Shown here: in pieces, positions 1 to 64,000 of the stretch
Numbering within the stretch: the first letter of the stretch is position 1
Layout: each line of letters starts with the position of its first letter
Assembly (NCBI GenBank): GCA_026645945.1
Contig: JAPKMO010000006.1
Coordinates: 1-64,000, forward strand
Length of the DNA stretch: 64,000 bases
Source: Anaerolineae bacterium
GTDB taxonomy: Bacteria > Chloroflexota > Anaerolineae > Aggregatilineales > Phototrophicaceae
Direction of reading: 5' to 3'
Position numbers and translations under genes: made by a program
The notes under the pieces: model-generated
Database searches by the model: none
What the model saw: the letters and a program-made list of their open reading frames with translations, nothing else
Told to the model about the DNA's origin: nothing

Positions 1-157
1 TAACCCTTTATAGCTCCGAACCTGACATGATATGCAATTGCCCCCCCGGCGTAAAAGCACCCTGGTATATCGGGCGTTTTTGCGGTAGAATAGATGTTCT
101 AAAACAAAACTTTCCGGCCCGTGTTATGATAGGGATAAGCACAAGGAGCGAGGTGTT

Positions 158-568
158 ATGGCGGGTTATGCATACACAGTAATCGTTGGCAACGTCGGGC
201 GCGACCCCGAAATGCGCTATACCGGCAGCGGCGTAGCGGTTTGTTCGTTTTCGGTGGCCGTCACCGAACGGTGGACGGATCGCCAGACCAACGAACGGAA
301 GGAAAAAACCACCTGGTATCGTGTCAGCGCGTGGCGCGGGCTGGCCGAAACCTGCAACACCTACGTGAAGAAGGGTATGCAAATCCTGGTCACGGGGACG
401 GTCAGCGCCTCGGCCTACCAGGGGCAGGACGGGCAGCCGGCGGCCACGCTGGAACTGACCGCCCGCGACGTGCAGTTCCTGGGCAGCCGCGCCGACCGCG
501 AAGGCGGCAGCGAGGGCGGTTATGAGGACTTTGCCCCACCGGACAAAATGGACGACATTCCGTTCTAA
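158..568 (+). CDS. ssb: Single-stranded DNA-binding protein
   Basis: OB-fold SSB pattern: VGRDPEMRYTGSGVAVCSFSVAVTERW...KKTTWYRVSAWRGLAETCNTYVKKGMQILVTG and acidic C-terminal tail ending DDIPF. Confidence 0.95.
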   Translation: MAGYAYTVIVGNVGRDPEMRYTGSGVAVCSFSVAVTERWTDRQTNERKEKTTWYRVSAWRGLAETCNTYVKKGMQILVTGTVSASAYQGQDGQPAATLELTARDVQFLGSRADREGGSEGGYEDFAPPDKMDDIPF

Positions 569-616
569 AGTTGGCGGCATCCTGGCTATCTACCGGCCCG
601 CGAACGGTCGGCGCGA

Positions 617-647
617 GGCGAGCAGCCGGTTGGCTGCCCGCCTTTTT
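617..647 (+). terminator. Rho-independent terminator after ssb
   Basis: GGCG-a-GCAGCC GGTT GGCTGC-c-CGCC followed by TTTTT. Confidence 0.8.
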
Positions 648-664
648 CTGTTGTACGGGCAGTG

Positions 665-1990
665 TTATGCAGGCGGGCGGTCATTAACGGCAGCGGTTTT
701 GCCGTTGGATACTTCCAGAGTGACCATTTCATCGCTGTCGTCGTAGTCAATCAGTTCGGCGTAACGCCCCCAGTCAATGGCTATGTCAAGCTGGCGTTCG
801 GCCATTTCATCGGGGAACTCCGGCAGCAGCGCGGTATAAAAGACCTTCCAGGGCAGATGCCGTTCGGGCGATGCATTCAACATCTGCATCATCCACTGGA
901 TCATCGGCAAACGGCGGGCGCGCTGGGCGAACAGCTCTTTTCGCATCAGAATCGAGGCTTCCGCGAAAGCCTGCCCCAGCGGTGTAATCTGGATGTCGCC
1001 GACGTTAACCGTTGCAAAACCCAACATTTCCGCCATCTCAATCGTCTGTACCAGGTCGTGCATCTCGACACCCAGTTCGTCTTCCAGCTTGTAAATATCG
1101 TACCCTTTGTGGAACGGGCTGATGTGTTCGAGCAGGCCGGCCAGCGCGTTAACCGACGAGCGCGGCAGGATGCGGGTCAGCCCCGGCGTCCCCGGCGCTG
1201 TGCCGACTTCTTTCATCTCCGGTTCGGTGCGTCCGGCAATCGCGCCGTAGATGCGGTCAATCAGCGCCTCAAAGCCGGCTTCTTTACGGGTGCGCGGGTG
1301 CGGCAGATCAACGGCGAATTCCGTCACGATATGCCCCGGCTCTTTACCCATGACGATAATCCGGTCTGCCATCGAAATCGCTTCTTCAATGTTGTGGCTG
1401 ACCATCAGGATGGCTTTGGCGGGCAGCAGCCTGCCTGTCCACAGTTCCATCAATTCGCCGCGCAGCGCCTCGGCGCTCAGCACATCCAGCGCGCTAAACG
1501 GCTCATCCAGGCACAGCAGCTCCGGCTCGACGGCCAGCGCGCGGGCAAAACCAACTTTCTGGCGCATCCCGCCGGAAAGCTCGCGCGGGTAGGCGCTCTC
1601 GAAGCCGTCCAGCCCCACCAGATCAACCAGTTTTTCGGCGCGTTCAAAACGTTCGTCCGACACCACACCGCGCGCCTCCAGCGCCAGCGCCACGTTATCC
1701 AGCACGCTCAACCAGGGATAAAGCGCGAAGGTCTGGAAAACCATCGTCGAATACGGGTTGATGCCCCGCACAGGCTTACCCCGGTAATATACAGTTCCCT
1801 GGGAAGGCGCGATCAGGCCGGTAATCATCCGCAGCAGCGTACTTTTGCCACAGCCCGACGGCCCCAGCAGGGCCACGAATTCGCCTTCGCGAATTGACAG
1901 ATGTATTTCTTTGACCGCCGTAAACTGCCGGTCGCCGCGCCCGAAAACCTTCGTCACGCCATCCACATGCAGCAGCACGCCGTCTTCCAT
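665..1990 (-). CDS. ABC transporter ATP-binding protein, nitrate/sulfonate/taurine type with C-terminal AAA-associated domain
   Basis: Walker A GPSGCGKST, signature LSGGMRQK, Walker B LLCLDEPFSALD; long C-terminal extension. Start taken at MEDGVLLHVDG (1990) rather than the longer ORF. Confidence 0.9.
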   Translation of the reverse strand: MEDGVLLHVDGVTKVFGRGDRQFTAVKEIHLSIREGEFVALLGPSGCGKSTLLRMITGLIAPSQGTVYYRGKPVRGINPYSTMVFQTFALYPWLSVLDNVALALEARGVVSDERFERAEKLVDLVGLDGFESAYPRELSGGMRQKVGFARALAVEPELLCLDEPFSALDVLSAEALRGELMELWTGRLLPAKAILMVSHNIEEAISMADRIIVMGKEPGHIVTEFAVDLPHPRTRKEAGFEALIDRIYGAIAGRTEPEMKEVGTAPGTPGLTRILPRSSVNALAGLLEHISPFHKGYDIYKLEDELGVEMHDLVQTIEMAEMLGFATVNVGDIQITPLGQAFAEASILMRKELFAQRARRLPMIQWMMQMLNASPERHLPWKVFYTALLPEFPDEMAERQLDIAIDWGRYAELIDYDDSDEMVTLEVSNGKTAAVNDRPPA

Positions 1991-2007
1991 GTTCGCCTCC
2001 TGTACTC

Positions 2008-3738
2008 CTACTGATCCATACGGTAGCGATATTCGGCAACGCGGTATAAACGCCGCCATACCAGGCGGTTAATCGTTACCACCAGCACGATCATCGTCAG
2101 CGTGGAGGCCAGCAGCAGGGCATAATCGCCGCCGGCGGTCGCCGATGTAATCAGCGCACCCAACCCGGTAACGCGGCTGATTTCGCCGCCAAATTCCGTG
2201 AACTCAGCCACGATGCTGGCGTTCCAGGCCCCCCCGCTGGAGGTAATCAGCCCGGTGATGATATAAGGGAACAGGGCGGGCAGGATCAGCGTCCGCCAGC
2301 GTTTCCACCCCTTCAGGTGCAGCAGGTCGCTGGTATAAAGTAAATCCTGCGGAATCGCCGAAGCCCCGGCGATGACGTTAAACAGCAGATACCACTGCGT
2401 CCCCAACAGCATCAGCAGCACCGCCGCGATGTTCGCCCCTGCCGGAATCGCCAGCAGCCCCAGCAGCAGCACCGGGAACAGCGCCGTCGCTGGGATGGAC
2501 GCGGCGATCTGCACCACCGGCTGCAAAACGGCGGCGGCGCGCGGGTTGGTGCCGATCAAAACGCCGATCGGTATCGTCCAGGCCAGCGCGATGCAAACCG
2601 CCGCTACCACCCGCAGCAGCGTTGCCAGCGCGCCGATCAGGATGTCGCCCCAGGCGGCAGCCGGCAGCGTCAGCAGCAGGCCGAGCGCCTGAACCAGACC
2701 ATAACCGATTCCCAGGGCGACCAGTATCAGGACGAGCCAGCCCAGCAGCGAACGTTTGCCGTTTTCCGCCGGTTCAAGGCCGGATACTTCCGCCGGCGGA
2801 CGGTTCAGCAGACGATTTAAGCGGCGGTTGAGCGGCCCGAAAATCCGCCGGCTGCCCCAGTTCGCCAGCCCCGACCAGCGCAGACTGTTCAAAAACCAGG
2901 AGGTGGTCGGGTTATCGTCCGACACCTGCGACACTTTAAACTGTTCAGCCCAGGCCAGCAGCGGCTGCCACACCAGCTGGTCGAGCAGTACAATAATAGC
3001 AATCAACGTGCCGATGCCGATCAGGAGCGCCGAAGTATCCCCCTGGCTGGCGGCAGTCTGGAGATACGCGCCCAGTCCTGGCAGACGAAAGTCGCGCTCG
3101 CCCAGGGTGAAAATTTCCGCCGCCATCAAAAAGAACCAGCCGCCCCCCCAGGACATGACGCTGTTCCAGATCAGCCCCATCGAAGCAAACGGCAGTTCCA
3201 CCTGCTTAAAGCGCAGCCAGCGGCTAAAACGAAACACCGCCGCCGCCTCTCGATATTCGACCGGGATGGTTCGCAGCGATTGGTAAAAACTGAACGTCAG
3301 ATTCCACACCTGGCTGGTAAAAATCAGCACAATGGCGGCGATTTAGACCGCCACCCCTTGCGGCAGAATGGCGGTCAGGCTTAACAGCACGACCGGCAAA
3401 AACGACAGAATCGGCACCGATTGCAGGATGTCCAGCAGCGGCATCAGCCAGCGTTCGGCGCGTTTGCTGCGAGCGGCCGCATAACCGTAAAAAATCGAAA
3501 AAGCCAGCGACAGGATATAAGCCGCCAGCATCCGCCCGATGGACAGCAGCGCATAATACGGCAGCGCCGCCGGATCGAGATTAATATTCGGCCCCTGAAC
3601 GACTTCGGGCGAGCCTACGGCAAGCTGCGCCCCCAGATAAATGACGACAGCGATGATAAGCAGCACAATAACATCGCTGCTGCTAAACAAGACGCCATCG
3701 CGGGACGGTGCGCGAAAGATACGTTCACGCAGTGTCAT
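2008..3738 (-). pseudogene. Two-domain ABC transporter permease interrupted by one in-frame TAA (3343-3345)
   Basis: ORFs 3343..3738 and 2008..3330 are in the same frame, separated by one stop and 4 codons: ...LPQGVAV*IAAIVLIFTSQVWNLTFSFYQSLRTIP. Both flanks read as one permease. Confidence 0.8.
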
Positions 3739-3856
3739 TCCACCCTCCCATATCTGCCAGCGGGGTTATGTTATCCGTGAAGCCAAAGTATCGCCAATAT
3801 AAAAACCGCAGCCGAAGATATTTTGGTCCCGCGACGAAACAGAACCGTATTTATGT

Positions 3857-3941
3857 TTAGAGTTTATCCGTAAACCCACCAGACAGTGGGCTTAAGCCCA
3901 CTGTTCTGCTATCAGATCAAGGGGTTTACGGATAGATACTT
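3857..3941 (+). repeat. Nested-palindrome interspersed element, copy A
   Basis: TTAGAGTTTATCCGTAAACCCACCAGACAGTGGGCTTAAGCCCACTGTTCTGCTATCAGATCAAGGGGTTTACGGATAGATACTT. Confidence 0.9.
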
Positions 3942-4025
3942 GGCTTAAATGACCTATTGTGACCGGTAGGATTCTATGCCCAATGGCATTATTTGTGAAT
4001 GGCGATACACAGAATCGCGTTTGCC

Positions 4026-4931
4026 CTATGTGTCCGCTTTTTTCGCCGCTTCGCGTTTTTTCAGCGTGACGGTGAAAGTCGTCCCCTTGTGGGGGGCGCT
4101 TTGCAGGGCGACCTGGCCGCCGAGAGCCGCCACTGCCTGGCTGACCAGGTTTAAACCCAGACCGACGCCGGCGGTTTCCCCGGCGTTGCTGCCCCGGTAG
4201 AAGGATTCAAAAACGCGCGTCTGCTCGCCAGGGGGAATGCCGATGCCCTCATCCCGGACGCTGAGGCGGATATGGTTGTTCATGCCGGAGAGCGCCAGAT
4301 GAACGGTTGTGCCGGCGGGCGAATATTTGACGGCGTTGGAAAGCAGGTGCGTGACAATGATGCTCATCAGGTCGGGGTCGGCGGTCACATTTTGCACCTC
4401 GCCCTCCACCGCCAGCCGCAGATGATGGCACGAGCCGGTGGCCTGGTTTATGCGGTCTATGGCCGTTCGGCACAACTGTTCCAGGTTCACGGAAACGTAC
4501 TTTGGCTCTAACGGCTCATCCCGCAGGGCCAGCGCAATATCATTAAGCATCTCCGTGAAGCGAAACACCTGCTGCCGAATAAACCGCGCGCGGTTGCGGC
4601 GGTCGTCCGGCGACAGACGGTCGTGGTAGCGGTCGAGCATCTCGCTGGAAGTGAGGATGATCGCCAGCAGCGTGCGAAACTCGTGGGAAATGCGCGCCAT
4701 CATGCGGGTTTTGAGGTCGTTTAACTCGCGCACTTTTTGGAGTGCGACTCGCAGTTTTTCGCGTTCCAGGCTGGCCTCGATGACATCACGCTCTGAGAAC
4801 AGCATCCCGTGATGGCCGCCCTGGCTGCCGGTTGTTTGTGCCTGCTCAAACAGCATTACAAGCCGGCGGAAGGCCGCCTCGTCCTTGCTGCAAGCGCGGA
4901 GTTGTTCACGCAGGTCATCTGGAATAGTCAT
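4026..4931 (-). CDS. Sensor histidine kinase (HisKA + HATPase_c)
   Basis: H-box ARISHEFRTLLAIILTSSEML; N-box HLLSNAVKYSPAG; G-boxes DEGIGIPPGEQ and GVGLGLNLV. Confidence 0.9.
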   Translation of the reverse strand: MTIPDDLREQLRACSKDEAAFRRLVMLFEQAQTTGSQGGHHGMLFSERDVIEASLEREKLRVALQKVRELNDLKTRMMARISHEFRTLLAIILTSSEMLDRYHDRLSPDDRRNRARFIRQQVFRFTEMLNDIALALRDEPLEPKYVSVNLEQLCRTAIDRINQATGSCHHLRLAVEGEVQNVTADPDLMSIIVTHLLSNAVKYSPAGTTVHLALSGMNNHIRLSVRDEGIGIPPGEQTRVFESFYRGSNAGETAGVGLGLNLVSQAVAALGGQVALQSAPHKGTTFTVTLKKREAAKKADT

Positions 4932-5080
4932 AAAACAAACTTCTCGAAATGGCGATTACAGTATCCTCCTTGATTGTAAACTGGTGAAGGACGTAACAAT
5001 CCTTAAACCATTCCCAGGTAACAAAATCGAGAGATATTTAATTCCACTGCTGCTGGACAGGGCGTTTTCCCGCCTCAACA

Positions 5081-5109
5081 TTGCCAAACGGGTGACAATC
5101 GCGCATAAT
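5081..5109 (+). promoter_or_regulatory. Sigma70-type promoter for the TIR operon
   Basis: TTGCCA - 17 nt - CATAAT, ~36 bp upstream of the first TIR ATG at 5145. Confidence 0.5.
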
Positions 5110-5144
5110 GAGGGTAATGAAAGTTGGTTTACAGGAATCTCGAC

Positions 5145-5708
5145 ATGGCGACGACGGTGTTCATCAGTCATGCCGCCCAGGATAAACCGGTCGCGGAGAA
5201 GGTCTACCACGCGCTGAAGGGCGCCGGCATCAGCGCCTGGCTGGACAGCATGGACGCGCCGCCCGGCCAGAATTGGCGCGACGCGGTGGAGCAGGCCGTC
5301 GAAAAGGCTTCCTGCGGCGTTTTTCTGCTGTCGCCCGCTTCGATCAAGTCTCCCTCGGCGGCCAGCGAATACCGCCACTTCCTGGCGCACAACAAGCCGC
5401 TGGTGGTGGCCCGCGTGCGCGAGGTGGACAGCGACGACGTGCCTTCGCGCCTGCGCGATATACAGTGGGTTGACCTAACCGAGGACTTCGACCTCAACCT
5501 GCGCCGGCTGGTGGAGCTAATCCATACCGGCCAGCCGCGCGCCGAGGAGCAGGAACAGGATACCCAACCGGTCGAGATGGAGCCGGACGTGACGGTAACC
5601 CTGGAAGTGCAGGACAAGGCCGACACCGACAAAGTGATGGACATCATCAACCGGCTGAAGCGCATCGGCATCCGCGACATCAAGGTTAAGAATGGCGGCA
5701 AGCGGTAA
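5145..5708 (+). CDS. TIR-domain protein with a C-terminal small beta-alpha-beta-like module
   Basis: MATTVFISHAAQDKPVAEKVYHALKGAGISAWLDSMDAPPGQNW...SPSAASEYRHFL; C-terminal DVTVTLEVQDKADTDKVMDIINRLKRIGIRDIKV. Confidence 0.85.
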   Translation: MATTVFISHAAQDKPVAEKVYHALKGAGISAWLDSMDAPPGQNWRDAVEQAVEKASCGVFLLSPASIKSPSAASEYRHFLAHNKPLVVARVREVDSDDVPSRLRDIQWVDLTEDFDLNLRRLVELIHTGQPRAEEQEQDTQPVEMEPDVTVTLEVQDKADTDKVMDIINRLKRIGIRDIKVKNGGKR

Positions 5709-6312
5709 CGTTCAGGTCACACTGACGATTTCGCAAAACAACAAACGCGCCGCGCTGGACTTGCTTCGGAAGAACCTGAAGCTGTTTGGCGAGGTGCGGA
5801 TTTTTGATCCTGCCGCCCCGCCGTACCCCGATCTGAGCGTGTTCATCAGCTACCGGCGCGACGACAGTGAGGATGTATGCGGGCGCATCTACGACCGACT
5901 GCAAGCGGCCTTCGGCCAGGAAAGCATCTTCCGCGACCTGGAAAGTATGCCGGACGCCCAGGACTTCCGCGAGGTGTTAAAACGCGAGGTGGCTGCCTGC
6001 GACCTGCTGCTGGTCATCATGGGCAAAAGCTGGGACAGCACCCGCTACCTCCGCAGCCTGAACAACCTTAAAAAAGACGATTACGTGCGGCTGGAGATCG
6101 AAACCGCTTTCGAGGCCAATATCCCGGTCATCCCCATCTGGGTGCAGCGGCGCGACCGGATGCCGGACGAAAACCGCCTGCCACCTTCGCTGCGCCCGCT
6201 GGTTTACCGCACCGGGCGGCCTGTCCGCCCTGACCCCGACTTCCACAAAGACATGGACGACGTGATCCGGCGCATCAAAGAGGCGCTCAATCTCAGCGAC
6301 CCGGCGTTTTAA
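5692..6312 (+). CDS. TIR-domain protein with an N-terminal small beta-alpha-beta-like module
   Basis: VFISYRRDDSEDVCGRIYDRLQAAFGQESIFRDLESMPDAQDFREVL...DDYVRLEIETAFEANIPVIPIWV; N-terminal NVQVTLTISQNNKRAALDLLRKNLKLFGEVRIFD. Overlaps the upstream TIR gene by 17 nt. Confidence 0.85.
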   Translation: MAASGNVQVTLTISQNNKRAALDLLRKNLKLFGEVRIFDPAAPPYPDLSVFISYRRDDSEDVCGRIYDRLQAAFGQESIFRDLESMPDAQDFREVLKREVAACDLLLVIMGKSWDSTRYLRSLNNLKKDDYVRLEIETAFEANIPVIPIWVQRRDRMPDENRLPPSLRPLVYRTGRPVRPDPDFHKDMDDVIRRIKEALNLSDPAF

Positions 6313-6354
6313 TTTCACTTCCCCGAAGGAATTTTGTCTTTCTGCCGGCGCTGC

Positions 6355-6384
6355 CCCCGCCCTCGCGGCGGGGTGTTTTGTGTT
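6355..6384 (+). terminator. Candidate Rho-independent terminator after the TIR pair
   Basis: CCCCGCC CTCGC GGCGGGG followed by TGTTTTGTGTT. Confidence 0.55.
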
Positions 6385-6410
6385 ATGATCGTTGGAAAAA
6401 GGAGGCGGTG

Positions 6411-6929
6411 ATGACAGAGGCTCAGGCCGAACAGGCCATGCAGTGGATGTACGGGGACATCAGCGCCCGCGACGAACTGACCGACGAAGAAGCCGAAGTG
6501 CTGCTGGCCTGGGGCGAAACGCAGATCGCCGGGCTGGCGGCGCTCGACCTGGACGACGCGGCGTTCGAGGCGGCTTATGAGCAGCTTCGCAAGCTGCTGA
6601 CGCGCATCAACCGCTTTACCGCACGGCGCGCCGATCTGCCGCCGGAGGAGGCGGCCGCTGCGCTGGACAAAATCGCCGAATCGGCGGAGGCGCTGGCGGC
6701 CTATCACCCCCGCGCCCAGGCGTTTGCCCCCCCCGCTTTCGACCTGGCTGCGGACCTGAATTTTATCGGGACTATCCGGGCGCTGACGGAGCAGATCGCG
6801 CCCGCCATCACAGGAGCAGTAAATGACCAAACGAACCAGCCGAGAGACGAAGCAGGCCGCCAACCCGGACAAGAAGGACAATCCCAAACTGAGCAAGACG
6901 AGCATCCGACCGGAGACGAGCGCATCTAA
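6411..6929 (+). CDS. Hypothetical protein overlapping the PLD gene
   Basis: ATG preceded by strong RBS AAAGGAGGCGGTG; long ORF; C-terminus overlaps the downstream PLD ORF. Confidence 0.6.
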   Translation: MTEAQAEQAMQWMYGDISARDELTDEEAEVLLAWGETQIAGLAALDLDDAAFEAAYEQLRKLLTRINRFTARRADLPPEEAAAALDKIAESAEALAAYHPRAQAFAPPAFDLAADLNFIGTIRALTEQIAPAITGAVNDQTNQPRDEAGRQPGQEGQSQTEQDEHPTGDERI

Positions 6930-8121
6930 AGGGCCGCTTTCGGCCATCGTCACCTTGCTAACGGCGCTGGTGGTGGTGATCGCCATCGCCATCAGCAGCT
7001 TCACCGGCGTGGATGTCCTCGACCTGCTCGGAATAAGCACCGCCGCGCCCACCCCGACGGCCTTCGTCACCGAAGTGGCGAACGTGCCGGGAAACGTAAC
7101 CACCATCAACATTCCGCAGGGCTTTGGGGCGCAGAAAGGCTTCTGGCAGGTGTATTTCGCCGCGCCCACCGGCAGCCGCGACCCTTCGACCTATGTCGGC
7201 GGCATCGAAATCCAGTTGATCGCGGCCATCAATGAGCTTAAACGCGGGGATACGCTGGACATCGCGGCCTTCGAGTTCAACCTGCCGGCGCTCACCCAGG
7301 CGGTGCTGGACGCCAAAGCGCGCGGCGTGGTCATCCGCATGGTGACGGACACGCAGCACGGCCTGGAAGACGATAACGCCACCGTGCCGCAGTTGGTGGC
7401 GGCGGGCATCCCGGTGGTGGGCGACCAGCGCAGCGCCTTCATGCACAACAAGTTTATGATTATCAACAAACACACCGTCTGGACGGGATCGTGGAACTAC
7501 ACCATCAACGACACCTACCGCAACAACAACAACGCCATCGCCATCCGGTCGCAGCGCCTGGTGCAGAACTACCAGGCGGAATTTAACGAAATGTTCGAGC
7601 AGGGGCTGTTCGGGCCGCGCTCTCCGGTCAACACGCCTAACCCGCGTTTTACCCAGGACGGCGTGCCGATTCAGGTCTACTTTTCGCCGGAGGACAAAGT
7701 GCTGGAGCCGCTGATCGCCGCCCTGAACGGCGCGCGGCGCTCGGTGCATTTTATGACCTTTTCGTTTACCGACTTCGACGTGGCCTCGGCGCTGCTCAAC
7801 CGGGCGGCGGCGGGGGTGACGGTGCGCGGCATCTTCGAGACGGTGGGCAGCCAGACCACCGCCAGCGAGCTGCGGACGCTGTTCTGCGCCGGGCTGGACG
7901 CGCGGCAGGATGGCAACCCGTTTGTGCTGCACCATAAGGTGTTCATCGTGGACGAAACCACCGTGATTACCGGGTCGTTCAACATTTCGTCCAACGCCAC
8001 CAACAGCAACGACGAAAACCTGCTCATCATCCAGGATGCCGACGTAGGCGCACTTTTTATGCAGGAGTTCAACCGGCGCTGGGCCGAAGCGCGCACGCCG
8101 ACCGCCATCACCTGCCAGTAG
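6823..8121 (+). CDS. Membrane-anchored phospholipase D-like protein with two HKD motifs
   Basis: N-terminal TM segment (AIVTLLTALVVVIAIAISSF); HKD motifs MHNKFMIINKHTVWTGSWN and LHHKVFIVDETTVITGSFN. Confidence 0.9.
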   Translation: MTKRTSRETKQAANPDKKDNPKLSKTSIRPETSASKGPLSAIVTLLTALVVVIAIAISSFTGVDVLDLLGISTAAPTPTAFVTEVANVPGNVTTINIPQGFGAQKGFWQVYFAAPTGSRDPSTYVGGIEIQLIAAINELKRGDTLDIAAFEFNLPALTQAVLDAKARGVVIRMVTDTQHGLEDDNATVPQLVAAGIPVVGDQRSAFMHNKFMIINKHTVWTGSWNYTINDTYRNNNNAIAIRSQRLVQNYQAEFNEMFEQGLFGPRSPVNTPNPRFTQDGVPIQVYFSPEDKVLEPLIAALNGARRSVHFMTFSFTDFDVASALLNRAAAGVTVRGIFETVGSQTTASELRTLFCAGLDARQDGNPFVLHHKVFIVDETTVITGSFNISSNATNSNDENLLIIQDADVGALFMQEFNRRWAEARTPTAITCQ

Positions 8122-8149
8122 AAAAGGTGTGCTATACTGTGTGTAGAGT

Positions 8150-8236
8150 TTAAGAGCTTATCCGTAAACCCACCAGACAGTGGGCTTAAGCCCACTGTTC
8201 TGCTGTCAGATCAATCGGTTTACGGATAGATACTAA
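8150..8236 (+). repeat. Nested-palindrome interspersed element, copy B
   Basis: Same consensus; ends 15 nt before the HerA ATG. Confidence 0.9.
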
Positions 8237-8251
8237 GCGGGAGAAAGTTTT

Positions 8252-10930
8252 ATGCCCTTTATCGAAGCGCCGACCAGTTTTTACCTCGGACGCCGCTACG
8301 ACCCGGCGACGCGCCACCTGTCGAGCGACGTAATTTATTACGACGCGCGCGACCTGACGACCCACGCCGTCGTGGTGGGCATGACCGGCAGCGGCAAAAC
8401 CGGCCTGTGTATCACCCTGCTGGAAGAAGCCGTCCTGGACAACATCCCGGCCATCATCATTGACCCGAAAGGCGACATCACCAACCTGCTGCTGACCTTC
8501 CCCGACCTGCGCCCGGAGGATTTTCAGCCCTGGGTGAACGCCGACGACGCGCGGCGGGCCGGCCTGGACCTGCCGGCCTATGCCGCCGACGTGGCGCAGC
8601 GCTGGCGGGATGGCCTGACAAGCTGGGGCATCGTGCCGGACCGGCTGCGCTGGTTGAAGGGCATCGCCCGCTACAGCATTTACACGCCGGGGTCGGACGC
8701 GGGGCTGCCGATCAGCATCCTGGCCTCGCTGGCCGCCCCGCGCGAGGGCTGGCAGGGCAACGAGGAGTTCAACCGAGAAAAAATCAACGGCATCGTCACG
8801 GCGCTGCTGGCGCTCATCGGCATGGACGCGCAGCCGGTGCGCGACAAGGAACACGTCCTGATCGCCAACATCTTTGAATACGCCTGGATGCGCGGTTTAA
8901 GCCTGACGCTGGAAGATATCATCCTCCAGGTGCAAAAACCGCCCTTCACCAAACTGGGCGTGCTGCCGGTGGACGAGTATATGTCGGAGCGGGCGCGGGT
9001 GAAGCTGGCGATGAGCCTGAACAACATCATCGCCGCGCCGTCCTTCCAGTCGTGGATTCGCGGCGAGCCGCTTAACATTCAAAACCTGCTCTACCAGCCG
9101 GATGGCCGCCCGCACGTGTCGGTGTTTTATCTGGCGCACCTCAACGAAGCCGAGCGCCAGTTCATCATCACCCTGCTGCTGGAAAATGTTTTAAGCTGGA
9201 TGCGCGGCCTGAGCGGCACGACCAGCCTGCGGGCGCTGCTGTACATTGACGAGATGTTCGGCTACTTCCCGCCTTACCCGATGAACCCACCCACTAAAGA
9301 GCCGATTTTGCGGCTGCTCAAACAGGCGCGCGCTTTCGGCCTGGGTTTGATCCTGGCGACCCAGAACCCCGGCGACCTGGACTATAAGGGCCTGTCCAAC
9401 GCCGGGACGTGGTTCATCGGGCGGCTGCAATCGGAAAACGACCGCAACCGGGTGATGACCGGGCTGGAATCAATGGCGAGCGTTTCCAACAATATGAATT
9501 TGAAGGACGTGGAACGGCTGGTGGCGGACATCGAGCCGCGCGTGTTCCTGATGCACAACATCCACGATACCGGCGGGCCGGTGCTGGTGCATACCCGCTG
9601 GGCGATGAGCTACCTGCGCGGGCCGCTGACACGCCAGCAGATTCAACTGTTGATGGCCGGCCAGAAGCAGGAACTTCTGGCGAAAATCGGCGCGGCATCC
9701 GGTGGATATGGCGGACAGGGTTTGCCGCTGCCGCCCGCCCCGCCGGAAACGGGCGCGTTCGCTGCCGCCGGCGCACCGCCCAATCCCCCCGGCTTTGATC
9801 TGCCGCTGCCGCCCATGCCGCCGGAGACGGGCGGTTTAACGCCCGCGCCAGGGTATACGCAGCCAACCGCCGCTTACACGCAGCCGCCGTCCGGCACGCA
9901 GGTCACGCGCAGCGCCGGGCTGCCAGCGGGTTATTCGGCCAACCCGCCGGCGGTGGCGTCCAGCATCGCGCAGTTTTTCATCCCAGCGGCGCTGACGGCC
10001 CAGCAGGCCTTGGCCGCCTGGGAACAGCAGACGCGCTTCGCGGTGCAAAGCCTGGGCGGCGGCATGACGGCCTACCTGCCGGTGCTGCTGGCGCAGGCGG
10101 TGGTGCGGTATCAGGACCGCAAAACGCAGCTTTACACGGCGCGCACCTTCGCCTACAGCGTGCCGAACCTGCAAAAAGCCGGGCTGATTCATTGGGAGGA
10201 ATATCAGATCAACCCGCTGGATGCGCGGCGGCTGTCCAGCGCGCCGCTGACGGAGGCCATCTACGGCGATCTGCCGCCCGGCTTAACCGACAGCCGCCGG
10301 CTGACGGCGCTGAGAACCGAACTGACCGATATGCTGTACAACACCGCCGCGCTGAAGGTTCCCTTCAACCCGACGCTGGGCGTTTACGGCAGCCCGGAAA
10401 GCGATTTCAGCGAGTTCCGGGCGCAGGCGCAGCAGGTGGCGCGGGAGCGGCGCGACCAGGAAATTGACCAGCTCGCCGCCAAATACGAAAAAATCATGGA
10501 TAAGCTGGAGGAACAATACGAGCGTAAATCCCGCGAGTTGAGCGCGGAGAAAAAAGAACTGGCCGACCGCCGCCGCGAAGAACTGTTCACGCGCGGGGAA
10601 GCGGTGTTAAGCCTGCTGCGCGGGCGCACCACCTATACCCTGTCCCGCACCAGCCGCGTTCACCGGATGCGCCGCCAGACCCAGGAAGACCTGCGCGAAA
10701 GCGAAGAAGTGCTGGCGCGCATCGAAGATCAGATCGCCGACCAGGAGCAGAAGTTTGAGGCGGAAATCCAGGCCATCAACGAACGCTGGGCGAAAACCGC
10801 CGTCGAGGTGCAGGAGTACATCATCACCCCCTACAAAAAGGATATTCAGGTGGAACTGTTCGGCATCGGCTGGCTGCCGCATTATTACGTGCAGGTCAAC
10901 GGCCAGCCGCTGCTGCTGCCAGGGCTGTAG
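8252..10930 (+). CDS. HerA/FtsK-like ATPase with Pro-rich linker and coiled-coil C-terminal region
   Basis: Walker A VVGMTGSGKTGL; Walker B ALLYIDEMFGYFPP; ATQNPGDLDYKGLSNAGTWFIGRL HerA-type motif; PPAPPETG-rich linker; charged coiled coil. Confidence 0.85.
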   Translation: MPFIEAPTSFYLGRRYDPATRHLSSDVIYYDARDLTTHAVVVGMTGSGKTGLCITLLEEAVLDNIPAIIIDPKGDITNLLLTFPDLRPEDFQPWVNADDARRAGLDLPAYAADVAQRWRDGLTSWGIVPDRLRWLKGIARYSIYTPGSDAGLPISILASLAAPREGWQGNEEFNREKINGIVTALLALIGMDAQPVRDKEHVLIANIFEYAWMRGLSLTLEDIILQVQKPPFTKLGVLPVDEYMSERARVKLAMSLNNIIAAPSFQSWIRGEPLNIQNLLYQPDGRPHVSVFYLAHLNEAERQFIITLLLENVLSWMRGLSGTTSLRALLYIDEMFGYFPPYPMNPPTKEPILRLLKQARAFGLGLILATQNPGDLDYKGLSNAGTWFIGRLQSENDRNRVMTGLESMASVSNNMNLKDVERLVADIEPRVFLMHNIHDTGGPVLVHTRWAMSYLRGPLTRQQIQLLMAGQKQELLAKIGAASGGYGGQGLPLPPAPPETGAFAAAGAPPNPPGFDLPLPPMPPETGGLTPAPGYTQPTAAYTQPPSGTQVTRSAGLPAGYSANPPAVASSIAQFFIPAALTAQQALAAWEQQTRFAVQSLGGGMTAYLPVLLAQAVVRYQDRKTQLYTARTFAYSVPNLQKAGLIHWEEYQINPLDARRLSSAPLTEAIYGDLPPGLTDSRRLTALRTELTDMLYNTAALKVPFNPTLGVYGSPESDFSEFRAQAQQVARERRDQEIDQLAAKYEKIMDKLEEQYERKSRELSAEKKELADRRREELFTRGEAVLSLLRGRTTYTLSRTSRVHRMRRQTQEDLRESEEVLARIEDQIADQEQKFEAEIQAINERWAKTAVEVQEYIITPYKKDIQVELFGIGWLPHYYVQVNGQPLLLPGL

Positions 10931-10966
10931 AAGATCGAACGCCGGTCAGGAGATTGGCGGGAAACG

Positions 10967-11179
10967 ATGGTAGTGGGCAAAAAACTGCACACAGTCGAGG
11001 AGTTCGACGAATTTATCGCGCGCCCCGAAAATCGTGACCGCCTGTTTGAACTGCTCCGGGGGGAGATTGTTGAAAAAGTGCCAACACAACAGCCTGGTTT
11101 GATCGCTCTAAAACTGGGGGCGCGCGTTTTGATGCACGCCAAACAGCCGCCGGTTGTGTTGCCCTGCCGATTCCGCTAG
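10967..11179 (+). pseudogene. Truncated Uma2-family (PD-(D/E)XK-like) endonuclease fragment
   Basis: FELLRGEIVEKVPTQQPGLIALKLGARVLMHAKQ resembles the Uma2 N-terminal region; ORF stops at 70 aa, before the catalytic region. Confidence 0.55.
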
Positions 11180-11218
11180 GATAGAGTTAAAAAGCGGTTA
11201 AGCGGAGGGCGGCACAGC

Positions 11219-12283
11219 ATGGCAAAACTGGTCACAATCGAGCGGCACATCCTGGAAACGCAGCGGCAGTACCCGGAGGCGACCGGCGTTTTTAGCGCCA
11301 TGCTGTACGATATGGCGCTGGCGGCCAAGCTGATCGCCCGCGAGACGACCCGCGCCGGGCTGGCCGGCATCCTGGGCGCGGCGGAAGACCACAACGTTTA
11401 CGGTGAGCAGCAGCAAAAGCTGGATGTATATGCCAACCAGACCATTTTCCGCATAAATGACCATACCGGCAGGCTGTGCGTGATGGCCTCGGAAGAACAT
11501 GAGGACATCATCCCCATCCCGCCGCGTTTTGATACCGGCAAATATGTGCTGCTGTTCGACCCCCTGGACGGCTCATCGAACATTGATGTGAATGTGTCCA
11601 TCGGCACGATTTTTTCCATTCATCGTAAGGTGTCGCAGGGCGAACGCGGCACGCTGGAGGACGTGCTTCAGCCGGGGCGGCGGTTGGCGGCGGCGGGCTA
11701 CGTCATTTATGGCAGCAGCACGATGATGGTGTACAGCGCCGGGCAGGGCGTTCACGGTTTCACGCTCGACCCCGGCGTGGGCGAATTTTTGTTAAGCCAC
11801 GAAAATATCCACGTGCCGGATAAAGCGGTGTATTACAGCGCCAACCAGGGCAACGAAAAATACTGGACACCCGGCGTGCGGCGGTACGTCAAGTGGCTGC
11901 AGGGCATCGAGGGCGAAGGCCGTAAACCGCTCGGCCACCGGTATATCGGCTCGCTGGTTTCCGATTTTCACCGCAACCTGCTGCGGGGCGGGGTTTTTGT
12001 GTACCCCGGCGATCTGCAAAAACCCGGCGAACCCTATGGCAAGCTGCGGCTGATGTTTGAGGCGCAGGCGCTGGCCTTCCTGGCCGAGCAGGCCGGGGGT
12101 TATGCCTCCGACGGCCTGGGCAATATCCTGGACATCCAGCCGCACAATCTGCACCAGCGCGTGCCGCTGTTCATCGGCAACCGCGACCTGGTGGAAAAGG
12201 CCGAGGAGTACATTCATAAGTATGACCAGGAATGGATGGAAGCCTACCGGCCTTTCCGCAGCCGCCAGCCGGTGTTAACCTGA
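11219..12283 (+). CDS. fbp: Fructose-1,6-bisphosphatase class 1
   Basis: [22 protein letters not shown] and [28 protein letters not shown] motifs. Confidence 0.95.
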
Positions 12284-12356
12284 TGGCGCGCAACTTCCCC
12301 GGCGGCGCTGCGTATAATTCATGTAAAAGCGGTCGAGAGGGAAAAGGTCAAATCTC

Positions 12357-13034
12357 ATGAACCAGCAGGATAACGGCAGGCGGGCGATCGCCCTGGTTTT
12401 GATCGGGTTGGGCGTGTTATTTTTGTTCGCCCAGGTGTTTAACTTCAGCATCTTCGGGACGCTGTGGCCGTTTTTCGTCATTATTCCCGGCGCGGCTTTC
12501 CTGTATTTCGCCGGCCAGGGCGATAAAAACCAGGCCGGACTGGCCGTACCGGGCGCGGTCATCACCGGGACGGGCGTGATTTTGCTGTATCAGAACGTGA
12601 CCGGCCACTGGGAAAGCTGGGCCTATGCCTGGCTGCTCTACCCGGTTTTTGTGGGCATGGCGATTCAGTACATCGGGCGGCGCGGCGGCGACCGGAACGC
12701 TTACCAGTCCGGGCGCGGGCTGGTACGCTGGGGCGGCATCGCTTTCATAGCCGGCGCGGTGCTGTTTGAACTGGTGATCTTCGGCAAGGGCGGCTTCCTG
12801 GGCAGTTTTGCGCTGCCGCTGCTGCTGATCGGCGTCGGCGTGCTGCTGCTGCTCCGGCGCGAGAACGGCGAAAAGGCTAAGACCAAAAATGACGAAGCGC
12901 CGCTGTTCACCGGGGCGCGGGTCGTCGGCGTGGGCGGCAAGTCCAATGGCGTTATCAACCCCGACCTGGAGCGTAAAATCAACGAGGCGCTGGCCGAGGA
13001 TGAGCCGGACAGCGACGAGCCGAAAAACGTCTGA
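12357..13034 (+). CDS. Multi-TM membrane protein (LiaI/LiaF-like TM region)
   Basis: Four hydrophobic segments beginning AIALVLIGLGVLFLFAQVFNFSIFGTLWPFFVIIPGAAFL. Confidence 0.65.
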   Translation: MNQQDNGRRAIALVLIGLGVLFLFAQVFNFSIFGTLWPFFVIIPGAAFLYFAGQGDKNQAGLAVPGAVITGTGVILLYQNVTGHWESWAYAWLLYPVFVGMAIQYIGRRGGDRNAYQSGRGLVRWGGIAFIAGAVLFELVIFGKGGFLGSFALPLLLIGVGVLLLLRRENGEKAKTKNDEAPLFTGARVVGVGGKSNGVINPDLERKINEALAEDEPDSDEPKNV

Positions 13035-13060
13035 CACGCGCTGGTAAAGAGACGCACACA

Positions 13061-13084
13061 AAGAGGGCTTTTTGCCCTCTTTTG
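13061..13084 (+). terminator. Rho-independent terminator
   Basis: AAGAGGGC TTTTT GCCCTCTT TT. Confidence 0.8.
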
Positions 13085-13182
13085 GTTGGATTTTGTCATT
13101 CAAGATGGGGCGCAGCGCGTGACCTTGCCTCCGGCGGAGGGTACAATGGGGAAAAATCCTTTCCTGAAATTGGAGCGTCATT

Positions 13183-14625
13183 ATGCCTTTTTCGATCTTA
13201 AAATCCCCGACCGATTTTCTCGAACAGATGATACCCGTGCCGGAAGCCGATGCGCTGCGCGCTTACGAAAGCTGGTGGGAGTCCGAAGGCCGGGCGATTT
13301 CTGCGGCGGTTGACCGGGCCGGCACGCCCTGGCTGCGGATGCACGACCGTTTTGGCCGGCGCGTGGACGATATTTTGTTCCCGCCGGACTACTGGCGAAT
13401 GCTCAAACAGGGCTACCGCGCCGGGGCGGTCTGGCGGGCGTTCGACGGCGGTTCGCTGGCGGCGGCCTACCGGGTAGGGTATATCACCGGCTTTTACGAC
13501 ACGGGGTTGTACTGCCCGTATACCGTGTCGCTTTCGACCGCCGTGCCGCTGGACAAATACGGCACGCCCGATTTGAAGGCGCATTTCCTGGAAGCCCTGC
13601 TGCGGCGCGACGAGTCGGTGTGGCAGGGCGCGACCTGGATGACCGAGATTCGCGGCGGCAGCGACCTGGGCGCGAACGTGGACACGGCGGCGCGGCAGGA
13701 CGGCGACCGCTGGCTGCTGACCGGCGAAAAATATTTCACCAGCAACGCCGGGGCTGAGGTGGCCGTTGTGGCGGCGCGCATCGAGGGCGGCAAACCCGGC
13801 GTGCGCGGGCTGGCGCTGTTCCTGCTGCCGCGCCTCCGCCAGGACGGAACGTTAAACTATCACATCCGGCGGCTGAAGGATAAAATCGCCACCCGCTCCG
13901 TACCGACCGGCGAGATCGAACTGTGCGACAGCGAGGCTTACCTGCTGGGCAAGCCGGAATGGGGCATTTACCTGATTCTGGAAGTGCTGAACCTGTCGCG
14001 CATCGCCAACAGCATCGGCAGCGTGGCGCTGGCGCAGCGGGCACTGGCCGAGGCGCTGGTTTTCGCCGAACAGCGCGTGGCGTTTGGCAGACCGATCATC
14101 GAACACCCGCTGCTGCGCCGCCAGTTTGAAAAACATATGGCGACCCTCCAGCGCGCGTTTGCCCTGGCCTGGGAGGCCGTCAAACTGGCCGATGCCGTCC
14201 GCGACCAGCATCCGCCCTACGGCGATGCCTTCCACCTGTGCCGGCTGGTGATTCACCTGGCGAAATATTATACCGCCGAGGTGGCGGTGCAGGCGGCCAA
14301 GTGGGCGATGGAGGTCAACGGCGGGCCAGGTACGCTGGCCGAATACGGCGTCGAACGCTGGCTGCGCGAGGCGATGATCGTGGACATCTGGGAAGGACCG
14401 CCGCACCGGCAGATTCTCGACGGCCTGGAAGTGATGGAACGTAAAAGCGCCCATAAACTGCTGTTCGACCACCTGGACGCCGACCCCGCCGAACTGGAAG
14501 CAATGGACGCCCGCATCGAAGCGCATCTGGCGCTGCCGCAGGATGAAAAAGAGGCCGGCTCGCAGGAGCTTTTTGAAGCCCTGGCGGATTTCACGGCGCG
14601 GGCGCTGGCCGCAAAACCGGGATAA
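13183..14625 (+). CDS. Acyl-CoA dehydrogenase family protein
   Basis: WMTEIRGGSDLGANVDT, LTGEKYFTSNAGAEVAVVAARI, RVAFGRPIIEHPLLRRQF, VNGGPGTLAEYGVERWLREAMIVDIWEGP. Confidence 0.9.
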   Translation: MPFSILKSPTDFLEQMIPVPEADALRAYESWWESEGRAISAAVDRAGTPWLRMHDRFGRRVDDILFPPDYWRMLKQGYRAGAVWRAFDGGSLAAAYRVGYITGFYDTGLYCPYTVSLSTAVPLDKYGTPDLKAHFLEALLRRDESVWQGATWMTEIRGGSDLGANVDTAARQDGDRWLLTGEKYFTSNAGAEVAVVAARIEGGKPGVRGLALFLLPRLRQDGTLNYHIRRLKDKIATRSVPTGEIELCDSEAYLLGKPEWGIYLILEVLNLSRIANSIGSVALAQRALAEALVFAEQRVAFGRPIIEHPLLRRQFEKHMATLQRAFALAWEAVKLADAVRDQHPPYGDAFHLCRLVIHLAKYYTAEVAVQAAKWAMEVNGGPGTLAEYGVERWLREAMIVDIWEGPPHRQILDGLEVMERKSAHKLLFDHLDADPAELEAMDARIEAHLALPQDEKEAGSQELFEALADFTARALAAKPG

Positions 14626-14695
14626 CCCGGCGCGAAGAAATGATTTATCCGGGGGCGGGTTTCCAAGCCCGCTCCTGTATACACAGGGGGACTGT

Positions 14696-15586
14696 ATGGC
14701 AAAAGTTGCGCTCGTCACCGGCGCTTCAACTGGAATCGGGCGGCAGACTGCCGGGCTGCTGGCAAGCAGCGGCTACCGTGTTTTTGGTACCAGCCGCAGC
14801 CCGCAGGGGGAAAGCCTAGACAATTTTGAGATGCTGCCGCTGGATGTCACATCTGATGATTCGGTGCGGGCGTGTTTGGCGGCGCTGCTGGAACGCGCCG
14901 GTAGGCTGGACGTGCTGGTGAACAACGCCGGTGTGGAACTGCTGGGCGGCGCGGAAGAAATCAGCGTGGACGAAGCGAAGTGGATTTTTGAAACCAACTT
15001 CTTCGGCGTCATGCGTGTGACCAGCGCCGCGCTGCCGGCGCTGCGGGCGCAGCAGAGCGGCTGCATCATCAATATCAGCTCGCTGGCCGGGCTGGGCGGC
15101 GCGCCCTTCCAGGGTTTATACGCTGCCAGCAAACATGCGCTGGAAGGCTACAGCGAATCGCTGCGTTACGAGGTCAAGCCGTTCGGCGTGCGGGTGGCGC
15201 TGGTGGAACCGGGTTTCTTTCGCAGCGAAATCGGCAGCCGCAAACGCCTGCCCGCCAGCCCGATTCCGGCCTACGACCGCGCGCGGGAACGGGTTTTGCA
15301 GCGGTGGCAGGCGCTGTACGAAGCCGGCCCAGACCCCGCGCCGGTGGCGCAAACCATCCTGGCGATTGCCGACGGGCGTTCAACGCGCTTCCGGCATTTC
15401 ATCGGGCCGGAAACGTTCATGGCGGAGTGGAAATATATTGTGCCGGAATGGCTGGTAGAACAGCGAATGCGCTGGATGTTCGGCCAGGACGACCTGCTGA
15501 TGGACACCCTGCGGCTCGTTCCGCTGCTTGGCACGGCGCTGCTGATCGGCGTGGCCGCCCTGGCGCGTTTAGGAGGCCGGCGGTAA
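14696..15586 (+). CDS. Short-chain dehydrogenase/reductase
   Basis: TGASTGIG, NNAG, YAASKHALEGYSESLRYE; start set at MAKVALVTG. Confidence 0.92.
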   Translation: MAKVALVTGASTGIGRQTAGLLASSGYRVFGTSRSPQGESLDNFEMLPLDVTSDDSVRACLAALLERAGRLDVLVNNAGVELLGGAEEISVDEAKWIFETNFFGVMRVTSAALPALRAQQSGCIINISSLAGLGGAPFQGLYAASKHALEGYSESLRYEVKPFGVRVALVEPGFFRSEIGSRKRLPASPIPAYDRARERVLQRWQALYEAGPDPAPVAQTILAIADGRSTRFRHFIGPETFMAEWKYIVPEWLVEQRMRWMFGQDDLLMDTLRLVPLLGTALLIGVAALARLGGRR

Positions 15587-15666
15587 AACGCGGTATAGTA
15601 GTTGCTGTGGGACGAGATGACGCCCTCCCCCACGATTACCCGCTTTGAAAAGAGGTCTTTTTCACC

Positions 15667-16500
15667 ATGCCGACCTTTATACGCGATGGCATTGAGCTGT
15701 TTTACGAACTTGACGGAGAAGGCACGCCGGCGGTGTATGCCTGCGGTTTCGGCGCGCACAGCAACGACCTGCTGGCGCTGGGTTTACGCGCGGCGCTCGG
15801 CCAGCACTACCGCCTGCTGACGGTAGATAATCGCGGCGCGGGGCAGAGCCGTGCCGCGCCCGGCACGACCGCCACCATAGACGATATGGCCGACGACATC
15901 GCCGCCGTCCTCGACCATGAAGGGATGGGCGCGGCGCACGTGCTGGGCATTTCGATGGGCGGCTGCATCGCTAAAACGCTGGCGCTGCGCCACCCCGGCA
16001 AAGTGTTAAGCCTGGTCAGCGCCGTTTCGCTGGCATACTCCGACCAGCCCAACCGGGGACAGTTTTTGCTGGAAAGCGGGCGCGAAATGCGTAACCGGGG
16101 CATCCCGCGCGATCTGCTCAACCGCTATAATGCCGTCTTCCTGCTGGGCGAGGATGTGTTCCGCGATACTGCCATCCTTGAAGCCTGGGTGAATGCCCCG
16201 CCCGACCCGCTGGAGATGGATCAGGCCGGGTACGACCTGCAAAAATACGCGCTTGAACGCTATGACATCCGCGACCGGCTGGGCGACATTCGGACGCCGA
16301 CGCTGGTCATCAGCAGCCCGGATGATCTGCTCGTGCCGCCGCACTACCAGGACGAGATCGCCCGCCGCATCCCCGGCGCGCTGATGAAACATTTTCCGGG
16401 CGGGCATGTGTTTATGATGCTGCCGATGTACGCGGCGCAGTTCGTCGAAACGGTGATTGAGTTCTGGAAACAGCACGAAGCGGCGGCGTCCGCCGGGTGA
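15667..16500 (+). CDS. Alpha/beta hydrolase
   Basis: DNRGAGQS, GISMGGCIAKTLAL (nucleophile elbow), PGGHVFMM. Confidence 0.88.
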   Translation: MPTFIRDGIELFYELDGEGTPAVYACGFGAHSNDLLALGLRAALGQHYRLLTVDNRGAGQSRAAPGTTATIDDMADDIAAVLDHEGMGAAHVLGISMGGCIAKTLALRHPGKVLSLVSAVSLAYSDQPNRGQFLLESGREMRNRGIPRDLLNRYNAVFLLGEDVFRDTAILEAWVNAPPDPLEMDQAGYDLQKYALERYDIRDRLGDIRTPTLVISSPDDLLVPPHYQDEIARRIPGALMKHFPGGHVFMMLPMYAAQFVETVIEFWKQHEAAASAG

Positions 16501-16541
16501 ATGTTCCGTTGTGAGCAATATTTTTATACCGCCAGGGGGAA

Positions 16542-17615
16542 ATGGGTATGTCATTCGACCGTATCGTCAAGCTGCTGCTGATTTTCGCGCCGGTGGCCGT
16601 CATCGCGGAACTGGCCGGGGCCGACCCGGTGCTGGTGTTCGTGTTCGCCGCCCTGGGGGTGATTCCGCTGGCGGATTTGATCGGCGAGGCGACTGAAGAA
16701 CTGGCGGTTCACACCGGCCCGAAGATCGGCGGGCTGCTGAACGCCACGCTGGGCAACGCTGCCGAACTCATCATCACCATTTTTGCGCTGCGCGAAGGGC
16801 TGGTCGAACTGGTGCGCGCGTCTATCACCGGCTCGATTCTGGGCAACCTGCTGTTGGTGCTGGGGTTGAGCATCCTGTTTGGCGGGCTGAAAAACGGGAT
16901 TCAGCAGTTTGACCGGCGCACCGCCGGGCTGAACGCGACCATGCTCATCCTGGCGGTGATCGCGCTGCTGGTGCCGTCCCTGTTCGACGCCGCGCTGGTG
17001 GAAAACCGCGCCGCCGAACTAGGCTTGAGCGAAGGCGTGGCGGTGGTGATGATCGTCATCTACGGCCTGAGCGTGTGGTATGCCTTCCGCCAGGGCGACC
17101 CGCTCACCCGCGAGCCGGCCACCGGCGAAAACCATCACGCGCGCTGGAGCGTGCGCTTCGCGCTGGGGGTGCTGGCGGCGGCCACCCTGGGCATTGTGTT
17201 CCTCAGCGAAGTGCTGGTCGGCGCGGTGGGACACGTGACCGAAACCCTGGGGCTGACCGAATTTTTCATCGGCATCATCATCATCCCGCTGGTGGGCAAC
17301 GTGGCGGAACATCTGGTGGCGGTGCAGGTGGCCTACAAAAACAAGATGGAATTAAGTATGGCCGTCTCGCTGGGGTCGAGCTTGCAGGTGGCGCTGTTTG
17401 TCGCGCCGGTGCTGGTGTTCATCAGCCTGCTGATGGGCGGCGAAACGCTGCTGCTGGTGTTCAACGGCTTCGAACTGATCGCGCTGGTGGCGGCCTCGCT
17501 GATCGCCGCTTTCATCGCGCTGGACGGCGAGTCCAACTGGCTGGAGGGCGCGCTGCTGCTGGCCGTATACATGATTATCGCCATCGCCTTTTTCTACCTG
17601 CCGGCAGGGGCGTGA
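16542..17615 (+). CDS. cax: Calcium/proton exchanger (CaCA family)
   Basis: [24 protein letters not shown] and [49 protein letters not shown] repeats. Confidence 0.93.
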
Positions 17616-17672
17616 CCATCCATAAGGCCGCACATCACGCTAAATTGAATTTGGTGTGTGTGGCGCGGCCTG

Positions 17673-18093
17673 CTACAGACTGAACTGGGTTATGGGCAGC
17701 CACGCCGAACCCTCGGCTGCCGCTGCCCGCATCTGCGGCTGGTCAATCGAGATAAGTGGATAACCATAGTGCAGCGCCAATGCAATATAGCTGGAGTCGT
17801 AGACTGAGAGCGTATTGTTCAGCGCGATTTCGCGCGCGCGATTCAGCAGATGTTTCATTGGCGCGCGCCGCAATTTTAGCGTTCGCAGCAGCCTCAATAG
17901 CTCTGCTGCGTCGTCATACGGCATGTGATTGAAGCGTACCTGCTTCCAAACAACATTCGCACATTCCAGCAGGCAGAATTCCGGCACAGTCAGCCGGTCA
18001 GCGGCGGTTGGCCGGTTGAAAAAAGCCTGGGCATGGGGAGTATGCGGCCCGGTGATAAGATATTCAATCACGACGCTGGATGTACTCCGCCAT
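17673..18093 (-). pseudogene. PIN-domain (VapC-like) toxin, 5' end frameshifted
   Basis: VVIEYLITGPHTPHAQAFF...VPEFCLLECANVVWKQ...LSVYDSSYIALALHYGYPLISIDQPQMR. The expected ATG (18093) overlaps the antitoxin stop but its frame (MAEYIQRRD*) terminates; the PIN body is in another frame. Confidence 0.65.
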
Positions 18094-18362
18094 CAGCTCT
18101 CCCGATCCTCGCGCAGGAATTCTAACGACGACTTCGAGCCGGGTGGCGGCGTCCAGCGATGCCGTTCGACGGCTTCTCGTATCGCATCCCAGGTCAGGTC
18201 GTTATCATCATCCGGTTCGTCGGAAATCTCCAGCGCGCCCAGAAGCCGGGTGAGCCGTTCGTCAATTGCCGCTTCGACGAACCGTTTCAGCTCGTCCAGG
18301 GTCATATTGGCTACCGTCACCATCTGTCCAGCCCTCATATTACGCCCGTCGTTCATGCTCAT
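18093..18362 (-). CDS. Putative antitoxin (small partner of PIN gene)
   Basis: Small ORF directly upstream of PIN ORF; TGATG overlap between its stop and the toxin ATG. Confidence 0.55.
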   Translation of the reverse strand: MSMNDGRNMRAGQMVTVANMTLDELKRFVEAAIDERLTRLLGALEISDEPDDDNDLTWDAIREAVERHRWTPPPGSKSSLEFLREDRES

Positions 18363-18371
18363 TATAGTTTA

Positions 18372-18788
18372 TTACAGCGTCATCAGGAAGGCGATCAGAT
18401 CGGCGATGTCCTGCGCGGAAAGCCGCTCGGCATAATCAGGATACATCACGTTCCTGAAACCATCCACCACAAAACCGGACGGGTCGGTGATGCTGGCAAA
18501 AGCGTAATCATGAGCGGACAGCCCTTCCACGCGCCCGGCGGCGCGTTTGGCGAAACCGCTCAGGTTGGGCGCGACCGTCACGCGGGAGAGCATCGGGCGG
18601 CTGAGATGGCAGCCGGCACAAGCCGGCGCGCCGTTCGTCCCCAGGCGGAAAATTTCCGCGCCGCGTTCGGCATCCCCAACGAACGACTCCACAGACTGGT
18701 CGGCGCTGCTGACCATCACCAGAACGGCGATAAAAATGATGAACATCCCAATTCGCAGCATGATGGTTCCCCTCCGAACAGCCTTCAT
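18372..18788 (-). CDS. Membrane-anchored c-type cytochrome
   Basis: N-terminal signal/TM; CAGCH heme motif; C-terminal NVMYPDYAERLSAQDIADLIAFLMTL. Confidence 0.85.
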   Translation of the reverse strand: MKAVRRGTIMLRIGMFIIFIAVLVMVSSADQSVESFVGDAERGAEIFRLGTNGAPACAGCHLSRPMLSRVTVAPNLSGFAKRAAGRVEGLSAHDYAFASITDPSGFVVDGFRNVMYPDYAERLSAQDIADLIAFLMTL

Positions 18789-18861
18789 TAAATGACAAAT
18801 TGAGGCCTGCCAACAGCGGTTTTAGGCCGATTCGGGATTGGGACTTCCTGTGGATAGACAG

Positions 18862-18879
18862 CTCCGCCAAAAGGCGGAG
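18862..18879. other. Perfect hairpin in divergent intergenic region
   Basis: CTCCGCC AAAA GGCGGAG. Confidence 0.5.
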
Positions 18880-18898
18880 ATATTGAAAACAGAATGAA

Positions 18899-18928
18899 TT
18901 GTCATGAATCGGCGGAGAATGCTATACT
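18899..18928 (+). promoter_or_regulatory. Sigma70-type promoter for STAND gene
   Basis: TTGTCA - 18 nt - TATACT, ~50 bp upstream of ATG 18978. Confidence 0.5.
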
Positions 18929-18977
18929 CCGTGTTAATTCTTTTTGACGAATCAGTCGCAACAAGGCGAGGTGAGCG

Positions 18978-21527
18978 ATGCCTACTATCCTGGCGCATGA
19001 AACACCGGCCCACACGGCGAACGCCTTACCGATCACGCTGCACGGCAAACTCATCGGGCGGGAAAAAAGCCTGGCGCAGGTGTATTCTCACTTAAAGACC
19101 CACAAAGCCGTCCTGATCTGCGGCGCGGCGGGCATCGGTAAAACCGCCCTGGCCGGGACGCTCGCCAGTGCCTATACCGAACTGCCCGGCGGGGTGCTGT
19201 GGCTCAACGTTCACGACAGCCCGCTGGACGAGCTGATCGTGCGGGTGGGGCGTGCCTACGGCGATCTTGACATCGCCAACAGCGACGTGCCATCGGGCAT
19301 GATCGGCGCGGCAGCCAGCACCCTGAACACGCACAAACCACTGCTGGTGCTGGACGGCAAACCCAATCTCCAGGCGGCAGCAGAATTCATCCGCCGCTGC
19401 GCCGATGGGCTGCCCGCCCTGGTGGTGGCAAACACCCCGTTGGAAGGCCCCTGGACGCCGATTGAGGTGGGGCCGCTGGAGGAAGAAGCGGCGGTCGCCA
19501 TGCTGCGCGCCCTGGCCGGGCTGGAAAGCCAGGCCGGGATTGAGGACGACCTGGCCGAACTGGTCAGCATCCTGGATTATATGCCGCTGGCAGTCGCGGT
19601 GGCCGCCGGGACGATGCGGCTGGCAAAACAACCCCCCGCCGCCTACCTGGAAACTTTCGAGCAAATCCCCAGCAGCGCCGGGGCAGATGCCCAACTGCTG
19701 GCGCTGACGGTCGGTTTCCGCAGCCTGAACAGCGCCCTGCAAGGGCTGATGCTGATGATGGGCGCGCTTTTCACCGGCGGCGGCTCCGGCGAGCTGCTGA
19801 GTCTGGTCAGCGGCGCGCCGCCGGAAACCATCCAGCAGGTGATGACGATGCTTTCCGCCAGCTATCTGGTAGACCGCTTCGAGCGGGGTGACGCGCCCTA
19901 CTACCGGCTGCACGAGGTCACGCGGTCGTTTGCCGAAACCTGGCTGCGCAGCTCCGGGCGGCTGGAGTCGCTGCAAACAAAGGTGCGCGATACGCTGGTG
20001 GAGTATGTCAAAAAATACAGCGGCAGCCACGATCGGCTGGCGGCGGAAATGGATAACATCGTGGCGGCAGCCCGCTGGAGCGCCGACAGCGGCGACCGGG
20101 ACGCGGTGAACCAACTGGTGGTCGGTTTGATGCAGGCCGGCGATTTTGTCAACGAAGGCGGGTACGTTTACGAACTGCTGGCGCTGCGCCGGCTGGCGGC
20201 CAGCTTTACCACCGCTTTTCCGGCTTATCCGCCGCCCCCGCCGCCGGAAAGCGCCGAACCCGCCCCGCCATCGCTGTGGGACCGGGTGGAGCGCGCGCCG
20301 GAAGCCGTATCGGGGGCGGTCATCCCCGGCGAAGATGAAGAAGATTTTGACGAGGAACTGGAAGCCGAACTGGATGAAGAAACGTTTGAGGACGAACTCG
20401 AAGACGAATTTGAAGACGAAGAAGATTTTGACGAACAGGAAGAAATCGAGGACGCCACGCTGACCGGCATTGTTACCGAAACGCTGCCGGAAGGCGAGGC
20501 CGGCGAAATCGCCCGGCTTCAGGCGGCGCTGCGGCTGGCCCGCCAGCAGGGCGACGGCGCGCGTAAAATCGAACTGCTGGCCGAAATCGGCGAGCGCCTG
20601 ACCGAACAGGGGCAGCACAACGAGGCGATTCCAATCTATAACGAACTGCTTTCCGACTATGAGGCGCTGGACGAAACCGAGGAGATGCTTAAAACGCTGG
20701 ATACCCTGTCCGCGCTGATGGTCAAAACCGAAAATTCCGGCGCGGCGGTGATGCACGCCACGCGGGGTATTCATCTGGCCGAGGAGCTAGACGACGAAGA
20801 AGCCCATATGCACCTGCTGATGACGCTGGGGGATGCCCGGCAGCAGCTTGGCGACAGCGGCGAGGCGGTGCGCGCTTATGGGCAGGCACTGGAAATCGCC
20901 CGCAACCGGGATGACAGCCAGAATGAATCGCTCGTTCTGTACAAACTGGGCGGCGCGCAGCTGGACAACAGCGACCCGGACGCCGCCGCGCAAACCTGGG
21001 AGCAGGCGCTCCGGCTGTTCCGAATGCAGGGCAAACGCGATTACGAAGGCCGGGTGTTGGGCAGCCTGGGAACGGCCTACGGCGAACTAGGGCGCTGGAC
21101 GGAGGCCATCAACTTCCATACGTCGGCGCTGCATATTGCCCGCGAAGTGAAAGACAAAGAGGAAGAGGCGCTGCAACTGAGCAACCTGGGTTATGCGGCG
21201 GTGGAGGCCAACCAGCTTGGCGAGGCCGTGCTGCGCTACCGGCAGGCGCTGCATCTGGCCTACCAGGCCAACAACCGGGAGAACATCGTCAGCGCCATCG
21301 TAGACCTGACGCGGCTGCTGGTGGAAAGCCAGCGGCATCTGGCGATTGCCGAGATGTTGATTAACGAGGCAGCGGCGCTCGAACCCAATGACCGGGACGT
21401 GATCCGCCTCAAAGAGCGCGTGACCAACGAAAAGCTGGTGGCGCAGGCCGCCGGCGTCCAACTGCTGCCCGTCAACGGCACGCCGCAGCAGTATGCCGCC
21501 AACGCTTATACGCTGCTTGAGGGATGA
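18978..21527 (+). CDS. NB-ARC/STAND ATPase with acidic linker and C-terminal TPR repeats
   Basis: LIGREKSLAQVYSHL...VLICGAAGIGKTALAGTLA; LVLDGKPN; winged-helix-like region; D/E-rich EDEEDFDEELEAELDEETFEDELEDEFEDEEDFDE; TPR-like repeats. Confidence 0.85.
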   Translation: MPTILAHETPAHTANALPITLHGKLIGREKSLAQVYSHLKTHKAVLICGAAGIGKTALAGTLASAYTELPGGVLWLNVHDSPLDELIVRVGRAYGDLDIANSDVPSGMIGAAASTLNTHKPLLVLDGKPNLQAAAEFIRRCADGLPALVVANTPLEGPWTPIEVGPLEEEAAVAMLRALAGLESQAGIEDDLAELVSILDYMPLAVAVAAGTMRLAKQPPAAYLETFEQIPSSAGADAQLLALTVGFRSLNSALQGLMLMMGALFTGGGSGELLSLVSGAPPETIQQVMTMLSASYLVDRFERGDAPYYRLHEVTRSFAETWLRSSGRLESLQTKVRDTLVEYVKKYSGSHDRLAAEMDNIVAAARWSADSGDRDAVNQLVVGLMQAGDFVNEGGYVYELLALRRLAASFTTAFPAYPPPPPPESAEPAPPSLWDRVERAPEAVSGAVIPGEDEEDFDEELEAELDEETFEDELEDEFEDEEDFDEQEEIEDATLTGIVTETLPEGEAGEIARLQAALRLARQQGDGARKIELLAEIGERLTEQGQHNEAIPIYNELLSDYEALDETEEMLKTLDTLSALMVKTENSGAAVMHATRGIHLAEELDDEEAHMHLLMTLGDARQQLGDSGEAVRAYGQALEIARNRDDSQNESLVLYKLGGAQLDNSDPDAAAQTWEQALRLFRMQGKRDYEGRVLGSLGTAYGELGRWTEAINFHTSALHIAREVKDKEEEALQLSNLGYAAVEANQLGEAVLRYRQALHLAYQANNRENIVSAIVDLTRLLVESQRHLAIAEMLINEAAALEPNDRDVIRLKERVTNEKLVAQAAGVQLLPVNGTPQQYAANAYTLLEG

Positions 21528-22762
21528 TGCGCCGGCTTTTTCTGGGCAGCCGGGGCAGCGCCATTCGGTCGCATAACCTGCGGGCGATTCTGCTGGCGCT
21601 GCTGCGGTACGAACCGATTTCCCGCGTGCGGCTGGCGCAAGTAACGCAGCTTTCCAACACCACCATCACCAACCTGATCGCCGAACTGCTGGAACAGGGT
21701 GTGGTGGCGGAGGATGCCCCCGACTTAAACGAGCGCCGCGCGGTGGGACGCCCCCAGACGGCGCTGCGCCTGGTCCCGGACTCGCGTTATACGGCCGGCA
21801 TTCATTTCGACGTAGACCAGGTGCGGGCTGCTGTCGTCAACCTGCGCGGCCAGCCGCTCCGCTCCGGCGCGCATCCCCATTCCTTCGACCAGACGCCGGA
21901 AACCGTGCTGGCAGAAACCTCCGCCCTCGTCGAACGGCTGGCGGCGGGGCTGGATGAGCAGCGTTTTATCGGCCTGGGCGTGGGCGTTTCCGGCCTGGCC
22001 GACCCCGCGACCGGCGTGAACGTCTTTGCGCCCAACCTGGGCTGGCGCGACGTGCCGGTGGCCGAGTGGTTTTCGCGCCGGTTTGGGCTGCCGGTCTGCC
22101 TGGATAATAACGTGCGGGCGATGGCGCTGGGCGAAACGCTGTTCGGGGCCGGGCGCGACGCGCACGCGCTGGCGTTTGTTTATGCCCGCATCGGCGTGGG
22201 CGCGGGTTTTGTGGTCGGCGGGCAGGTTTACCGGGGCAGCGGCGCGGGCGCGGGTGAAATCGGCCACGCGACCATCCTGCCGGACGGCGGCGAGGCCTGC
22301 CGCTGCGGCAATACCGGCTGCCTGGAGACGCTGGTTTCCGAACCGGCCATCCTGCGGCTGGCTTATCAACTCGCCGGTGACTATCCCGGCGGGCCTCTGG
22401 CGCAGGCGCTGGCGGACGGCCAGGGGTCGCCCATCGAGCGCGTGTTCGCCGCTGCGCGCGCCGGGGACGCGCCATCCCGCGCCATGCTGGCCGAACGCGC
22501 CCGCTACATGGGCATCGCGCTGGCGAACCTGGTCAACATCCTCAATCCCGATCTAATTGTGTTGGGCGGTCTTTTCGCCCAGGGGCAGGATTTACTGCTG
22601 CCGGGCGTGCGGCAGACCATCCGGGAGCGGGCGTTCGCGCACCTGGGCGAGCGCGTCGAACTGCGGACGGCCACTTTTGGCGCGCTGGCGGGTGTGGTCG
22701 GCGCGGCGGCGCTGGCGATGGATGCCTTTTTCTACCGGCACCAGACGGCCTATTCTGCGTAA
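21524..22762 (+). CDS. ROK-family transcriptional regulator/sugar kinase
   Basis: N-terminal HTH (RLAQVTQLSNTTITNLIAELLEQGVV); CLDNNVRAMALGE; GEIGHATILPDGGEACRCGNTGCLETLVS. ATGA overlap with STAND gene. Confidence 0.9.
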   Translation: MMRRLFLGSRGSAIRSHNLRAILLALLRYEPISRVRLAQVTQLSNTTITNLIAELLEQGVVAEDAPDLNERRAVGRPQTALRLVPDSRYTAGIHFDVDQVRAAVVNLRGQPLRSGAHPHSFDQTPETVLAETSALVERLAAGLDEQRFIGLGVGVSGLADPATGVNVFAPNLGWRDVPVAEWFSRRFGLPVCLDNNVRAMALGETLFGAGRDAHALAFVYARIGVGAGFVVGGQVYRGSGAGAGEIGHATILPDGGEACRCGNTGCLETLVSEPAILRLAYQLAGDYPGGPLAQALADGQGSPIERVFAAARAGDAPSRAMLAERARYMGIALANLVNILNPDLIVLGGLFAQGQDLLLPGVRQTIRERAFAHLGERVELRTATFGALAGVVGAAALAMDAFFYRHQTAYSA

Positions 22763-22878
22763 ATCGGCTCTCATCAGGGCGCAACATTTCGCAGGCTTGT
22801 TAAAGCCTTCAGATGCGTTTATCCTGAAAGTACGCTCCACAGCGGCTCTATGACCTTGCGTTAAAACATTTTCGTTTT

Positions 22879-22917
22879 AACTCGGCACTCACTCAGCACT
22901 TGGAACTCGGAACTTTT
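22879..22917. repeat. Heptanucleotide-periodic array (ACTCGGA family)
   Basis: ACTCGGC ACT(CACT) CAGC ACTTGGA ACTCGGA ACTTTT, mostly 7-nt spacing. Confidence 0.55.
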
Positions 22918-22922
22918 CTTCA

Positions 22923-24131
22923 ATGCAACTGCGAGCCGGAATCGCCGGTATTCTGCTGATCGTATGCAGCGCGGGGTGTTACACCCAGGGTTTAAGCACC
23001 GACCCGCCGCGTTTGACCCCTGCCGCGATTCCGCCTGCCGACCCACCGACAGAAACGGCGCTTCCGGCCTCTCTGCCGCCAACCGCCATACCGGCGCCGG
23101 CCACTGCGGCAGTGTTCGCCGGCACACGCATCCATACCGTACAGAGCGGTGAAACGCTCTACCAGATCGCCCGGTTTTACGGCCTGACGCCGGAAACGCT
23201 GGCTGCCGCCAACGCCATCACCGACCCCAGCCGGATACTGGCCGGGCAGATTCTCGCCATTCCCGACGGCGGCCAGCCTGCGCCGACAGCTGTCATCCCC
23301 ACCCTGGCTGCAGCGATAGGCCTTCCGTTCGTTTCCCCGGCTGCCCTGGTTGTGCCGCCGCCTGCCGCTTTGCCGCCCACGCTGAACGGCGTACCGCTGG
23401 AAGAAATCATCGTGCTGCCGGAAACAGCGCGCCAGAACATTCGCGGCATCTTCGCCGCCGGGATGTCGCTGGGCCGGAACCCGCGCGCTTTCTCCAAACT
23501 GGGCGACAGCCTCATCGAAAACCCGCATTTCCTGGCGCGCTTCGACGGCGGGCCGTACAACCTGGGGGAATATGCCGCGCTCCAGCCGGTGATTGATTAT
23601 TTCGCCGGTTCGTTTGGCCGGCAGGGGGCGGCGGTGCGGCGCGGGCTGCACTCGTGGTCGGTGTTCGACCCCATGTTTGCCGACAAAAGCCTGTGTTATG
23701 CCAACGAGTCGCTGCTGGCGTGCGAACTGCGGCTGCATAACCCCAGCCTGCTGTTCGTGCGTTTAGGCACGAACGACGTAGGCGTGCCGGAATCGTTCGA
23801 GCGCAGCCTGCGGCGGGTGATCGAGTTTTCGATCAGCAGCGGCGTGATCCCCATCCTGACCACCAAAGCCGACCGCTTCCGCGACCCGCTGGATACCAAC
23901 AACGGCATCATCCGGCGGCTGGCGCTAGAATACAACGTGCCGCTGTGGGACTTCGACCGCATCGCGGCCACGCTGCCGGGGCGCGGCCTGGCCGCCGACG
24001 GCGCGCACCTGACCACCTTTTTCGCCCACGATTACACCCAACCGGAGGCGCTCCAGCGCGGGCATGGCGTCAGCAACCTGACCGCGCTGATGATGCTGGA
24101 TGCCATCTGGCGGGCGACCACACCGGGCTAA
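22923..24131 (+). CDS. Lipoprotein with LysM domain and SGNH-hydrolase-like domain
   Basis: Lipobox IVCSAGC; LysM HTVQSGETLYQIARFYGLTPETLAAANAITDPSRILAGQILAIP; KLGDSLIENPHF, LLFVRLGTNDVGV. Confidence 0.8.
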   Translation: MQLRAGIAGILLIVCSAGCYTQGLSTDPPRLTPAAIPPADPPTETALPASLPPTAIPAPATAAVFAGTRIHTVQSGETLYQIARFYGLTPETLAAANAITDPSRILAGQILAIPDGGQPAPTAVIPTLAAAIGLPFVSPAALVVPPPAALPPTLNGVPLEEIIVLPETARQNIRGIFAAGMSLGRNPRAFSKLGDSLIENPHFLARFDGGPYNLGEYAALQPVIDYFAGSFGRQGAAVRRGLHSWSVFDPMFADKSLCYANESLLACELRLHNPSLLFVRLGTNDVGVPESFERSLRRVIEFSISSGVIPILTTKADRFRDPLDTNNGIIRRLALEYNVPLWDFDRIAATLPGRGLAADGAHLTTFFAHDYTQPEALQRGHGVSNLTALMMLDAIWRATTPG

Positions 24132-24222
24132 ACCAGGCCGCCAAAAGTGAGCGGCACAGACGCCGAATTTTTAATATAATAATTATCTAGGCGCAATCTG
24201 GCCGTTAGACAGATGCCGTAGA

Positions 24223-26349
24223 ATGAAAATCATCGCCCCGGTATGGCAGAATCACGGAGGGAGCGGCGTGTCATCTTCATTGATCGGGCGTAAGCTCGGC
24301 AAATACGAAATTGTCGAACTGGTCGGCCAGGGCGGGATGGCAACTGTTTACAAGGGCTACCAGAGGGACATTGACCGCTATGTGGCGGTCAAGGTGCTGC
24401 CGCCGCACCCAGGGCTTGACCAGCAGTTCATCGAACGCTTCCGCCTGGAGGCGCGAACGGTGGCGCGGCTTCAGCACCCGCACATCCTGCCGCTGTACGA
24501 CTACGGCGTGCAGGACGACATTCTTTATCTGGTGACGGCTTTTGTCGAAGGCGGCTCGTTAAACGAGCGGATTCACCGGGGCAAAATGCCGCCCGGCGAG
24601 GCCGCCCGCCTGCTGCGGCAGATGGCCTCGGCGCTGGATTTCGCCCACCGCCAGGGCATCATCCACCGCGACATCAAACCGGATAACGTGCTGGTAGACC
24701 GCGAGGGGCATGTGCTGCTGGCCGACTTCGGCATCGCCAAGCTGGCTGAAGGCGAGTCCCGCCTGACCGTCACCGGCGGGCTGGTCGGCACGCCGGCTTA
24801 TATGTCGCCGGAACAGGGGCGCGGCGAAACCGTGACCGGCAGCGCCGATATTTATTCGCTGGGCGTGGTGGTGTACGAAATGCTCACCGGCAAACAGCCG
24901 TTCACGGCCTCAACGCCCATGCAGGTCGTACTTAAACACATGACCGAGCCGGTTCCGAGCGTGCGCGCCGAAACCGCCGGGCTGCCGCCAGCGCTGGAGC
25001 CGGTTATGCAGCGGGTGCTGGCGAAAAACCCGGAAAGCCGCTACCAGACGGCGATGGCCTTCGCGGAAGACTTCGAGCGCGCCATCCAGGGCGCGGTGGA
25101 CACCAAACCAGCGGTCGCGGATGTCGTACCGACCACCACACCCGGCGGACTGTCGTCCGTCAACCCCAACCTGACGCCGCCGCCAACTACCGTCATCGTG
25201 CAGGAGCGCGGTTACAGCCCGCTGGTGCTGCTGGGCGGCTTTGGCATCATCGCGGTGCTGATGGTAGCGGTGGTTGTACTGGTTTTGAACGGCCAGCGCG
25301 ATACCCCACCATCGCTGCCGCCCCCGCCGACCGATGCCGTCCGCGTCACGCAGGCGGCTGTCGTGCCGCCGCCCCCGGCGCAGACCTTCGGGCGAGCGAG
25401 TTATACCACCACCGATTCCCTGGGCGATACGCTGACGCTGACGGTGCAGAACGTCAAACCGCCCGCCGCCGGGCGCGTGTATGCCGCCTGGTTGAAAAAC
25501 ACCGTCACCGGCGATACCATGCTGCTGGGCGAACTGGCGGTAGACGCGCTGGGCAGCGGCGCATTAGCGCCCTATATTGACCCCGATGGCCGCCCGCTGT
25601 TCGCGCTGTACAACGCTATCGCCATCACTGACGAGCCGCGTATGGCCGAAACGCCGACCGGCGAAATCGTCTACAGCGCCAGCGTGCCGCCGGAATTAAT
25701 GGACGCGCTGACGGAAATCCTGCTCCGCTCCGAGGACGGTTTCGCGGCGCGGTCGACGGTTTCCGGTTATGGCGGCGGCGACGGCCAGGACTCCGGCGAG
25801 AAGGGCAGCCTGCTGGACGGCGCGCTCATCGAGGCGCAGACCGCCGCCCAACACGCGGGTTTCGCCGCCGGCTCCAGCAATATCGGCGGGATGCACACGC
25901 ACACCGAACACACCATCAACATCCTGAACGGCACGACGGTGGATTATAACCGCAGCGGGCGCGGCGAAAACCCCGGACGCGGCGTGGGCGTGGTGCGTTT
26001 CCTTGACCTGATCGAAGCGCAGTTGGATGCGGTTGCGGACGCGCCGGCGGCCTCGCGCAGCCTACAAAGCGGCCTGGAATTTATCCGCGCCTGCACGCAG
26101 AACGTCCGCCAGTGGATAGGCGAAATCACTGCGCTGGACGAAGCGGTGCTGGCCGCCAGCGATGTGGCCGAAGTGGCCGATGAGGCGGCGCGGGCGGTCG
26201 AACTGGCCGAAACGATCATCAACGGGGTAGACCTGAACGGCAGCGGCCAGGTCGAGCCGTTTGAGGGCGAGTGCGGCTTGGAACAGATTCGCACCTTCGG
26301 CACACTGGTCAGCACGCTGAACCTGACGGAGGGCAGCGTACTGGAATGA
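24223..26349 (+). CDS. Transmembrane Ser/Thr protein kinase with RskA-like and EF-hand-like C-terminal region
   Basis: [80 protein letters not shown]-terminal [12 protein letters not shown]. The real start may be an internal GTG/ATG nearer [14 protein letters not shown]. Confidence 0.9.
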
Positions 26350-26413
26350 CCATGCGCCTGTAGAAGATATTCTGACGCCACCTGCAACCCGGCATTTAAC
26401 CCAGGGGGAAACT

Positions 26414-27607
26414 ATGCGAAACCTGCTGCTGTGCGCCCTGCTGCTGGCGGCGGCCTGCGTGCCTGATCTGTCTCAGGGGCCGCCCGTCACCGGATTCGCG
26501 CCCATCCTGCGCGATGCGCCGACCGGCACGCCGGTCGCCTGGACGGAAAGCGAGACCGCTGTCACCCTGGAAAACGCCGACCGGATTGCGCGGTTGGGCC
26601 GCCTGGACGCGCCGGAAGTGCCCAGCACGGTTTTTGCCTATGCGTTTTCGCCGGATGGCGCGCGGCTGGCCGGGCTGAACAATACCCATTTGATGGCCTG
26701 GAATTTGCTCAGCGGCGAAAGAGTCTTTTATACCGACCGCGCGGACGCGCAGAACGTTTATTACGCGCCGGACAAAGACGAAATTTATACCCTGGACGCC
26801 GACGGCACGCTGCGTATCTACAATGCCGACACCGGCGCGCTCAAGGAAGAAATCAACGGCCACCCTCTGTTCGGCGGCGCGGCGGTCTATGATGCCGAAA
26901 ACGGCCTGCTGGCGCTGGGCGCGTCCAACGGCGAGGTAAAGGTGTGGGACGCGGCGGCGCGGCAGGCGCTGGCGACCATCAAAGCGCACGGCGCGCCGGT
27001 GGTCGCCCTGGCGTTCACGCCGGATGGGGAACTGCTCGCCAGCGGCGGGTTGGATGGCCGGGTAACGGTGTGGGACTGGCGAAGCCGGGAACGCGCCGCC
27101 GACCTGGAAACCCTGGCCGGGCGGCTGGTTTTTTCGCCCGATGCGTCCCAACTGGCTGCCGCTACTGCCGCGCAGGTCGAACTGTGGGACTGGAAAGCCG
27201 GCGAGCGCAAACGCATCTTGCAAACCGGCGCGGGCGGCGCGGCCGACGTGCTGAAGTACGCGCCGGACGGCGGCTACCTCATCAGCGGCGGGCGCACGCC
27301 GAATGCCAGCCTGTGGAATCCGCAGACCGGCGATCTGGTCGTTAGCCTGCCAGGCGTGGGCGGCGATACCACCTCGGCGGCTTTTTCGCCGGACGGCGGG
27401 CTGCTGGTGACGACGGTGCTGGGCCAGCCAGTTTTGCTGTGGAATCTGGCGCAGGTCAGCCCCGATACACTGGCCCGCGCCGACCTGGATACCGGCGCGC
27501 AGGTTTTTGAGGCTGCCTGGACGCCGGACGGTTTTCTGCTGGTGCTGTTCGAGACGGCAGGGCCGGTGCAAATCTGGGGCATCCCGCCCGGTGAAACCGG
27601 CGGTTAG
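26414..27607 (+). CDS. Lipoprotein WD40-repeat protein
   Basis: Lipobox LLAAAC; repeated units such as VVALAFTPDGELLASGGLDGRVTVWDWRSRE. Confidence 0.87.
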   Translation: MRNLLLCALLLAAACVPDLSQGPPVTGFAPILRDAPTGTPVAWTESETAVTLENADRIARLGRLDAPEVPSTVFAYAFSPDGARLAGLNNTHLMAWNLLSGERVFYTDRADAQNVYYAPDKDEIYTLDADGTLRIYNADTGALKEEINGHPLFGGAAVYDAENGLLALGASNGEVKVWDAAARQALATIKAHGAPVVALAFTPDGELLASGGLDGRVTVWDWRSRERAADLETLAGRLVFSPDASQLAAATAAQVELWDWKAGERKRILQTGAGGAADVLKYAPDGGYLISGGRTPNASLWNPQTGDLVVSLPGVGGDTTSAAFSPDGGLLVTTVLGQPVLLWNLAQVSPDTLARADLDTGAQVFEAAWTPDGFLLVLFETAGPVQIWGIPPGETGG

Positions 27608-27633
27608 GGCGAAAATCACCGGAAAATTCAAAA

Positions 27634-27659
27634 GGCGCGGATAAAATTTCCTCCGCGCC
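27634..27659. terminator. Bidirectional terminator-like hairpin between convergent genes
   Basis: GGCGCGGA N10 TCCGCGCC; on the minus strand followed by TTTTGAATTTT, downstream of def. Confidence 0.65.
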
Positions 27660-27667
27660 CGGAAAGT

Positions 27668-28195
27668 TTAATCCTGAACGCCGGTATCTTCATCTTCGGG
27701 CTTCAGCTCCCATACTTCGCTGGCGATGTCAATGTATAACCGCCCATCCAGGTGGTCAATTTCGTGCTGGAAAACCCGCGCCAGCCAGCCGGAAGCCTTG
27801 ATGCGCTGCGGTTTGCCGCGCCGGTCAAAACCTTTCACGACCACCTGTTCGTGGCGGGTGACCCTGCCGACATAACCAGGAATAGACAGGCAGCCTTCGA
27901 CGCCTTCCACCATTTCCTTGCTGGTTTTGATGATCTCCGGGTTGACGAAAACGTACAGCTTTCCGGCTTCGTCGCCATATTCGGCACGGCTTTCCTCGTC
28001 GTCCGGCAGGCGCACCACGATCACACGCTGGCTGACGGCCACCTGCGGCGCGGCCAGCCCCACGCCGGGAGCATCCAGCAGGGTTTCCACCATATCATCT
28101 ACCAGCTGTTGGAACTTGCTGTCAAAACTCGTCACGCGATGGGCTTTTTTACGCAGGATGGGGTTGTCGGGTTGGATAATTTTACGGACTGCCAT
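27668..28195 (-). CDS. def: Peptide deformylase
   Basis: GVGLAAPQVAVSQRVIVV, EGCLSIPGYVGRVTR, QHEIDHLDGRLYID. Confidence 0.95.
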   Translation of the reverse strand: MAVRKIIQPDNPILRKKAHRVTSFDSKFQQLVDDMVETLLDAPGVGLAAPQVAVSQRVIVVRLPDDEESRAEYGDEAGKLYVFVNPEIIKTSKEMVEGVEGCLSIPGYVGRVTRHEQVVVKGFDRRGKPQRIKASGWLARVFQHEIDHLDGRLYIDIASEVWELKPEDEDTGVQD

Positions 28196-28265
28196 TCTCG
28201 AACGCTCGTCTGTTTAACCGGTTTCAGGTTTTTATTGTACTGCATATCGCCCGGTTTTTGCCGGG

Positions 28266-30017
28266 TCAATCGTCGCGCCGGACGCGCGGAATGCCGGGCG
28301 GGCGGGTGCTGTCTGCCGGGCCAGACGCCGACGGCGGCGGACGGCCTGCTGGCGGGTTGGGGTTAACATCCTGGGCGGCGTCCTTCAGGCTGTCGTGGTA
28401 AACCGACAGGTAATCCAGGATGGCCTGGCGCTGGCGTTTGGCTTCCGCCTCCTGCCGGCGCTGCTCCACCTGCCGCCGCCGTTCCGAAATTTCGCGCTGA
28501 ATCCGCTGCGGATAATACACGTTCTTAAAAACTTTGGCGTTCTGGACTTCCGTACCGGTCAGCAGCAGTTTAACATCGCCCATCTTAAACAGGCTGTTCA
28601 CCAGGCCGCTGGTATCGGAAATGACGTTATCAATCTGCGCCAGCAGGATTTGGTCTTCGCGGTTTTGCAGCCACAGCGGGCGTTTGTGGATGAGGGAGAT
28701 GGTTTCGTCACCGATGATATACATGTCGTTGCGCCAGTCCCAGTCGGCGGTGTAAAAAGTCACGATGCCCAGGATAATGACAAACGCGGCCATACCGATC
28801 CCTGCTGCCCCCAACGTCGAATCGCCGGACAGCCGTGAGGCCGACACGATAAACAAAACCAGCCCGGCCAGGATGATGACCGAGGGCAGCAGCACGTGGG
28901 CGAACCAGACCAGATAGTGTTTGCGGTAAACGATCTGCCCTTTTTCATTGATGGAGCGCATCCGCAGGAAACCCCCACGCCGGATGCTGCCGCTGCTGGC
29001 GGGGACATCCTGTTGGGGCGGCTGGGCGCGCCCCAGGAATTCGTCCACCTCCTTACGCATGGATTCGCGGTTCTGGTGGGCGACGGCCTGCTGGTGGCGG
29101 CTGCGGTTGGTGAAGATGATGTTCTGGACGGCGCGCGGGTCGGGGACGGTTTCCAGCACCAGGTTGCGCGTATCGCCGGATGTTTTGATGATAATCTGGC
29201 CGTAACCGAACAGCCGCGCGAAGGGGTCGGTAGGCGGGATGGCGATGTTCACTTCACGGACGGAGGCGATGGGTATCTCGCTGATATTGGTAGATACGGT
29301 GCGAATGGTGCGCCGGATGCGAATCACGCGCTGGTCGGTGATAACCACCTCATCGTTGCGCCATTCCACGTACAGGTAAATCACCAGCAGCCCCGGCACA
29401 ACGAAACCCAGGCCGGCCAGCACCACCGACAGGCCGGGAAGCGACTCCCCGGCCAGGGAAGCCAGCACGAACAGCAGCGCAGCAGCGGCCAGCGGCAGCC
29501 ACAGGTAGCCCGCGAAAGCCCACCAGTGCGCCCGGAAGGAAGCCAGCACTTTTTCGCCTTCGCGCTGGCTTTTAAAAGCCCGGCGCAGCGAGCCGCCGCT
29601 GAGCGGTGTTTTGGGAAGCTGCAAGCTGTTCTGGATGTCCGGGCGGTCGGCGACCAGGGCCGTAAAACGCTGGCGTTCGATAAAAACCACAATGGCCGTT
29701 TCAACTACCCGCAGCGTGACCGAAGCGGTAGTTTCGACAAACAGGGCGGACTCGTTGACGTAATGGCCGGGGGAAACCGTGCCGATCTCAAAACTCTGCC
29801 CGTTGGCTCCGGCCTGGCTTAACACGCCGCGCCCGGAGACGAAAAAAAACAATCCCGCGTTGGGCTGCCCCTCTTTAAACACCAGCTCGCCGGCCTCGAA
29901 GCGCAGCACCTGGGCGGCATTCGCCACGTATTCCAATTGTTCCGGCGAAAGCCGCGCCAGCAGCGGCAGCCGCCGGAGGTGAGAAACCACAAAACGGTCG
30001 GCCATCCTCGCAGACAC
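28266..30017 (-). CDS. Cyclic nucleotide-binding domain fused to two bPH2-like membrane domains
   Basis: N-terminal cNMP-binding fold (LRFEAGELVFKEGQPNAGLFFFVSGRGVL); two WRNDEVVITDQRVIRI / WRNDMYIIGDETISLI PH-like domains with TM pairs. Confidence 0.8.
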   Translation of the reverse strand: MSARMADRFVVSHLRRLPLLARLSPEQLEYVANAAQVLRFEAGELVFKEGQPNAGLFFFVSGRGVLSQAGANGQSFEIGTVSPGHYVNESALFVETTASVTLRVVETAIVVFIERQRFTALVADRPDIQNSLQLPKTPLSGGSLRRAFKSQREGEKVLASFRAHWWAFAGYLWLPLAAAALLFVLASLAGESLPGLSVVLAGLGFVVPGLLVIYLYVEWRNDEVVITDQRVIRIRRTIRTVSTNISEIPIASVREVNIAIPPTDPFARLFGYGQIIIKTSGDTRNLVLETVPDPRAVQNIIFTNRSRHQQAVAHQNRESMRKEVDEFLGRAQPPQQDVPASSGSIRRGGFLRMRSINEKGQIVYRKHYLVWFAHVLLPSVIILAGLVLFIVSASRLSGDSTLGAAGIGMAAFVIILGIVTFYTADWDWRNDMYIIGDETISLIHKRPLWLQNREDQILLAQIDNVISDTSGLVNSLFKMGDVKLLLTGTEVQNAKVFKNVYYPQRIQREISERRRQVEQRRQEAEAKRQRQAILDYLSVYHDSLKDAAQDVNPNPPAGRPPPSASGPADSTRPPGIPRVRRDD

Positions 30018-30065
30018 TCCGCATTCTATCTATTTTGATTGTAGCGCATTTTTAAGCGCCCGCCG

Positions 30066-30533
30066 TCATGGCTCGCCGGCGATGAACTCCCCGGCGGACA
30101 GGGCGACATAACGCGAAAAATAGCGGATTAAATCCTGCCGCTCCTCGCCGGTTAGCATACTTAAAACAGCGCGCAGGTAAACCAGCACATCGGCCTGCAC
30201 CGCCAGAAAACGTTCCTGCCCGGCCTGGGTGAGCGATACCACAACCGAACGCCGGTCGGAGGTGTGCGGCTGGCGGCTGACCAACGGAGGAGTCATCGCC
30301 TCCAGGCGTTTGACCATACCGGTCATAGTCGCATTGGTGAGGTGATGCAGCCGCGCGATCTCCCCGATGGGGCAGCGGCCACCCTGTTCGACCAGCGTCT
30401 TCAGCACGTAAAACTGGGGCGGCGTCAGTTCGTGGGCGGCCAGGTTGGCGGCCAGCCGTTTTTCGGCGTCCAGCACCACGCGGAACAGCAGTGTCCAGAA
30501 GATTGTGACATCGTTCTCCAGATCAGAAACCAC
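30066..30533 (-). CDS. MarR-family transcriptional regulator
   Basis: LTPPQFYVLKTLVEQGGRCPIGEIARLHHLTNATMTGMVKRLEAM..DRRSVVVSLTQAG. Confidence 0.9.
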   Translation of the reverse strand: MVSDLENDVTIFWTLLFRVVLDAEKRLAANLAAHELTPPQFYVLKTLVEQGGRCPIGEIARLHHLTNATMTGMVKRLEAMTPPLVSRQPHTSDRRSVVVSLTQAGQERFLAVQADVLVYLRAVLSMLTGEERQDLIRYFSRYVALSAGEFIAGEP

Positions 30534-30620
30534 CGGAAAAACCTGCCTGATTCAAGATCTATTTGCAGAAGTTTTGGTACAGTGTAGCGTTTTTGGCAGT
30601 ATGGCGCTAACCGGAAAAGT

Positions 30621-30647
30621 TTGCGCGAGCTGGTCAGGCTCGCGCAA
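30621..30647 (-). terminator. Terminator-like hairpin downstream of peroxiredoxin-like gene
   Basis: TTGCGCGAGC TGGTCAG GCTCGCGCAA. Confidence 0.5.
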
Positions 30648-30678
30648 AAACAAGGAGGGAAAAGCGTCCTGGGAATTT

Positions 30679-31143
30679 TCAGTCGAGGGCCGCCAGTACG
30701 TCCAGCATTTCCTGGATTTTCGGCCAGACGCGCTCATCCGGCATCAGCCATTTGTGGCGGATGATGCGGCTGCGGTCAAGCAAAACCAGTCCCGGATGGT
30801 CGGTCATGTTATAACGCCGGTGTACCTCGCCGCTGACATCGGCCAGCAGCGGGAATTCCAGCGGCGTGGGGCTGCTGATGTAAAAACCGTACAGCATGTG
30901 CGGCTGGTCGCGGATCACCAGGCCGACGTTAAAGCCTTCCCGAATGAAGGTGCCGGCATGGCGCTGGAGCCAGATAATCCGGCGGATGCTGGCCGACAGC
31001 CAGATGTCGCCCAAAAAACCCAGGATCAGCCCCCTGGCTCCCATCAAATCATCCAGCTGGCGGCTCGTCTGGTTATGGTCGCCCACCCGGAAATCCGGCG
31101 CTAAAGTGTGCAGGTGTGGGCCTAACTCAAGCGTGTTGAGCAT
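30679..31143 (-). CDS. Peroxiredoxin/thioredoxin-fold protein lacking cysteines
   Basis: AhpC/TSA-like layout (LAPDFRVGDHNQTSRQLDDLMGARGLILGFLGDIWLSASIRRI...LLDRSRIIRHKWL); no Cys in the ORF. Confidence 0.6.
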   Translation of the reverse strand: MLNTLELGPHLHTLAPDFRVGDHNQTSRQLDDLMGARGLILGFLGDIWLSASIRRIIWLQRHAGTFIREGFNVGLVIRDQPHMLYGFYISSPTPLEFPLLADVSGEVHRRYNMTDHPGLVLLDRSRIIRHKWLMPDERVWPKIQEMLDVLAALD

Positions 31144-31307
31144 AAAACCATCCTTCTTTCATTGACTAAAATCATTATACCAGCGACTTTCACAATTTTG
31201 CATTAACTCTTTTGGCCTAATTTGCGGCTTTTAAGGTACGTTACGCCCGTAACGCTGTTACAATTTACGAAAGGGCAGCATCAGAATTCAGGCTGCGCGA
31301 TTGAGCC

Positions 31308-34300
31308 ATGCTCTTAAACCAAGAACACCACAGCATCATTCGGGAAAACAGCCGTGACGAGGCCGCCTACCAGCGCATTATGGCCGTGTTCGATTCGCTG
31401 GCCCGCGATCCAGAGGCCGACCGCCTACGGCAGGCGTTTGAAAACTCGCCCAATCCGCTTTTCGTCGTCGGGCGCGACGGGCGCATCACCGACAGCAACG
31501 CGGCCTGCGCCAGCCTGTTTGGCTACCAGCCGACCGGCCAGCCTTACCAGGATTTGCTGTGGACGAAAAACGCCGCGCTTCAGCGGCAGGTCGAAGCCGT
31601 TTTTGAGGGCCAGTCACTTGATGGTGTGCCGATCACCTACCGGGGCGCGCGCGGCCAGGCGCGTTTTATGCTTTCGCGGTTGTATCCGGTGTGGGATGCC
31701 GACGGGACGGTGCGCGAGTGCATGTTCGCCAATACGGACATCACCGAACGTAAACGCCGAGAGGACGCGGTGCGCCGGCGCGAGCGTTTTATCCAGCGCC
31801 TGCTGGAGACCAGCCCGGCGCTGGTTTACATCTACGACCTTCAGGAGGAGCGCAACGTTTACATCAACCGGCAGGTCGGCCACATCCTGGGGTACACGCC
31901 GAAGGACGTCCAGGCGATGGGAAGCGCGGTTATGCCCCGGCTGATTCACCCGGACGACCAGCCGCGCCTGCTGGCGACGCGGCGCGCCCTGGCAGAAGCC
32001 GGAGATCAGGATACGGTCGAGTTTGAGTACCGTATCAAAAAAGCTGACGGAAGTTGGCGCTGGATGTACTCCCGCGAAAGTGTTTTTATGCGCCATCCCG
32101 ACGGCAGCCCACGCCAGACTCTCGGTATGGCAGTGGACATCACCGAACGCAAACAGGCCGAAGCGGCGCAGCACCAGCAGGAAGCCTTCTTCAGCACCGT
32201 TGTGGAGACGGCCCAGGAAGGCATCTGGATTGTGGATGCCACGCTGCGGACGCTTTACGTCAACCGGCGGCTGGCCGATATGCTGGGCTTTGCGCCCAGC
32301 GAAATGCTCGATCAAAACCTGCTGGAGTTCCTAGATCAATCCGGCATGGGGCTGACCAGCGAGCAGCGCGATTCGTTATGTCAGAGCGTGCTGGCGAGCG
32401 GCAGCGCGCGGTATGATGTGGAAATGCGCCGGCGGGACGGCACGCCGCTGTGGCTGATGGTGTCGGTCACTTCCCTGACCGATACGAGCGGTCAGCCGAC
32501 CGGCTATCTGGCGATGGTGACGGACATCACCGAACGCAAGCAGGCTGAGGCCGAACTGCGCGCGGCCAGCGCCTACCACCGCAGCCTGATCGAAGTGAGC
32601 GTTGACCCGCTGGTGGTGATTTCGCTGGACGGCCTGATTCTGGATGTGAACGTGGCGGTCGAAATCGCCACCGGATACCCGCGCGCCAAGCTGCTCAACA
32701 CCCATTTTTCGTCCTACTTCACCACGCCGGAACAGGCGTGTGCCTTACAACAGCGGGCGCTGGAGACAGGGCGCGTTAAAAATGTCGAACTGGCGCTCCG
32801 CCGCCGTGACGGCACGGCGCTGACGGTCGTCTGCAATGCAGGGGTTTACCGGGACGAAGAAGGCAGCCCGCAGGGAATCCTCGCTTCCCTGCACGACATC
32901 ACCGAACGCAAGCGCGCGGAAGATGCCCTGCGCCAGAGTGAAGCGCGCAACCGCGCTCTGCTGGAAGCCATCCCCGATCTGATAATACGTTTTTCGCCGG
33001 ATGGCCGGTACGTGGATGTTAAATCCGCCAGCTACTTCCAACCCCTGCTGCCGGCTGAACAACTGATCGGCATGAATGTGCGGGATGTGCTGCCCCCTGA
33101 CCTCGTACCGCCGTTCCTGGCCTATCTGGAACAGGTACTGCAAACCAGGGAAAGTGTAGTTTACGAATACGAGATCGCCAAAGAATCCGGAACGCGCATC
33201 TATGAATCGCGCCTGGTTCCGTGCGGCGATGCCGAAGCCCTGAACATCGTGCGCGACATCACCGCCCGCAAGCACGATGAACAGGCGCTGCGCCAGCATT
33301 CCGAGCGGCTGCGGCAGGTGCTTGAGGAAATGCCGGTGATGCTGGATGCTTTTGACCAGCAGTTAAACATCGTCTTCTGGAACCGCGAGTGCGAGCGCGT
33401 GACCGGCTACAGCGCCGATGAAATCATCGGCAGCCCGCGCGCTTTAGAAATACTTTATCCCGACGCAGACCAGCGCGCGCGTATGCTGGAAGTCTGGCAC
33501 CAGGTCGGGAGTCAGTTCCGGGATATCGAATGGCCGCTGACCTGTAAAAACGGCGAGGTCAAAATCATTTCCTGGTCGAACGTCGCCGACCACTGGCTGC
33601 TGTCCGGCTGGGAATTCTGGTCTATGGGCATTGACGTAACCGAGCGTAAACGGGCCGAGGCGGCCCTGCGCGAAAGCGAGGCACGCTTCCGGGCGGTTTT
33701 TGACGCTTCCGCCGTCGGCATCGCGGTCGGCGACCCGGAGGGACACCTGTCGTTTATCAACCCGGCTTTTTGCGAGATGCTCGGCTACCGGGACAGCGAA
33801 CTGACCGGCCTCCACTACAGCCAGATCACCCACCCGGACGATCTGCCGGCGGAGCGGGATTTGGTCGCCGAACTGCTGCGAGACGAGCGCGATTATTACC
33901 AGATGGAAAAACGTTTCGTCCGGCAGGATGGCACGATCTTCTGGACGCGCATCAGCACCTCGGCCATCCGGGACAGTGACGGCCAGATTCAACACCTGCT
34001 GGCGCTGGCGCAGGACATCACCGAAACGCGCGCTGCCGCCGAGAAGGCCCTGGAGCTGGCGACCGAACGAGAGCGCGTGCAGTTAGTTACCAGTTTTATC
34101 CAGAACGCCTCGCACGAGTTCCGTACGCCGCTTTCGATCATCAATACCAGCGTTTACCTGCTGGAACGTATCACCGACCTGGAGAACCGAAAAGCGCAGT
34201 ACGAAAAAATTAACCGGCAGGTCAAACACCTGACCACGCTGGTGGAAAACCTGCTCACCATGTCGCGCCTGGACACCGAAACGCAGCTAAACCGGCAGCC

Positions 34301-34751
34301 GACCGACCTGAACGATATGCTGCGGCAGGCCGAAACCGCGTTACAGAGCGCCATCAACCAGAAGCAGCATCGCATCCGGCACGAACTGGACGAAAACCTG
34401 CCGCTGATTCCCGCCGACCGCGAAAAGCTGCATATGGCGCTGATGAACATCCTGTTTAATGCGGTGCGTTTTACCCCCATAGGGGGCGAGGTGACGCTGC
34501 AAACCTACCGCCAGAAAAACGAGGTAGTCGCGGCAGTCCACGATACTGGGGTGGGCATCTCGCCGGAGGCGGTCCGGCGCATCTTCGAGCGGTTTTATCG
34601 AGAGGACACGACGCACAGTTCGACCGGCTTCGGGCTGGGGCTGCCGATTGCCAAAAAGGCAGTTGAACTGCACGGCGGGCGCATCGAGGTGGAAAGCGAA
34701 CCGGGGCGCGGCAGCGTCTTTCGGGTGGTGCTGCCGCTGAACCAGCCCTGA
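31308..34751 (+). CDS. Multi-PAS/PAC hybrid-type sensor histidine kinase
   Basis: Repeated PAS/PAC units each ending DITERK; H-box NASHEFRTPLSIINTSVYLLERI; HATPase DTGVGISPEAVRRIFERFYRED..GFGLGLPIAKKAVELHGG. Confidence 0.95.
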   Translation: MLLNQEHHSIIRENSRDEAAYQRIMAVFDSLARDPEADRLRQAFENSPNPLFVVGRDGRITDSNAACASLFGYQPTGQPYQDLLWTKNAALQRQVEAVFEGQSLDGVPITYRGARGQARFMLSRLYPVWDADGTVRECMFANTDITERKRREDAVRRRERFIQRLLETSPALVYIYDLQEERNVYINRQVGHILGYTPKDVQAMGSAVMPRLIHPDDQPRLLATRRALAEAGDQDTVEFEYRIKKADGSWRWMYSRESVFMRHPDGSPRQTLGMAVDITERKQAEAAQHQQEAFFSTVVETAQEGIWIVDATLRTLYVNRRLADMLGFAPSEMLDQNLLEFLDQSGMGLTSEQRDSLCQSVLASGSARYDVEMRRRDGTPLWLMVSVTSLTDTSGQPTGYLAMVTDITERKQAEAELRAASAYHRSLIEVSVDPLVVISLDGLILDVNVAVEIATGYPRAKLLNTHFSSYFTTPEQACALQQRALETGRVKNVELALRRRDGTALTVVCNAGVYRDEEGSPQGILASLHDITERKRAEDALRQSEARNRALLEAIPDLIIRFSPDGRYVDVKSASYFQPLLPAEQLIGMNVRDVLPPDLVPPFLAYLEQVLQTRESVVYEYEIAKESGTRIYESRLVPCGDAEALNIVRDITARKHDEQALRQHSERLRQVLEEMPVMLDAFDQQLNIVFWNRECERVTGYSADEIIGSPRALEILYPDADQRARMLEVWHQVGSQFRDIEWPLTCKNGEVKIISWSNVADHWLLSGWEFWSMGIDVTERKRAEAALRESEARFRAVFDASAVGIAVGDPEGHLSFINPAFCEMLGYRDSELTGLHYSQITHPDDLPAERDLVAELLRDERDYYQMEKRFVRQDGTIFWTRISTSAIRDSDGQIQHLLALAQDITETRAAAEKALELATERERVQLVTSFIQNASHEFRTPLSIINTSVYLLERITDLENRKAQYEKINRQVKHLTTLVENLLTMSRLDTETQLNRQPTDLNDMLRQAETALQSAINQKQHRIRHELDENLPLIPADREKLHMALMNILFNAVRFTPIGGEVTLQTYRQKNEVVAAVHDTGVGISPEAVRRIFERFYREDTTHSSTGFGLGLPIAKKAVELHGGRIEVESEPGRGSVFRVVLPLNQP

Positions 34752-34760
34752 GCGACCAAA

Positions 34761-34790
34761 AACCCCGGCGGCGTGCCGGGGTTCTTCATC
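34761..34790. terminator. Bidirectional terminator between convergent genes
   Basis: AACCCCGGC N5 GCCGGGGTT CTTC. Confidence 0.65.
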
Positions 34791-34805
34791 AGCCGTTTGT
34801 ATACT

Positions 34806-35156
34806 TCAGGCCAGCGCGTCGTAGCCGGGGCCTTCGGCAAAAAAGGCATAGTTGTGCTGGATGTCCTCCGTTAGGTCGAACACCTCGCCGCCCTCGTAGG
34901 TCACTTCCTGCTTGGTATCAAACGGGATACGTTTCTGGCCGGCATTCATCGTATAGGCCGACGGCACTTCTTCTTCGATGAAGATGGCCTCATAGGGGCA
35001 TTCGGGAATGCACGCGCCGCAGTCAATGCAGGTGTCGGGGTCAATGAAGTACCAGGGCCATTCGTTCTCCGGCTTGCCAGGCACGATGCACTCGACCGGG
35101 CAAACTTCTACACAGGCGCCGTCGCGCAGGCACAGGCTGGTGATGATGTGAGTCAT
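34806..35156 (-). CDS. 4Fe-4S (7Fe-type) ferredoxin
   Basis: LRDGACVEVCPVECI and DTCIDCGACIPECPYEAI. Confidence 0.9.
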   Translation of the reverse strand: MTHIITSLCLRDGACVEVCPVECIVPGKPENEWPWYFIDPDTCIDCGACIPECPYEAIFIEEEVPSAYTMNAGQKRIPFDTKQEVTYEGGEVFDLTEDIQHNYAFFAEGPGYDALA

Positions 35157-35317
35157 CTATGGAGTCTCCTCAATTGAAGGTTGAACACCCCTACTGTAGC
35201 GCGCTTTTACCGTGTTTTCTGGAACTTTTGTTGGATTAAGCGTTAAGGTTTTAACCGGCGTTTTTTAGAATTTACGCCGCCGGATATTTCATTTAACCGG
35301 GGTTAACAAATACCCGG

Positions 35318-36016
35318 CTACCGGTTCGGGACGCGCTCCGGCATGGTATTGGTTTCGGCCAGCCATTCCAGGCCGCGCCGGTCGGCGATATAAACGTGCC
35401 GCCCGCGTTTTTTCAGCAGCCCGGCGTTCAGCAGGCCGCGCAGGGCGCGCCCTACCACTTCCCGCGTCGTCCCCAGGACGGCGGCAATTTCCTCCTGGGT
35501 AAGCTGGGTGGGCGCTTCGGCGATCTGGTCGGCATAGGCGGTCGATTCGTAGAGGAACAGTTTCGCCAGCCGCGAGGGGATGGAGCGGAACGTCATATCT
35601 TCCAGGCGTTCGATATACTCGCGGTTGAGGTGCGCCAGCGCCTGAACGGTATTGCTGAGCAGCACGCGCTCGGCAGCCATCAGGTTAAGCAGGCGGTCGT
35701 GGCTGATGACCAGCGCCTCGGCATTGGTGACGGCCACCGCGTTGAAGGGGTTGGGGCCGCCGTCCACCGCTGCTACTTCGTTAAAGGTGGACAGCGGGCG
35801 CAGCAGGCTGAGGGTGTGCAGGCGGCCTTCAGCATTCATCCGGTAAATACGCACCAGGCCGTCCAGCACGACATAAAAACCGGCGCAGGCTTCGCCCTCG
35901 TTAAAGATGGTCGCGCCGGCCTGGTAAACGTGCTGCCGTCCCGCCGCCTGAATCCGTTTGAGGCCGCAGGGGTCAAGACCTCGAAAATAAGGTATGGTGT
36001 TCCAGTCAATGCCCAT
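35318..36016 (-). CDS. Crp/Fnr-family transcriptional regulator
   Basis: cNMP-binding domain; HTH LTQEEIAAVLGTTREVVGRALRGLLNAGLLKKRGRHVYI. Confidence 0.9.
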   Translation of the reverse strand: MGIDWNTIPYFRGLDPCGLKRIQAAGRQHVYQAGATIFNEGEACAGFYVVLDGLVRIYRMNAEGRLHTLSLLRPLSTFNEVAAVDGGPNPFNAVAVTNAEALVISHDRLLNLMAAERVLLSNTVQALAHLNREYIERLEDMTFRSIPSRLAKLFLYESTAYADQIAEAPTQLTQEEIAAVLGTTREVVGRALRGLLNAGLLKKRGRHVYIADRRGLEWLAETNTMPERVPNR

Positions 36017-36043
36017 GCGCCGCCTCCGCCGCGCCGTTTAACG

Positions 36044-36493
36044 TTAAGCGAACTGCGCGATCACAATCAATACCACGATCAGCCCGGCAGCCAGCAGGCC
36101 GATGCGGCGCAGATCGCTGGCGACATACCCGTACTGCTGACGCAGTTCCTCCGGCGTGACGATTTTGGTCGGGTGCTGCAAATGGTAGCGCACGGTTTCC
36201 ATATCCAGTTCTTCCGGCTTGCCGTTGGTTTCGTCGCGGCGGGCGGCGCGGCGCTGGCTCACCCGTCCACTGCTGACGGCGACCGGCTCCGGCGCGCGGC
36301 GGGAGCGGGTTTCCGTCACCGGGCGATAGGGCGCGGCAGGCGCAGGTTTGGGCGGCGGGGCAGGTTTTTGCTGCTGGACGGGTTTTTCCGGCTCGACGGT
36401 TTCGCCGCGCTCCTCGGCGATCTGCCGCCGGGCGCGTTCGAGAGCTTCCTGAGGGAGATTAGGGGAAACGCTACGGTTTTTTCGCTTGGACAT
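36044..36493 (-). CDS. Hypothetical protein, charged N-terminus with C-terminal TM helix
   Basis: ORF with C-terminal hydrophobic helix RRIGLLAAGLIVVLIVIAQFA. Confidence 0.6.
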   Translation of the reverse strand: MSKRKNRSVSPNLPQEALERARRQIAEERGETVEPEKPVQQQKPAPPPKPAPAAPYRPVTETRSRRAPEPVAVSSGRVSQRRAARRDETNGKPEELDMETVRYHLQHPTKIVTPEELRQQYGYVASDLRRIGLLAAGLIVVLIVIAQFA

Positions 36494-36612
36494 AATCGGG
36501 CCTTTAGCCTTTGACGGGCGATAAATGGCCGGCGATCAAACGCCAGCCGTCAACGTTAGCTTACTGCATATCGGCAAAATTTCAAGATATGGCGGATTAA
36601 AAACCGGCGCCG

Positions 36613-37641
36613 TCAAAAACTCTCGCTCACGCGGTCGGCAAAAACGACGATACGCTGCGTGTTCACCTGGTAGGGATAACAAGAGATGAGGGTCGCCGTC
36701 GCGCCGCCGCGTGTCTCCAGCACGTGAACATCGGTCGGCTTGACGGTCTGCCAGCCGGTGACGCGATAGGTATACACTTTGGTTCTGGTGCGGATGAAAA
36801 ATTCGTCGCCCGGCTCGAGTTGGTCGAGGTAGCGGAAGTATTCACCGTAGATGTCGTTGTGCGCCGACAGCACCAGGTTGCCCCGTTCGGCGGTGGGGGT
36901 GACGCCGTTTTGAAGCTGGCCGACGCCCAGTTTGAGCGCCTCCCAGTCCACGCCCTGCACGATGGTCTGGTCTACCCGCAGTTTGGGGATGCTGATCGCC
37001 AGGGCGGTTTCTTCGGTCGGCGGCGGGCGGAAGGCGATGGGCTGAAGCACCTGGCTTTCCACCAGCGACCACAGGTTGGCCGGGATTTCCTCGTAGTTAA
37101 AACGCGCGCCGCCCGGCGCGGTAGGCGGCGTATGGCCGCCGGGCAGCACCACTTGGCTGAGCTGAAGCTGCGGCGTGGGTTCCAGCGTCGGAATCGTGGC
37201 GCGGCGCTGTTCGTCGGCCAGCGCCTGCGCCGAGGCGGTTTCCTGCTGAAGCCTAGTGACGCCGGTGAGCATCTGGTAGCCGAGGAAAATCAGCCCGGCG
37301 ACGGCGGCGACTTCCACCAGCAGCAGCAGTTGGTTGGTAAACGTGCGCCAGAAGCGGTCATCCGCGCTTTTGTTTTTGCCCGGCGCGCGGTAAAGGTTTT
37401 CGTCGGCTTCATCCTCAAAATACGGTTCGGCATCGCCGTTCGGGGCGGCGCGCGGCGACGGCGGCGGCTGAGCAGGCAGCGAAAGCGGGCGTTCGGCGGG
37501 CGCGGCGGCAGGTTCGGCCACCACCCGCCCGGCGCGCTGCAAGCGGTTGAGGTTCTTCAACCGTTCTTCGCGCTTGCGAATGGCGAGGATGCGTTCCAGC
37601 TCCTCAATCGAAAGTTCGTCTACAGGCCGTTTATCGCGCAT
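36613..37641 (-). CDS. Sortase (class D/E-like)
   Basis: ISIPKLRVDQTIVQGVDWEALKLGVG, NLVLSAHNDIYGEYFRYLDQLEPGDEFFI, catalytic-type ATLISCYPYQVNTQRIVVFA. Confidence 0.88.
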   Translation of the reverse strand: MRDKRPVDELSIEELERILAIRKREERLKNLNRLQRAGRVVAEPAAAPAERPLSLPAQPPPSPRAAPNGDAEPYFEDEADENLYRAPGKNKSADDRFWRTFTNQLLLLVEVAAVAGLIFLGYQMLTGVTRLQQETASAQALADEQRRATIPTLEPTPQLQLSQVVLPGGHTPPTAPGGARFNYEEIPANLWSLVESQVLQPIAFRPPPTEETALAISIPKLRVDQTIVQGVDWEALKLGVGQLQNGVTPTAERGNLVLSAHNDIYGEYFRYLDQLEPGDEFFIRTRTKVYTYRVTGWQTVKPTDVHVLETRGGATATLISCYPYQVNTQRIVVFADRVSESF

Positions 37642-37645
37642 AGAT

Positions 37646-37750
37646 CAGTTCCGAGGGATGAGGTATGAGTAAAAAGCCAAAAGCGGCTGGATGTCAATTT
37701 GCGCTTTTGACGTTTACTCGTCCCTCATCCCTCACACCTCATACCTTCCT
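37646..37750. repeat. Heptanucleotide-periodic inverted array (AGGGATG/CTCATCC family)
   Basis: AGTTCCG AGGGATG AGGTATG AGTAAAA ... CTCGTCC CTCATCC CTCACAC CTCATAC; two arms roughly reverse-complementary. Confidence 0.65.
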
Positions 37751-38548
37751 TGCCACCGCAAACACTTCGCGCTCGAAAAACCAGCGGAAGGGCGGCACTT
37801 TAAACGCCAGAACGCGCAGCCCGGCCAGAATCAGATTTTCCTGCCGGTGCTGCGGCGGGCTGTCCAGCCACACCTTTCCGGCAAAACCGGCCTGCCGCAG
37901 CACGCGCCCCAGGCTGCGAATGGACTGCTCGTTGACGTGGACGTGCTGGTTGACGGCCACGCCGAACTGGCGCGGGTCTTTCGGGTAGCGGTCGCCCTGT
38001 CCCATCAGCGTCCGCACCAGCCGCACCAGCGGGTAGGCGTAGCGGTCGTACCAGATGTTCGGCGCGGTGTGGATGATAAAGCGCCCGTCCGGCTTTAACA
38101 CGCGGTGGACTTCCAGCATGGCGGCGTGCAGTTCCCAGGGGTGCAGGTGTTCCACCACGTCGAACATCAGCACACGGTCGAAAACGCCGTTTGGGAAGGG
38201 CAGATATTTGGCGTCGGCCTGCATGACCGCCGTTTTGCCGGGGGCGATGCCCTCGACCGACTGGATGACATTCTGCGACATCCTGACGGCCACCGCCGCG
38301 TAATCAATGCCGTAGGCGTCCGCCCCCAGGCCGGCGCAGTGGCGCAGGATTTCGCCGCGCCCGCAGCCCACGTCCAGGATCGCCATGCCCGGCGACACTT
38401 CGGCCAGCTTAAAGGCAGCGGACAGCCGCCGGGAGAGGTGTTCGCCTTCGCTGGCGGTGAATTCGTCATAACCTTCACACGCCGTCAGAAAATATTCTTC
38501 CGTGTACAGTGTGGAGGGCAGCGGTTGTTGGTCGCGTTGGTCGTTCAA
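37739..38548 (-). CDS. Class I SAM-dependent methyltransferase
   Basis: MAILDVGCGRGEILRHCAGLGADAYGIDYA; FDRVLMFDVVEHLHPWELHAAMLEVHRVLKPDGRFIIHT. Confidence 0.9.
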   Translation of the reverse strand: MNDQRDQQPLPSTLYTEEYFLTACEGYDEFTASEGEHLSRRLSAAFKLAEVSPGMAILDVGCGRGEILRHCAGLGADAYGIDYAAVAVRMSQNVIQSVEGIAPGKTAVMQADAKYLPFPNGVFDRVLMFDVVEHLHPWELHAAMLEVHRVLKPDGRFIIHTAPNIWYDRYAYPLVRLVRTLMGQGDRYPKDPRQFGVAVNQHVHVNEQSIRSLGRVLRQAGFAGKVWLDSPPQHRQENLILAGLRVLAFKVPPFRWFFEREVFAVARKV

Positions 38549-38603
38549 AGTCTACTTGCCTGAAGCCATTGAGAATCAGTACCGGCGGATTCGCCCAATT
38601 ACA

Positions 38604-38690
38604 TTAAGAACCTCTCCATAAACCAATTGATCTGATGGCATAACAGTGGGCTTAAACCCACTGTCTGGTGGGTTTATGGATAAACTCTAA
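38604..38690 (-). repeat. Nested-palindrome interspersed element, copy C
   Basis: Reverse orientation; CATAAACC/GGTTTATG arm variant. Confidence 0.9.
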
Positions 38691-39011
38691 GGCGATTATA
38701 CAGTACCCGGCGCGCCATGCAACCGGAAAAGCGTCCTGATTCGCGGCAGCAGCCAGCATTTCGACCGGTGTGATCTGGGACATGGCGGTGTACCAGGACA
38801 CGCCGAGCGATGCCCTGGCGCGCAATGTGGTGAGTTTTGGCGTGGGCGCGGTGGTCGGCAAGCGGCTTATTCTACCAACGCGGTCCAGGGAAACCACCCC
38901 GTAACATTTTGTAAGAAAAAAATCAACGCTGCCCCACTAGACCTGTATGCTAATCTATGCCATGATAAAACTATAAAGCGGTCATTACTCCTTTTGTCGG
39001 AGGCCCGGGGC

Positions 39012-39536
39012 GTGGTCAAAACGATACGAGTCTTAAAACAGCGCGACTGGACGGAAGCCGAACTGAAAGCGGCCAACTTCCAGTATTATGCGGTTCGCAA
39101 ACGCCTGGTGATGGCGAAGATGTTGAAGGAAGCACAGGATATTGAAATTACGCTGGAAGTCCTGAGCGCCGATGAAGGCGACATCATCTGTTATAACCCC
39201 GGCAGCGTCCGCCTGGAACACCTGGAGGATTACGATCACTGGCCGGTGCGCCGCGATCTGTTCCGCGAGAACTACCGCCCCTGGGACGAAGCCGGCTGGC
39301 TGCCGAACCCGGCGGAAGAACACCTGCTGTTAAACGGCTGCCGCCCGTTTTATAAAGTCGTCGGCGTGTGGGCGCAGTATTTAACGCGCGCGCTGTATGT
39401 GCAGTCGTTGGAAAGCCCGCGCCCGGTGCTGGTTCCGCCGGGCCGCTGGTTGTGTGTGGGCGTGCGCGGCGAACCCTACCACATGAATGATGAGGAATTT
39501 CACAACCGTTACATGCTGACGCCGGAAACGTCATGA
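39012..39536 (+). CDS. Conserved-looking hypothetical protein
   Basis: Good ORF VKTIRVLKQRDWTEAELKAANFQYYAVRKRLVMAKML...; no family recognised. GTG start at 39012 is a guess within ORF 38994..39536. Confidence 0.55.
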   Translation: MVKTIRVLKQRDWTEAELKAANFQYYAVRKRLVMAKMLKEAQDIEITLEVLSADEGDIICYNPGSVRLEHLEDYDHWPVRRDLFRENYRPWDEAGWLPNPAEEHLLLNGCRPFYKVVGVWAQYLTRALYVQSLESPRPVLVPPGRWLCVGVRGEPYHMNDEEFHNRYMLTPETS

Positions 39537-39652
39537 GGCCCGGCGGTGCGCTGGCCGGCGGCCTCAATCGGCGGTAAACTCGTCGCCACCGGACAAGTTT
39601 TTTGCTGCGGCGCGCCCGCGCCCGCCGTTTTTTGCATCAAGGGATAAAAACG

Positions 39653-40987
39653 ATGTCTGATTTGTTGATTCGCAGCTGCCGCGTGCTGCAAATTGCCGCC
39701 CACGAACCACGCGCGGCGGTGTTAAACGGGCAGGATGTGATCGTGCGCGGCAGCCGCATCGAAGCCGTGCAGCCGACCGGCCAGGCCGACCCGTCGCACT
39801 TCGGCCAGGTGATCGAAGCTGGCGGCCTGCTGGCGATGCCCGGCCTCATCAACACCCACGCTCATGTGCCGATGGTCATCTTTCGCGGGCTGGCGGAGGA
39901 TGTATCCATCGAAAAGTGGTTTAACGATTATATGTGGCCGCTGGAAAGCAACCTCCAGCCGGACGACGTGTACTGGGGGATGCAGCTCGGCCTGGCGGAG
40001 ATGATTCGCGGCGGCGTGACCTCGGTGGCCGACCATTATTTTTATATGGATCGCGCGGCAGAGGCGGTCGAAACCGCCGGGACGCGGGCGCTGCTGGGCT
40101 GGGCGATCTTCGGCAGCGGCGGCACACAGGCGGTCGAACAGTCGGCGGCGTTCGTGCGCCGCTATCAGGGCGCGGCAGGCGGGCGCATCCGCACCTGGAT
40201 GGCTCCACACGCGCCTTACACCTGCGACGACGATTTTCTACGCGCCAGCGTGCGCCAGGCCGAACAGCTTGGCGTGGGTATCCACATCCACGTTTCCGAA
40301 ACGATGGGGCAAACCGAAGCCAGCCTGGAAAAACGCGGCCTGACGCCCATCCAGGTGCTTGAACAGACCGGCGTGCTGGACGTGCCGACGCTGCTGGCAC
40401 ATGTGGTCGGCGCGATGCCCGGCGACATGGCGATTCTGGCGCGGCGGACGACCGGCATCGCCCACGCGCCCAAAACGTACCTGAAGCTGGCGATGGGGAC
40501 GGCCCCGGTGCGCGCTTTCATCGGTCACGGCATCCCGGTCGGGCTGGCAACCGACGGCGCAGTGAGCAGCAATACGCTGGACATCTGGGAATCGCTGCGG
40601 CTGCTGGCGCTGACGCAGAAGCAGGAAGCCGGCTCGCCGGAAGCGATGACCATCCCGCAGACGCTGTTCATCGCCACGCGCCTCAGCGCCCGTGTATTCG
40701 GCCTGCCGGATGACCTGGGCGCAGTTGAGCCAGGCTATCTGGCGGATATCATCCTGGTGGATTTAAACGGGCTGCATCACCAGCCGCTCCACAGCCTGAC
40801 GACCAGCCTGGTGTACAACACGGCGGCGGGCGACGTGCGGACGGTCATCTGCGACGGCAAAATCATCATGCGCGACCGCCAACTGCTGACGCTGGACGAA
40901 AACGAAATCGTGGCCCAGGTGAACGCCGGCATGGCGCGGCTGTCCCAGCGCGTGCCAGACAAACGCATCCAGGTTTATAACCCGTAG
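39653..40987 (+). CDS. Amidohydrolase (MTA/SAH deaminase or chlorohydrolase type)
   Basis: MPGLINTHAHVPMVIFRGLAEDVSIEKWF; HIHVSETMGQTEASLEKRG; LATDGAVSSNTLDIWESLRLLAL. Confidence 0.9.
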   Translation: MSDLLIRSCRVLQIAAHEPRAAVLNGQDVIVRGSRIEAVQPTGQADPSHFGQVIEAGGLLAMPGLINTHAHVPMVIFRGLAEDVSIEKWFNDYMWPLESNLQPDDVYWGMQLGLAEMIRGGVTSVADHYFYMDRAAEAVETAGTRALLGWAIFGSGGTQAVEQSAAFVRRYQGAAGGRIRTWMAPHAPYTCDDDFLRASVRQAEQLGVGIHIHVSETMGQTEASLEKRGLTPIQVLEQTGVLDVPTLLAHVVGAMPGDMAILARRTTGIAHAPKTYLKLAMGTAPVRAFIGHGIPVGLATDGAVSSNTLDIWESLRLLALTQKQEAGSPEAMTIPQTLFIATRLSARVFGLPDDLGAVEPGYLADIILVDLNGLHHQPLHSLTTSLVYNTAAGDVRTVICDGKIIMRDRQLLTLDENEIVAQVNAGMARLSQRVPDKRIQVYNP

Positions 40988-40999
40988 GGGCGCACCCCC

Positions 41000-42133
41000 C
41001 TACTGCGCCGCCAGGCCGAAGCGCAGCCGTTCGTCCGGTGTCAGCGCCCGGATGAGGCAGCAGTCGCGGGCGAAGGCGACCAGCGCGTCCGGCTGCTGCC
41101 AGGCGAACCACTCCTGCACGATTCCACCACCGCTGACCAGCAGTAAAGCATCCCCGCCGGGCGACCAGTCGGCGCTCAGGAAGCCGATGTCCGGGCTGGT
41201 GATGCTCACCAGTTCGTTCCCGGTACGGACATCCCAGATGCGGGCGGTGCTGTCGGCACTGGCCGTGACGAGCCGCTGTCCATCCGGCGACCAGTCCAGG
41301 TTAATCACCAGGTCATCAAGCGCGCCGGTGACAGCCAGCAGGTCGCCACTGTAAGCATCCCACACGGCGGCGCGGTCGCCGATTTCCTGGCTCGTCACGC
41401 TGGCGGCGATTTTGCTGCCGTCTGGCGACCAGGCCAGCGCCAGGCCGATCAGGGTATCGTCGGATATAGTAAGCAGGGTTTCGCCCAGATTGGCATCGAG
41501 GATCACGATCTCTTGGGCGGGTGCTGCCGCGATCCGCCGTCCGTCGGGTGAATAACGCGCGTTAAAGATCGGGGAATCAGGGCTTTCGTAACGCGCCAGT
41601 TCCACGCCAGTGCGGGTATCCCACAATCGCGCGGTGAAATCGGCGCTGGCTGTGAGCGCGCGCGTGCCATCCGGCGAAAATGTGGCGTTAAAAACCATAT
41701 CCGTATGCCCATCGAACAGTTGCTGCAGGTGGCTGTTCAGCACGGCCAGCCCCAGCGCGCGTTCCGCCTGCCAGGTGGGCGGGAAGTTGGCGAGCGCCTC
41801 CACGCCCAGGATGACAGGGAGTTCCTGCTGGCTGCCGCTGAGTTCAAGCTGCGACTGCGCCGCCAGCGACAGCGACAGCGACCGTTTGCCCAGCAAGACG
41901 GCGGTCGCTTCGGCGGCCTGGGCGGCGGCCGAACGCACCGAGTCCGGGCTGATGATAAACAGGAAGTTGTCGGCGGCTTCGATGCCGGCGCAAATCTCTT
42001 GCCACCAGTCGGCGGTCAGCGGGATATCCTCCCAGTCAATCCAGATGTCCCGCCCCTGCTCGGTCAGCGCCTGGTGCAGCCGCCGCACGAAATCCGCATC
42101 TTTACGCGAATACGAGATAAACACGTCCGCCAT
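41000..42133 (-). CDS. TIR domain (apparently truncated) fused to WD40 repeats
   Basis: MADVFISYSRKDADFVRRLHQALTEQGRDIWIDWEDIPLTADWWQEICAGIEAADNFLFIISPDSV then AAQSQLELSGSQQELPVILGVEAL and WD40 units. Confidence 0.8.
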   Translation of the reverse strand: MADVFISYSRKDADFVRRLHQALTEQGRDIWIDWEDIPLTADWWQEICAGIEAADNFLFIISPDSVRSAAAQAAEATAVLLGKRSLSLSLAAQSQLELSGSQQELPVILGVEALANFPPTWQAERALGLAVLNSHLQQLFDGHTDMVFNATFSPDGTRALTASADFTARLWDTRTGVELARYESPDSPIFNARYSPDGRRIAAAPAQEIVILDANLGETLLTISDDTLIGLALAWSPDGSKIAASVTSQEIGDRAAVWDAYSGDLLAVTGALDDLVINLDWSPDGQRLVTASADSTARIWDVRTGNELVSITSPDIGFLSADWSPGGDALLLVSGGGIVQEWFAWQQPDALVAFARDCCLIRALTPDERLRFGLAAQ

Positions 42134-42153
42134 ACATCCCTCCACCCGTGCAT

Positions 42154-42249
42154 TTAAGAGTTTATCCGTAAACCCACCAGACAGTGGGCTTAAGCCCACT
42201 GTTCTGCTATCAGATCAATCAGATCAATCGGTTTACGGATAGATACTTA
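42154..42249 (+). repeat. Nested-palindrome interspersed element, copy D
   Basis: Same consensus with internal 9-bp duplication (ATCAGATCAATCAGATCA). Confidence 0.9.
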
Positions 42250-42365
42250 GTGTAATATTATAATAACAGGCAGCGAGCGGCGGCAAAGCTGGGGGGATGT
42301 TCAGGATTTCCCCTTTCGTTTTGTTACGATTAACCGCCTCGCATTTTCGTTTTCCAGGTATTCGC

Positions 42366-42402
42366 AACAACTCGGAACTCTGAACCTGGAACTCGAAACA
42401 CA
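42366..42402. repeat. Heptanucleotide-periodic array (ACTCGGA family)
   Basis: ACTCGGA ACTCTGA ACCTGGA ACTCGAA ACACAG. Confidence 0.65.
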
Positions 42403-42527
42403 GCGCAGCCCGAATGTTATGCTTAAATACCGATGGATGACACATTGTAGCCGGCGTTTTTAGCGTTACAATGCTATGAGGAACAGGCCGTGCCTGGATG
42501 CAGAAAAATCTGAAAGGATATTTACCC

Positions 42528-45269
42528 ATGCAAGAGACAACCGCGCCAATCGTCATCCCCGACGTTGGGCGCGCCCCCTATAAACATCAGACTCTCGATG
42601 CCATCTTCCGCCCCAAAAACGTGGCCGTCATCGGCGCGACGGAAAACCTCGGTTCGGTCGGGCGCACAATCATGTGGAATCTCATCACCAACCCATTTGG
42701 CGGCGCGGTATTTCCGATCAACCCCAAACGCCCCAGCGTGCTGGGTGTCAAGGCTTACCCGGATATTCAGTCCGTCCCCGACCAGGTTGATCTGGCTGTG
42801 CTGGTGACACCGGCCAAAGCCGTGCCGTCCCTGATAAAAGACTGCGTAGACCTGGGCATTCCGGGCGCGATCATCATCTCCGCCGGTTTTAAGGAAATCG
42901 GCCCGGAGGGCGCGGCGCTGGAACACCAGATCATGGAATACGCCGAGGGCAAAATGCGTATCGTCGGGCCAAACTGCCTGGGCGTGATGATGCCCTATTA
43001 CGGCCTCAACGCCACCTTCGCCGCCCGCATGGCGCTAAAGGGCAATGTCGGCTTCATCAGCCAGTCCGGCGCGCTGTGTACGTCGGTGCTGGACTGGAGC
43101 TTTACCGAAAACGTCGGTTTCAGCGCCTTTATCTCCATCGGCTCGATGCTGGACGTGGACTGGGGCGACCTGATTTATTACCTGGGCGACGACCCGAACA
43201 CCCAGAGTATCGTCATTTACATGGAGGCTATCGGCAACGCCCGCTCGTTTTTGTCCGCCGCGCGGGAAGTCGCCCTCAGCAAACCGATTATCGTCATTAA
43301 AGCGGGCCGCACCGAAGCCGCCGCCCAGGCCGCTGCTTCGCATACCGGCGCGCTGACCGGCAGCGACGAAGTGCTGGAAGCCGCCTTCCGGCGCGTGGGC
43401 GTGCTGCGCGTGGACAGCGTGGCGGATGTTTTTTCGACCGTTGAAGTGCTGGCGAAACAGCCGCGCCCGGCAGGCCGCCGCCTGACCATCCTCACCAATG
43501 CCGGCGGCCCCGGCGTGCTGGCGACCGACGCGCTCATCACCGAAGGCGGCGAGCTGACCGCTATTTCGCCCCAGACCATGAGCGAGCTGAACGCCTTCCT
43601 GCCCGGCCCCTGGAGTCATGGCAACCCGATTGACATCCTGGGCGATGCCAGCCCGGAGCGTTACGCCCAGGCGTTGGAGATCGCCGCGCGCGACCCCAAC
43701 AGCGACGGCCTGCTGGTCATCCTCACGCCGCAGGCCATGACCGACCCCACCCAAACCGCCGAACACCTCAAACCCTACGCGCAGATCAAAGGCAAGCCGG
43801 TGCTGGCAAGCTGGATGGGCGGCGAGGACGTGGCCGAGGGTGTGAAAATCCTCAACCGCGCCAACATCCCCACTTTCGCTTACCCGGACACAGCCACCCG
43901 CGTTTTTAACAATATGTGGCGGCTGACCTACAACATGCGCGGCCTGTACGAAACGCCCATCCTGCCGCCCGGCTCTGAGGAGCAGGACGCCAAACGGGCG
44001 CGGGTGGAACAGATCATCACTGACGCGCGCCGGCAGGGACGCACCATCCTGACGGAAGCCGAATCGAAAGAAATCCTGGCCGCCTACGACATCCCGACTG
44101 TGCCGATGGCGCTGGCCGCCGGCGAGGACGACGCGGTGGCCGCCGCCGACCAGATGGGCTACCCGGTGGTGCTGAAACTGCATTCCGAAACCATCACCCA
44201 CAAAACCGATGTGGGCGGCGTGAAGCTGAACTTGAACAGCGCCGAAGCCGTGCGCGAAGCCTTCCGCGCCATCCAGACGGCGGTCACGCAGAAGGCCAGC
44301 GCCAGCGACTTTCTGGGTGTTTCTGTCCAGCCGATGATTAAACTGGACGGTTACGAACTCATCATCGGGGCCAGCCCCGACCCGCAGTTCGGGCCGGTGC
44401 TGCTGTTCGGCATGGGCGGCACGCTGGTGGAGGTGTTTAAAGACCGGGCGCTGGCGCTGCCGCCGCTGAATACCACGCTGGCGCGCCGCATGATGGAGCA
44501 GACCACCATCTACAAGGCGCTGAAGGGCGTGCGCGGCAAACCACCGGTAGACCTGCCGGGGCTGGAGCGGCTGATGGTGCGCTTCAGCCAGTTGGTGGTG
44601 GAGCAGCCCTGGATTAAAGAGATTGACATCAACCCGCTGCTGGCCTCGCCGGAGCGGCTGACGGCGCTGGATGCCCGTGTGGTGCTGTACGGGCCGGAAG
44701 TGACCGAGGATAAACTGCCCAAACTGGCGATCCGTCCCTATCCGTCGCAGTACATCAAACCCTGGACGATGAAAGACGGCAGCGAGATTCTCATCCGTCC
44801 GATTCGCCCGGAAGACGAGCCGCTGATGGTCAAGTTCCACGAAACGCTGTCGGAACGCAGCGTTTACCTGCGCTATTTTTACCCGATGAAACTCAGCCAG
44901 CGCATCGAACACGAACGGCTGATTCGCATCTGCTTTATTGACTACGACCGCGAAATGGCGCTGGTGGCGGAAAATACTAACCCGGCCACTAAAGACCAGC
45001 AGATCATCGCGGCGGCGCGGCTCATCAAAATTCACGGCACGCGCGAGGCGGAATTTGCCATTCTGGTAGCGGACGCTTACCAGCGGCGCGGCCTGGGTAC
45101 GGAGCTGCTCCAGCGGCTGCTGGAAGTGGGCCGCCAGGAAGGGGTGGGGCGGATCGTCGGCACGATTATCGGCGACAACGTGGAGATGCGCCGCGTGTGC
45201 GAGCGGCTGGGCTTCCAGCTTCAAGGCACGCCCAAAGATGGCACGATGCGTATCGCCATTGACCTTTGA
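42528..45269 (+). CDS. ADP-forming acyl/acetyl-CoA synthetase fused to C-terminal GNAT acetyltransferase (Pat-like)
   Basis: CoA-binding [40 protein letters not shown]-grasp [62 protein letters not shown]. Confidence 0.92.
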
Positions 45270-45491
45270 CCCCCCCAACCTCCTCCCCTCGGGGGCCATG
45301 CGTTCCCATTCGGGCCGCCGAATTCCGAGAGGCGGCTTAATGTGAGTCTCACTCCCCCTTTCTCCATGCGCGTGAATGGGGAAAGGGGACCCGGGGGGAT
45401 AGGGGTTAACGTGACGCGAAATTACAGTTTGCTGGTAAGCCCTGTAATCCCCGGCGGCTGTTTTTGCCGCGTCCGGGCCGGGGGATTATAC

Positions 45492-45577
45492 TAAGTATCT
45501 ATCCATAAACCGATTGATCTGATAGCAGAACAGTGGGCTTAAGCCCACTGTCTGGTGGGTTTACGGATAAACTCTAA
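45492..45577 (-). repeat. Nested-palindrome interspersed element, copy E
   Basis: Reverse orientation of consensus. Confidence 0.9.
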
Positions 45578-45603
45578 CTGCGCTTCATTTCCAGGGGGAA
45601 ATT

Positions 45604-46535
45604 ATGAACGACAGCGAACGTTTTTCAGACGGCCTTTCCAGAGCGACGACGACTTCTGGAAGGTGCGCCAGTTTTTGATCGAAACCTATCCCATCACCCC
45701 ACCTGACCTGAACCGGGAAATCCGCGGCTGGGAAGGCGCACGCTTCCACAACCAGGACGCGGCGCTCGACCCCGGATGGGCGGCACAGATTCATCTGTGG
45801 GAAACCGAAGCCGGAAAGCTGGTGGGGGTAGTCAACCCCGGCGGCAGCGGCGAGGCACATTTGCAGGTGCATCCCGACTACCGCCACCGAATCGAAGATG
45901 AGATGATCGCCTGGGCGGAGGCGCACCTGGCCGTGCCGACCGAGGACGGGCAGCGCCGCCTGCATGTGTGCGTTATGGAATACGACGTCCTGCGCCGCTG
46001 CCTGCTGGAGGCGCGCGGCTACCAGAAAACCGCTTGGGGCGGCATGAGCCGCCGGCTGCGACTGGGCGGCCAGCCGCTGCCTGAACCGGCGCTGGCTGAA
46101 GGGTACGTTCTGCGCGCGCTGCGCCCCGGCGACGAAGGCGACTGCCAGCGTATCGCCGATGTGTTAAACGCCGCTTTCAACCGCGACTTCCATACCGCAC
46201 AGGAGTTCCACACTTTCGCCACCACTGCGCCGTCCTTTCGTTACGACCTGCATCTGGTGGCCGAAGCGCCCGATGGTGCGTTTGCGGCGCACGTGGGCAT
46301 CACCTATGACGAAACCAACCGGCGCGGCATCTTCGAGCCGGTCTGCACTCACCCAGCGCACCGCCGCAAGGGGCTGGCACAGGCGCTGATGTTTGAAGGA
46401 CTGCGCCGGTTGAAGGCGCTGGGCGCACTGCACGTTTACGTCGGCACGGGCGACGCGGCTGCCGCCAACGCGCTGTACGAGGCGGTCGGTTTCACCGAGG
46501 CGTGCCGGGAGTTCATCTGGCAGAAGATTTTTTAG
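45604..46535 (+). pseudogene. GNAT-family acetyltransferase, start codon out of frame by one base (T5 run)
   Basis: RBS AGGGGGAAATT + ATG (45604) reads MNDSERFSDG.. out of frame; the GNAT body (FFRRPFQSDDDFWKVRQFL...HPAHRRKGLAQALMFEGLRRL) is in the 45555 frame. Confidence 0.75.
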
Positions 46536-46635
46536 CCGTTTCAAGGGCCGTCGTGTGGTGTTTTTAGCGTTAGGCAGCCTTTAGGCCGTTTGTTATACCA
46601 TTCACAAAATGGAGGATTAAAAACAGGATAACACC

Positions 46636-48222
46636 GTGAAACGCACGCAACTGGCATTGATGTTGATTCCACTGGCGCTGGCGCTGCTGGGGCTGTTGGG
46701 GCTGGCGGGCATCGGCGGTATATCGGTCGCCCGGCGTTTGCAGCAGTGGGCCGCCGACCGCCAGCCGCCCACCAATTTCCGCGTGCTGGTTCATCCCGGT
46801 TTCGTGGCCGAGGCAGCCGCCAAAGCCGCCGGCGCGAATATCCCGACCAGCGTCACCTTTGGGCCGGACGAACGGCTGTACGTGTTGGACGCCGGCGGCC
46901 ACATCTTTCGTTTTCAGGATGCCGACGGCGACGGCCTGGCTGAAACGCAGGAAATCCTGTACGACAACCCCGGCGGGCGCATCGCGCACAGCGTCGGCCT
47001 CACCTTCCGCGACGACGGCCTGATGTATATCTCGTATGGCGGGCATATCGCCACCCTGGAAGACCGCGACGGCGACGGCAAACTGGACACCCTGACGAAC
47101 ATCGTGGAAGGGCTGCCGACGCTGCAATTCCCCGATCACTCCAACAACGGCATCGCCTTCGGGCCGGACGGCAAGCTGTATGTGGGCGTCGGCGCGACCA
47201 CCGATCACGGGCCGCTGAGCGACGACCCTTACGAAGCGCGCATCCTGCGGATGAACCCCGACGGCAGCGAACTGGAAACCTTCGCCACCGGCTTCCGCAA
47301 CCCTTACGATCTGGTGTTTTCGCCGGAAGGCGACCTGTTCACGTCCGACAACAATCCGAGCGAGTTCAGCCGGATGATGCCGTACATGCCGCCGGAGGAG
47401 ATCAACCATGTACAGCAGGGGCGGGATTACGGCTTCCCCACCTATTATGGCCGCCCGCCGGGGGACGTAACCTGGCCGGATGTCGAGCCGCCCATCACCG
47501 ATCTGTACGCGGCAGTCGGCAGCGCCGGCATCACCTATTATGCCGATGGCCCGTTCCCGGAAAAATATCACAACGGCCTGTTCCTGGCGCAGTGGGGGAC
47601 GGGCGCGAACGTGGCGCTTGACCGGGGCATTTCTAACGGCCAGAACATCATCTTCGTTTCGCTGACGCCGACCGAGGATGGCACGTTTACGGCGGAATGG
47701 GAAGTTTTCGCCGATTTTAATCTGGGGCTGGGCAACTACCGCCCGGTGGATGTCACCGTCGGGCCGGATGGCGCGCTGTACGTGCTGGAATGGAGTACCG
47801 CGACGGTATACCGCATCCGCTACGACGAGGAAATCGCCGCCCGCCTGGCGGCGGCCACGCCCACGCCTTCGCCGCTGCCCGCCATTTTGCCGGAGTATCC
47901 CGCCGAACTGGTCGCCAGGGGCGAGGTGATTTACAACAGCGGCGCGGAAAACACGCCCGCCTGCGCCACCTGCCACCTGCTCGACCCTACCATGAACGGC
48001 CTGGGGCCGTCACTGCTGGGAATATACCGGGTCGCCGGGTCGCGCGTGCCGGGCATGAACGCCGAGGCTTACGTGCGCCAGTCCATCGTAGAGCCGAACG
48101 CTTACATCGTGCCGAATTACAGCGCCAACTATATGTACCAGCTTTACGGCTCGGCGCTGCGGCCCGACCAGATTGACGCGCTAGTGGCCTACGTGCTGAC
48201 GCTTCCGGAGCAGCCGAAATAA
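46636..48222 (+). CDS. PQQ-dependent sugar dehydrogenase-like beta-propeller fused to cytochrome c
   Basis: NHVQQGRDYGFPTYYG, NGIAFGPDGKLYVGVGATTDHGPLSDDPYEARILRMNPDGSELETFATGFRNPYDL; C-terminal CATCH heme motif. Confidence 0.88.
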   Translation: MKRTQLALMLIPLALALLGLLGLAGIGGISVARRLQQWAADRQPPTNFRVLVHPGFVAEAAAKAAGANIPTSVTFGPDERLYVLDAGGHIFRFQDADGDGLAETQEILYDNPGGRIAHSVGLTFRDDGLMYISYGGHIATLEDRDGDGKLDTLTNIVEGLPTLQFPDHSNNGIAFGPDGKLYVGVGATTDHGPLSDDPYEARILRMNPDGSELETFATGFRNPYDLVFSPEGDLFTSDNNPSEFSRMMPYMPPEEINHVQQGRDYGFPTYYGRPPGDVTWPDVEPPITDLYAAVGSAGITYYADGPFPEKYHNGLFLAQWGTGANVALDRGISNGQNIIFVSLTPTEDGTFTAEWEVFADFNLGLGNYRPVDVTVGPDGALYVLEWSTATVYRIRYDEEIAARLAAATPTPSPLPAILPEYPAELVARGEVIYNSGAENTPACATCHLLDPTMNGLGPSLLGIYRVAGSRVPGMNAEAYVRQSIVEPNAYIVPNYSANYMYQLYGSALRPDQIDALVAYVLTLPEQPK

Positions 48223-48257
48223 GGTCATACGAACCGGCCTGTAATCACGATAGAATA

Positions 48258-48297
48258 GGGGAGGCGCGGGATTTTTCCGCCGCCTCCCCACTTTTTA
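48258..48297 (+). terminator. Rho-independent terminator
   Basis: GGGGAGGCG N14 CGCCTCCCC ACTTTTT. Confidence 0.75.
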
Positions 48298-48314
48298 AAA
48301 ATAGGAGTATTTTT

Positions 48315-49094
48315 ATGCATCTGGAAGTCATCACCCGCCAACCGACCGGCACGCCGCGCCCGACTCCGCTGCTGTTCGTGCATGGCGCGTGGCACGGCGC
48401 ATGGTGCTGGGACGAATATTTTTTGCCTTATTTCGCCCAACACGGTTACGAAGCCCATGCCCTCAGTCTGCGCGGACACGGCAAAAGCGCCGGCGCGCTG
48501 CGCTGGTCAAGCTGGATAGATTACGTCAACGACGTGGAGCAGGTGGCGCGCAGCCTGGCGACGCTGCCGGTTCTGATCGGCCATTCGTTGGGCGGTTATG
48601 TCGTCCAGAAGTACCTGGAAAACCGCCGCGCGCCCGCCGGGGTGCTGCTGGCGACCCTGCCGGCGAACGGCGTGCTGCCCTTCCTGCTGCGTTATACCGG
48701 ACGCCACCCGCTGCCGATGCTCAAAACGGTGCTGACACTTACCGGCTATCACATGATCGCCGACCCCAAAATCAGCCGCGCCGCGTTTTTTTCCGCCGAT
48801 ATGCCGGACGAGCAGGCGCGCCGCTACCACGAGCGCCTGGGGTCAGAATCCTTCCGTATGATACTGGACTCCGGCCTGCTGGCCCTGCCCAACCCAGCGC
48901 GCGTCACCACCCCGGTGCTGGTGCTGGCGGCGGAACGCGACACCATTTTTACCCGCCGCGAGCAGGAACGCACCGCGCAGGCATACCTGACGCAGGCCGA
49001 GTTTTTCCCAATGGCGCACGACATGATGCTGGAAACCGGCTGGCAGGCCGTCGCCGACCGGATTCTGGCCTGGCTGAACGAACGCGGGTTGTAG
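48315..49094 (+). CDS. Alpha/beta hydrolase
   Basis: LFVHGAWHGAWCWDEYFLPYF, LRGHGKS, IGHSLGGYVVQKYLE, MAHDMMLETGWQ. Confidence 0.9.
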   Translation: MHLEVITRQPTGTPRPTPLLFVHGAWHGAWCWDEYFLPYFAQHGYEAHALSLRGHGKSAGALRWSSWIDYVNDVEQVARSLATLPVLIGHSLGGYVVQKYLENRRAPAGVLLATLPANGVLPFLLRYTGRHPLPMLKTVLTLTGYHMIADPKISRAAFFSADMPDEQARRYHERLGSESFRMILDSGLLALPNPARVTTPVLVLAAERDTIFTRREQERTAQAYLTQAEFFPMAHDMMLETGWQAVADRILAWLNERGL

Positions 49095-49099
49095 ACGCG

Positions 49100-50062
49100 C
49101 TACTGTTTCAGCACCTCGACATTCACGACGTTTTTGAACTCGCCGCGCGTGAGGGCGGCAGCGATCAGATGCGCCGCTTCCACCGCCACCGCCACCTGGG
49201 CTTCCTCGGTGCTGGCGGCCAGATGCGGTGTATCAATCACGTTCGGCAGCCCCACCAGCGGATGATCGGGCGGCGGCGGTTCTTGGCCGTACACGTCTAG
49301 CGCCGCACCCGCCACATGGCCGCTTTTGATGGCTTCGGCCAGGTCGGCCTCGTTGACCAGCGCGCCGCGCGCCGCGTTGATGATCCGCACGCCGGGTTTC
49401 ATACGCGCCAGGCTGTCTTTGTTAATCATGTGGCGCGTTTCGTCGGTAATCAGGCTGTGCAGGCTGATGAAGTCGGCGCGGGCGAACAGGGCGTCCAGGC
49501 TGACCAGTTCCACGCCAAAATCTTCGGCAATGTCCAGCGGGATATACGGGTCGTGAGCGATGACGGTCATCTCGAAGGCCAGGGCGCGTTTGGCAATCGC
49601 CCGCCCGATGCGCCCGAAGCCAACAATGCCGAGCGTCTTGCCGCGCAGTTCCGTACCCATATAGGACTTACGATCCCACTTGCCGGCCTGCATCGAGCCG
49701 TGCGCCTGGGGGATGTGCCGCGCCAGCGCCAGCATCAGGCCGAAGGTGTGTTCGGCGGTGGCGACGGTATTGCCGTCCGGCGTGTTCATCACGACGATGC
49801 CCTTTTGCGTCGCCACATCCAGGTCTACATTGTCCACGCCCACCCCGGCGCGGGCAATCGCCTTCAGCCGGGCGGCGGCGTTCAGCAGTTCGGCGTCGGC
49901 TTTGGTGGCGCTGCGGATGATGAGCGCGTCGGCCTCGGTGACGGCGGCCAGCGTCTCTGGGCGTTTCATCTGCCCCGGCGCGGTGACGCTTAAACCGGCA
50001 CTCTGGAGAATTTCAACGGCGGACGGATGCACGCTGTCCGGCACGAGTACATGGTAATTCAT
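49100..50062 (-). CDS. serA: D-3-phosphoglycerate dehydrogenase-like D-isomer hydroxyacid dehydrogenase
   Basis: GVGVDNVDLDVATQKGIVVMNTPDGNTVATAEHTFGLMLALAR; LGIVGFGRIGRAIAKRA; INAARGALVNEADLAEAI. Confidence 0.85.
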   Translation of the reverse strand: MNYHVLVPDSVHPSAVEILQSAGLSVTAPGQMKRPETLAAVTEADALIIRSATKADAELLNAAARLKAIARAGVGVDNVDLDVATQKGIVVMNTPDGNTVATAEHTFGLMLALARHIPQAHGSMQAGKWDRKSYMGTELRGKTLGIVGFGRIGRAIAKRALAFEMTVIAHDPYIPLDIAEDFGVELVSLDALFARADFISLHSLITDETRHMINKDSLARMKPGVRIINAARGALVNEADLAEAIKSGHVAGAALDVYGQEPPPPDHPLVGLPNVIDTPHLAASTEEAQVAVAVEAAHLIAAALTRGEFKNVVNVEVLKQ

Positions 50063-50085
50063 TGTGAGCAGCTCCTATCGCTTAC

Positions 50086-50152
50086 AGTTGGTAGTCGGTA
50101 GTCTTTAGTCGCCAGTCAATAGTCTTCGGGCAGGACTGATGACTGGCAACCC
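50086..50152. repeat. Heptanucleotide-periodic array (AGTCNNT family)
   Basis: AGTTGGT AGTCGGT AGTCTTT AGTCGCC AGTCAAT AGTCTTC GGGCAGG ACTGATG ACTGGCA. Confidence 0.7.
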
Positions 50153-50162
50153 TAAATGCCGC

Positions 50163-51251
50163 CTACACTCCCAGAAATTCGTCCAGGCCGGCCAGCACTT
50201 CTTCCAGCGTCGAAATGGTCATGTCGCCCATGTGCGCGATGCGGAAGGTCTGGCCTTTGATCTTGCCGTAGCCCTTGTCCATGCTGAAGCCCTTGCCGCC
50301 CATGAACTTCGCCATGTCATCCACATTGATGCCGCGCCCGTTGGCGACAGCCGTCACAGTGGGCGAGCGGTAGCCGTCCTGCGCGAATACGCCCATTTCG
50401 CGGGACTCCGCCCACTGGATGGTCAGGTCGCGCATGTGCAGGTGGCGCGCCCAGCGGTTGTCCAGCCCTTCGGCCAGGATGTCGTCCAACTGTTTGTCGG
50501 CGGCGAACATCAGGGCGATGGGCGGCGTGGAAGGCGTGTTGTTCTTTTGCAGCAGTTTGTCCAGTTCCAGAAAATCGAAGTAGTAACCCCGATTTTTGAC
50601 CTGTCTGGCGCGTTCCAGCACGCGGTCGCTGACGGCAGCAAAGGCGATGCCCGGCGGCAGCGCAAAAGCCTTCTGAGACGACGTAAGCGCGATGTCTACA
50701 CCCCATTCGTCGGTGCGGAACTCCGCGCCCAAAAAGCCGCTGACGGTATCCACCAGCACCAGCGCATCCGGGTCAAGTTCGTGGACGACGGCACTGATGG
50801 CCTTTACCGGGTTGGTGACGCCGGTGCTGGTTTCGTTGTGGACGAAACACACGGCGTCGTAGTGGCCGCCTTTTTTCAGCGCGTCCGCCACCATCTCCGG
50901 TGTGTGGGCTTTGCCCCATTCCACCTCGATCACGTCCACTTCCTTGCCGTTAAGCTGGCTGACTTCCGCCCAGCGTTCGCTGAACGCGCCGCCCACCAGA
51001 TGCAGCGCGCGCTGGCCGTCGCGGATGCAGTTACGCGACGCACCTTCCCACAGCCCCGTGCCGGACGACCCGCTGACGATCACCCGGTACTGCGTCAGAA
51101 AAGCCTGTTTGAGCTTGCCTTGCAGGCGGCCAAACAGCTCGGCGAAAGCTGCCGAACGGTGGCCGATCATCCACTCGGTTTGCGCTTCCAGAATTTCGCG
51201 GCGGACTTCCACCGGGCCAGGAATGACCAGGCGTTTATGATTACTGTTCAT
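50163..51251 (-). CDS. Class V aminotransferase (alanine-glyoxylate/serine-pyruvate type)
   Basis: VIPGPVEVRREILEAQTEWMIGHRSAAFAELF; ALVLVDTVSGFLGAEFRTDEWGVDIALTSSQKAFALPPGIAFAAV. Confidence 0.88.
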   Translation of the reverse strand: MNSNHKRLVIPGPVEVRREILEAQTEWMIGHRSAAFAELFGRLQGKLKQAFLTQYRVIVSGSSGTGLWEGASRNCIRDGQRALHLVGGAFSERWAEVSQLNGKEVDVIEVEWGKAHTPEMVADALKKGGHYDAVCFVHNETSTGVTNPVKAISAVVHELDPDALVLVDTVSGFLGAEFRTDEWGVDIALTSSQKAFALPPGIAFAAVSDRVLERARQVKNRGYYFDFLELDKLLQKNNTPSTPPIALMFAADKQLDDILAEGLDNRWARHLHMRDLTIQWAESREMGVFAQDGYRSPTVTAVANGRGINVDDMAKFMGGKGFSMDKGYGKIKGQTFRIAHMGDMTISTLEEVLAGLDEFLGV

Positions 51252-51377
51252 GCTGCCCCCCTTATGGGTTCGGTTTGCGACAGACGCCGGAATTGTAGCG
51301 CAAAGCCAGGGATAAACATAGTTGAGAACGAACGAGGAAACAGGGGGGGCTATTTGTGCATTTCGTACCCGTTTTGC

Positions 51378-51821
51378 TCACCCGCTTTTCGCCAGGTAAT
51401 CGCTTAAAAATCGCTCCACTTCGGCGCGGTCTAAAAAGCCGAACCACCGCTGAATGATGTTACCCTCGGCGTCAACCAGCGCATACTGCGACCGCTGCAC
51501 CATGTTAAACTGCTGGCGCGCGGGCAGCGTTTCGGATTTATCAATATCCAGCTTGATAAAATCCACCCGTTCTCCGAACTGTTCCGCCAGCCCATCCACG
51601 ATGGGCGCATTACGCTGGCAGGTCGTTCACCAGGTGGCGAAAGAGTCCAAAAACTGAGGGCGTCCGGTTTTGCCGATTAGCGTCAAATCCTCGGTCGGCT
51701 GCGTGCCGGGGGCTGCCGATTCGGGGTCGGCGGGTTGGTCTGTAGGCAAGGCCGGGGCAGCGGCGCAGGCCGCCAGCAGGCCGAACAGAGCTAAACACAT
51801 CAAACGCAGAATCCGCTTCAC
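51378..51821 (-). CDS. Thioredoxin-like lipoprotein with in-frame TGA at WCxxC (candidate selenoprotein)
   Basis: GTG start after GAGGGGAAA; lipobox LLAAC; ...PQFLDSFATW-TGA-TTCQRNAPIVDGLAEQFGERVDFIKLDIDKSETLPARQQFNMVQRSQYALVDAEGNIIQRWFGFLDRAEVERFLSDYL. Frame is continuous across the TGA at 51627-51629. Confidence 0.65.
51584..51621 (-). promoter_or_regulatory. Candidate bacterial SECIS-like hairpin
   Basis: CTGCCA-(GCGTAATGC)-GCCCATC-GTG-GATGGGC-TGGCGG directly 3' of the TGA. Confidence 0.45.
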
Positions 51822-51952
51822 TTTCCCCTCCACATCATCATCATCACCACACCACCACAAATAAGAGGCACAGCGCCGCCGTGCCTCGTTTCCATTTCAT
51901 CCATCCTATACGATTTTGGTGAGTGCCAGATTGGAAAGCGGAAAGCCGAACC

Positions 51953-52789
51953 TTAACGAACGGCCTCGGCAGCGTGTCCGTTGGCGCGCGCGCCGTCCGG
52001 CAGGGTTTCCAGCCGCCCTTCGGTAAGCGATTGGATGTAAATGCACATCCGCCAGTCAATCGCCACATCCTCGACGCCCAGTTCCAGGTCGGCCAGTTCG
52101 ACACCGGTATTCCGCACCACCGCCAGCGGCGTGGCCTCGTCCCGCTCGCCCATCACCATCTGCGCGCAGACACAGATCGAATCGGCGATGCCGCGCTGCG
52201 TGACCAGCATCGGGTTGCCGAACAGGTCATGTTTGCCGCGTTCGTCCTGAAGGGGTTTAAAACCCGCCGTTGCCAGCGCCACGCCAGATGTACCCAGGCG
52301 GCCCGGCATTAGCCAGCTGTCGGTCAGGATGATGCCGACATCCACGCCCAGACGCTCGCGCAGCGCCCGGCGCAGGTCTGCCGCCAGACGATAAGGCTGC
52401 TGAGGGAACAACACGGCGCGCCCGCTGGGGATGTTCGAGCGGTCAATGCCGGCATTGGGGGACAGAATGCCATCTTTATACGTCAGCAAAAAGCCGGGGA
52501 TGCCGCCGAAAATGTGGTCGGCTTCCTGTATCACCAACTGCGCCATACGGGGGTTCATCTGGTAGCGTTCGGCCAGTTCCAGCGCCGCCGGAGTGACGGT
52601 AATCGCGTCCAGGTTGACCACCCGCCCCTGACTGATGGCGGCATATTTGCTGGAAACCGCCAGCACATCGCCGTTTTGGAGCGGCTGGCCGGCAGCGGCG
52701 GCGGCTTCGATGATGGTGGTGGGCAGGTCAAAGGCGGCTTGCTGCACCGGCGCTTGGATGGGGAAAACCATCAGCGGTAAACGAGCCAT
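51953..52789 (-). CDS. cofE: Coenzyme F420-0:L-glutamate ligase
   Basis: NGDVLAVSSKYAAISQGRVV; GIILTDSWLMPGRLGTSGVALATAGFKPLQDERGKHDLFGNPMLVTQRGIADSI. Confidence 0.85.
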   Translation of the reverse strand: MARLPLMVFPIQAPVQQAAFDLPTTIIEAAAAAGQPLQNGDVLAVSSKYAAISQGRVVNLDAITVTPAALELAERYQMNPRMAQLVIQEADHIFGGIPGFLLTYKDGILSPNAGIDRSNIPSGRAVLFPQQPYRLAADLRRALRERLGVDVGIILTDSWLMPGRLGTSGVALATAGFKPLQDERGKHDLFGNPMLVTQRGIADSICVCAQMVMGERDEATPLAVVRNTGVELADLELGVEDVAIDWRMCIYIQSLTEGRLETLPDGARANGHAAEAVR

Positions 52790-52888
52790 GTCTGCGTCTT
52801 TCGTGTTAGATTTCTAAGCGTTTTTCATCCTACCACCGGCGCGGGGGGAAAACCAGACCCATTAATAACCGGCGGCGGGCTTATCCGC

Positions 52889-54079
52889 TCATCGCGCGGA
52901 GCCGTGCGCTGGGTGCGGCAGCCCTGCCAGATAGCGCCGCAGCAGCGGCAGCGTCAGCGACGGCAGCCCTTGATGCGACTGGTCTACCAGATGTTTTTCG
53001 CCCAGGCTGTTCCATGCTTCCGGGTCAATGGCGTCGAACTGGCCGTTCGCCACCTGCCACAGACAGATGCGCTCCACCAGCGGCAGGCTTTCCAGAATGG
53101 TCTGGCATTCCTGTAAAACGCCCCGGTGTCGCAGCAGATGATCGCAAATCTGGTCAAGCGTGAGCGAACTGACGGCGACGCGGTGCATGGGCAAAAAACT
53201 GCGCCGCAGCAGCCCGGCATGGCGCCCGGTCGCGTCCAGCAGGTTGCGCCGGTTGGCTGGTTCGAGTTCCAGGTTGTACCGCTTTTGCAGCCGCTGGATA
53301 AGCGCCTCGGCGCTGTCCCGGTCGAGCAGCCGGATAAAATGGGTGAAGCCGCGAAACAGTTCCAGAAAGCCGTCCATGATCTCCTGTCCGCGCGGGTCGT
53401 TTTTGTACCACTCGCTCACCAGTTCGTCCAGCGGGCGGCGGCTGGCGGTGACAAACATGATGCGGTTTTTGAACTCGTCGCGCACGCCGCGCAATGACTC
53501 GAAAAATTCCGGCGGCAGGCCGCGAAACCCCTCAAACTCGTCGAATAAAAAGGCGATCTTCCAGGAAAGATTGGGCGGGCTGCCCGCTGGCACTACCAGC
53601 CGCATGACGGCAAAAACCGCTTCTTCCAGGTGGCGGATGCCGGCCTGCGCCAGCAGCAGTTGTTCGCTGAACAGGTTCAGGTACAGCCGGCTGATGGTTG
53701 CGATGATGTCCGCGCCATCCTGCTGCGGCAGCCGGTTTTTGTCGTCCAGTTCTTCCAGGGCGCGGCGCAGCCGGCTAATCATGATTTCATAACCCGGCCA
53801 AGCTGTGCCGGCCTGGGCGAGCGCCTGTTTTTGCAGGTGGACGATTTTGTGCGGGTCGAGCAGCACCATGATGATATACGGCGCCTGTTCGCGCAGGTGT
53901 TTTTCTTTAGCTTGATCGTCGCTTATCAAAAAATGCAGCAGGTTGCTTTTGCCAACGCTGCCGATCCCCACCAGCGAGCAGGACTCCCCGGCATACAGGA
54001 AGCGGTAGACGTATTCGGCGTCGCGCTCCTGATAATTCGACGGCAGCGGGTCCTGCGGGACATAAGGCTGAGTGGTCAT
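52889..54079 (-). CDS. AAA/STAND-like P-loop ATPase
   Basis: CSLVGIGSVGKSNLLHFL (Walker A-like), KIAFLFDEFEGF (Walker B), IMFVTASRRPL, C-terminal helical region. Confidence 0.75.
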   Translation of the reverse strand: MTTQPYVPQDPLPSNYQERDAEYVYRFLYAGESCSLVGIGSVGKSNLLHFLISDDQAKEKHLREQAPYIIMVLLDPHKIVHLQKQALAQAGTAWPGYEIMISRLRRALEELDDKNRLPQQDGADIIATISRLYLNLFSEQLLLAQAGIRHLEEAVFAVMRLVVPAGSPPNLSWKIAFLFDEFEGFRGLPPEFFESLRGVRDEFKNRIMFVTASRRPLDELVSEWYKNDPRGQEIMDGFLELFRGFTHFIRLLDRDSAEALIQRLQKRYNLELEPANRRNLLDATGRHAGLLRRSFLPMHRVAVSSLTLDQICDHLLRHRGVLQECQTILESLPLVERICLWQVANGQFDAIDPEAWNSLGEKHLVDQSHQGLPSLTLPLLRRYLAGLPHPAHGSAR

Positions 54080-54185
54080 GATAAGCTCCCCTCAATGCAG
54101 TTTTTCAACAACAGTTGTCTGCTCTATTACACTTCTGGTAACATTTTAGCTCTATTCGCGCCTTTCCACCAAGCGAGTTTATGCC

Positions 54186-54911
54186 ATGCTCAATCCCTGG
54201 AATCCGCTCAGCCCGTTTCGTCTGCTGGCCTGGCTGCTGCTGGAGCCGGCGCGTCTGGCGGATTACCGCGCCCGCGCCGGAGAACGGTCGTCAAAAATCG
54301 TCGGTTCGTGGTTAACCAGCAGCCTGACCTGGCTGCCGATGCTGATTCCCCTGCTCGGTTACGGCCTGGGCAGCATCCCCGGCGCGTCGTCCGGCGGCCT
54401 GTATCTGGCCGGGGTGTTCGTCCTGTGCTGGCTGGCGACCGGCTTCCTGGGCGCGCGCGCCAGCGAACTGGTCGGGTTTATGGCCGGGGCGCTGACGTTT
54501 TTTGTCATCCTGGGCATTTCGTTCACCATCGCCGCCGGGGTGACGCCAGGATTTATCGCCGGGGGCGCGCTCAGCCTGATCGCCATCGTGGCGCGCGGCG
54601 TGGGCATGAGCGCCGGTGGACACTTCGCCTCCAACGTGGCCGGCGGGCTGGCCGGGGGCGTGGTGGCCGCCACCGTCACCCTGCTGGGCGGCGGGATGCT
54701 GGCGGGCGTTTTTCTGGCTTTTGCCGTCCCGCTGGCGCTGGTGCTGACGTACCTGCTCTCGCTGAACCTATCCATCCACCTGAATCGCAATATCCAAGCC
54801 GGGCGGCCATCCTTCCTCAGCCGGGTTGTGCTGGCGCTCATCCCGCTCGGCCTGCTGGTGCTGGTGTGGCTGTATTTCCTGGGCGGCTGGGCGCGGCTGC
54901 ACCCGGCCTGA
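54186..54911 (+). CDS. Multi-TM membrane protein
   Basis: Several glycine-rich hydrophobic helices; no family recognised. Confidence 0.6.
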   Translation: MLNPWNPLSPFRLLAWLLLEPARLADYRARAGERSSKIVGSWLTSSLTWLPMLIPLLGYGLGSIPGASSGGLYLAGVFVLCWLATGFLGARASELVGFMAGALTFFVILGISFTIAAGVTPGFIAGGALSLIAIVARGVGMSAGGHFASNVAGGLAGGVVAATVTLLGGGMLAGVFLAFAVPLALVLTYLLSLNLSIHLNRNIQAGRPSFLSRVVLALIPLGLLVLVWLYFLGGWARLHPA

Positions 54912-55009
54912 TACGGAAACTTTAATACCCTGCCGCCCGATTTTCGCGCGCCCCGGCAGCCTTATTTTGCGTATACCAGGTATATGTATGCTGATCGCGG
55001 GGAAGAAAA

Positions 55010-55690
55010 ATGCCGCCGGAAATCACCACCATCACTACGCCGTTTATCCTGCATATCAGTGTTAACTGCTACCTGGTCAAAAACGGCGGCAGTTTTTTCC
55101 TGATTGACACGGCTACTTCCGGCCAGCGCAGCGCGGTCGCAGCGGCGCTGGATAGGGCCGGCTGCCGCGCCGGCGACCTCAAGCTAATCGTTTTAACGCA
55201 CGGCGATTTTGACCACTGTGGCAGCGCTGCATACCTGCGCCGGGAGTTCGGCGGGCTGATCGCCATGCACGCCGACGACGCCGGCATGGTCGAACGCGGC
55301 GATATGCTGTGGAATCGCAAAACACCGCCGCTCCCGGTGAAGGCGCTAATGGGGCTGCTGTTCCGCCTGGACGAAGCCGACCACTTCACGCCCAATTTTT
55401 ACGTCAAAGAGGGCGACGATTTTTCGCCCTACGGCTTCGATGCCCGCGTCATTGAACTGCCAGGCCATTCTAAAGGTAATATCGGCCTGCTAACCGCCGA
55501 CGGCGATCTGTTCTGCGGCGACCTGCTGGGCAACACCGGCAAACCCGCCGTCTGGTCGCTGGTGGACGACCCGGCGGCCATGCGCGCCAGCGTCGAAAAA
55601 CTCGACCGCTTCGACATCCAGACCGTTTATCCGGGACACGGCCAGCCCTTCACGATGGCGCAGTTCCGCGCCGCTCGAACGCCGTTCTAA
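55010..55690 (+). CDS. MBL-fold metallo-hydrolase
   Basis: VLTHGDFDHCGSAAYLRREF; ELPGHSKGNIGLL; FCGDLLGN; YPGHGQPF. Confidence 0.9.
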   Translation: MPPEITTITTPFILHISVNCYLVKNGGSFFLIDTATSGQRSAVAAALDRAGCRAGDLKLIVLTHGDFDHCGSAAYLRREFGGLIAMHADDAGMVERGDMLWNRKTPPLPVKALMGLLFRLDEADHFTPNFYVKEGDDFSPYGFDARVIELPGHSKGNIGLLTADGDLFCGDLLGNTGKPAVWSLVDDPAAMRASVEKLDRFDIQTVYPGHGQPFTMAQFRAARTPF

Positions 55691-55744
55691 CAAAACTGCC
55701 GCATAATCGGGCCATCGTTTTTAAATACCAGGACGCTGCCCGTT

Positions 55745-56362
55745 ATGCCCGAAATCGCCGTCCTCATCGTCGGAGACAACCCGCTCGCCCGGATGGGGCT
55801 GGCCTCGCTGCTGGCCGGCCAGCCGGGGCTGGCCGTCGTGGGGCAGGCCGTCGGCGGCAGCGGCTTGGCCGCCGACATTGACTTGTACCGCCCGGATGTG
55901 ATCGTCTGGGATATGGGCTGGAGCGCGCCGGAGCGGCTGGCCGACGCCCGCGAGAGCGGTGTGCCGGTAGTGGCGCTGCTGGCCGACCCCGCCCAGGCCG
56001 CCGATGCCCGCGCCGCCGGGGCGCGCGGTTTTTTGCCCGGCGACGCCGCCCCCGATGTCCTGGCCGCCGCCATTACTGCCGCCGCGTCCGGGCTGGCGGT
56101 GATGACGCCCGGCCTGCTGGAAACCCTGCTGCCCCCCGGCGACCCCGCCGCCGAACCGCCCGTCGAGGCGCTGACCGCCCGCGAACGCGACGTGCTGCAG
56201 CTGCTGGCCGAAGGGCTGCCCAACAAAACCATCGCCCGGCGGCTGGGCATTACCGATCACACCGTCAAGTTTCACGTCAACGCCATCATGGGCAAGCTGA
56301 ACGCGCAAAGCCGCACCGATGCGGTGGTGAAGGCCACCCGCCTGGGGCTGATTATTTTGTAA
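55745..56362 (+). CDS. LuxR/NarL-family response regulator
   Basis: Receiver-like N-terminus; LTARERDVLQLLAEGLPNKTIARRLGITDHTVKFHVNAIMGKLNAQSRTDAV. Confidence 0.92.
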   Translation: MPEIAVLIVGDNPLARMGLASLLAGQPGLAVVGQAVGGSGLAADIDLYRPDVIVWDMGWSAPERLADARESGVPVVALLADPAQAADARAAGARGFLPGDAAPDVLAAAITAAASGLAVMTPGLLETLLPPGDPAAEPPVEALTARERDVLQLLAEGLPNKTIARRLGITDHTVKFHVNAIMGKLNAQSRTDAVVKATRLGLIIL

Positions 56363-56491
56363 GTCCAGAACAAAGCAAAAGGGTTATTGTAGTTCCTCTC
56401 GCTCAAAGTTAACTCCCCCATTGTCCGAATCGCGCGCGCGCCGTACACTGGAAAAAACGCCTCTTGTTAACCAGCAGAAAGCGAACGCCCT

Positions 56492-57472
56492 ATGTCCCAT
56501 GCCCTCGTCCCGGTAGCCGATGATATTTACCAGGTGCATCTGCCGCTGCCTTTCGCGCTCAACCGCGTCAACGTGTATCTGATTCGCGGCGCGGACGGCT
56601 GGACGGTGGTGGATACGGGGCTAAACACGCCGGAAGCGCGCGCCGCCTGGGACGCGGCTTTCACGTCGCTGGGCTTCAGGCCGGGCGACCTGCGCCAGAT
56701 CGTGCTGACGCACGCCCACCCCGATCACTTCGGCCTGGCCGGGTGGCTTCAGCAGCAGGCCGGCGAGCCGCTGCCGGTTTATCTTTCCGAGCGCGAGGCC
56801 GCTTTCGCCCGTTCGGTCTGGCTGGAGCAGCGTTTGGCGGATGGGTTCGATGCCTATCTGGCGCGCCTGGGTTTATCCCCGGACATGGCGGGGGTGGCGG
56901 CGCGCAGTTTTTACGGCACAGCCGAAATGACGCTGCCGCACCCGACGCGGCTGGAAACGCTCCAGCCCGGCGGCGAAATGCAGATCGGGCGGCGGCGTTT
57001 TAGCCTCATTCACGCGCCCGGCCACAGCGACGGCCAGCTTCTTTTTTACGACCCCGACGACCGCCTGCTGCTGTGCGGCGACCACGTGCTGATGAAAATC
57101 ACGCCCAATATCGGCGTCTGGCCGGAGGGGGACCCCGACCCGCTGGGGAGGTTTCTGGCTTCGCTGCACGACCTCAAACGATTGGATGTGCGGTTAGCCC
57201 TGCCGGGACACAAATCGCTCATCACCGACTGGGCAGGGCGGGTAGATGAACTGCTGGCGCACCACGAAACCCGGCTGGCGCACACGCTGGCCGCCGTCGA
57301 GGGCGGCGCAACGGTCTACGAAACCGCCCGCCGGATTTTTGACAGCGGCGCGTTTTCCCCGCACGAATGGCGCTTCGCCCTGGCGGAAACGCTGGCGCAC
57401 CTGGACTACCTGGAACGGCGCGGCAAGGTGCGCCGCCAGGACGCAGACATGCTGCGCTTCCGGGCGGTTTAA
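56492..57472 (+). CDS. MBL-fold metallo-hydrolase
   Basis: VLTHAHPDHFGLAGWL; HAPGHSDGQLLFYDPDDRLLLCGDHVL; LPGHKSLI. Confidence 0.9.
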   Translation: MSHALVPVADDIYQVHLPLPFALNRVNVYLIRGADGWTVVDTGLNTPEARAAWDAAFTSLGFRPGDLRQIVLTHAHPDHFGLAGWLQQQAGEPLPVYLSEREAAFARSVWLEQRLADGFDAYLARLGLSPDMAGVAARSFYGTAEMTLPHPTRLETLQPGGEMQIGRRRFSLIHAPGHSDGQLLFYDPDDRLLLCGDHVLMKITPNIGVWPEGDPDPLGRFLASLHDLKRLDVRLALPGHKSLITDWAGRVDELLAHHETRLAHTLAAVEGGATVYETARRIFDSGAFSPHEWRFALAETLAHLDYLERRGKVRRQDADMLRFRAV

Positions 57473-57558
57473 GGCGCCTCCCGCATTATTGGGGGCTTTC
57501 TCGAAACGGCGGCGGTTTACAATAGGGATGGCCGTTCGTATGGAGAAGGCTAACGACG

Positions 57559-57717
57559 ATGAGAATGGTCAAATATCTTGGACTGGCCTTTATCACCGCG
57601 CTGGTGTTCGCCCCCCGTTCATCCCGGCGGATGCCGCCGCGCCGCCGGTTTTACCCGCATGGTTACATGCGTGAGGAAGTGGAAGCCCTGCGCCGCGAAA
57701 GCCGCCCCCGCCGCTGA
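57559..57717 (+). CDS. Small basic protein of 52 aa, function unknown
   Basis: ATG..TGA reading MRMVKYLGLAFITALVFAPRSSRRMPPRRRFYPHGYMREEVEALRRESRPRR, upstream of hypB. Confidence 0.4.
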   Translation: MRMVKYLGLAFITALVFAPRSSRRMPPRRRFYPHGYMREEVEALRRESRPRR

Positions 57718-57816
57718 CCGCTCATGACAACCGCGACACAAAAGTATGATGTTCATCATCACAAAAACCGCCCCCGGCGCGCTATAATGGGATGGCAGTA
57801 AAGGAGATGGACATCA

Positions 57817-58485
57817 ATGGTAGTTAAACAGGTAGCGGTCGTCGAGCAGATTTTATCGGCCAATGACCAGCTTGCAGACCAGAACCGGCGTATGCTGGAC
57901 GAAGCCGGCGTTTTCGCGGTCAACATCATGTCTTCGCCCGGCGCGGGCAAAACCAGCACCATCGTCGCCACGCAGGAGCGGCTTAAAGACCGGCTGCGTA
58001 TCGGCATGGTGGACGGCGACATCGAAACCACCATTGACGCCGACCGCGCCGCGGCCGCCGGAATGCAGGCGGTTCAGATCAACACCGGCGGCAACTGCCA
58101 CCTGGACGCGGTGATGCTGTCCGGCGCGTTACGCAGCCTGCGCCTGGACGAGATTGACCTGCTGGTGGTCGAAAACGTCGGCAACCTGATCTGCCCCGCC
58201 GGCTTCAAGCTGGGGACGCACGTCAGCGTGCTGATCGCCAGCGTGCCGGAAGGCGACGATAAACCCTACAAATACCCGCCCATGTACCGGGGTGTGGACG
58301 CGCTCATCATCAACAAAATTGACCTGCTGCCCTACATCAGGTTCAACATGGATTATTTCGTCAAAGGCGTCGAAATCCTCAATCCGGGGCTGACGACCTT
58401 CCCGGTTTCCTGCGCCACCGGCGAGGGGCTGGACGCCTGGACGGACTGGCTGTACCAGAAGGTCATCAGCTACAAGGGAAAATAA
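57817..58485 (+). CDS. hypB: Hydrogenase nickel incorporation GTPase
   Basis: FAVNIMSSPGAGKTSTIVAT; GDIETTIDADRAAAAGMQAVQINTGGNCHLDA; LLVVENVGNLICPAGFKLGTH; INKIDLLPY. Confidence 0.95.
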   Translation: MVVKQVAVVEQILSANDQLADQNRRMLDEAGVFAVNIMSSPGAGKTSTIVATQERLKDRLRIGMVDGDIETTIDADRAAAAGMQAVQINTGGNCHLDAVMLSGALRSLRLDEIDLLVVENVGNLICPAGFKLGTHVSVLIASVPEGDDKPYKYPPMYRGVDALIINKIDLLPYIRFNMDYFVKGVEILNPGLTTFPVSCATGEGLDAWTDWLYQKVISYKGK

Positions 58486-58514
58486 GGGCGCGCCCCGGCG
58501 GAATCAATGATCGG

Positions 58515-60776
58515 ATGATGGTCGGCAAAACGATACACATTACCGGCGTGGTACAGGGGGTGGGTTTCCGCCCCTTTGTTTACAAACTGGCCCGGCAGCA
58601 CGGCCTGGCCGGCTGGGTGCGGAACACATCGGCGGGCGTGGACATCCATGCTGAGGGCGAGCCGGAGTCGCTGCAAGCCTTCCTGGATGCGCTGACGGCC
58701 CAGGCCCCCCCACTGGCGCGCATAGACAGTCTGACCGCCGCCGACAGCCCGCCCGAATACCACGCCGCTTTTGAGATTCGTTACAGCGAGGCCCAACAGG
58801 GCGCGTTCCAGCCGATTTCGCCAGACATCGCCCTGTGCGCGGACTGCCGGCGCGAACTGCTCGACCCCGCCGACCGCCGCTTCCGCTACCCGTTCATTAA
58901 CTGCACCAACTGCGGGCCGCGTTTCACCATCATCACGGACATCCCCTACGACCGCCCGCTGACGACAATGGCAGCTTTTACGCTGTGCGCCGCCTGCGAA
59001 GCCGAATATCACGACCCCGCCGACCGCCGCTTCCATGCTCAGCCGGTGGCCTGCCCGGACTGCGGGCCGCAGGTGTGGCTGGAGGGCGGCGGCATAACCG
59101 CGCGCGGGGACGCGGCCATCCGGCAGGCGGCAGACGGCCTGCGCGCCGGGAAAATTCTGGCGATCAAAGGGTTAGGGGGTTTTCATCTGGCCTGCGACGC
59201 CACCAATACCGCCGCCGTCGCCGAACTGCGCCGCCGCAAGGGGCGGGTCGCCAAACCCTTCGCGCTGATGATGGCCGATCTGGAGATGGCCGAGCGCCAC
59301 TGCCAGGTTTCGCAGGTCGAAGCGCGTATTTTAACCTCGCCTGCTGCGCCCATCGTGCTGCTGCGCCGCCGACCGGAGGCCGCAGCGGTCGCGGCGGAGG
59401 TTGCGCCGGGGCAGGCCGTCCTGGGCGTGATGCTGCCCTATACGCCGCTGCACGTTCTGTTGTTCGAGGATGGGATGCCCCCGCTGGTGATGACCAGTGG
59501 CAACCTGTCTGAAGAGCCGATTGTGACCGATAACGCCGACGCCCGCGCCCGGCTGCCCGCGCTGGCCGATGTTTTCCTGATGCACGACCGCGACATCCAC
59601 ATCCGCACCGACGATTCGGTCGTGCGCGTGTTCGACGGCGAAGAACTGCCGGTGCGCCGGTCGCGGGGTTACGCGCCTTACCCGGTGCGGCTGCCGTTCG
59701 ATGTGCCACCCATGCTGGCGGTCGGCGCGGAACTCAAAAACACCTTCTGCGTCACACGCGATTCGTATGCTTTTATGAGCCACCACATCGGCGATCTGGA
59801 AACCTACGAAACGGTGCAGTCGTTCGAGCAGGGTATCACACATTTCGAGCGCCTGTTCCGCATCCAGCCGGGGCAGATCATTCACGACTTGCACCCGGAT
59901 TACCTGTCCACCCGCTACGCGCAAACCCGCGCCGAAGCCGAAGGGCTGCCCCGGCTGGCCGTCCAGCATCATCATGCCCATATCGCCGCCTGTCTGGCGG
60001 AAAATCGCCATCCCGGCGACCGCCCCGTGATCGGCGTCTGTTTCGATGGCACCGGTTACGGCACGGACGGCACGATCTGGGGCGGCGAATTTCTGATTGC
60101 CGATTACCGGAGCTTCGAGCGGGCCGCGCACCTCAAGCCGCTGCCGCTGCCCGGCGGCGACGCCGCCACGCGCAAACCGGCGCGCATCGCCCTGGCCTAC
60201 CTGCTGGCCTGCGGGCTTGCGCCGGACGATGACCTGCCGCCGCTGCGGGCGCTGTCCCCGGTCGAGCGGGACATCATCTACAAACAGGTAGCCGCCGGGC
60301 TGAATACGCCGCTCACCAGCAGTATGGGGCGGCTGTTCGACGCGGTTTCGGCGCTGGCCGGCATCTGCCAGGCCGTCACTTACGAAGGCCAGGCCGCCAT
60401 CGAACTGGAAGCAGCGGTTGACCCGGCGGAAAGCGGCGCGTATGATTTTGATACGGCGGCTGTGATTAGCCCGGCGGGCGCGCTGGAACAGGTGATCGCG
60501 GATTACCGGGCCGGCGTATCCCCGGCGGTGATTGCAGCGCGCTTCCACAACGGCGCGGCGCGGATGATACAGGATGCCTGCTTGCGGCTGTCGGAACAGT
60601 ACGGCCTGGACGAAGTGGCGCTCAGTGGCGGTGTGTTCCAGAATGTGATGCTGCTGGGCAAAACCCTGCCGCTGCTGCGCCAGGCCGGGTTGAGGGTTTA
60701 TAAGCACCGGCTGGTGCCGCCCAACGATGGCGGGCTGGCGCTTGGGCAGGCGGCCATTGGGTTTGGCAGTCGTTAA
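58515..60776 (+). CDS. hypF: Carbamoyltransferase HypF
   Basis: Acylphosphatase VQGVGFRPFVYKLA; zinc-finger CADCRREL..CTNCGPRFTI; YrdC-like; HHAHIAACLAEN; LSGGVFQNVMLL. Confidence 0.95.
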   Translation: MMVGKTIHITGVVQGVGFRPFVYKLARQHGLAGWVRNTSAGVDIHAEGEPESLQAFLDALTAQAPPLARIDSLTAADSPPEYHAAFEIRYSEAQQGAFQPISPDIALCADCRRELLDPADRRFRYPFINCTNCGPRFTIITDIPYDRPLTTMAAFTLCAACEAEYHDPADRRFHAQPVACPDCGPQVWLEGGGITARGDAAIRQAADGLRAGKILAIKGLGGFHLACDATNTAAVAELRRRKGRVAKPFALMMADLEMAERHCQVSQVEARILTSPAAPIVLLRRRPEAAAVAAEVAPGQAVLGVMLPYTPLHVLLFEDGMPPLVMTSGNLSEEPIVTDNADARARLPALADVFLMHDRDIHIRTDDSVVRVFDGEELPVRRSRGYAPYPVRLPFDVPPMLAVGAELKNTFCVTRDSYAFMSHHIGDLETYETVQSFEQGITHFERLFRIQPGQIIHDLHPDYLSTRYAQTRAEAEGLPRLAVQHHHAHIAACLAENRHPGDRPVIGVCFDGTGYGTDGTIWGGEFLIADYRSFERAAHLKPLPLPGGDAATRKPARIALAYLLACGLAPDDDLPPLRALSPVERDIIYKQVAAGLNTPLTSSMGRLFDAVSALAGICQAVTYEGQAAIELEAAVDPAESGAYDFDTAAVISPAGALEQVIADYRAGVSPAVIAARFHNGAARMIQDACLRLSEQYGLDEVALSGGVFQNVMLLGKTLPLLRQAGLRVYKHRLVPPNDGGLALGQAAIGFGSR

Positions 60777-60876
60777 CCATATTGATTGCTCGTTCCGTTC
60801 TGAGCTTTCTCCACCCCTCAATCCCCTCCCCACTTCGTGGAAAGGGGACTGAGAAACCCGTTATGATCCATGTTTA

Positions 60877-60901
60877 CCCCTCTCCAAAATTTGGGGAGGG
60901 G
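60877..60901. other. G/C-rich intergenic hairpin
   Basis: CCCCTCTCCAAA A TTTGGGGAGGGG-type palindrome. Confidence 0.5.
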
Positions 60902-60926
60902 CAGGGGGAGGGGGAGGAGAATGGCC

Positions 60927-61010
60927 TAGTTTATCTATAAACCCACCAGACAGTGGGCTTAAGCCCACTGTTATGCTATCAGATCAATCGGTTTATGGAT
61001 AGGTTCTTAA
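60927..61010 (+). repeat. Nested-palindrome interspersed element, copy F
   Basis: Same consensus; ends 15 nt before the hypD ATG. Confidence 0.9.
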
Positions 61011-61025
61011 TAAGAGGTTTAGCCG

Positions 61026-62126
61026 ATGAAATACCTGGATGAATACCGCGATGGCGAAATAACCCGGCGGCTGCTGGACGAAGTAGCGCGCACCGTCACG
61101 CGCCCCTGGACGATGATGGAAGTCTGCGGCGGGCAAACGCACAGCATCCTTAAAAGCGGACTGGATACGCTGCTGCCGCCGGAAATTACCCTGATTCACG
61201 GCCCCGGCTGCCCGGTGTGCGTAACACCGCTGGAACTGGTGGACAAAGCGGTGGCGATTGCCTCCCGCCCCAACGTCATTCTCACTTCTTACGGCGACAT
61301 GCTGCGCGTGCCGGGTTCGTCCCGCGATCTGTTCAGCGTCAAGGCACAGGGCGGCGACGTGCGAATCGTCTATTCGCCGCTGGACGCGCTCAAAATCGCC
61401 CAGGACAACCCGGAGCGCGAAGTCGTCTTTTTCGCCGTCGGCTTTGAAACCACCGCCCCGGCCAACGCCATGTCGGTTTTCCAGGCCAAACGCCAGGGCA
61501 TCAACAACTATTCGGTGCTGGTGTCGCACGTCACCGTGCCGCCGGTGCTGGCGGCGCTGCTGGAAGCCGACGACGTGCAGGTGGACGCCTTCCTGGCGCC
61601 GGGGCATGTTAACGCTGTGATGGGCTACTGGGAATACGAACAGCTTGTCGCCCGCTACCGCGTGCCGATGGTCGTTACCGGTTTCGAGCCAGTTGACCTG
61701 ATGCGCGGCATCCTGATGGTCGTGCGCCAGCTTGAGGAGGGGCGCGCCGAGGTCGAAAACGCCTATACCCGCGCCGTCACCCGCGAGGGCAACATCCCCG
61801 GCCAGCAGCTGGTGAGCCAGGTTTTTGAGCTGTGCGACCGCAAATGGCGCGGCATCGGCGTGATCCCGATGAGCGGCTACCGCCTGCGCGAGCCGTACCA
61901 GGCTTACGATGCCGAACGGCGCTTCCCCGACGTGGCGACCATCGAAACGTCCGAGTCGCCGTTGTGCATCAGCGGGCAGATACTCAAGGGCATCCGCAAG
62001 CCGGTAGACTGCGCGGCCTTCGGTAAGGAATGCACGCCGCAGACGCCGCTGGGCGCGACGATGGTTTCATCGGAAGGTGCCTGCGCGGCCTACTACCGCT
62101 ACGGGCGCTTCGAGCGGGCGCGATGA
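61026..62126 (+). CDS. hypD: Hydrogenase formation protein HypD
   Basis: [84 protein letters not shown]. Confidence 0.97.
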
Positions 62127-62152
62127 TGGGCGGCGAGTTAGGGACAGATTTT

Positions 62153-63229
62153 ATGAACGATGACAACACCCTGAACCTGACCGGCTGGACATGCCCCGCG
62201 CCGCTGCGGAACTACCCGACCGTCGTGCTGGGACACGGCAGCGGCGGCAAAATGATGGCCGATTTAATTCAACACCTGTTCGCGCCGCTGCTGCGTAACG
62301 ACCTGCTGGCGCAGTTCGGCGACTCGACGCTGTTTAAGCTGGATGCCGCCGGCGGTGCGCCGCGCCTTGCCATCAGCACCGACTCGTTCGTCATTCACCC
62401 GCTCTTTTTCCCCGGCGGCAGCATCGGGGAACTGGCCGTTTATGGCACGGTCAATGATGTCGCCATGAGCGGCGCGACTCCGCTGTACCTCAGCGCCGGC
62501 TTCATTTTAGAAGAAGGGCTGCCGATGGACGACCTGGGGCGCATCGTAACGGCCTTTGCCGACGCTGCCCGCGCCGCCCAGGTGCAGATGATCGCGGCGG
62601 ATACCAAAGTCGTCAACCGGGGACACGGCGACGGCCTGTACATCAACACCACCGGCATCGGCGTTGTGCCGCCGGGCATTCACATCGCCCCCGACCGCGC
62701 CCGCCCCGGCGACCGCGTGCTGGTGAGCGGCACGATGGGCGATCATGGCATCGCCATCATGTCGGTGCGGGAAGGGCTGGCCTTCGACGCGCCCATCGTC
62801 AGCGACACCGCGCCGCTGCACGGGCTGGTACAGACCATGCTGAATATCACGCCGGACATTCACTGCCTGCGGGACGCCACGCGCGGCGGGCTGGCGGCGG
62901 TGCTGAATGAACTGGCAGCGGCCTCGCACGCCGGTATTGAGTTCGACGAATCCGCTGTGCCGGTGAATATGGCCGTGCAGAGCGCCTGCGATATGCTGGG
63001 GCTTGACCCGCTGCACGTCGCCAACGAAGGCAAGCTGGTGGCGATCCTGCCGCCGGAACACGCCGACGCCGTTCTGGAAGCCATGCGCGCCCACCCCTAC
63101 GGCGCTCAGGCGGCCATCATCGGCACGGTCACGGCGGAACACCCCGGCATCGTGCTGGCGCGCACCCGCATCGGCGCGCGCCGCGTGGTAGACCTGCCCG
63201 CCGGGGAACTGCTGCCGCGCATCTGCTAG
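62153..63229 (+). CDS. hypE: Hydrogenase maturation protein HypE
   Basis: VLGHGSGGKMMADLIQHLF; STDSFVIHPLFFPGGSIGELAVYGTVNDVAMSGATPLYLS; RDATRGGLAAVLNELA. C-terminal cysteine at LLPRIC. Confidence 0.96.
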   Translation: MNDDNTLNLTGWTCPAPLRNYPTVVLGHGSGGKMMADLIQHLFAPLLRNDLLAQFGDSTLFKLDAAGGAPRLAISTDSFVIHPLFFPGGSIGELAVYGTVNDVAMSGATPLYLSAGFILEEGLPMDDLGRIVTAFADAARAAQVQMIAADTKVVNRGHGDGLYINTTGIGVVPPGIHIAPDRARPGDRVLVSGTMGDHGIAIMSVREGLAFDAPIVSDTAPLHGLVQTMLNITPDIHCLRDATRGGLAAVLNELAAASHAGIEFDESAVPVNMAVQSACDMLGLDPLHVANEGKLVAILPPEHADAVLEAMRAHPYGAQAAIIGTVTAEHPGIVLARTRIGARRVVDLPAGELLPRIC

Positions 63230-63300
63230 AGGGGATAAATCCCCCGGACAACGCGGGCGTTGTCTCTACGACATCTCCATTGAATTGATGCGGATAGCGG

Positions 63301-63379
63301 CAAGGGTAGGTAGGGCTTGCCAGGAACGGTTTTCCGCCGTACACCTGTTCCGGCGGCATCGGCTCGCTACCTACCCTTG
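63301..63379. repeat. Long inverted repeat (13-bp perfect arms)
   Basis: CAAGGGTAGGTAG (63301-63313) / CTACCTACCCTTG (63367-63379). Confidence 0.7.
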
Positions 63380-63442
63380 AAAAAAGGGGGGGTCTGCCGT
63401 TCCTGATGAAGAACTTGAAGAGATGCTGCCGAATTTCTGGCC

Positions 63443-63469
63443 GAACAGTGGGCTTAAGCCCACTGTCTG
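63443..63469 (-). repeat. Partial element, inner palindrome core only
   Basis: GAACAGTGGGCTTAAGCCCACTGTCTG; outer arms not recognisable. Confidence 0.7.
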
Positions 63470-63595
63470 ATACGACGCAGTCTTTTGGGTCTATCCATGA
63501 GTACCTGAGCAGTTGCGGGTTCGGGGCAGGCAGCGCATCCCTGGCTGCGTCACTGCCTACCGCAATCAACCCCACGCCGAATACCCACAACAGTC

Positions 63596-63690
63596 CGTTA
63601 AATCCATTCAATCATCTCGTTAAAATGATTCAACCACCCTTTAAAGTAATTCAACCACTGCGTTAAAACGATCCACCCCCCCCGGTTAAA
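63596..63690 (+). promoter_or_regulatory. ~22-bp periodic direct repeats, candidate Pho-box-like operator array
   Basis: TTAAA at 63598, 63620, 63641, 63663, 63686 with ATTCAACCA-type half-units between; followed by TATACG at 63699. Confidence 0.5.
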
Positions 63691-63784
63691 AAACTTACTA
63701 TACGCTCATTCAGTCCGGTCTGCGGGCAGTCTGGCCCGGTCGGACATCTCGCCCAACTCGTATTTCGTTCAGGAGTGAATTTTA

Positions 63785-64000
63785 ATGTCCAAACGTACTG
63801 CCCTTTTGTTCGTGGTCGCCGCCGCGCTGCTGTCGCTGGTCGCGGTCGCCTCTGCTCAGGAAGAAGGCATGATGATCGGCCTCGATCATCCCTATGCCGC
63901 CTTCCTGGAAAGTCGTGCCTACGGCGCTTCGCTGGGCGCTACGGCAGAGTTCCGCAAGATGGAATGGGTCGTGATTGATGCCGCCAGCAACAAACTCTAC
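63785..64000 (+). CDS. Secreted PhoX/DUF839-like protein, N-terminal fragment cut by window end
   Basis: Signal peptide MSKRTALLFVVAAALLSLVAVASAQ; EFRKMEWVVIDAASNKLY resembles the start of PhoX-like proteins. Confidence 0.45.
   Translation, partial: MSKRTALLFVVAAALLSLVAVASAQEEGMMIGLDHPYAAFLESRAYGASLGATAEFRKMEWVVIDAASNKLY

What the first reader, a model, noticed from the sequence alone, without database searches (positions are those of the whole stretch)
5145..6312. Two overlapping TIR genes sharing a small beta-alpha-beta-like module
The C-terminus of TIR-1 (VTVTLEVQDKADTDKVMDIINRLKRIGIRDIKV) and N-terminus of TIR-2 (VQVTLTISQNNKRAALDLLRKNLKLFGEVRIFD) align as similar ~33-aa units, placed at opposite ends of the two proteins. 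Genes overlap by 17 nt, have their own -35/-10 (TTGCCA-17-CATAAT) and a downstream terminator-like hairpin. Shared small death-like/adaptor domains (cf. effector-associated domains in conflict systems) usually mediate homotypic assembly, suggesting a two-component TIR complex that co-oligomerises. Both retain a Glu in the expected NADase region.
Basis: partly seen in the sequence, partly recalled or inferred. Interest (0 to 1): 0.7.

Follow-up and report, generated by a model that had tools for sequence, protein, structure and literature searches.

The report
Two TIR proteins sharing split domain
Two small, overlapping bacterial genes each encode a probable NAD-cleaving immune (TIR) domain plus half of one small fold, so the two proteins probably have to snap together into one unit; this would be a new way of wiring a two-part suicide or defence switch.

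Summary
The two genes are real. TIR-1 (5145-5708) and TIR-2 (5692-6312) overlap by 17 nt and are both TIR_2 proteins with the catalytic-position Glu. The claimed sequence similarity of the two 33-aa modules is not significant: 617 of 5000 shuffles score as well, and hhalign gives 16% probability. A better reading is that they are complementary halves of one domain. The TIR-1 tail is beta-alpha-beta (first half) and the TIR-2 head is beta-alpha-beta (second half), and the gene junction falls in the beta2-beta3 turn. AlphaFold2 of a single-chain surrogate gives beta-alpha-beta-beta-alpha-beta (pLDDT about 70-81), and Foldseek matches it to ACT, PII and ribosomal S6 (ferredoxin-like). The same pair, split at the same place and in the same frame, recurs at 11 loci in 10 of 98 family genomes, down to about 30-40% identity. 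No orphan tail, orphan head or single-chain form was found. The likely meaning is a heterodimeric TIR pair held by a split, interdigitated ferredoxin-like domain, with TIR-2 the likelier enzyme. The defence role is inferred from TIR biology. The "homotypic death-like adaptor" reading is not supported; a two-component TIR complex is.

The parts
5081..5109 (+). sigma-70-like promoter TTGCCA-17-CATAAT, inside the stretch shared with the relative that has unrelated flanks
   Evidence: shared stretch begins at 5070
5145..5708 (+). TIR-1 gene, 187 aa: TIR domain aa 1-128, disordered linker 132-147, half-domain tail 148-187
   Evidence: TIR_2; AF2
5367..5369 (+). codon of TIR-1 Glu75, catalytic position; E in 9 of 10 homologues (Q in L070); the WxxxE Trp is replaced by Ser here
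5586..5705 (+). TIR-1 C-terminal half-domain: beta1 (aa 149-155), alpha1 (161-174), beta2 (178-183)
   Evidence: conserved at 11 loci
5682..5685 (+). Shine-Dalgarno-like AAGG 6 nt before the TIR-2 start, inside the codons of beta2
5692..5708 (+). 17-nt gene overlap (ATGGCGGCAAGCGGTAA); encodes the beta2-beta3 turn in both frames; same frame relation in all 11 pairs
5692..6312 (+). TIR-2 gene, 206 aa: half-domain head aa 6-39, TIR domain about aa 48-202
5707..5808 (+). TIR-2 N-terminal half-domain: beta3 (aa 7-13), alpha2 (15-27), beta4 (32-38)
   Evidence: found by profile only at the pair loci
6094..6096 (+). codon of TIR-2 Glu135, catalytic position, invariant in 9 of 9; aromatic residue at E-4 in all (YxxxE/FxxxE)
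6355..6373 (+). terminator-like hairpin with T tail; lies outside the stretch shared with L017

Best explanation
This is a stand-alone two-gene TIR system. The C-terminal beta-alpha-beta of TIR-1 and the N-terminal beta-alpha-beta of TIR-2 are the two halves of a single ferredoxin-like (ACT/PII/RRM-type) domain cut at its beta2-beta3 turn by the gene junction. In that fold the strands of the two halves alternate (sheet order 4-1-3-2), so neither half is complete alone and the partners should dock as a 1:1 heterodimer. The overlap couples their translation. The dock sits at the end of a flexible linker from TIR-1 and directly before the TIR of TIR-2, so it brings two different TIR domains together. 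TIR NADases work as assemblies, so docking or undocking, or further stacking of heterodimers, is the likely on-switch for NAD+ cleavage or a cyclic-ADPR signal, probably by TIR-2, leading to growth arrest or phage defence. Shown here: genes, conservation, split position, predicted fold. Inferred: heterodimer, activation and role.
For: Tail and head co-occur: a tail profile finds 11 loci at E<=4e-15 in 98 family genomes, the next best match being 0.011; all 11 lie directly before a TIR-2 gene; a head profile finds 10 of these and no orphan. The split position and the +1 frame relation are the same in all 11 pairs, with overlaps of 8-20 nt. The single-chain surrogate folds as E8-14 H20-33 E37-42 E48-54 H56-68 E73-79 with block pLDDT about 70-81 and matches ACT, PII and S6 structures, best E 8e-4, TMq about 0.6. 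In TIR-1 alone the tail is a separate unit behind a disordered linker. Both halves are under purifying selection (dN/dS 0.19 and 0.23 against L019), while the linker is nearly unconserved against L020. L017 shares 5070-6312 at 86% with otherwise unrelated near flanks. TIR-1 and TIR-2 identity matrices correlate at r=0.87, 0 of 5000 permutations.
Against: No single-chain homologue was found to prove that the halves were ever one domain. In one pair (L077) the TIR-2 head is not recognisable by profile. Half-ferredoxin units can also homodimerise. No sensor or effector gene is conserved next to the pair, so nothing ties it directly to defence.
Confidence: 0.62

Rival explanations
1. Two separate beta-alpha-beta modules that each self-associate (tail with tail, head with head), so the two TIR proteins form homo-oligomers or co-oligomerise in the homotypic manner the first reader proposed.
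For: The tail is a beta-alpha-beta unit outside the TIR fold and the head is predicted the same. Pseudo-twofold symmetry of ferredoxin-like folds makes half-half homodimers possible (general knowledge).
Against: The two modules are not detectably similar. They always sit at the two sides of the gene junction and are never found in any other arrangement or alone.
Confidence: 0.2
2. The pair is one protein, TIR-1 to TIR-2, made by a programmed +1 frameshift at the overlap, with the two-gene reading only part of the output.
For: The frame relation is the same in all 11 pairs. A +1 shift at the TIR-1 stop joins the two halves without loss.
Against: No slippery motif is shared at the junction (CGG TAA, TCT TAA, AGA TAA, GAC TGA, GAT TGA and others). 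TIR-2 keeps its own start codon in all 11 pairs, with an AAGG or GAGG upstream in most. The frame could simply be inherited.
Confidence: 0.07
3. An ordinary pair of tandem TIR genes from a lineage rich in TIR proteins, whose terminal extensions are independent small appendages with no joint function.
For: The host genome has 26 TIR matches, and other tandem TIR genes exist in the family (L076, L078).
Against: The other tandem TIRs lack the tail and head. Conservation, strict pairing, matched divergence and purifying selection on both extensions argue for joint function.
Confidence: 0.11

Closest known systems
SPARTA (TIR-APAZ / short prokaryotic Argonaute)
   Same: A TIR protein and a partner from the same operon complete one functional unit that is a single protein elsewhere: APAZ is homologous to the N domain of long pAgo (PMC10474274). 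TIR activity depends on assembly.
   Different: There the split unit is an Argonaute that senses nucleic acid and only one partner has a TIR. Here both partners are TIRs and the split unit is a ~75-aa ferredoxin-like domain.
Thoeris (ThsB TIR with ThsA effector) and TIR-only systems such as SpbK
   Same: Small TIR proteins with the catalytic Glu; weak matches to ThsB and ThcB4 models over the TIR region only.
   Different: No ThsA-like effector is conserved beside the pair. There are two TIR proteins and a split docking domain.
Bacterial TRADD-N and effector-associated (EAD) adaptor domains
   Same: [quoted passage not shown] Joined, this domain would lie between two TIRs.
   Different: No profile match. 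The defining small-Ser motif at the beta2-beta3 turn is absent, and that turn is where the chain is cut here. EADs work as duplicated homotypic copies (PMC7159879).
ACT / PII / ribosomal S6 ferredoxin-like domains
   Same: Best structural matches of the joined domain.
   Different: No sequence relationship found; single-chain in the structures matched; no TIR link found in the material searched.

Membership tests
TIR domain proteins (Pfam TIR_2) | Profile match above the curated cut-off | tested here: met
   TIR-1 102.8 bits, TIR-2 40.3 bits, cut-off 28; TIR-1 fold matches AbTir 7uxu TMt 0.82
TIR NADases | Catalytic Glu of the C-helix WxxxE motif (PMC11374754) | tested here: met
   E75 in 9 of 10 TIR-1, E135 in 9 of 9 TIR-2
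TIR NADases | Aromatic residue four before the Glu | tested here: inconclusive
   TIR-2: Y or F in 9 of 9. TIR-1: S in the window, mixed S/W/F/Y/E in relatives. W is required in AbTir but not in TcpC
TIR NADases | NAD+ cleavage | not testable with these tools
   needs an enzyme assay
Bacterial TRADD-N domain | Conserved small-Ser (uS) motif in the beta2-beta3 turn (PMC8195603) | tested here: not met
   turn residues vary (SGN, GGD, NGK, TKP, QDK, TDN), no conserved Ser
Bacterial TRADD-N domain | Profile match | tested here: not met
   no match of the joined halves to any TRADD-N model; PF13820 finds nothing over cut-off in 98 family genomes
Ferredoxin-like (RRM/ACT-type) fold | beta-alpha-beta-beta-alpha-beta order | tested here: met
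   single-chain surrogate model only
EAD homotypic adaptor | Two similar copies of one domain in neighbouring genes | tested here: not met
Thoeris | ThsA (SIR2/SLOG or other) effector gene beside ThsB | tested here: not met
   flanks of window, L016, L017, L023, L070 and L079, as far as read, carry unrelated genes that differ between most loci; L017 shares only the pair and its promoter plus a kinase-like fragment

The most novel reading that the evidence does not exclude
A split ACT/PII-like domain, assembled only when TIR-1 meets TIR-2, is itself the sensor: ligand or phage-protein binding at the composite domain orients two unlike TIRs into a composite NADase site, a two-subunit immune switch in which assembly of the sensor fold and activation are one event.
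Probability: 0.15. Interest if true: 0.78.

Novelty: new variant of a known kind. Interest (0 to 1): 0.56.

Why it matters
How stand-alone TIR proteins are kept off and then assembled is open for many bacterial TIRs. A pair in which assembly is built into a split fold gives a directly testable on-switch: co-express, break one strand, lose the complex. It would add a third wiring principle (split domain) beside homotypic adaptors and sensor fusion in bacterial TIR systems. It also shows that terminal appendages of neighbouring genes should be read jointly, since neither half is recognisable alone.

Tried and rejected
Tail and head as duplicates of one module: rejected by BLASTP, shuffles and hhalign. 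Pfam, NCBIfam and PDB sequence searches for the halves or the joined domain: only chance-level matches such as ExbD, SecD and de novo proteins. TRADD-N by PF13820: nothing over cut-off. Single-chain versions or orphans in 98 family, 396 class and 400 phylum genomes: none; the weak class hits are a shadow reading frame and an unrelated ATPase, and the two best borderline tail hits examined are unrelated. N-terminal extensions of other TIR-2-like proteins (L035, L085, L086, L087) are different domains. Viral contigs: only one distant TIR, without the head. Whole-chain surrogate alignment A5 put TIR-1 rows on TIR-2 columns, so it was not folded. Literature search for split-domain TIR pairs: no paper held all the terms.

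Full report
WHAT IS THERE. TIR-1 (5145-5708, ATG, 187 aa) and TIR-2 (5692-6312, ATG, 206 aa) are both above the Pfam TIR_2 cut-off. They overlap by 17 nt with TIR-2 in the +1 frame. A sigma-70-like promoter lies at 5081-5109 and a terminator-like hairpin at 6355-6373. Each count is close to chance for the region (1 against 0.5; 3 against 2.0), but the promoter lies inside the stretch shared with a relative whose flanks differ. The genome is a Chloroflexi-type MAG: the nearest named records, 98% and 90% identical in TIR-2, are 'Chloroflexi bacterium' isolates. It is rich in TIR proteins, with 26 matches.

THE CLAIMED SIMILARITY. The TIR-1 tail and TIR-2 head do not align better than chance. BLASTP finds nothing at E<=100. 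A Smith-Waterman score of 22 is matched by 617 of 5000 shuffles. Profile-profile probability is 16% or 9%.

CONSERVATION OF THE PAIR. Homologous pairs were found with TIR-2 at 98, 90, 68, 63, 46, 45, 45, 42 and 40% identity and TIR-1 down to 30%. In each the TIR-1 homologue ends in the same kind of tail (consensus VTLEV...DT.KV.DLI.RL..IGI.DIKVVN), and in all but L077 the next gene begins with the same kind of head. A tail-only profile over 98 genomes of the family finds 11 loci in 10 genomes at E<=4e-15; the next best match is 0.011. All 11 are followed directly by TIR-2. A head profile finds 10 of them and no orphan; the eleventh (L077) has a TIR-2 whose head has diverged beyond recognition. 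No match outside the family survived inspection in samples of 396 class and 400 phylum genomes. The stop and start positions differ (overlaps 8, 11, 14, 17, 20 nt), but the frame relation is the same in every pair. In L017 DNA similarity runs from 5070 to 6312, from just before the promoter to the last base of TIR-2, with different flanking genes; one further 229-nt piece resembles the upstream kinase gene. The identity matrices of the two proteins correlate at 0.87, reached by 0 of 5000 permutations.

ONE DOMAIN IN TWO HALVES. A single-chain surrogate was made by reading the four bases CGGT at 5703 as one Arg step, which joins the frames in the overlap. This is a computational device and not a claim that the cell does so. 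With an alignment in which tail rows and head rows are separate, AlphaFold2 gives strands and helices in the order E H E E H E with block pLDDT of about 70-81 over the domain. Foldseek's best PDB matches are aspartokinase ACT domains, LarC2, circularly permuted ribosomal S6 and PII: ferredoxin-like folds with TMq about 0.5-0.6. The gene junction is exactly the beta2-beta3 turn. In ferredoxin-like folds the sheet order is 4-1-3-2 (established knowledge). A strand of each half therefore lies between the two strands of the other, and neither half can complete a sheet alone. TIR-1 folded alone gives a TIR domain at pLDDT about 90 (aa 1-128), a disordered linker (132-147) and the tail as a separate beta-alpha-beta at 71-78, so the module is not part of the TIR fold. 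Tail and head are under purifying selection like the TIR domains, whereas the linker is 12% identical to L020. Caveats: shallow alignment, pTM 0.52, no scrambled control, no multimer run.

THE TIR DOMAINS ARE UNLIKE. Glu75 of TIR-1 and Glu135 of TIR-2 align with each other, and Glu135 with the SARM1 segment DWVHKE. Published work describes a C-helix WxxxE motif in which the Glu is needed in most bacterial TIRs and the Trp in AbTir, though not in TcpC (PMC11374754). TIR-2 keeps the Glu in 9 of 9 and an aromatic residue in the Trp position in 9 of 9 (Y or F). TIR-1 keeps the Glu in 9 of 10 (Q in L070), but the Trp position is Ser in the window and varies in relatives. Inference: TIR-2 is the likelier enzyme, and TIR-1 may be a weak enzyme or an assembly partner.

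EXPRESSION. TIR-2 has its own start codon in every pair (ATG, GTG or TTG), and AAGG or GAGG a short distance before it in most, lying inside the codons of beta2. Coupled translation at near-equal amounts is likely. No shared slippery sequence supports a frameshift product.

MECHANISM. Most likely the two proteins dock as a 1:1 heterodimer through the split domain, with TIR-1 on a flexible leash and TIR-2 fixed close to the dock. Assembly of TIR domains is needed for NADase activity in characterised systems, for example TIR tetramers in SPARTA (PMC10474274). The dock would therefore set which TIR faces which. What triggers it is unknown. Phage defence by NAD+ loss or a cADPR signal is inferred from TIR biology, not from any conserved neighbour.

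COMPARISON. SPARTA is the nearest analogue in principle: a TIR protein and an operon partner share a unit that is one protein elsewhere. Bacterial TRADD-N (RRM-like, often between two globular domains; PMC8195603) is the nearest in domain plan, but its defining Ser motif and profile are not met. EADs are homotypic duplicates (PMC7159879), which this is not. The literature search for split-domain TIR pairs returned nothing, within an open-access library only. I rate this a new variant of a known kind.

Noticed in passing
window 41000-42199 (-): Another TIR protein: N-terminal TIR fused to WD40-like repeats, 399 aa; not examined further.
   Followed up: no
window 8252-10930 (+): 892-aa HerA/VirB4-like ATPase with a C-terminal coiled coil, next to a protein with two PLD domains (6823-8121); weak matches to PADLOC mad8/HerA and DrmC models. 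Possibly its own conflict module; retained with the TIR pair in the 98% relative L016 but not within the stretch of L017 read.
   Followed up: no
L076, L078 (G039, G040): Tandem TIR genes of a different type, without tail or head, the second encoding a shorter TIR with what looks like a membrane segment.
   Followed up: no
L035, L085, L087: TIR-2-like proteins with a ~100-130-aa N-terminal domain unrelated to the head; possibly another adaptor domain of this lineage.
   Followed up: no
L077 1196-1822: TIR-2 homologue whose head is not recognised by profile although its TIR-1 partner keeps the tail; may be a replaced or strongly diverged half-domain.
   Followed up: partly
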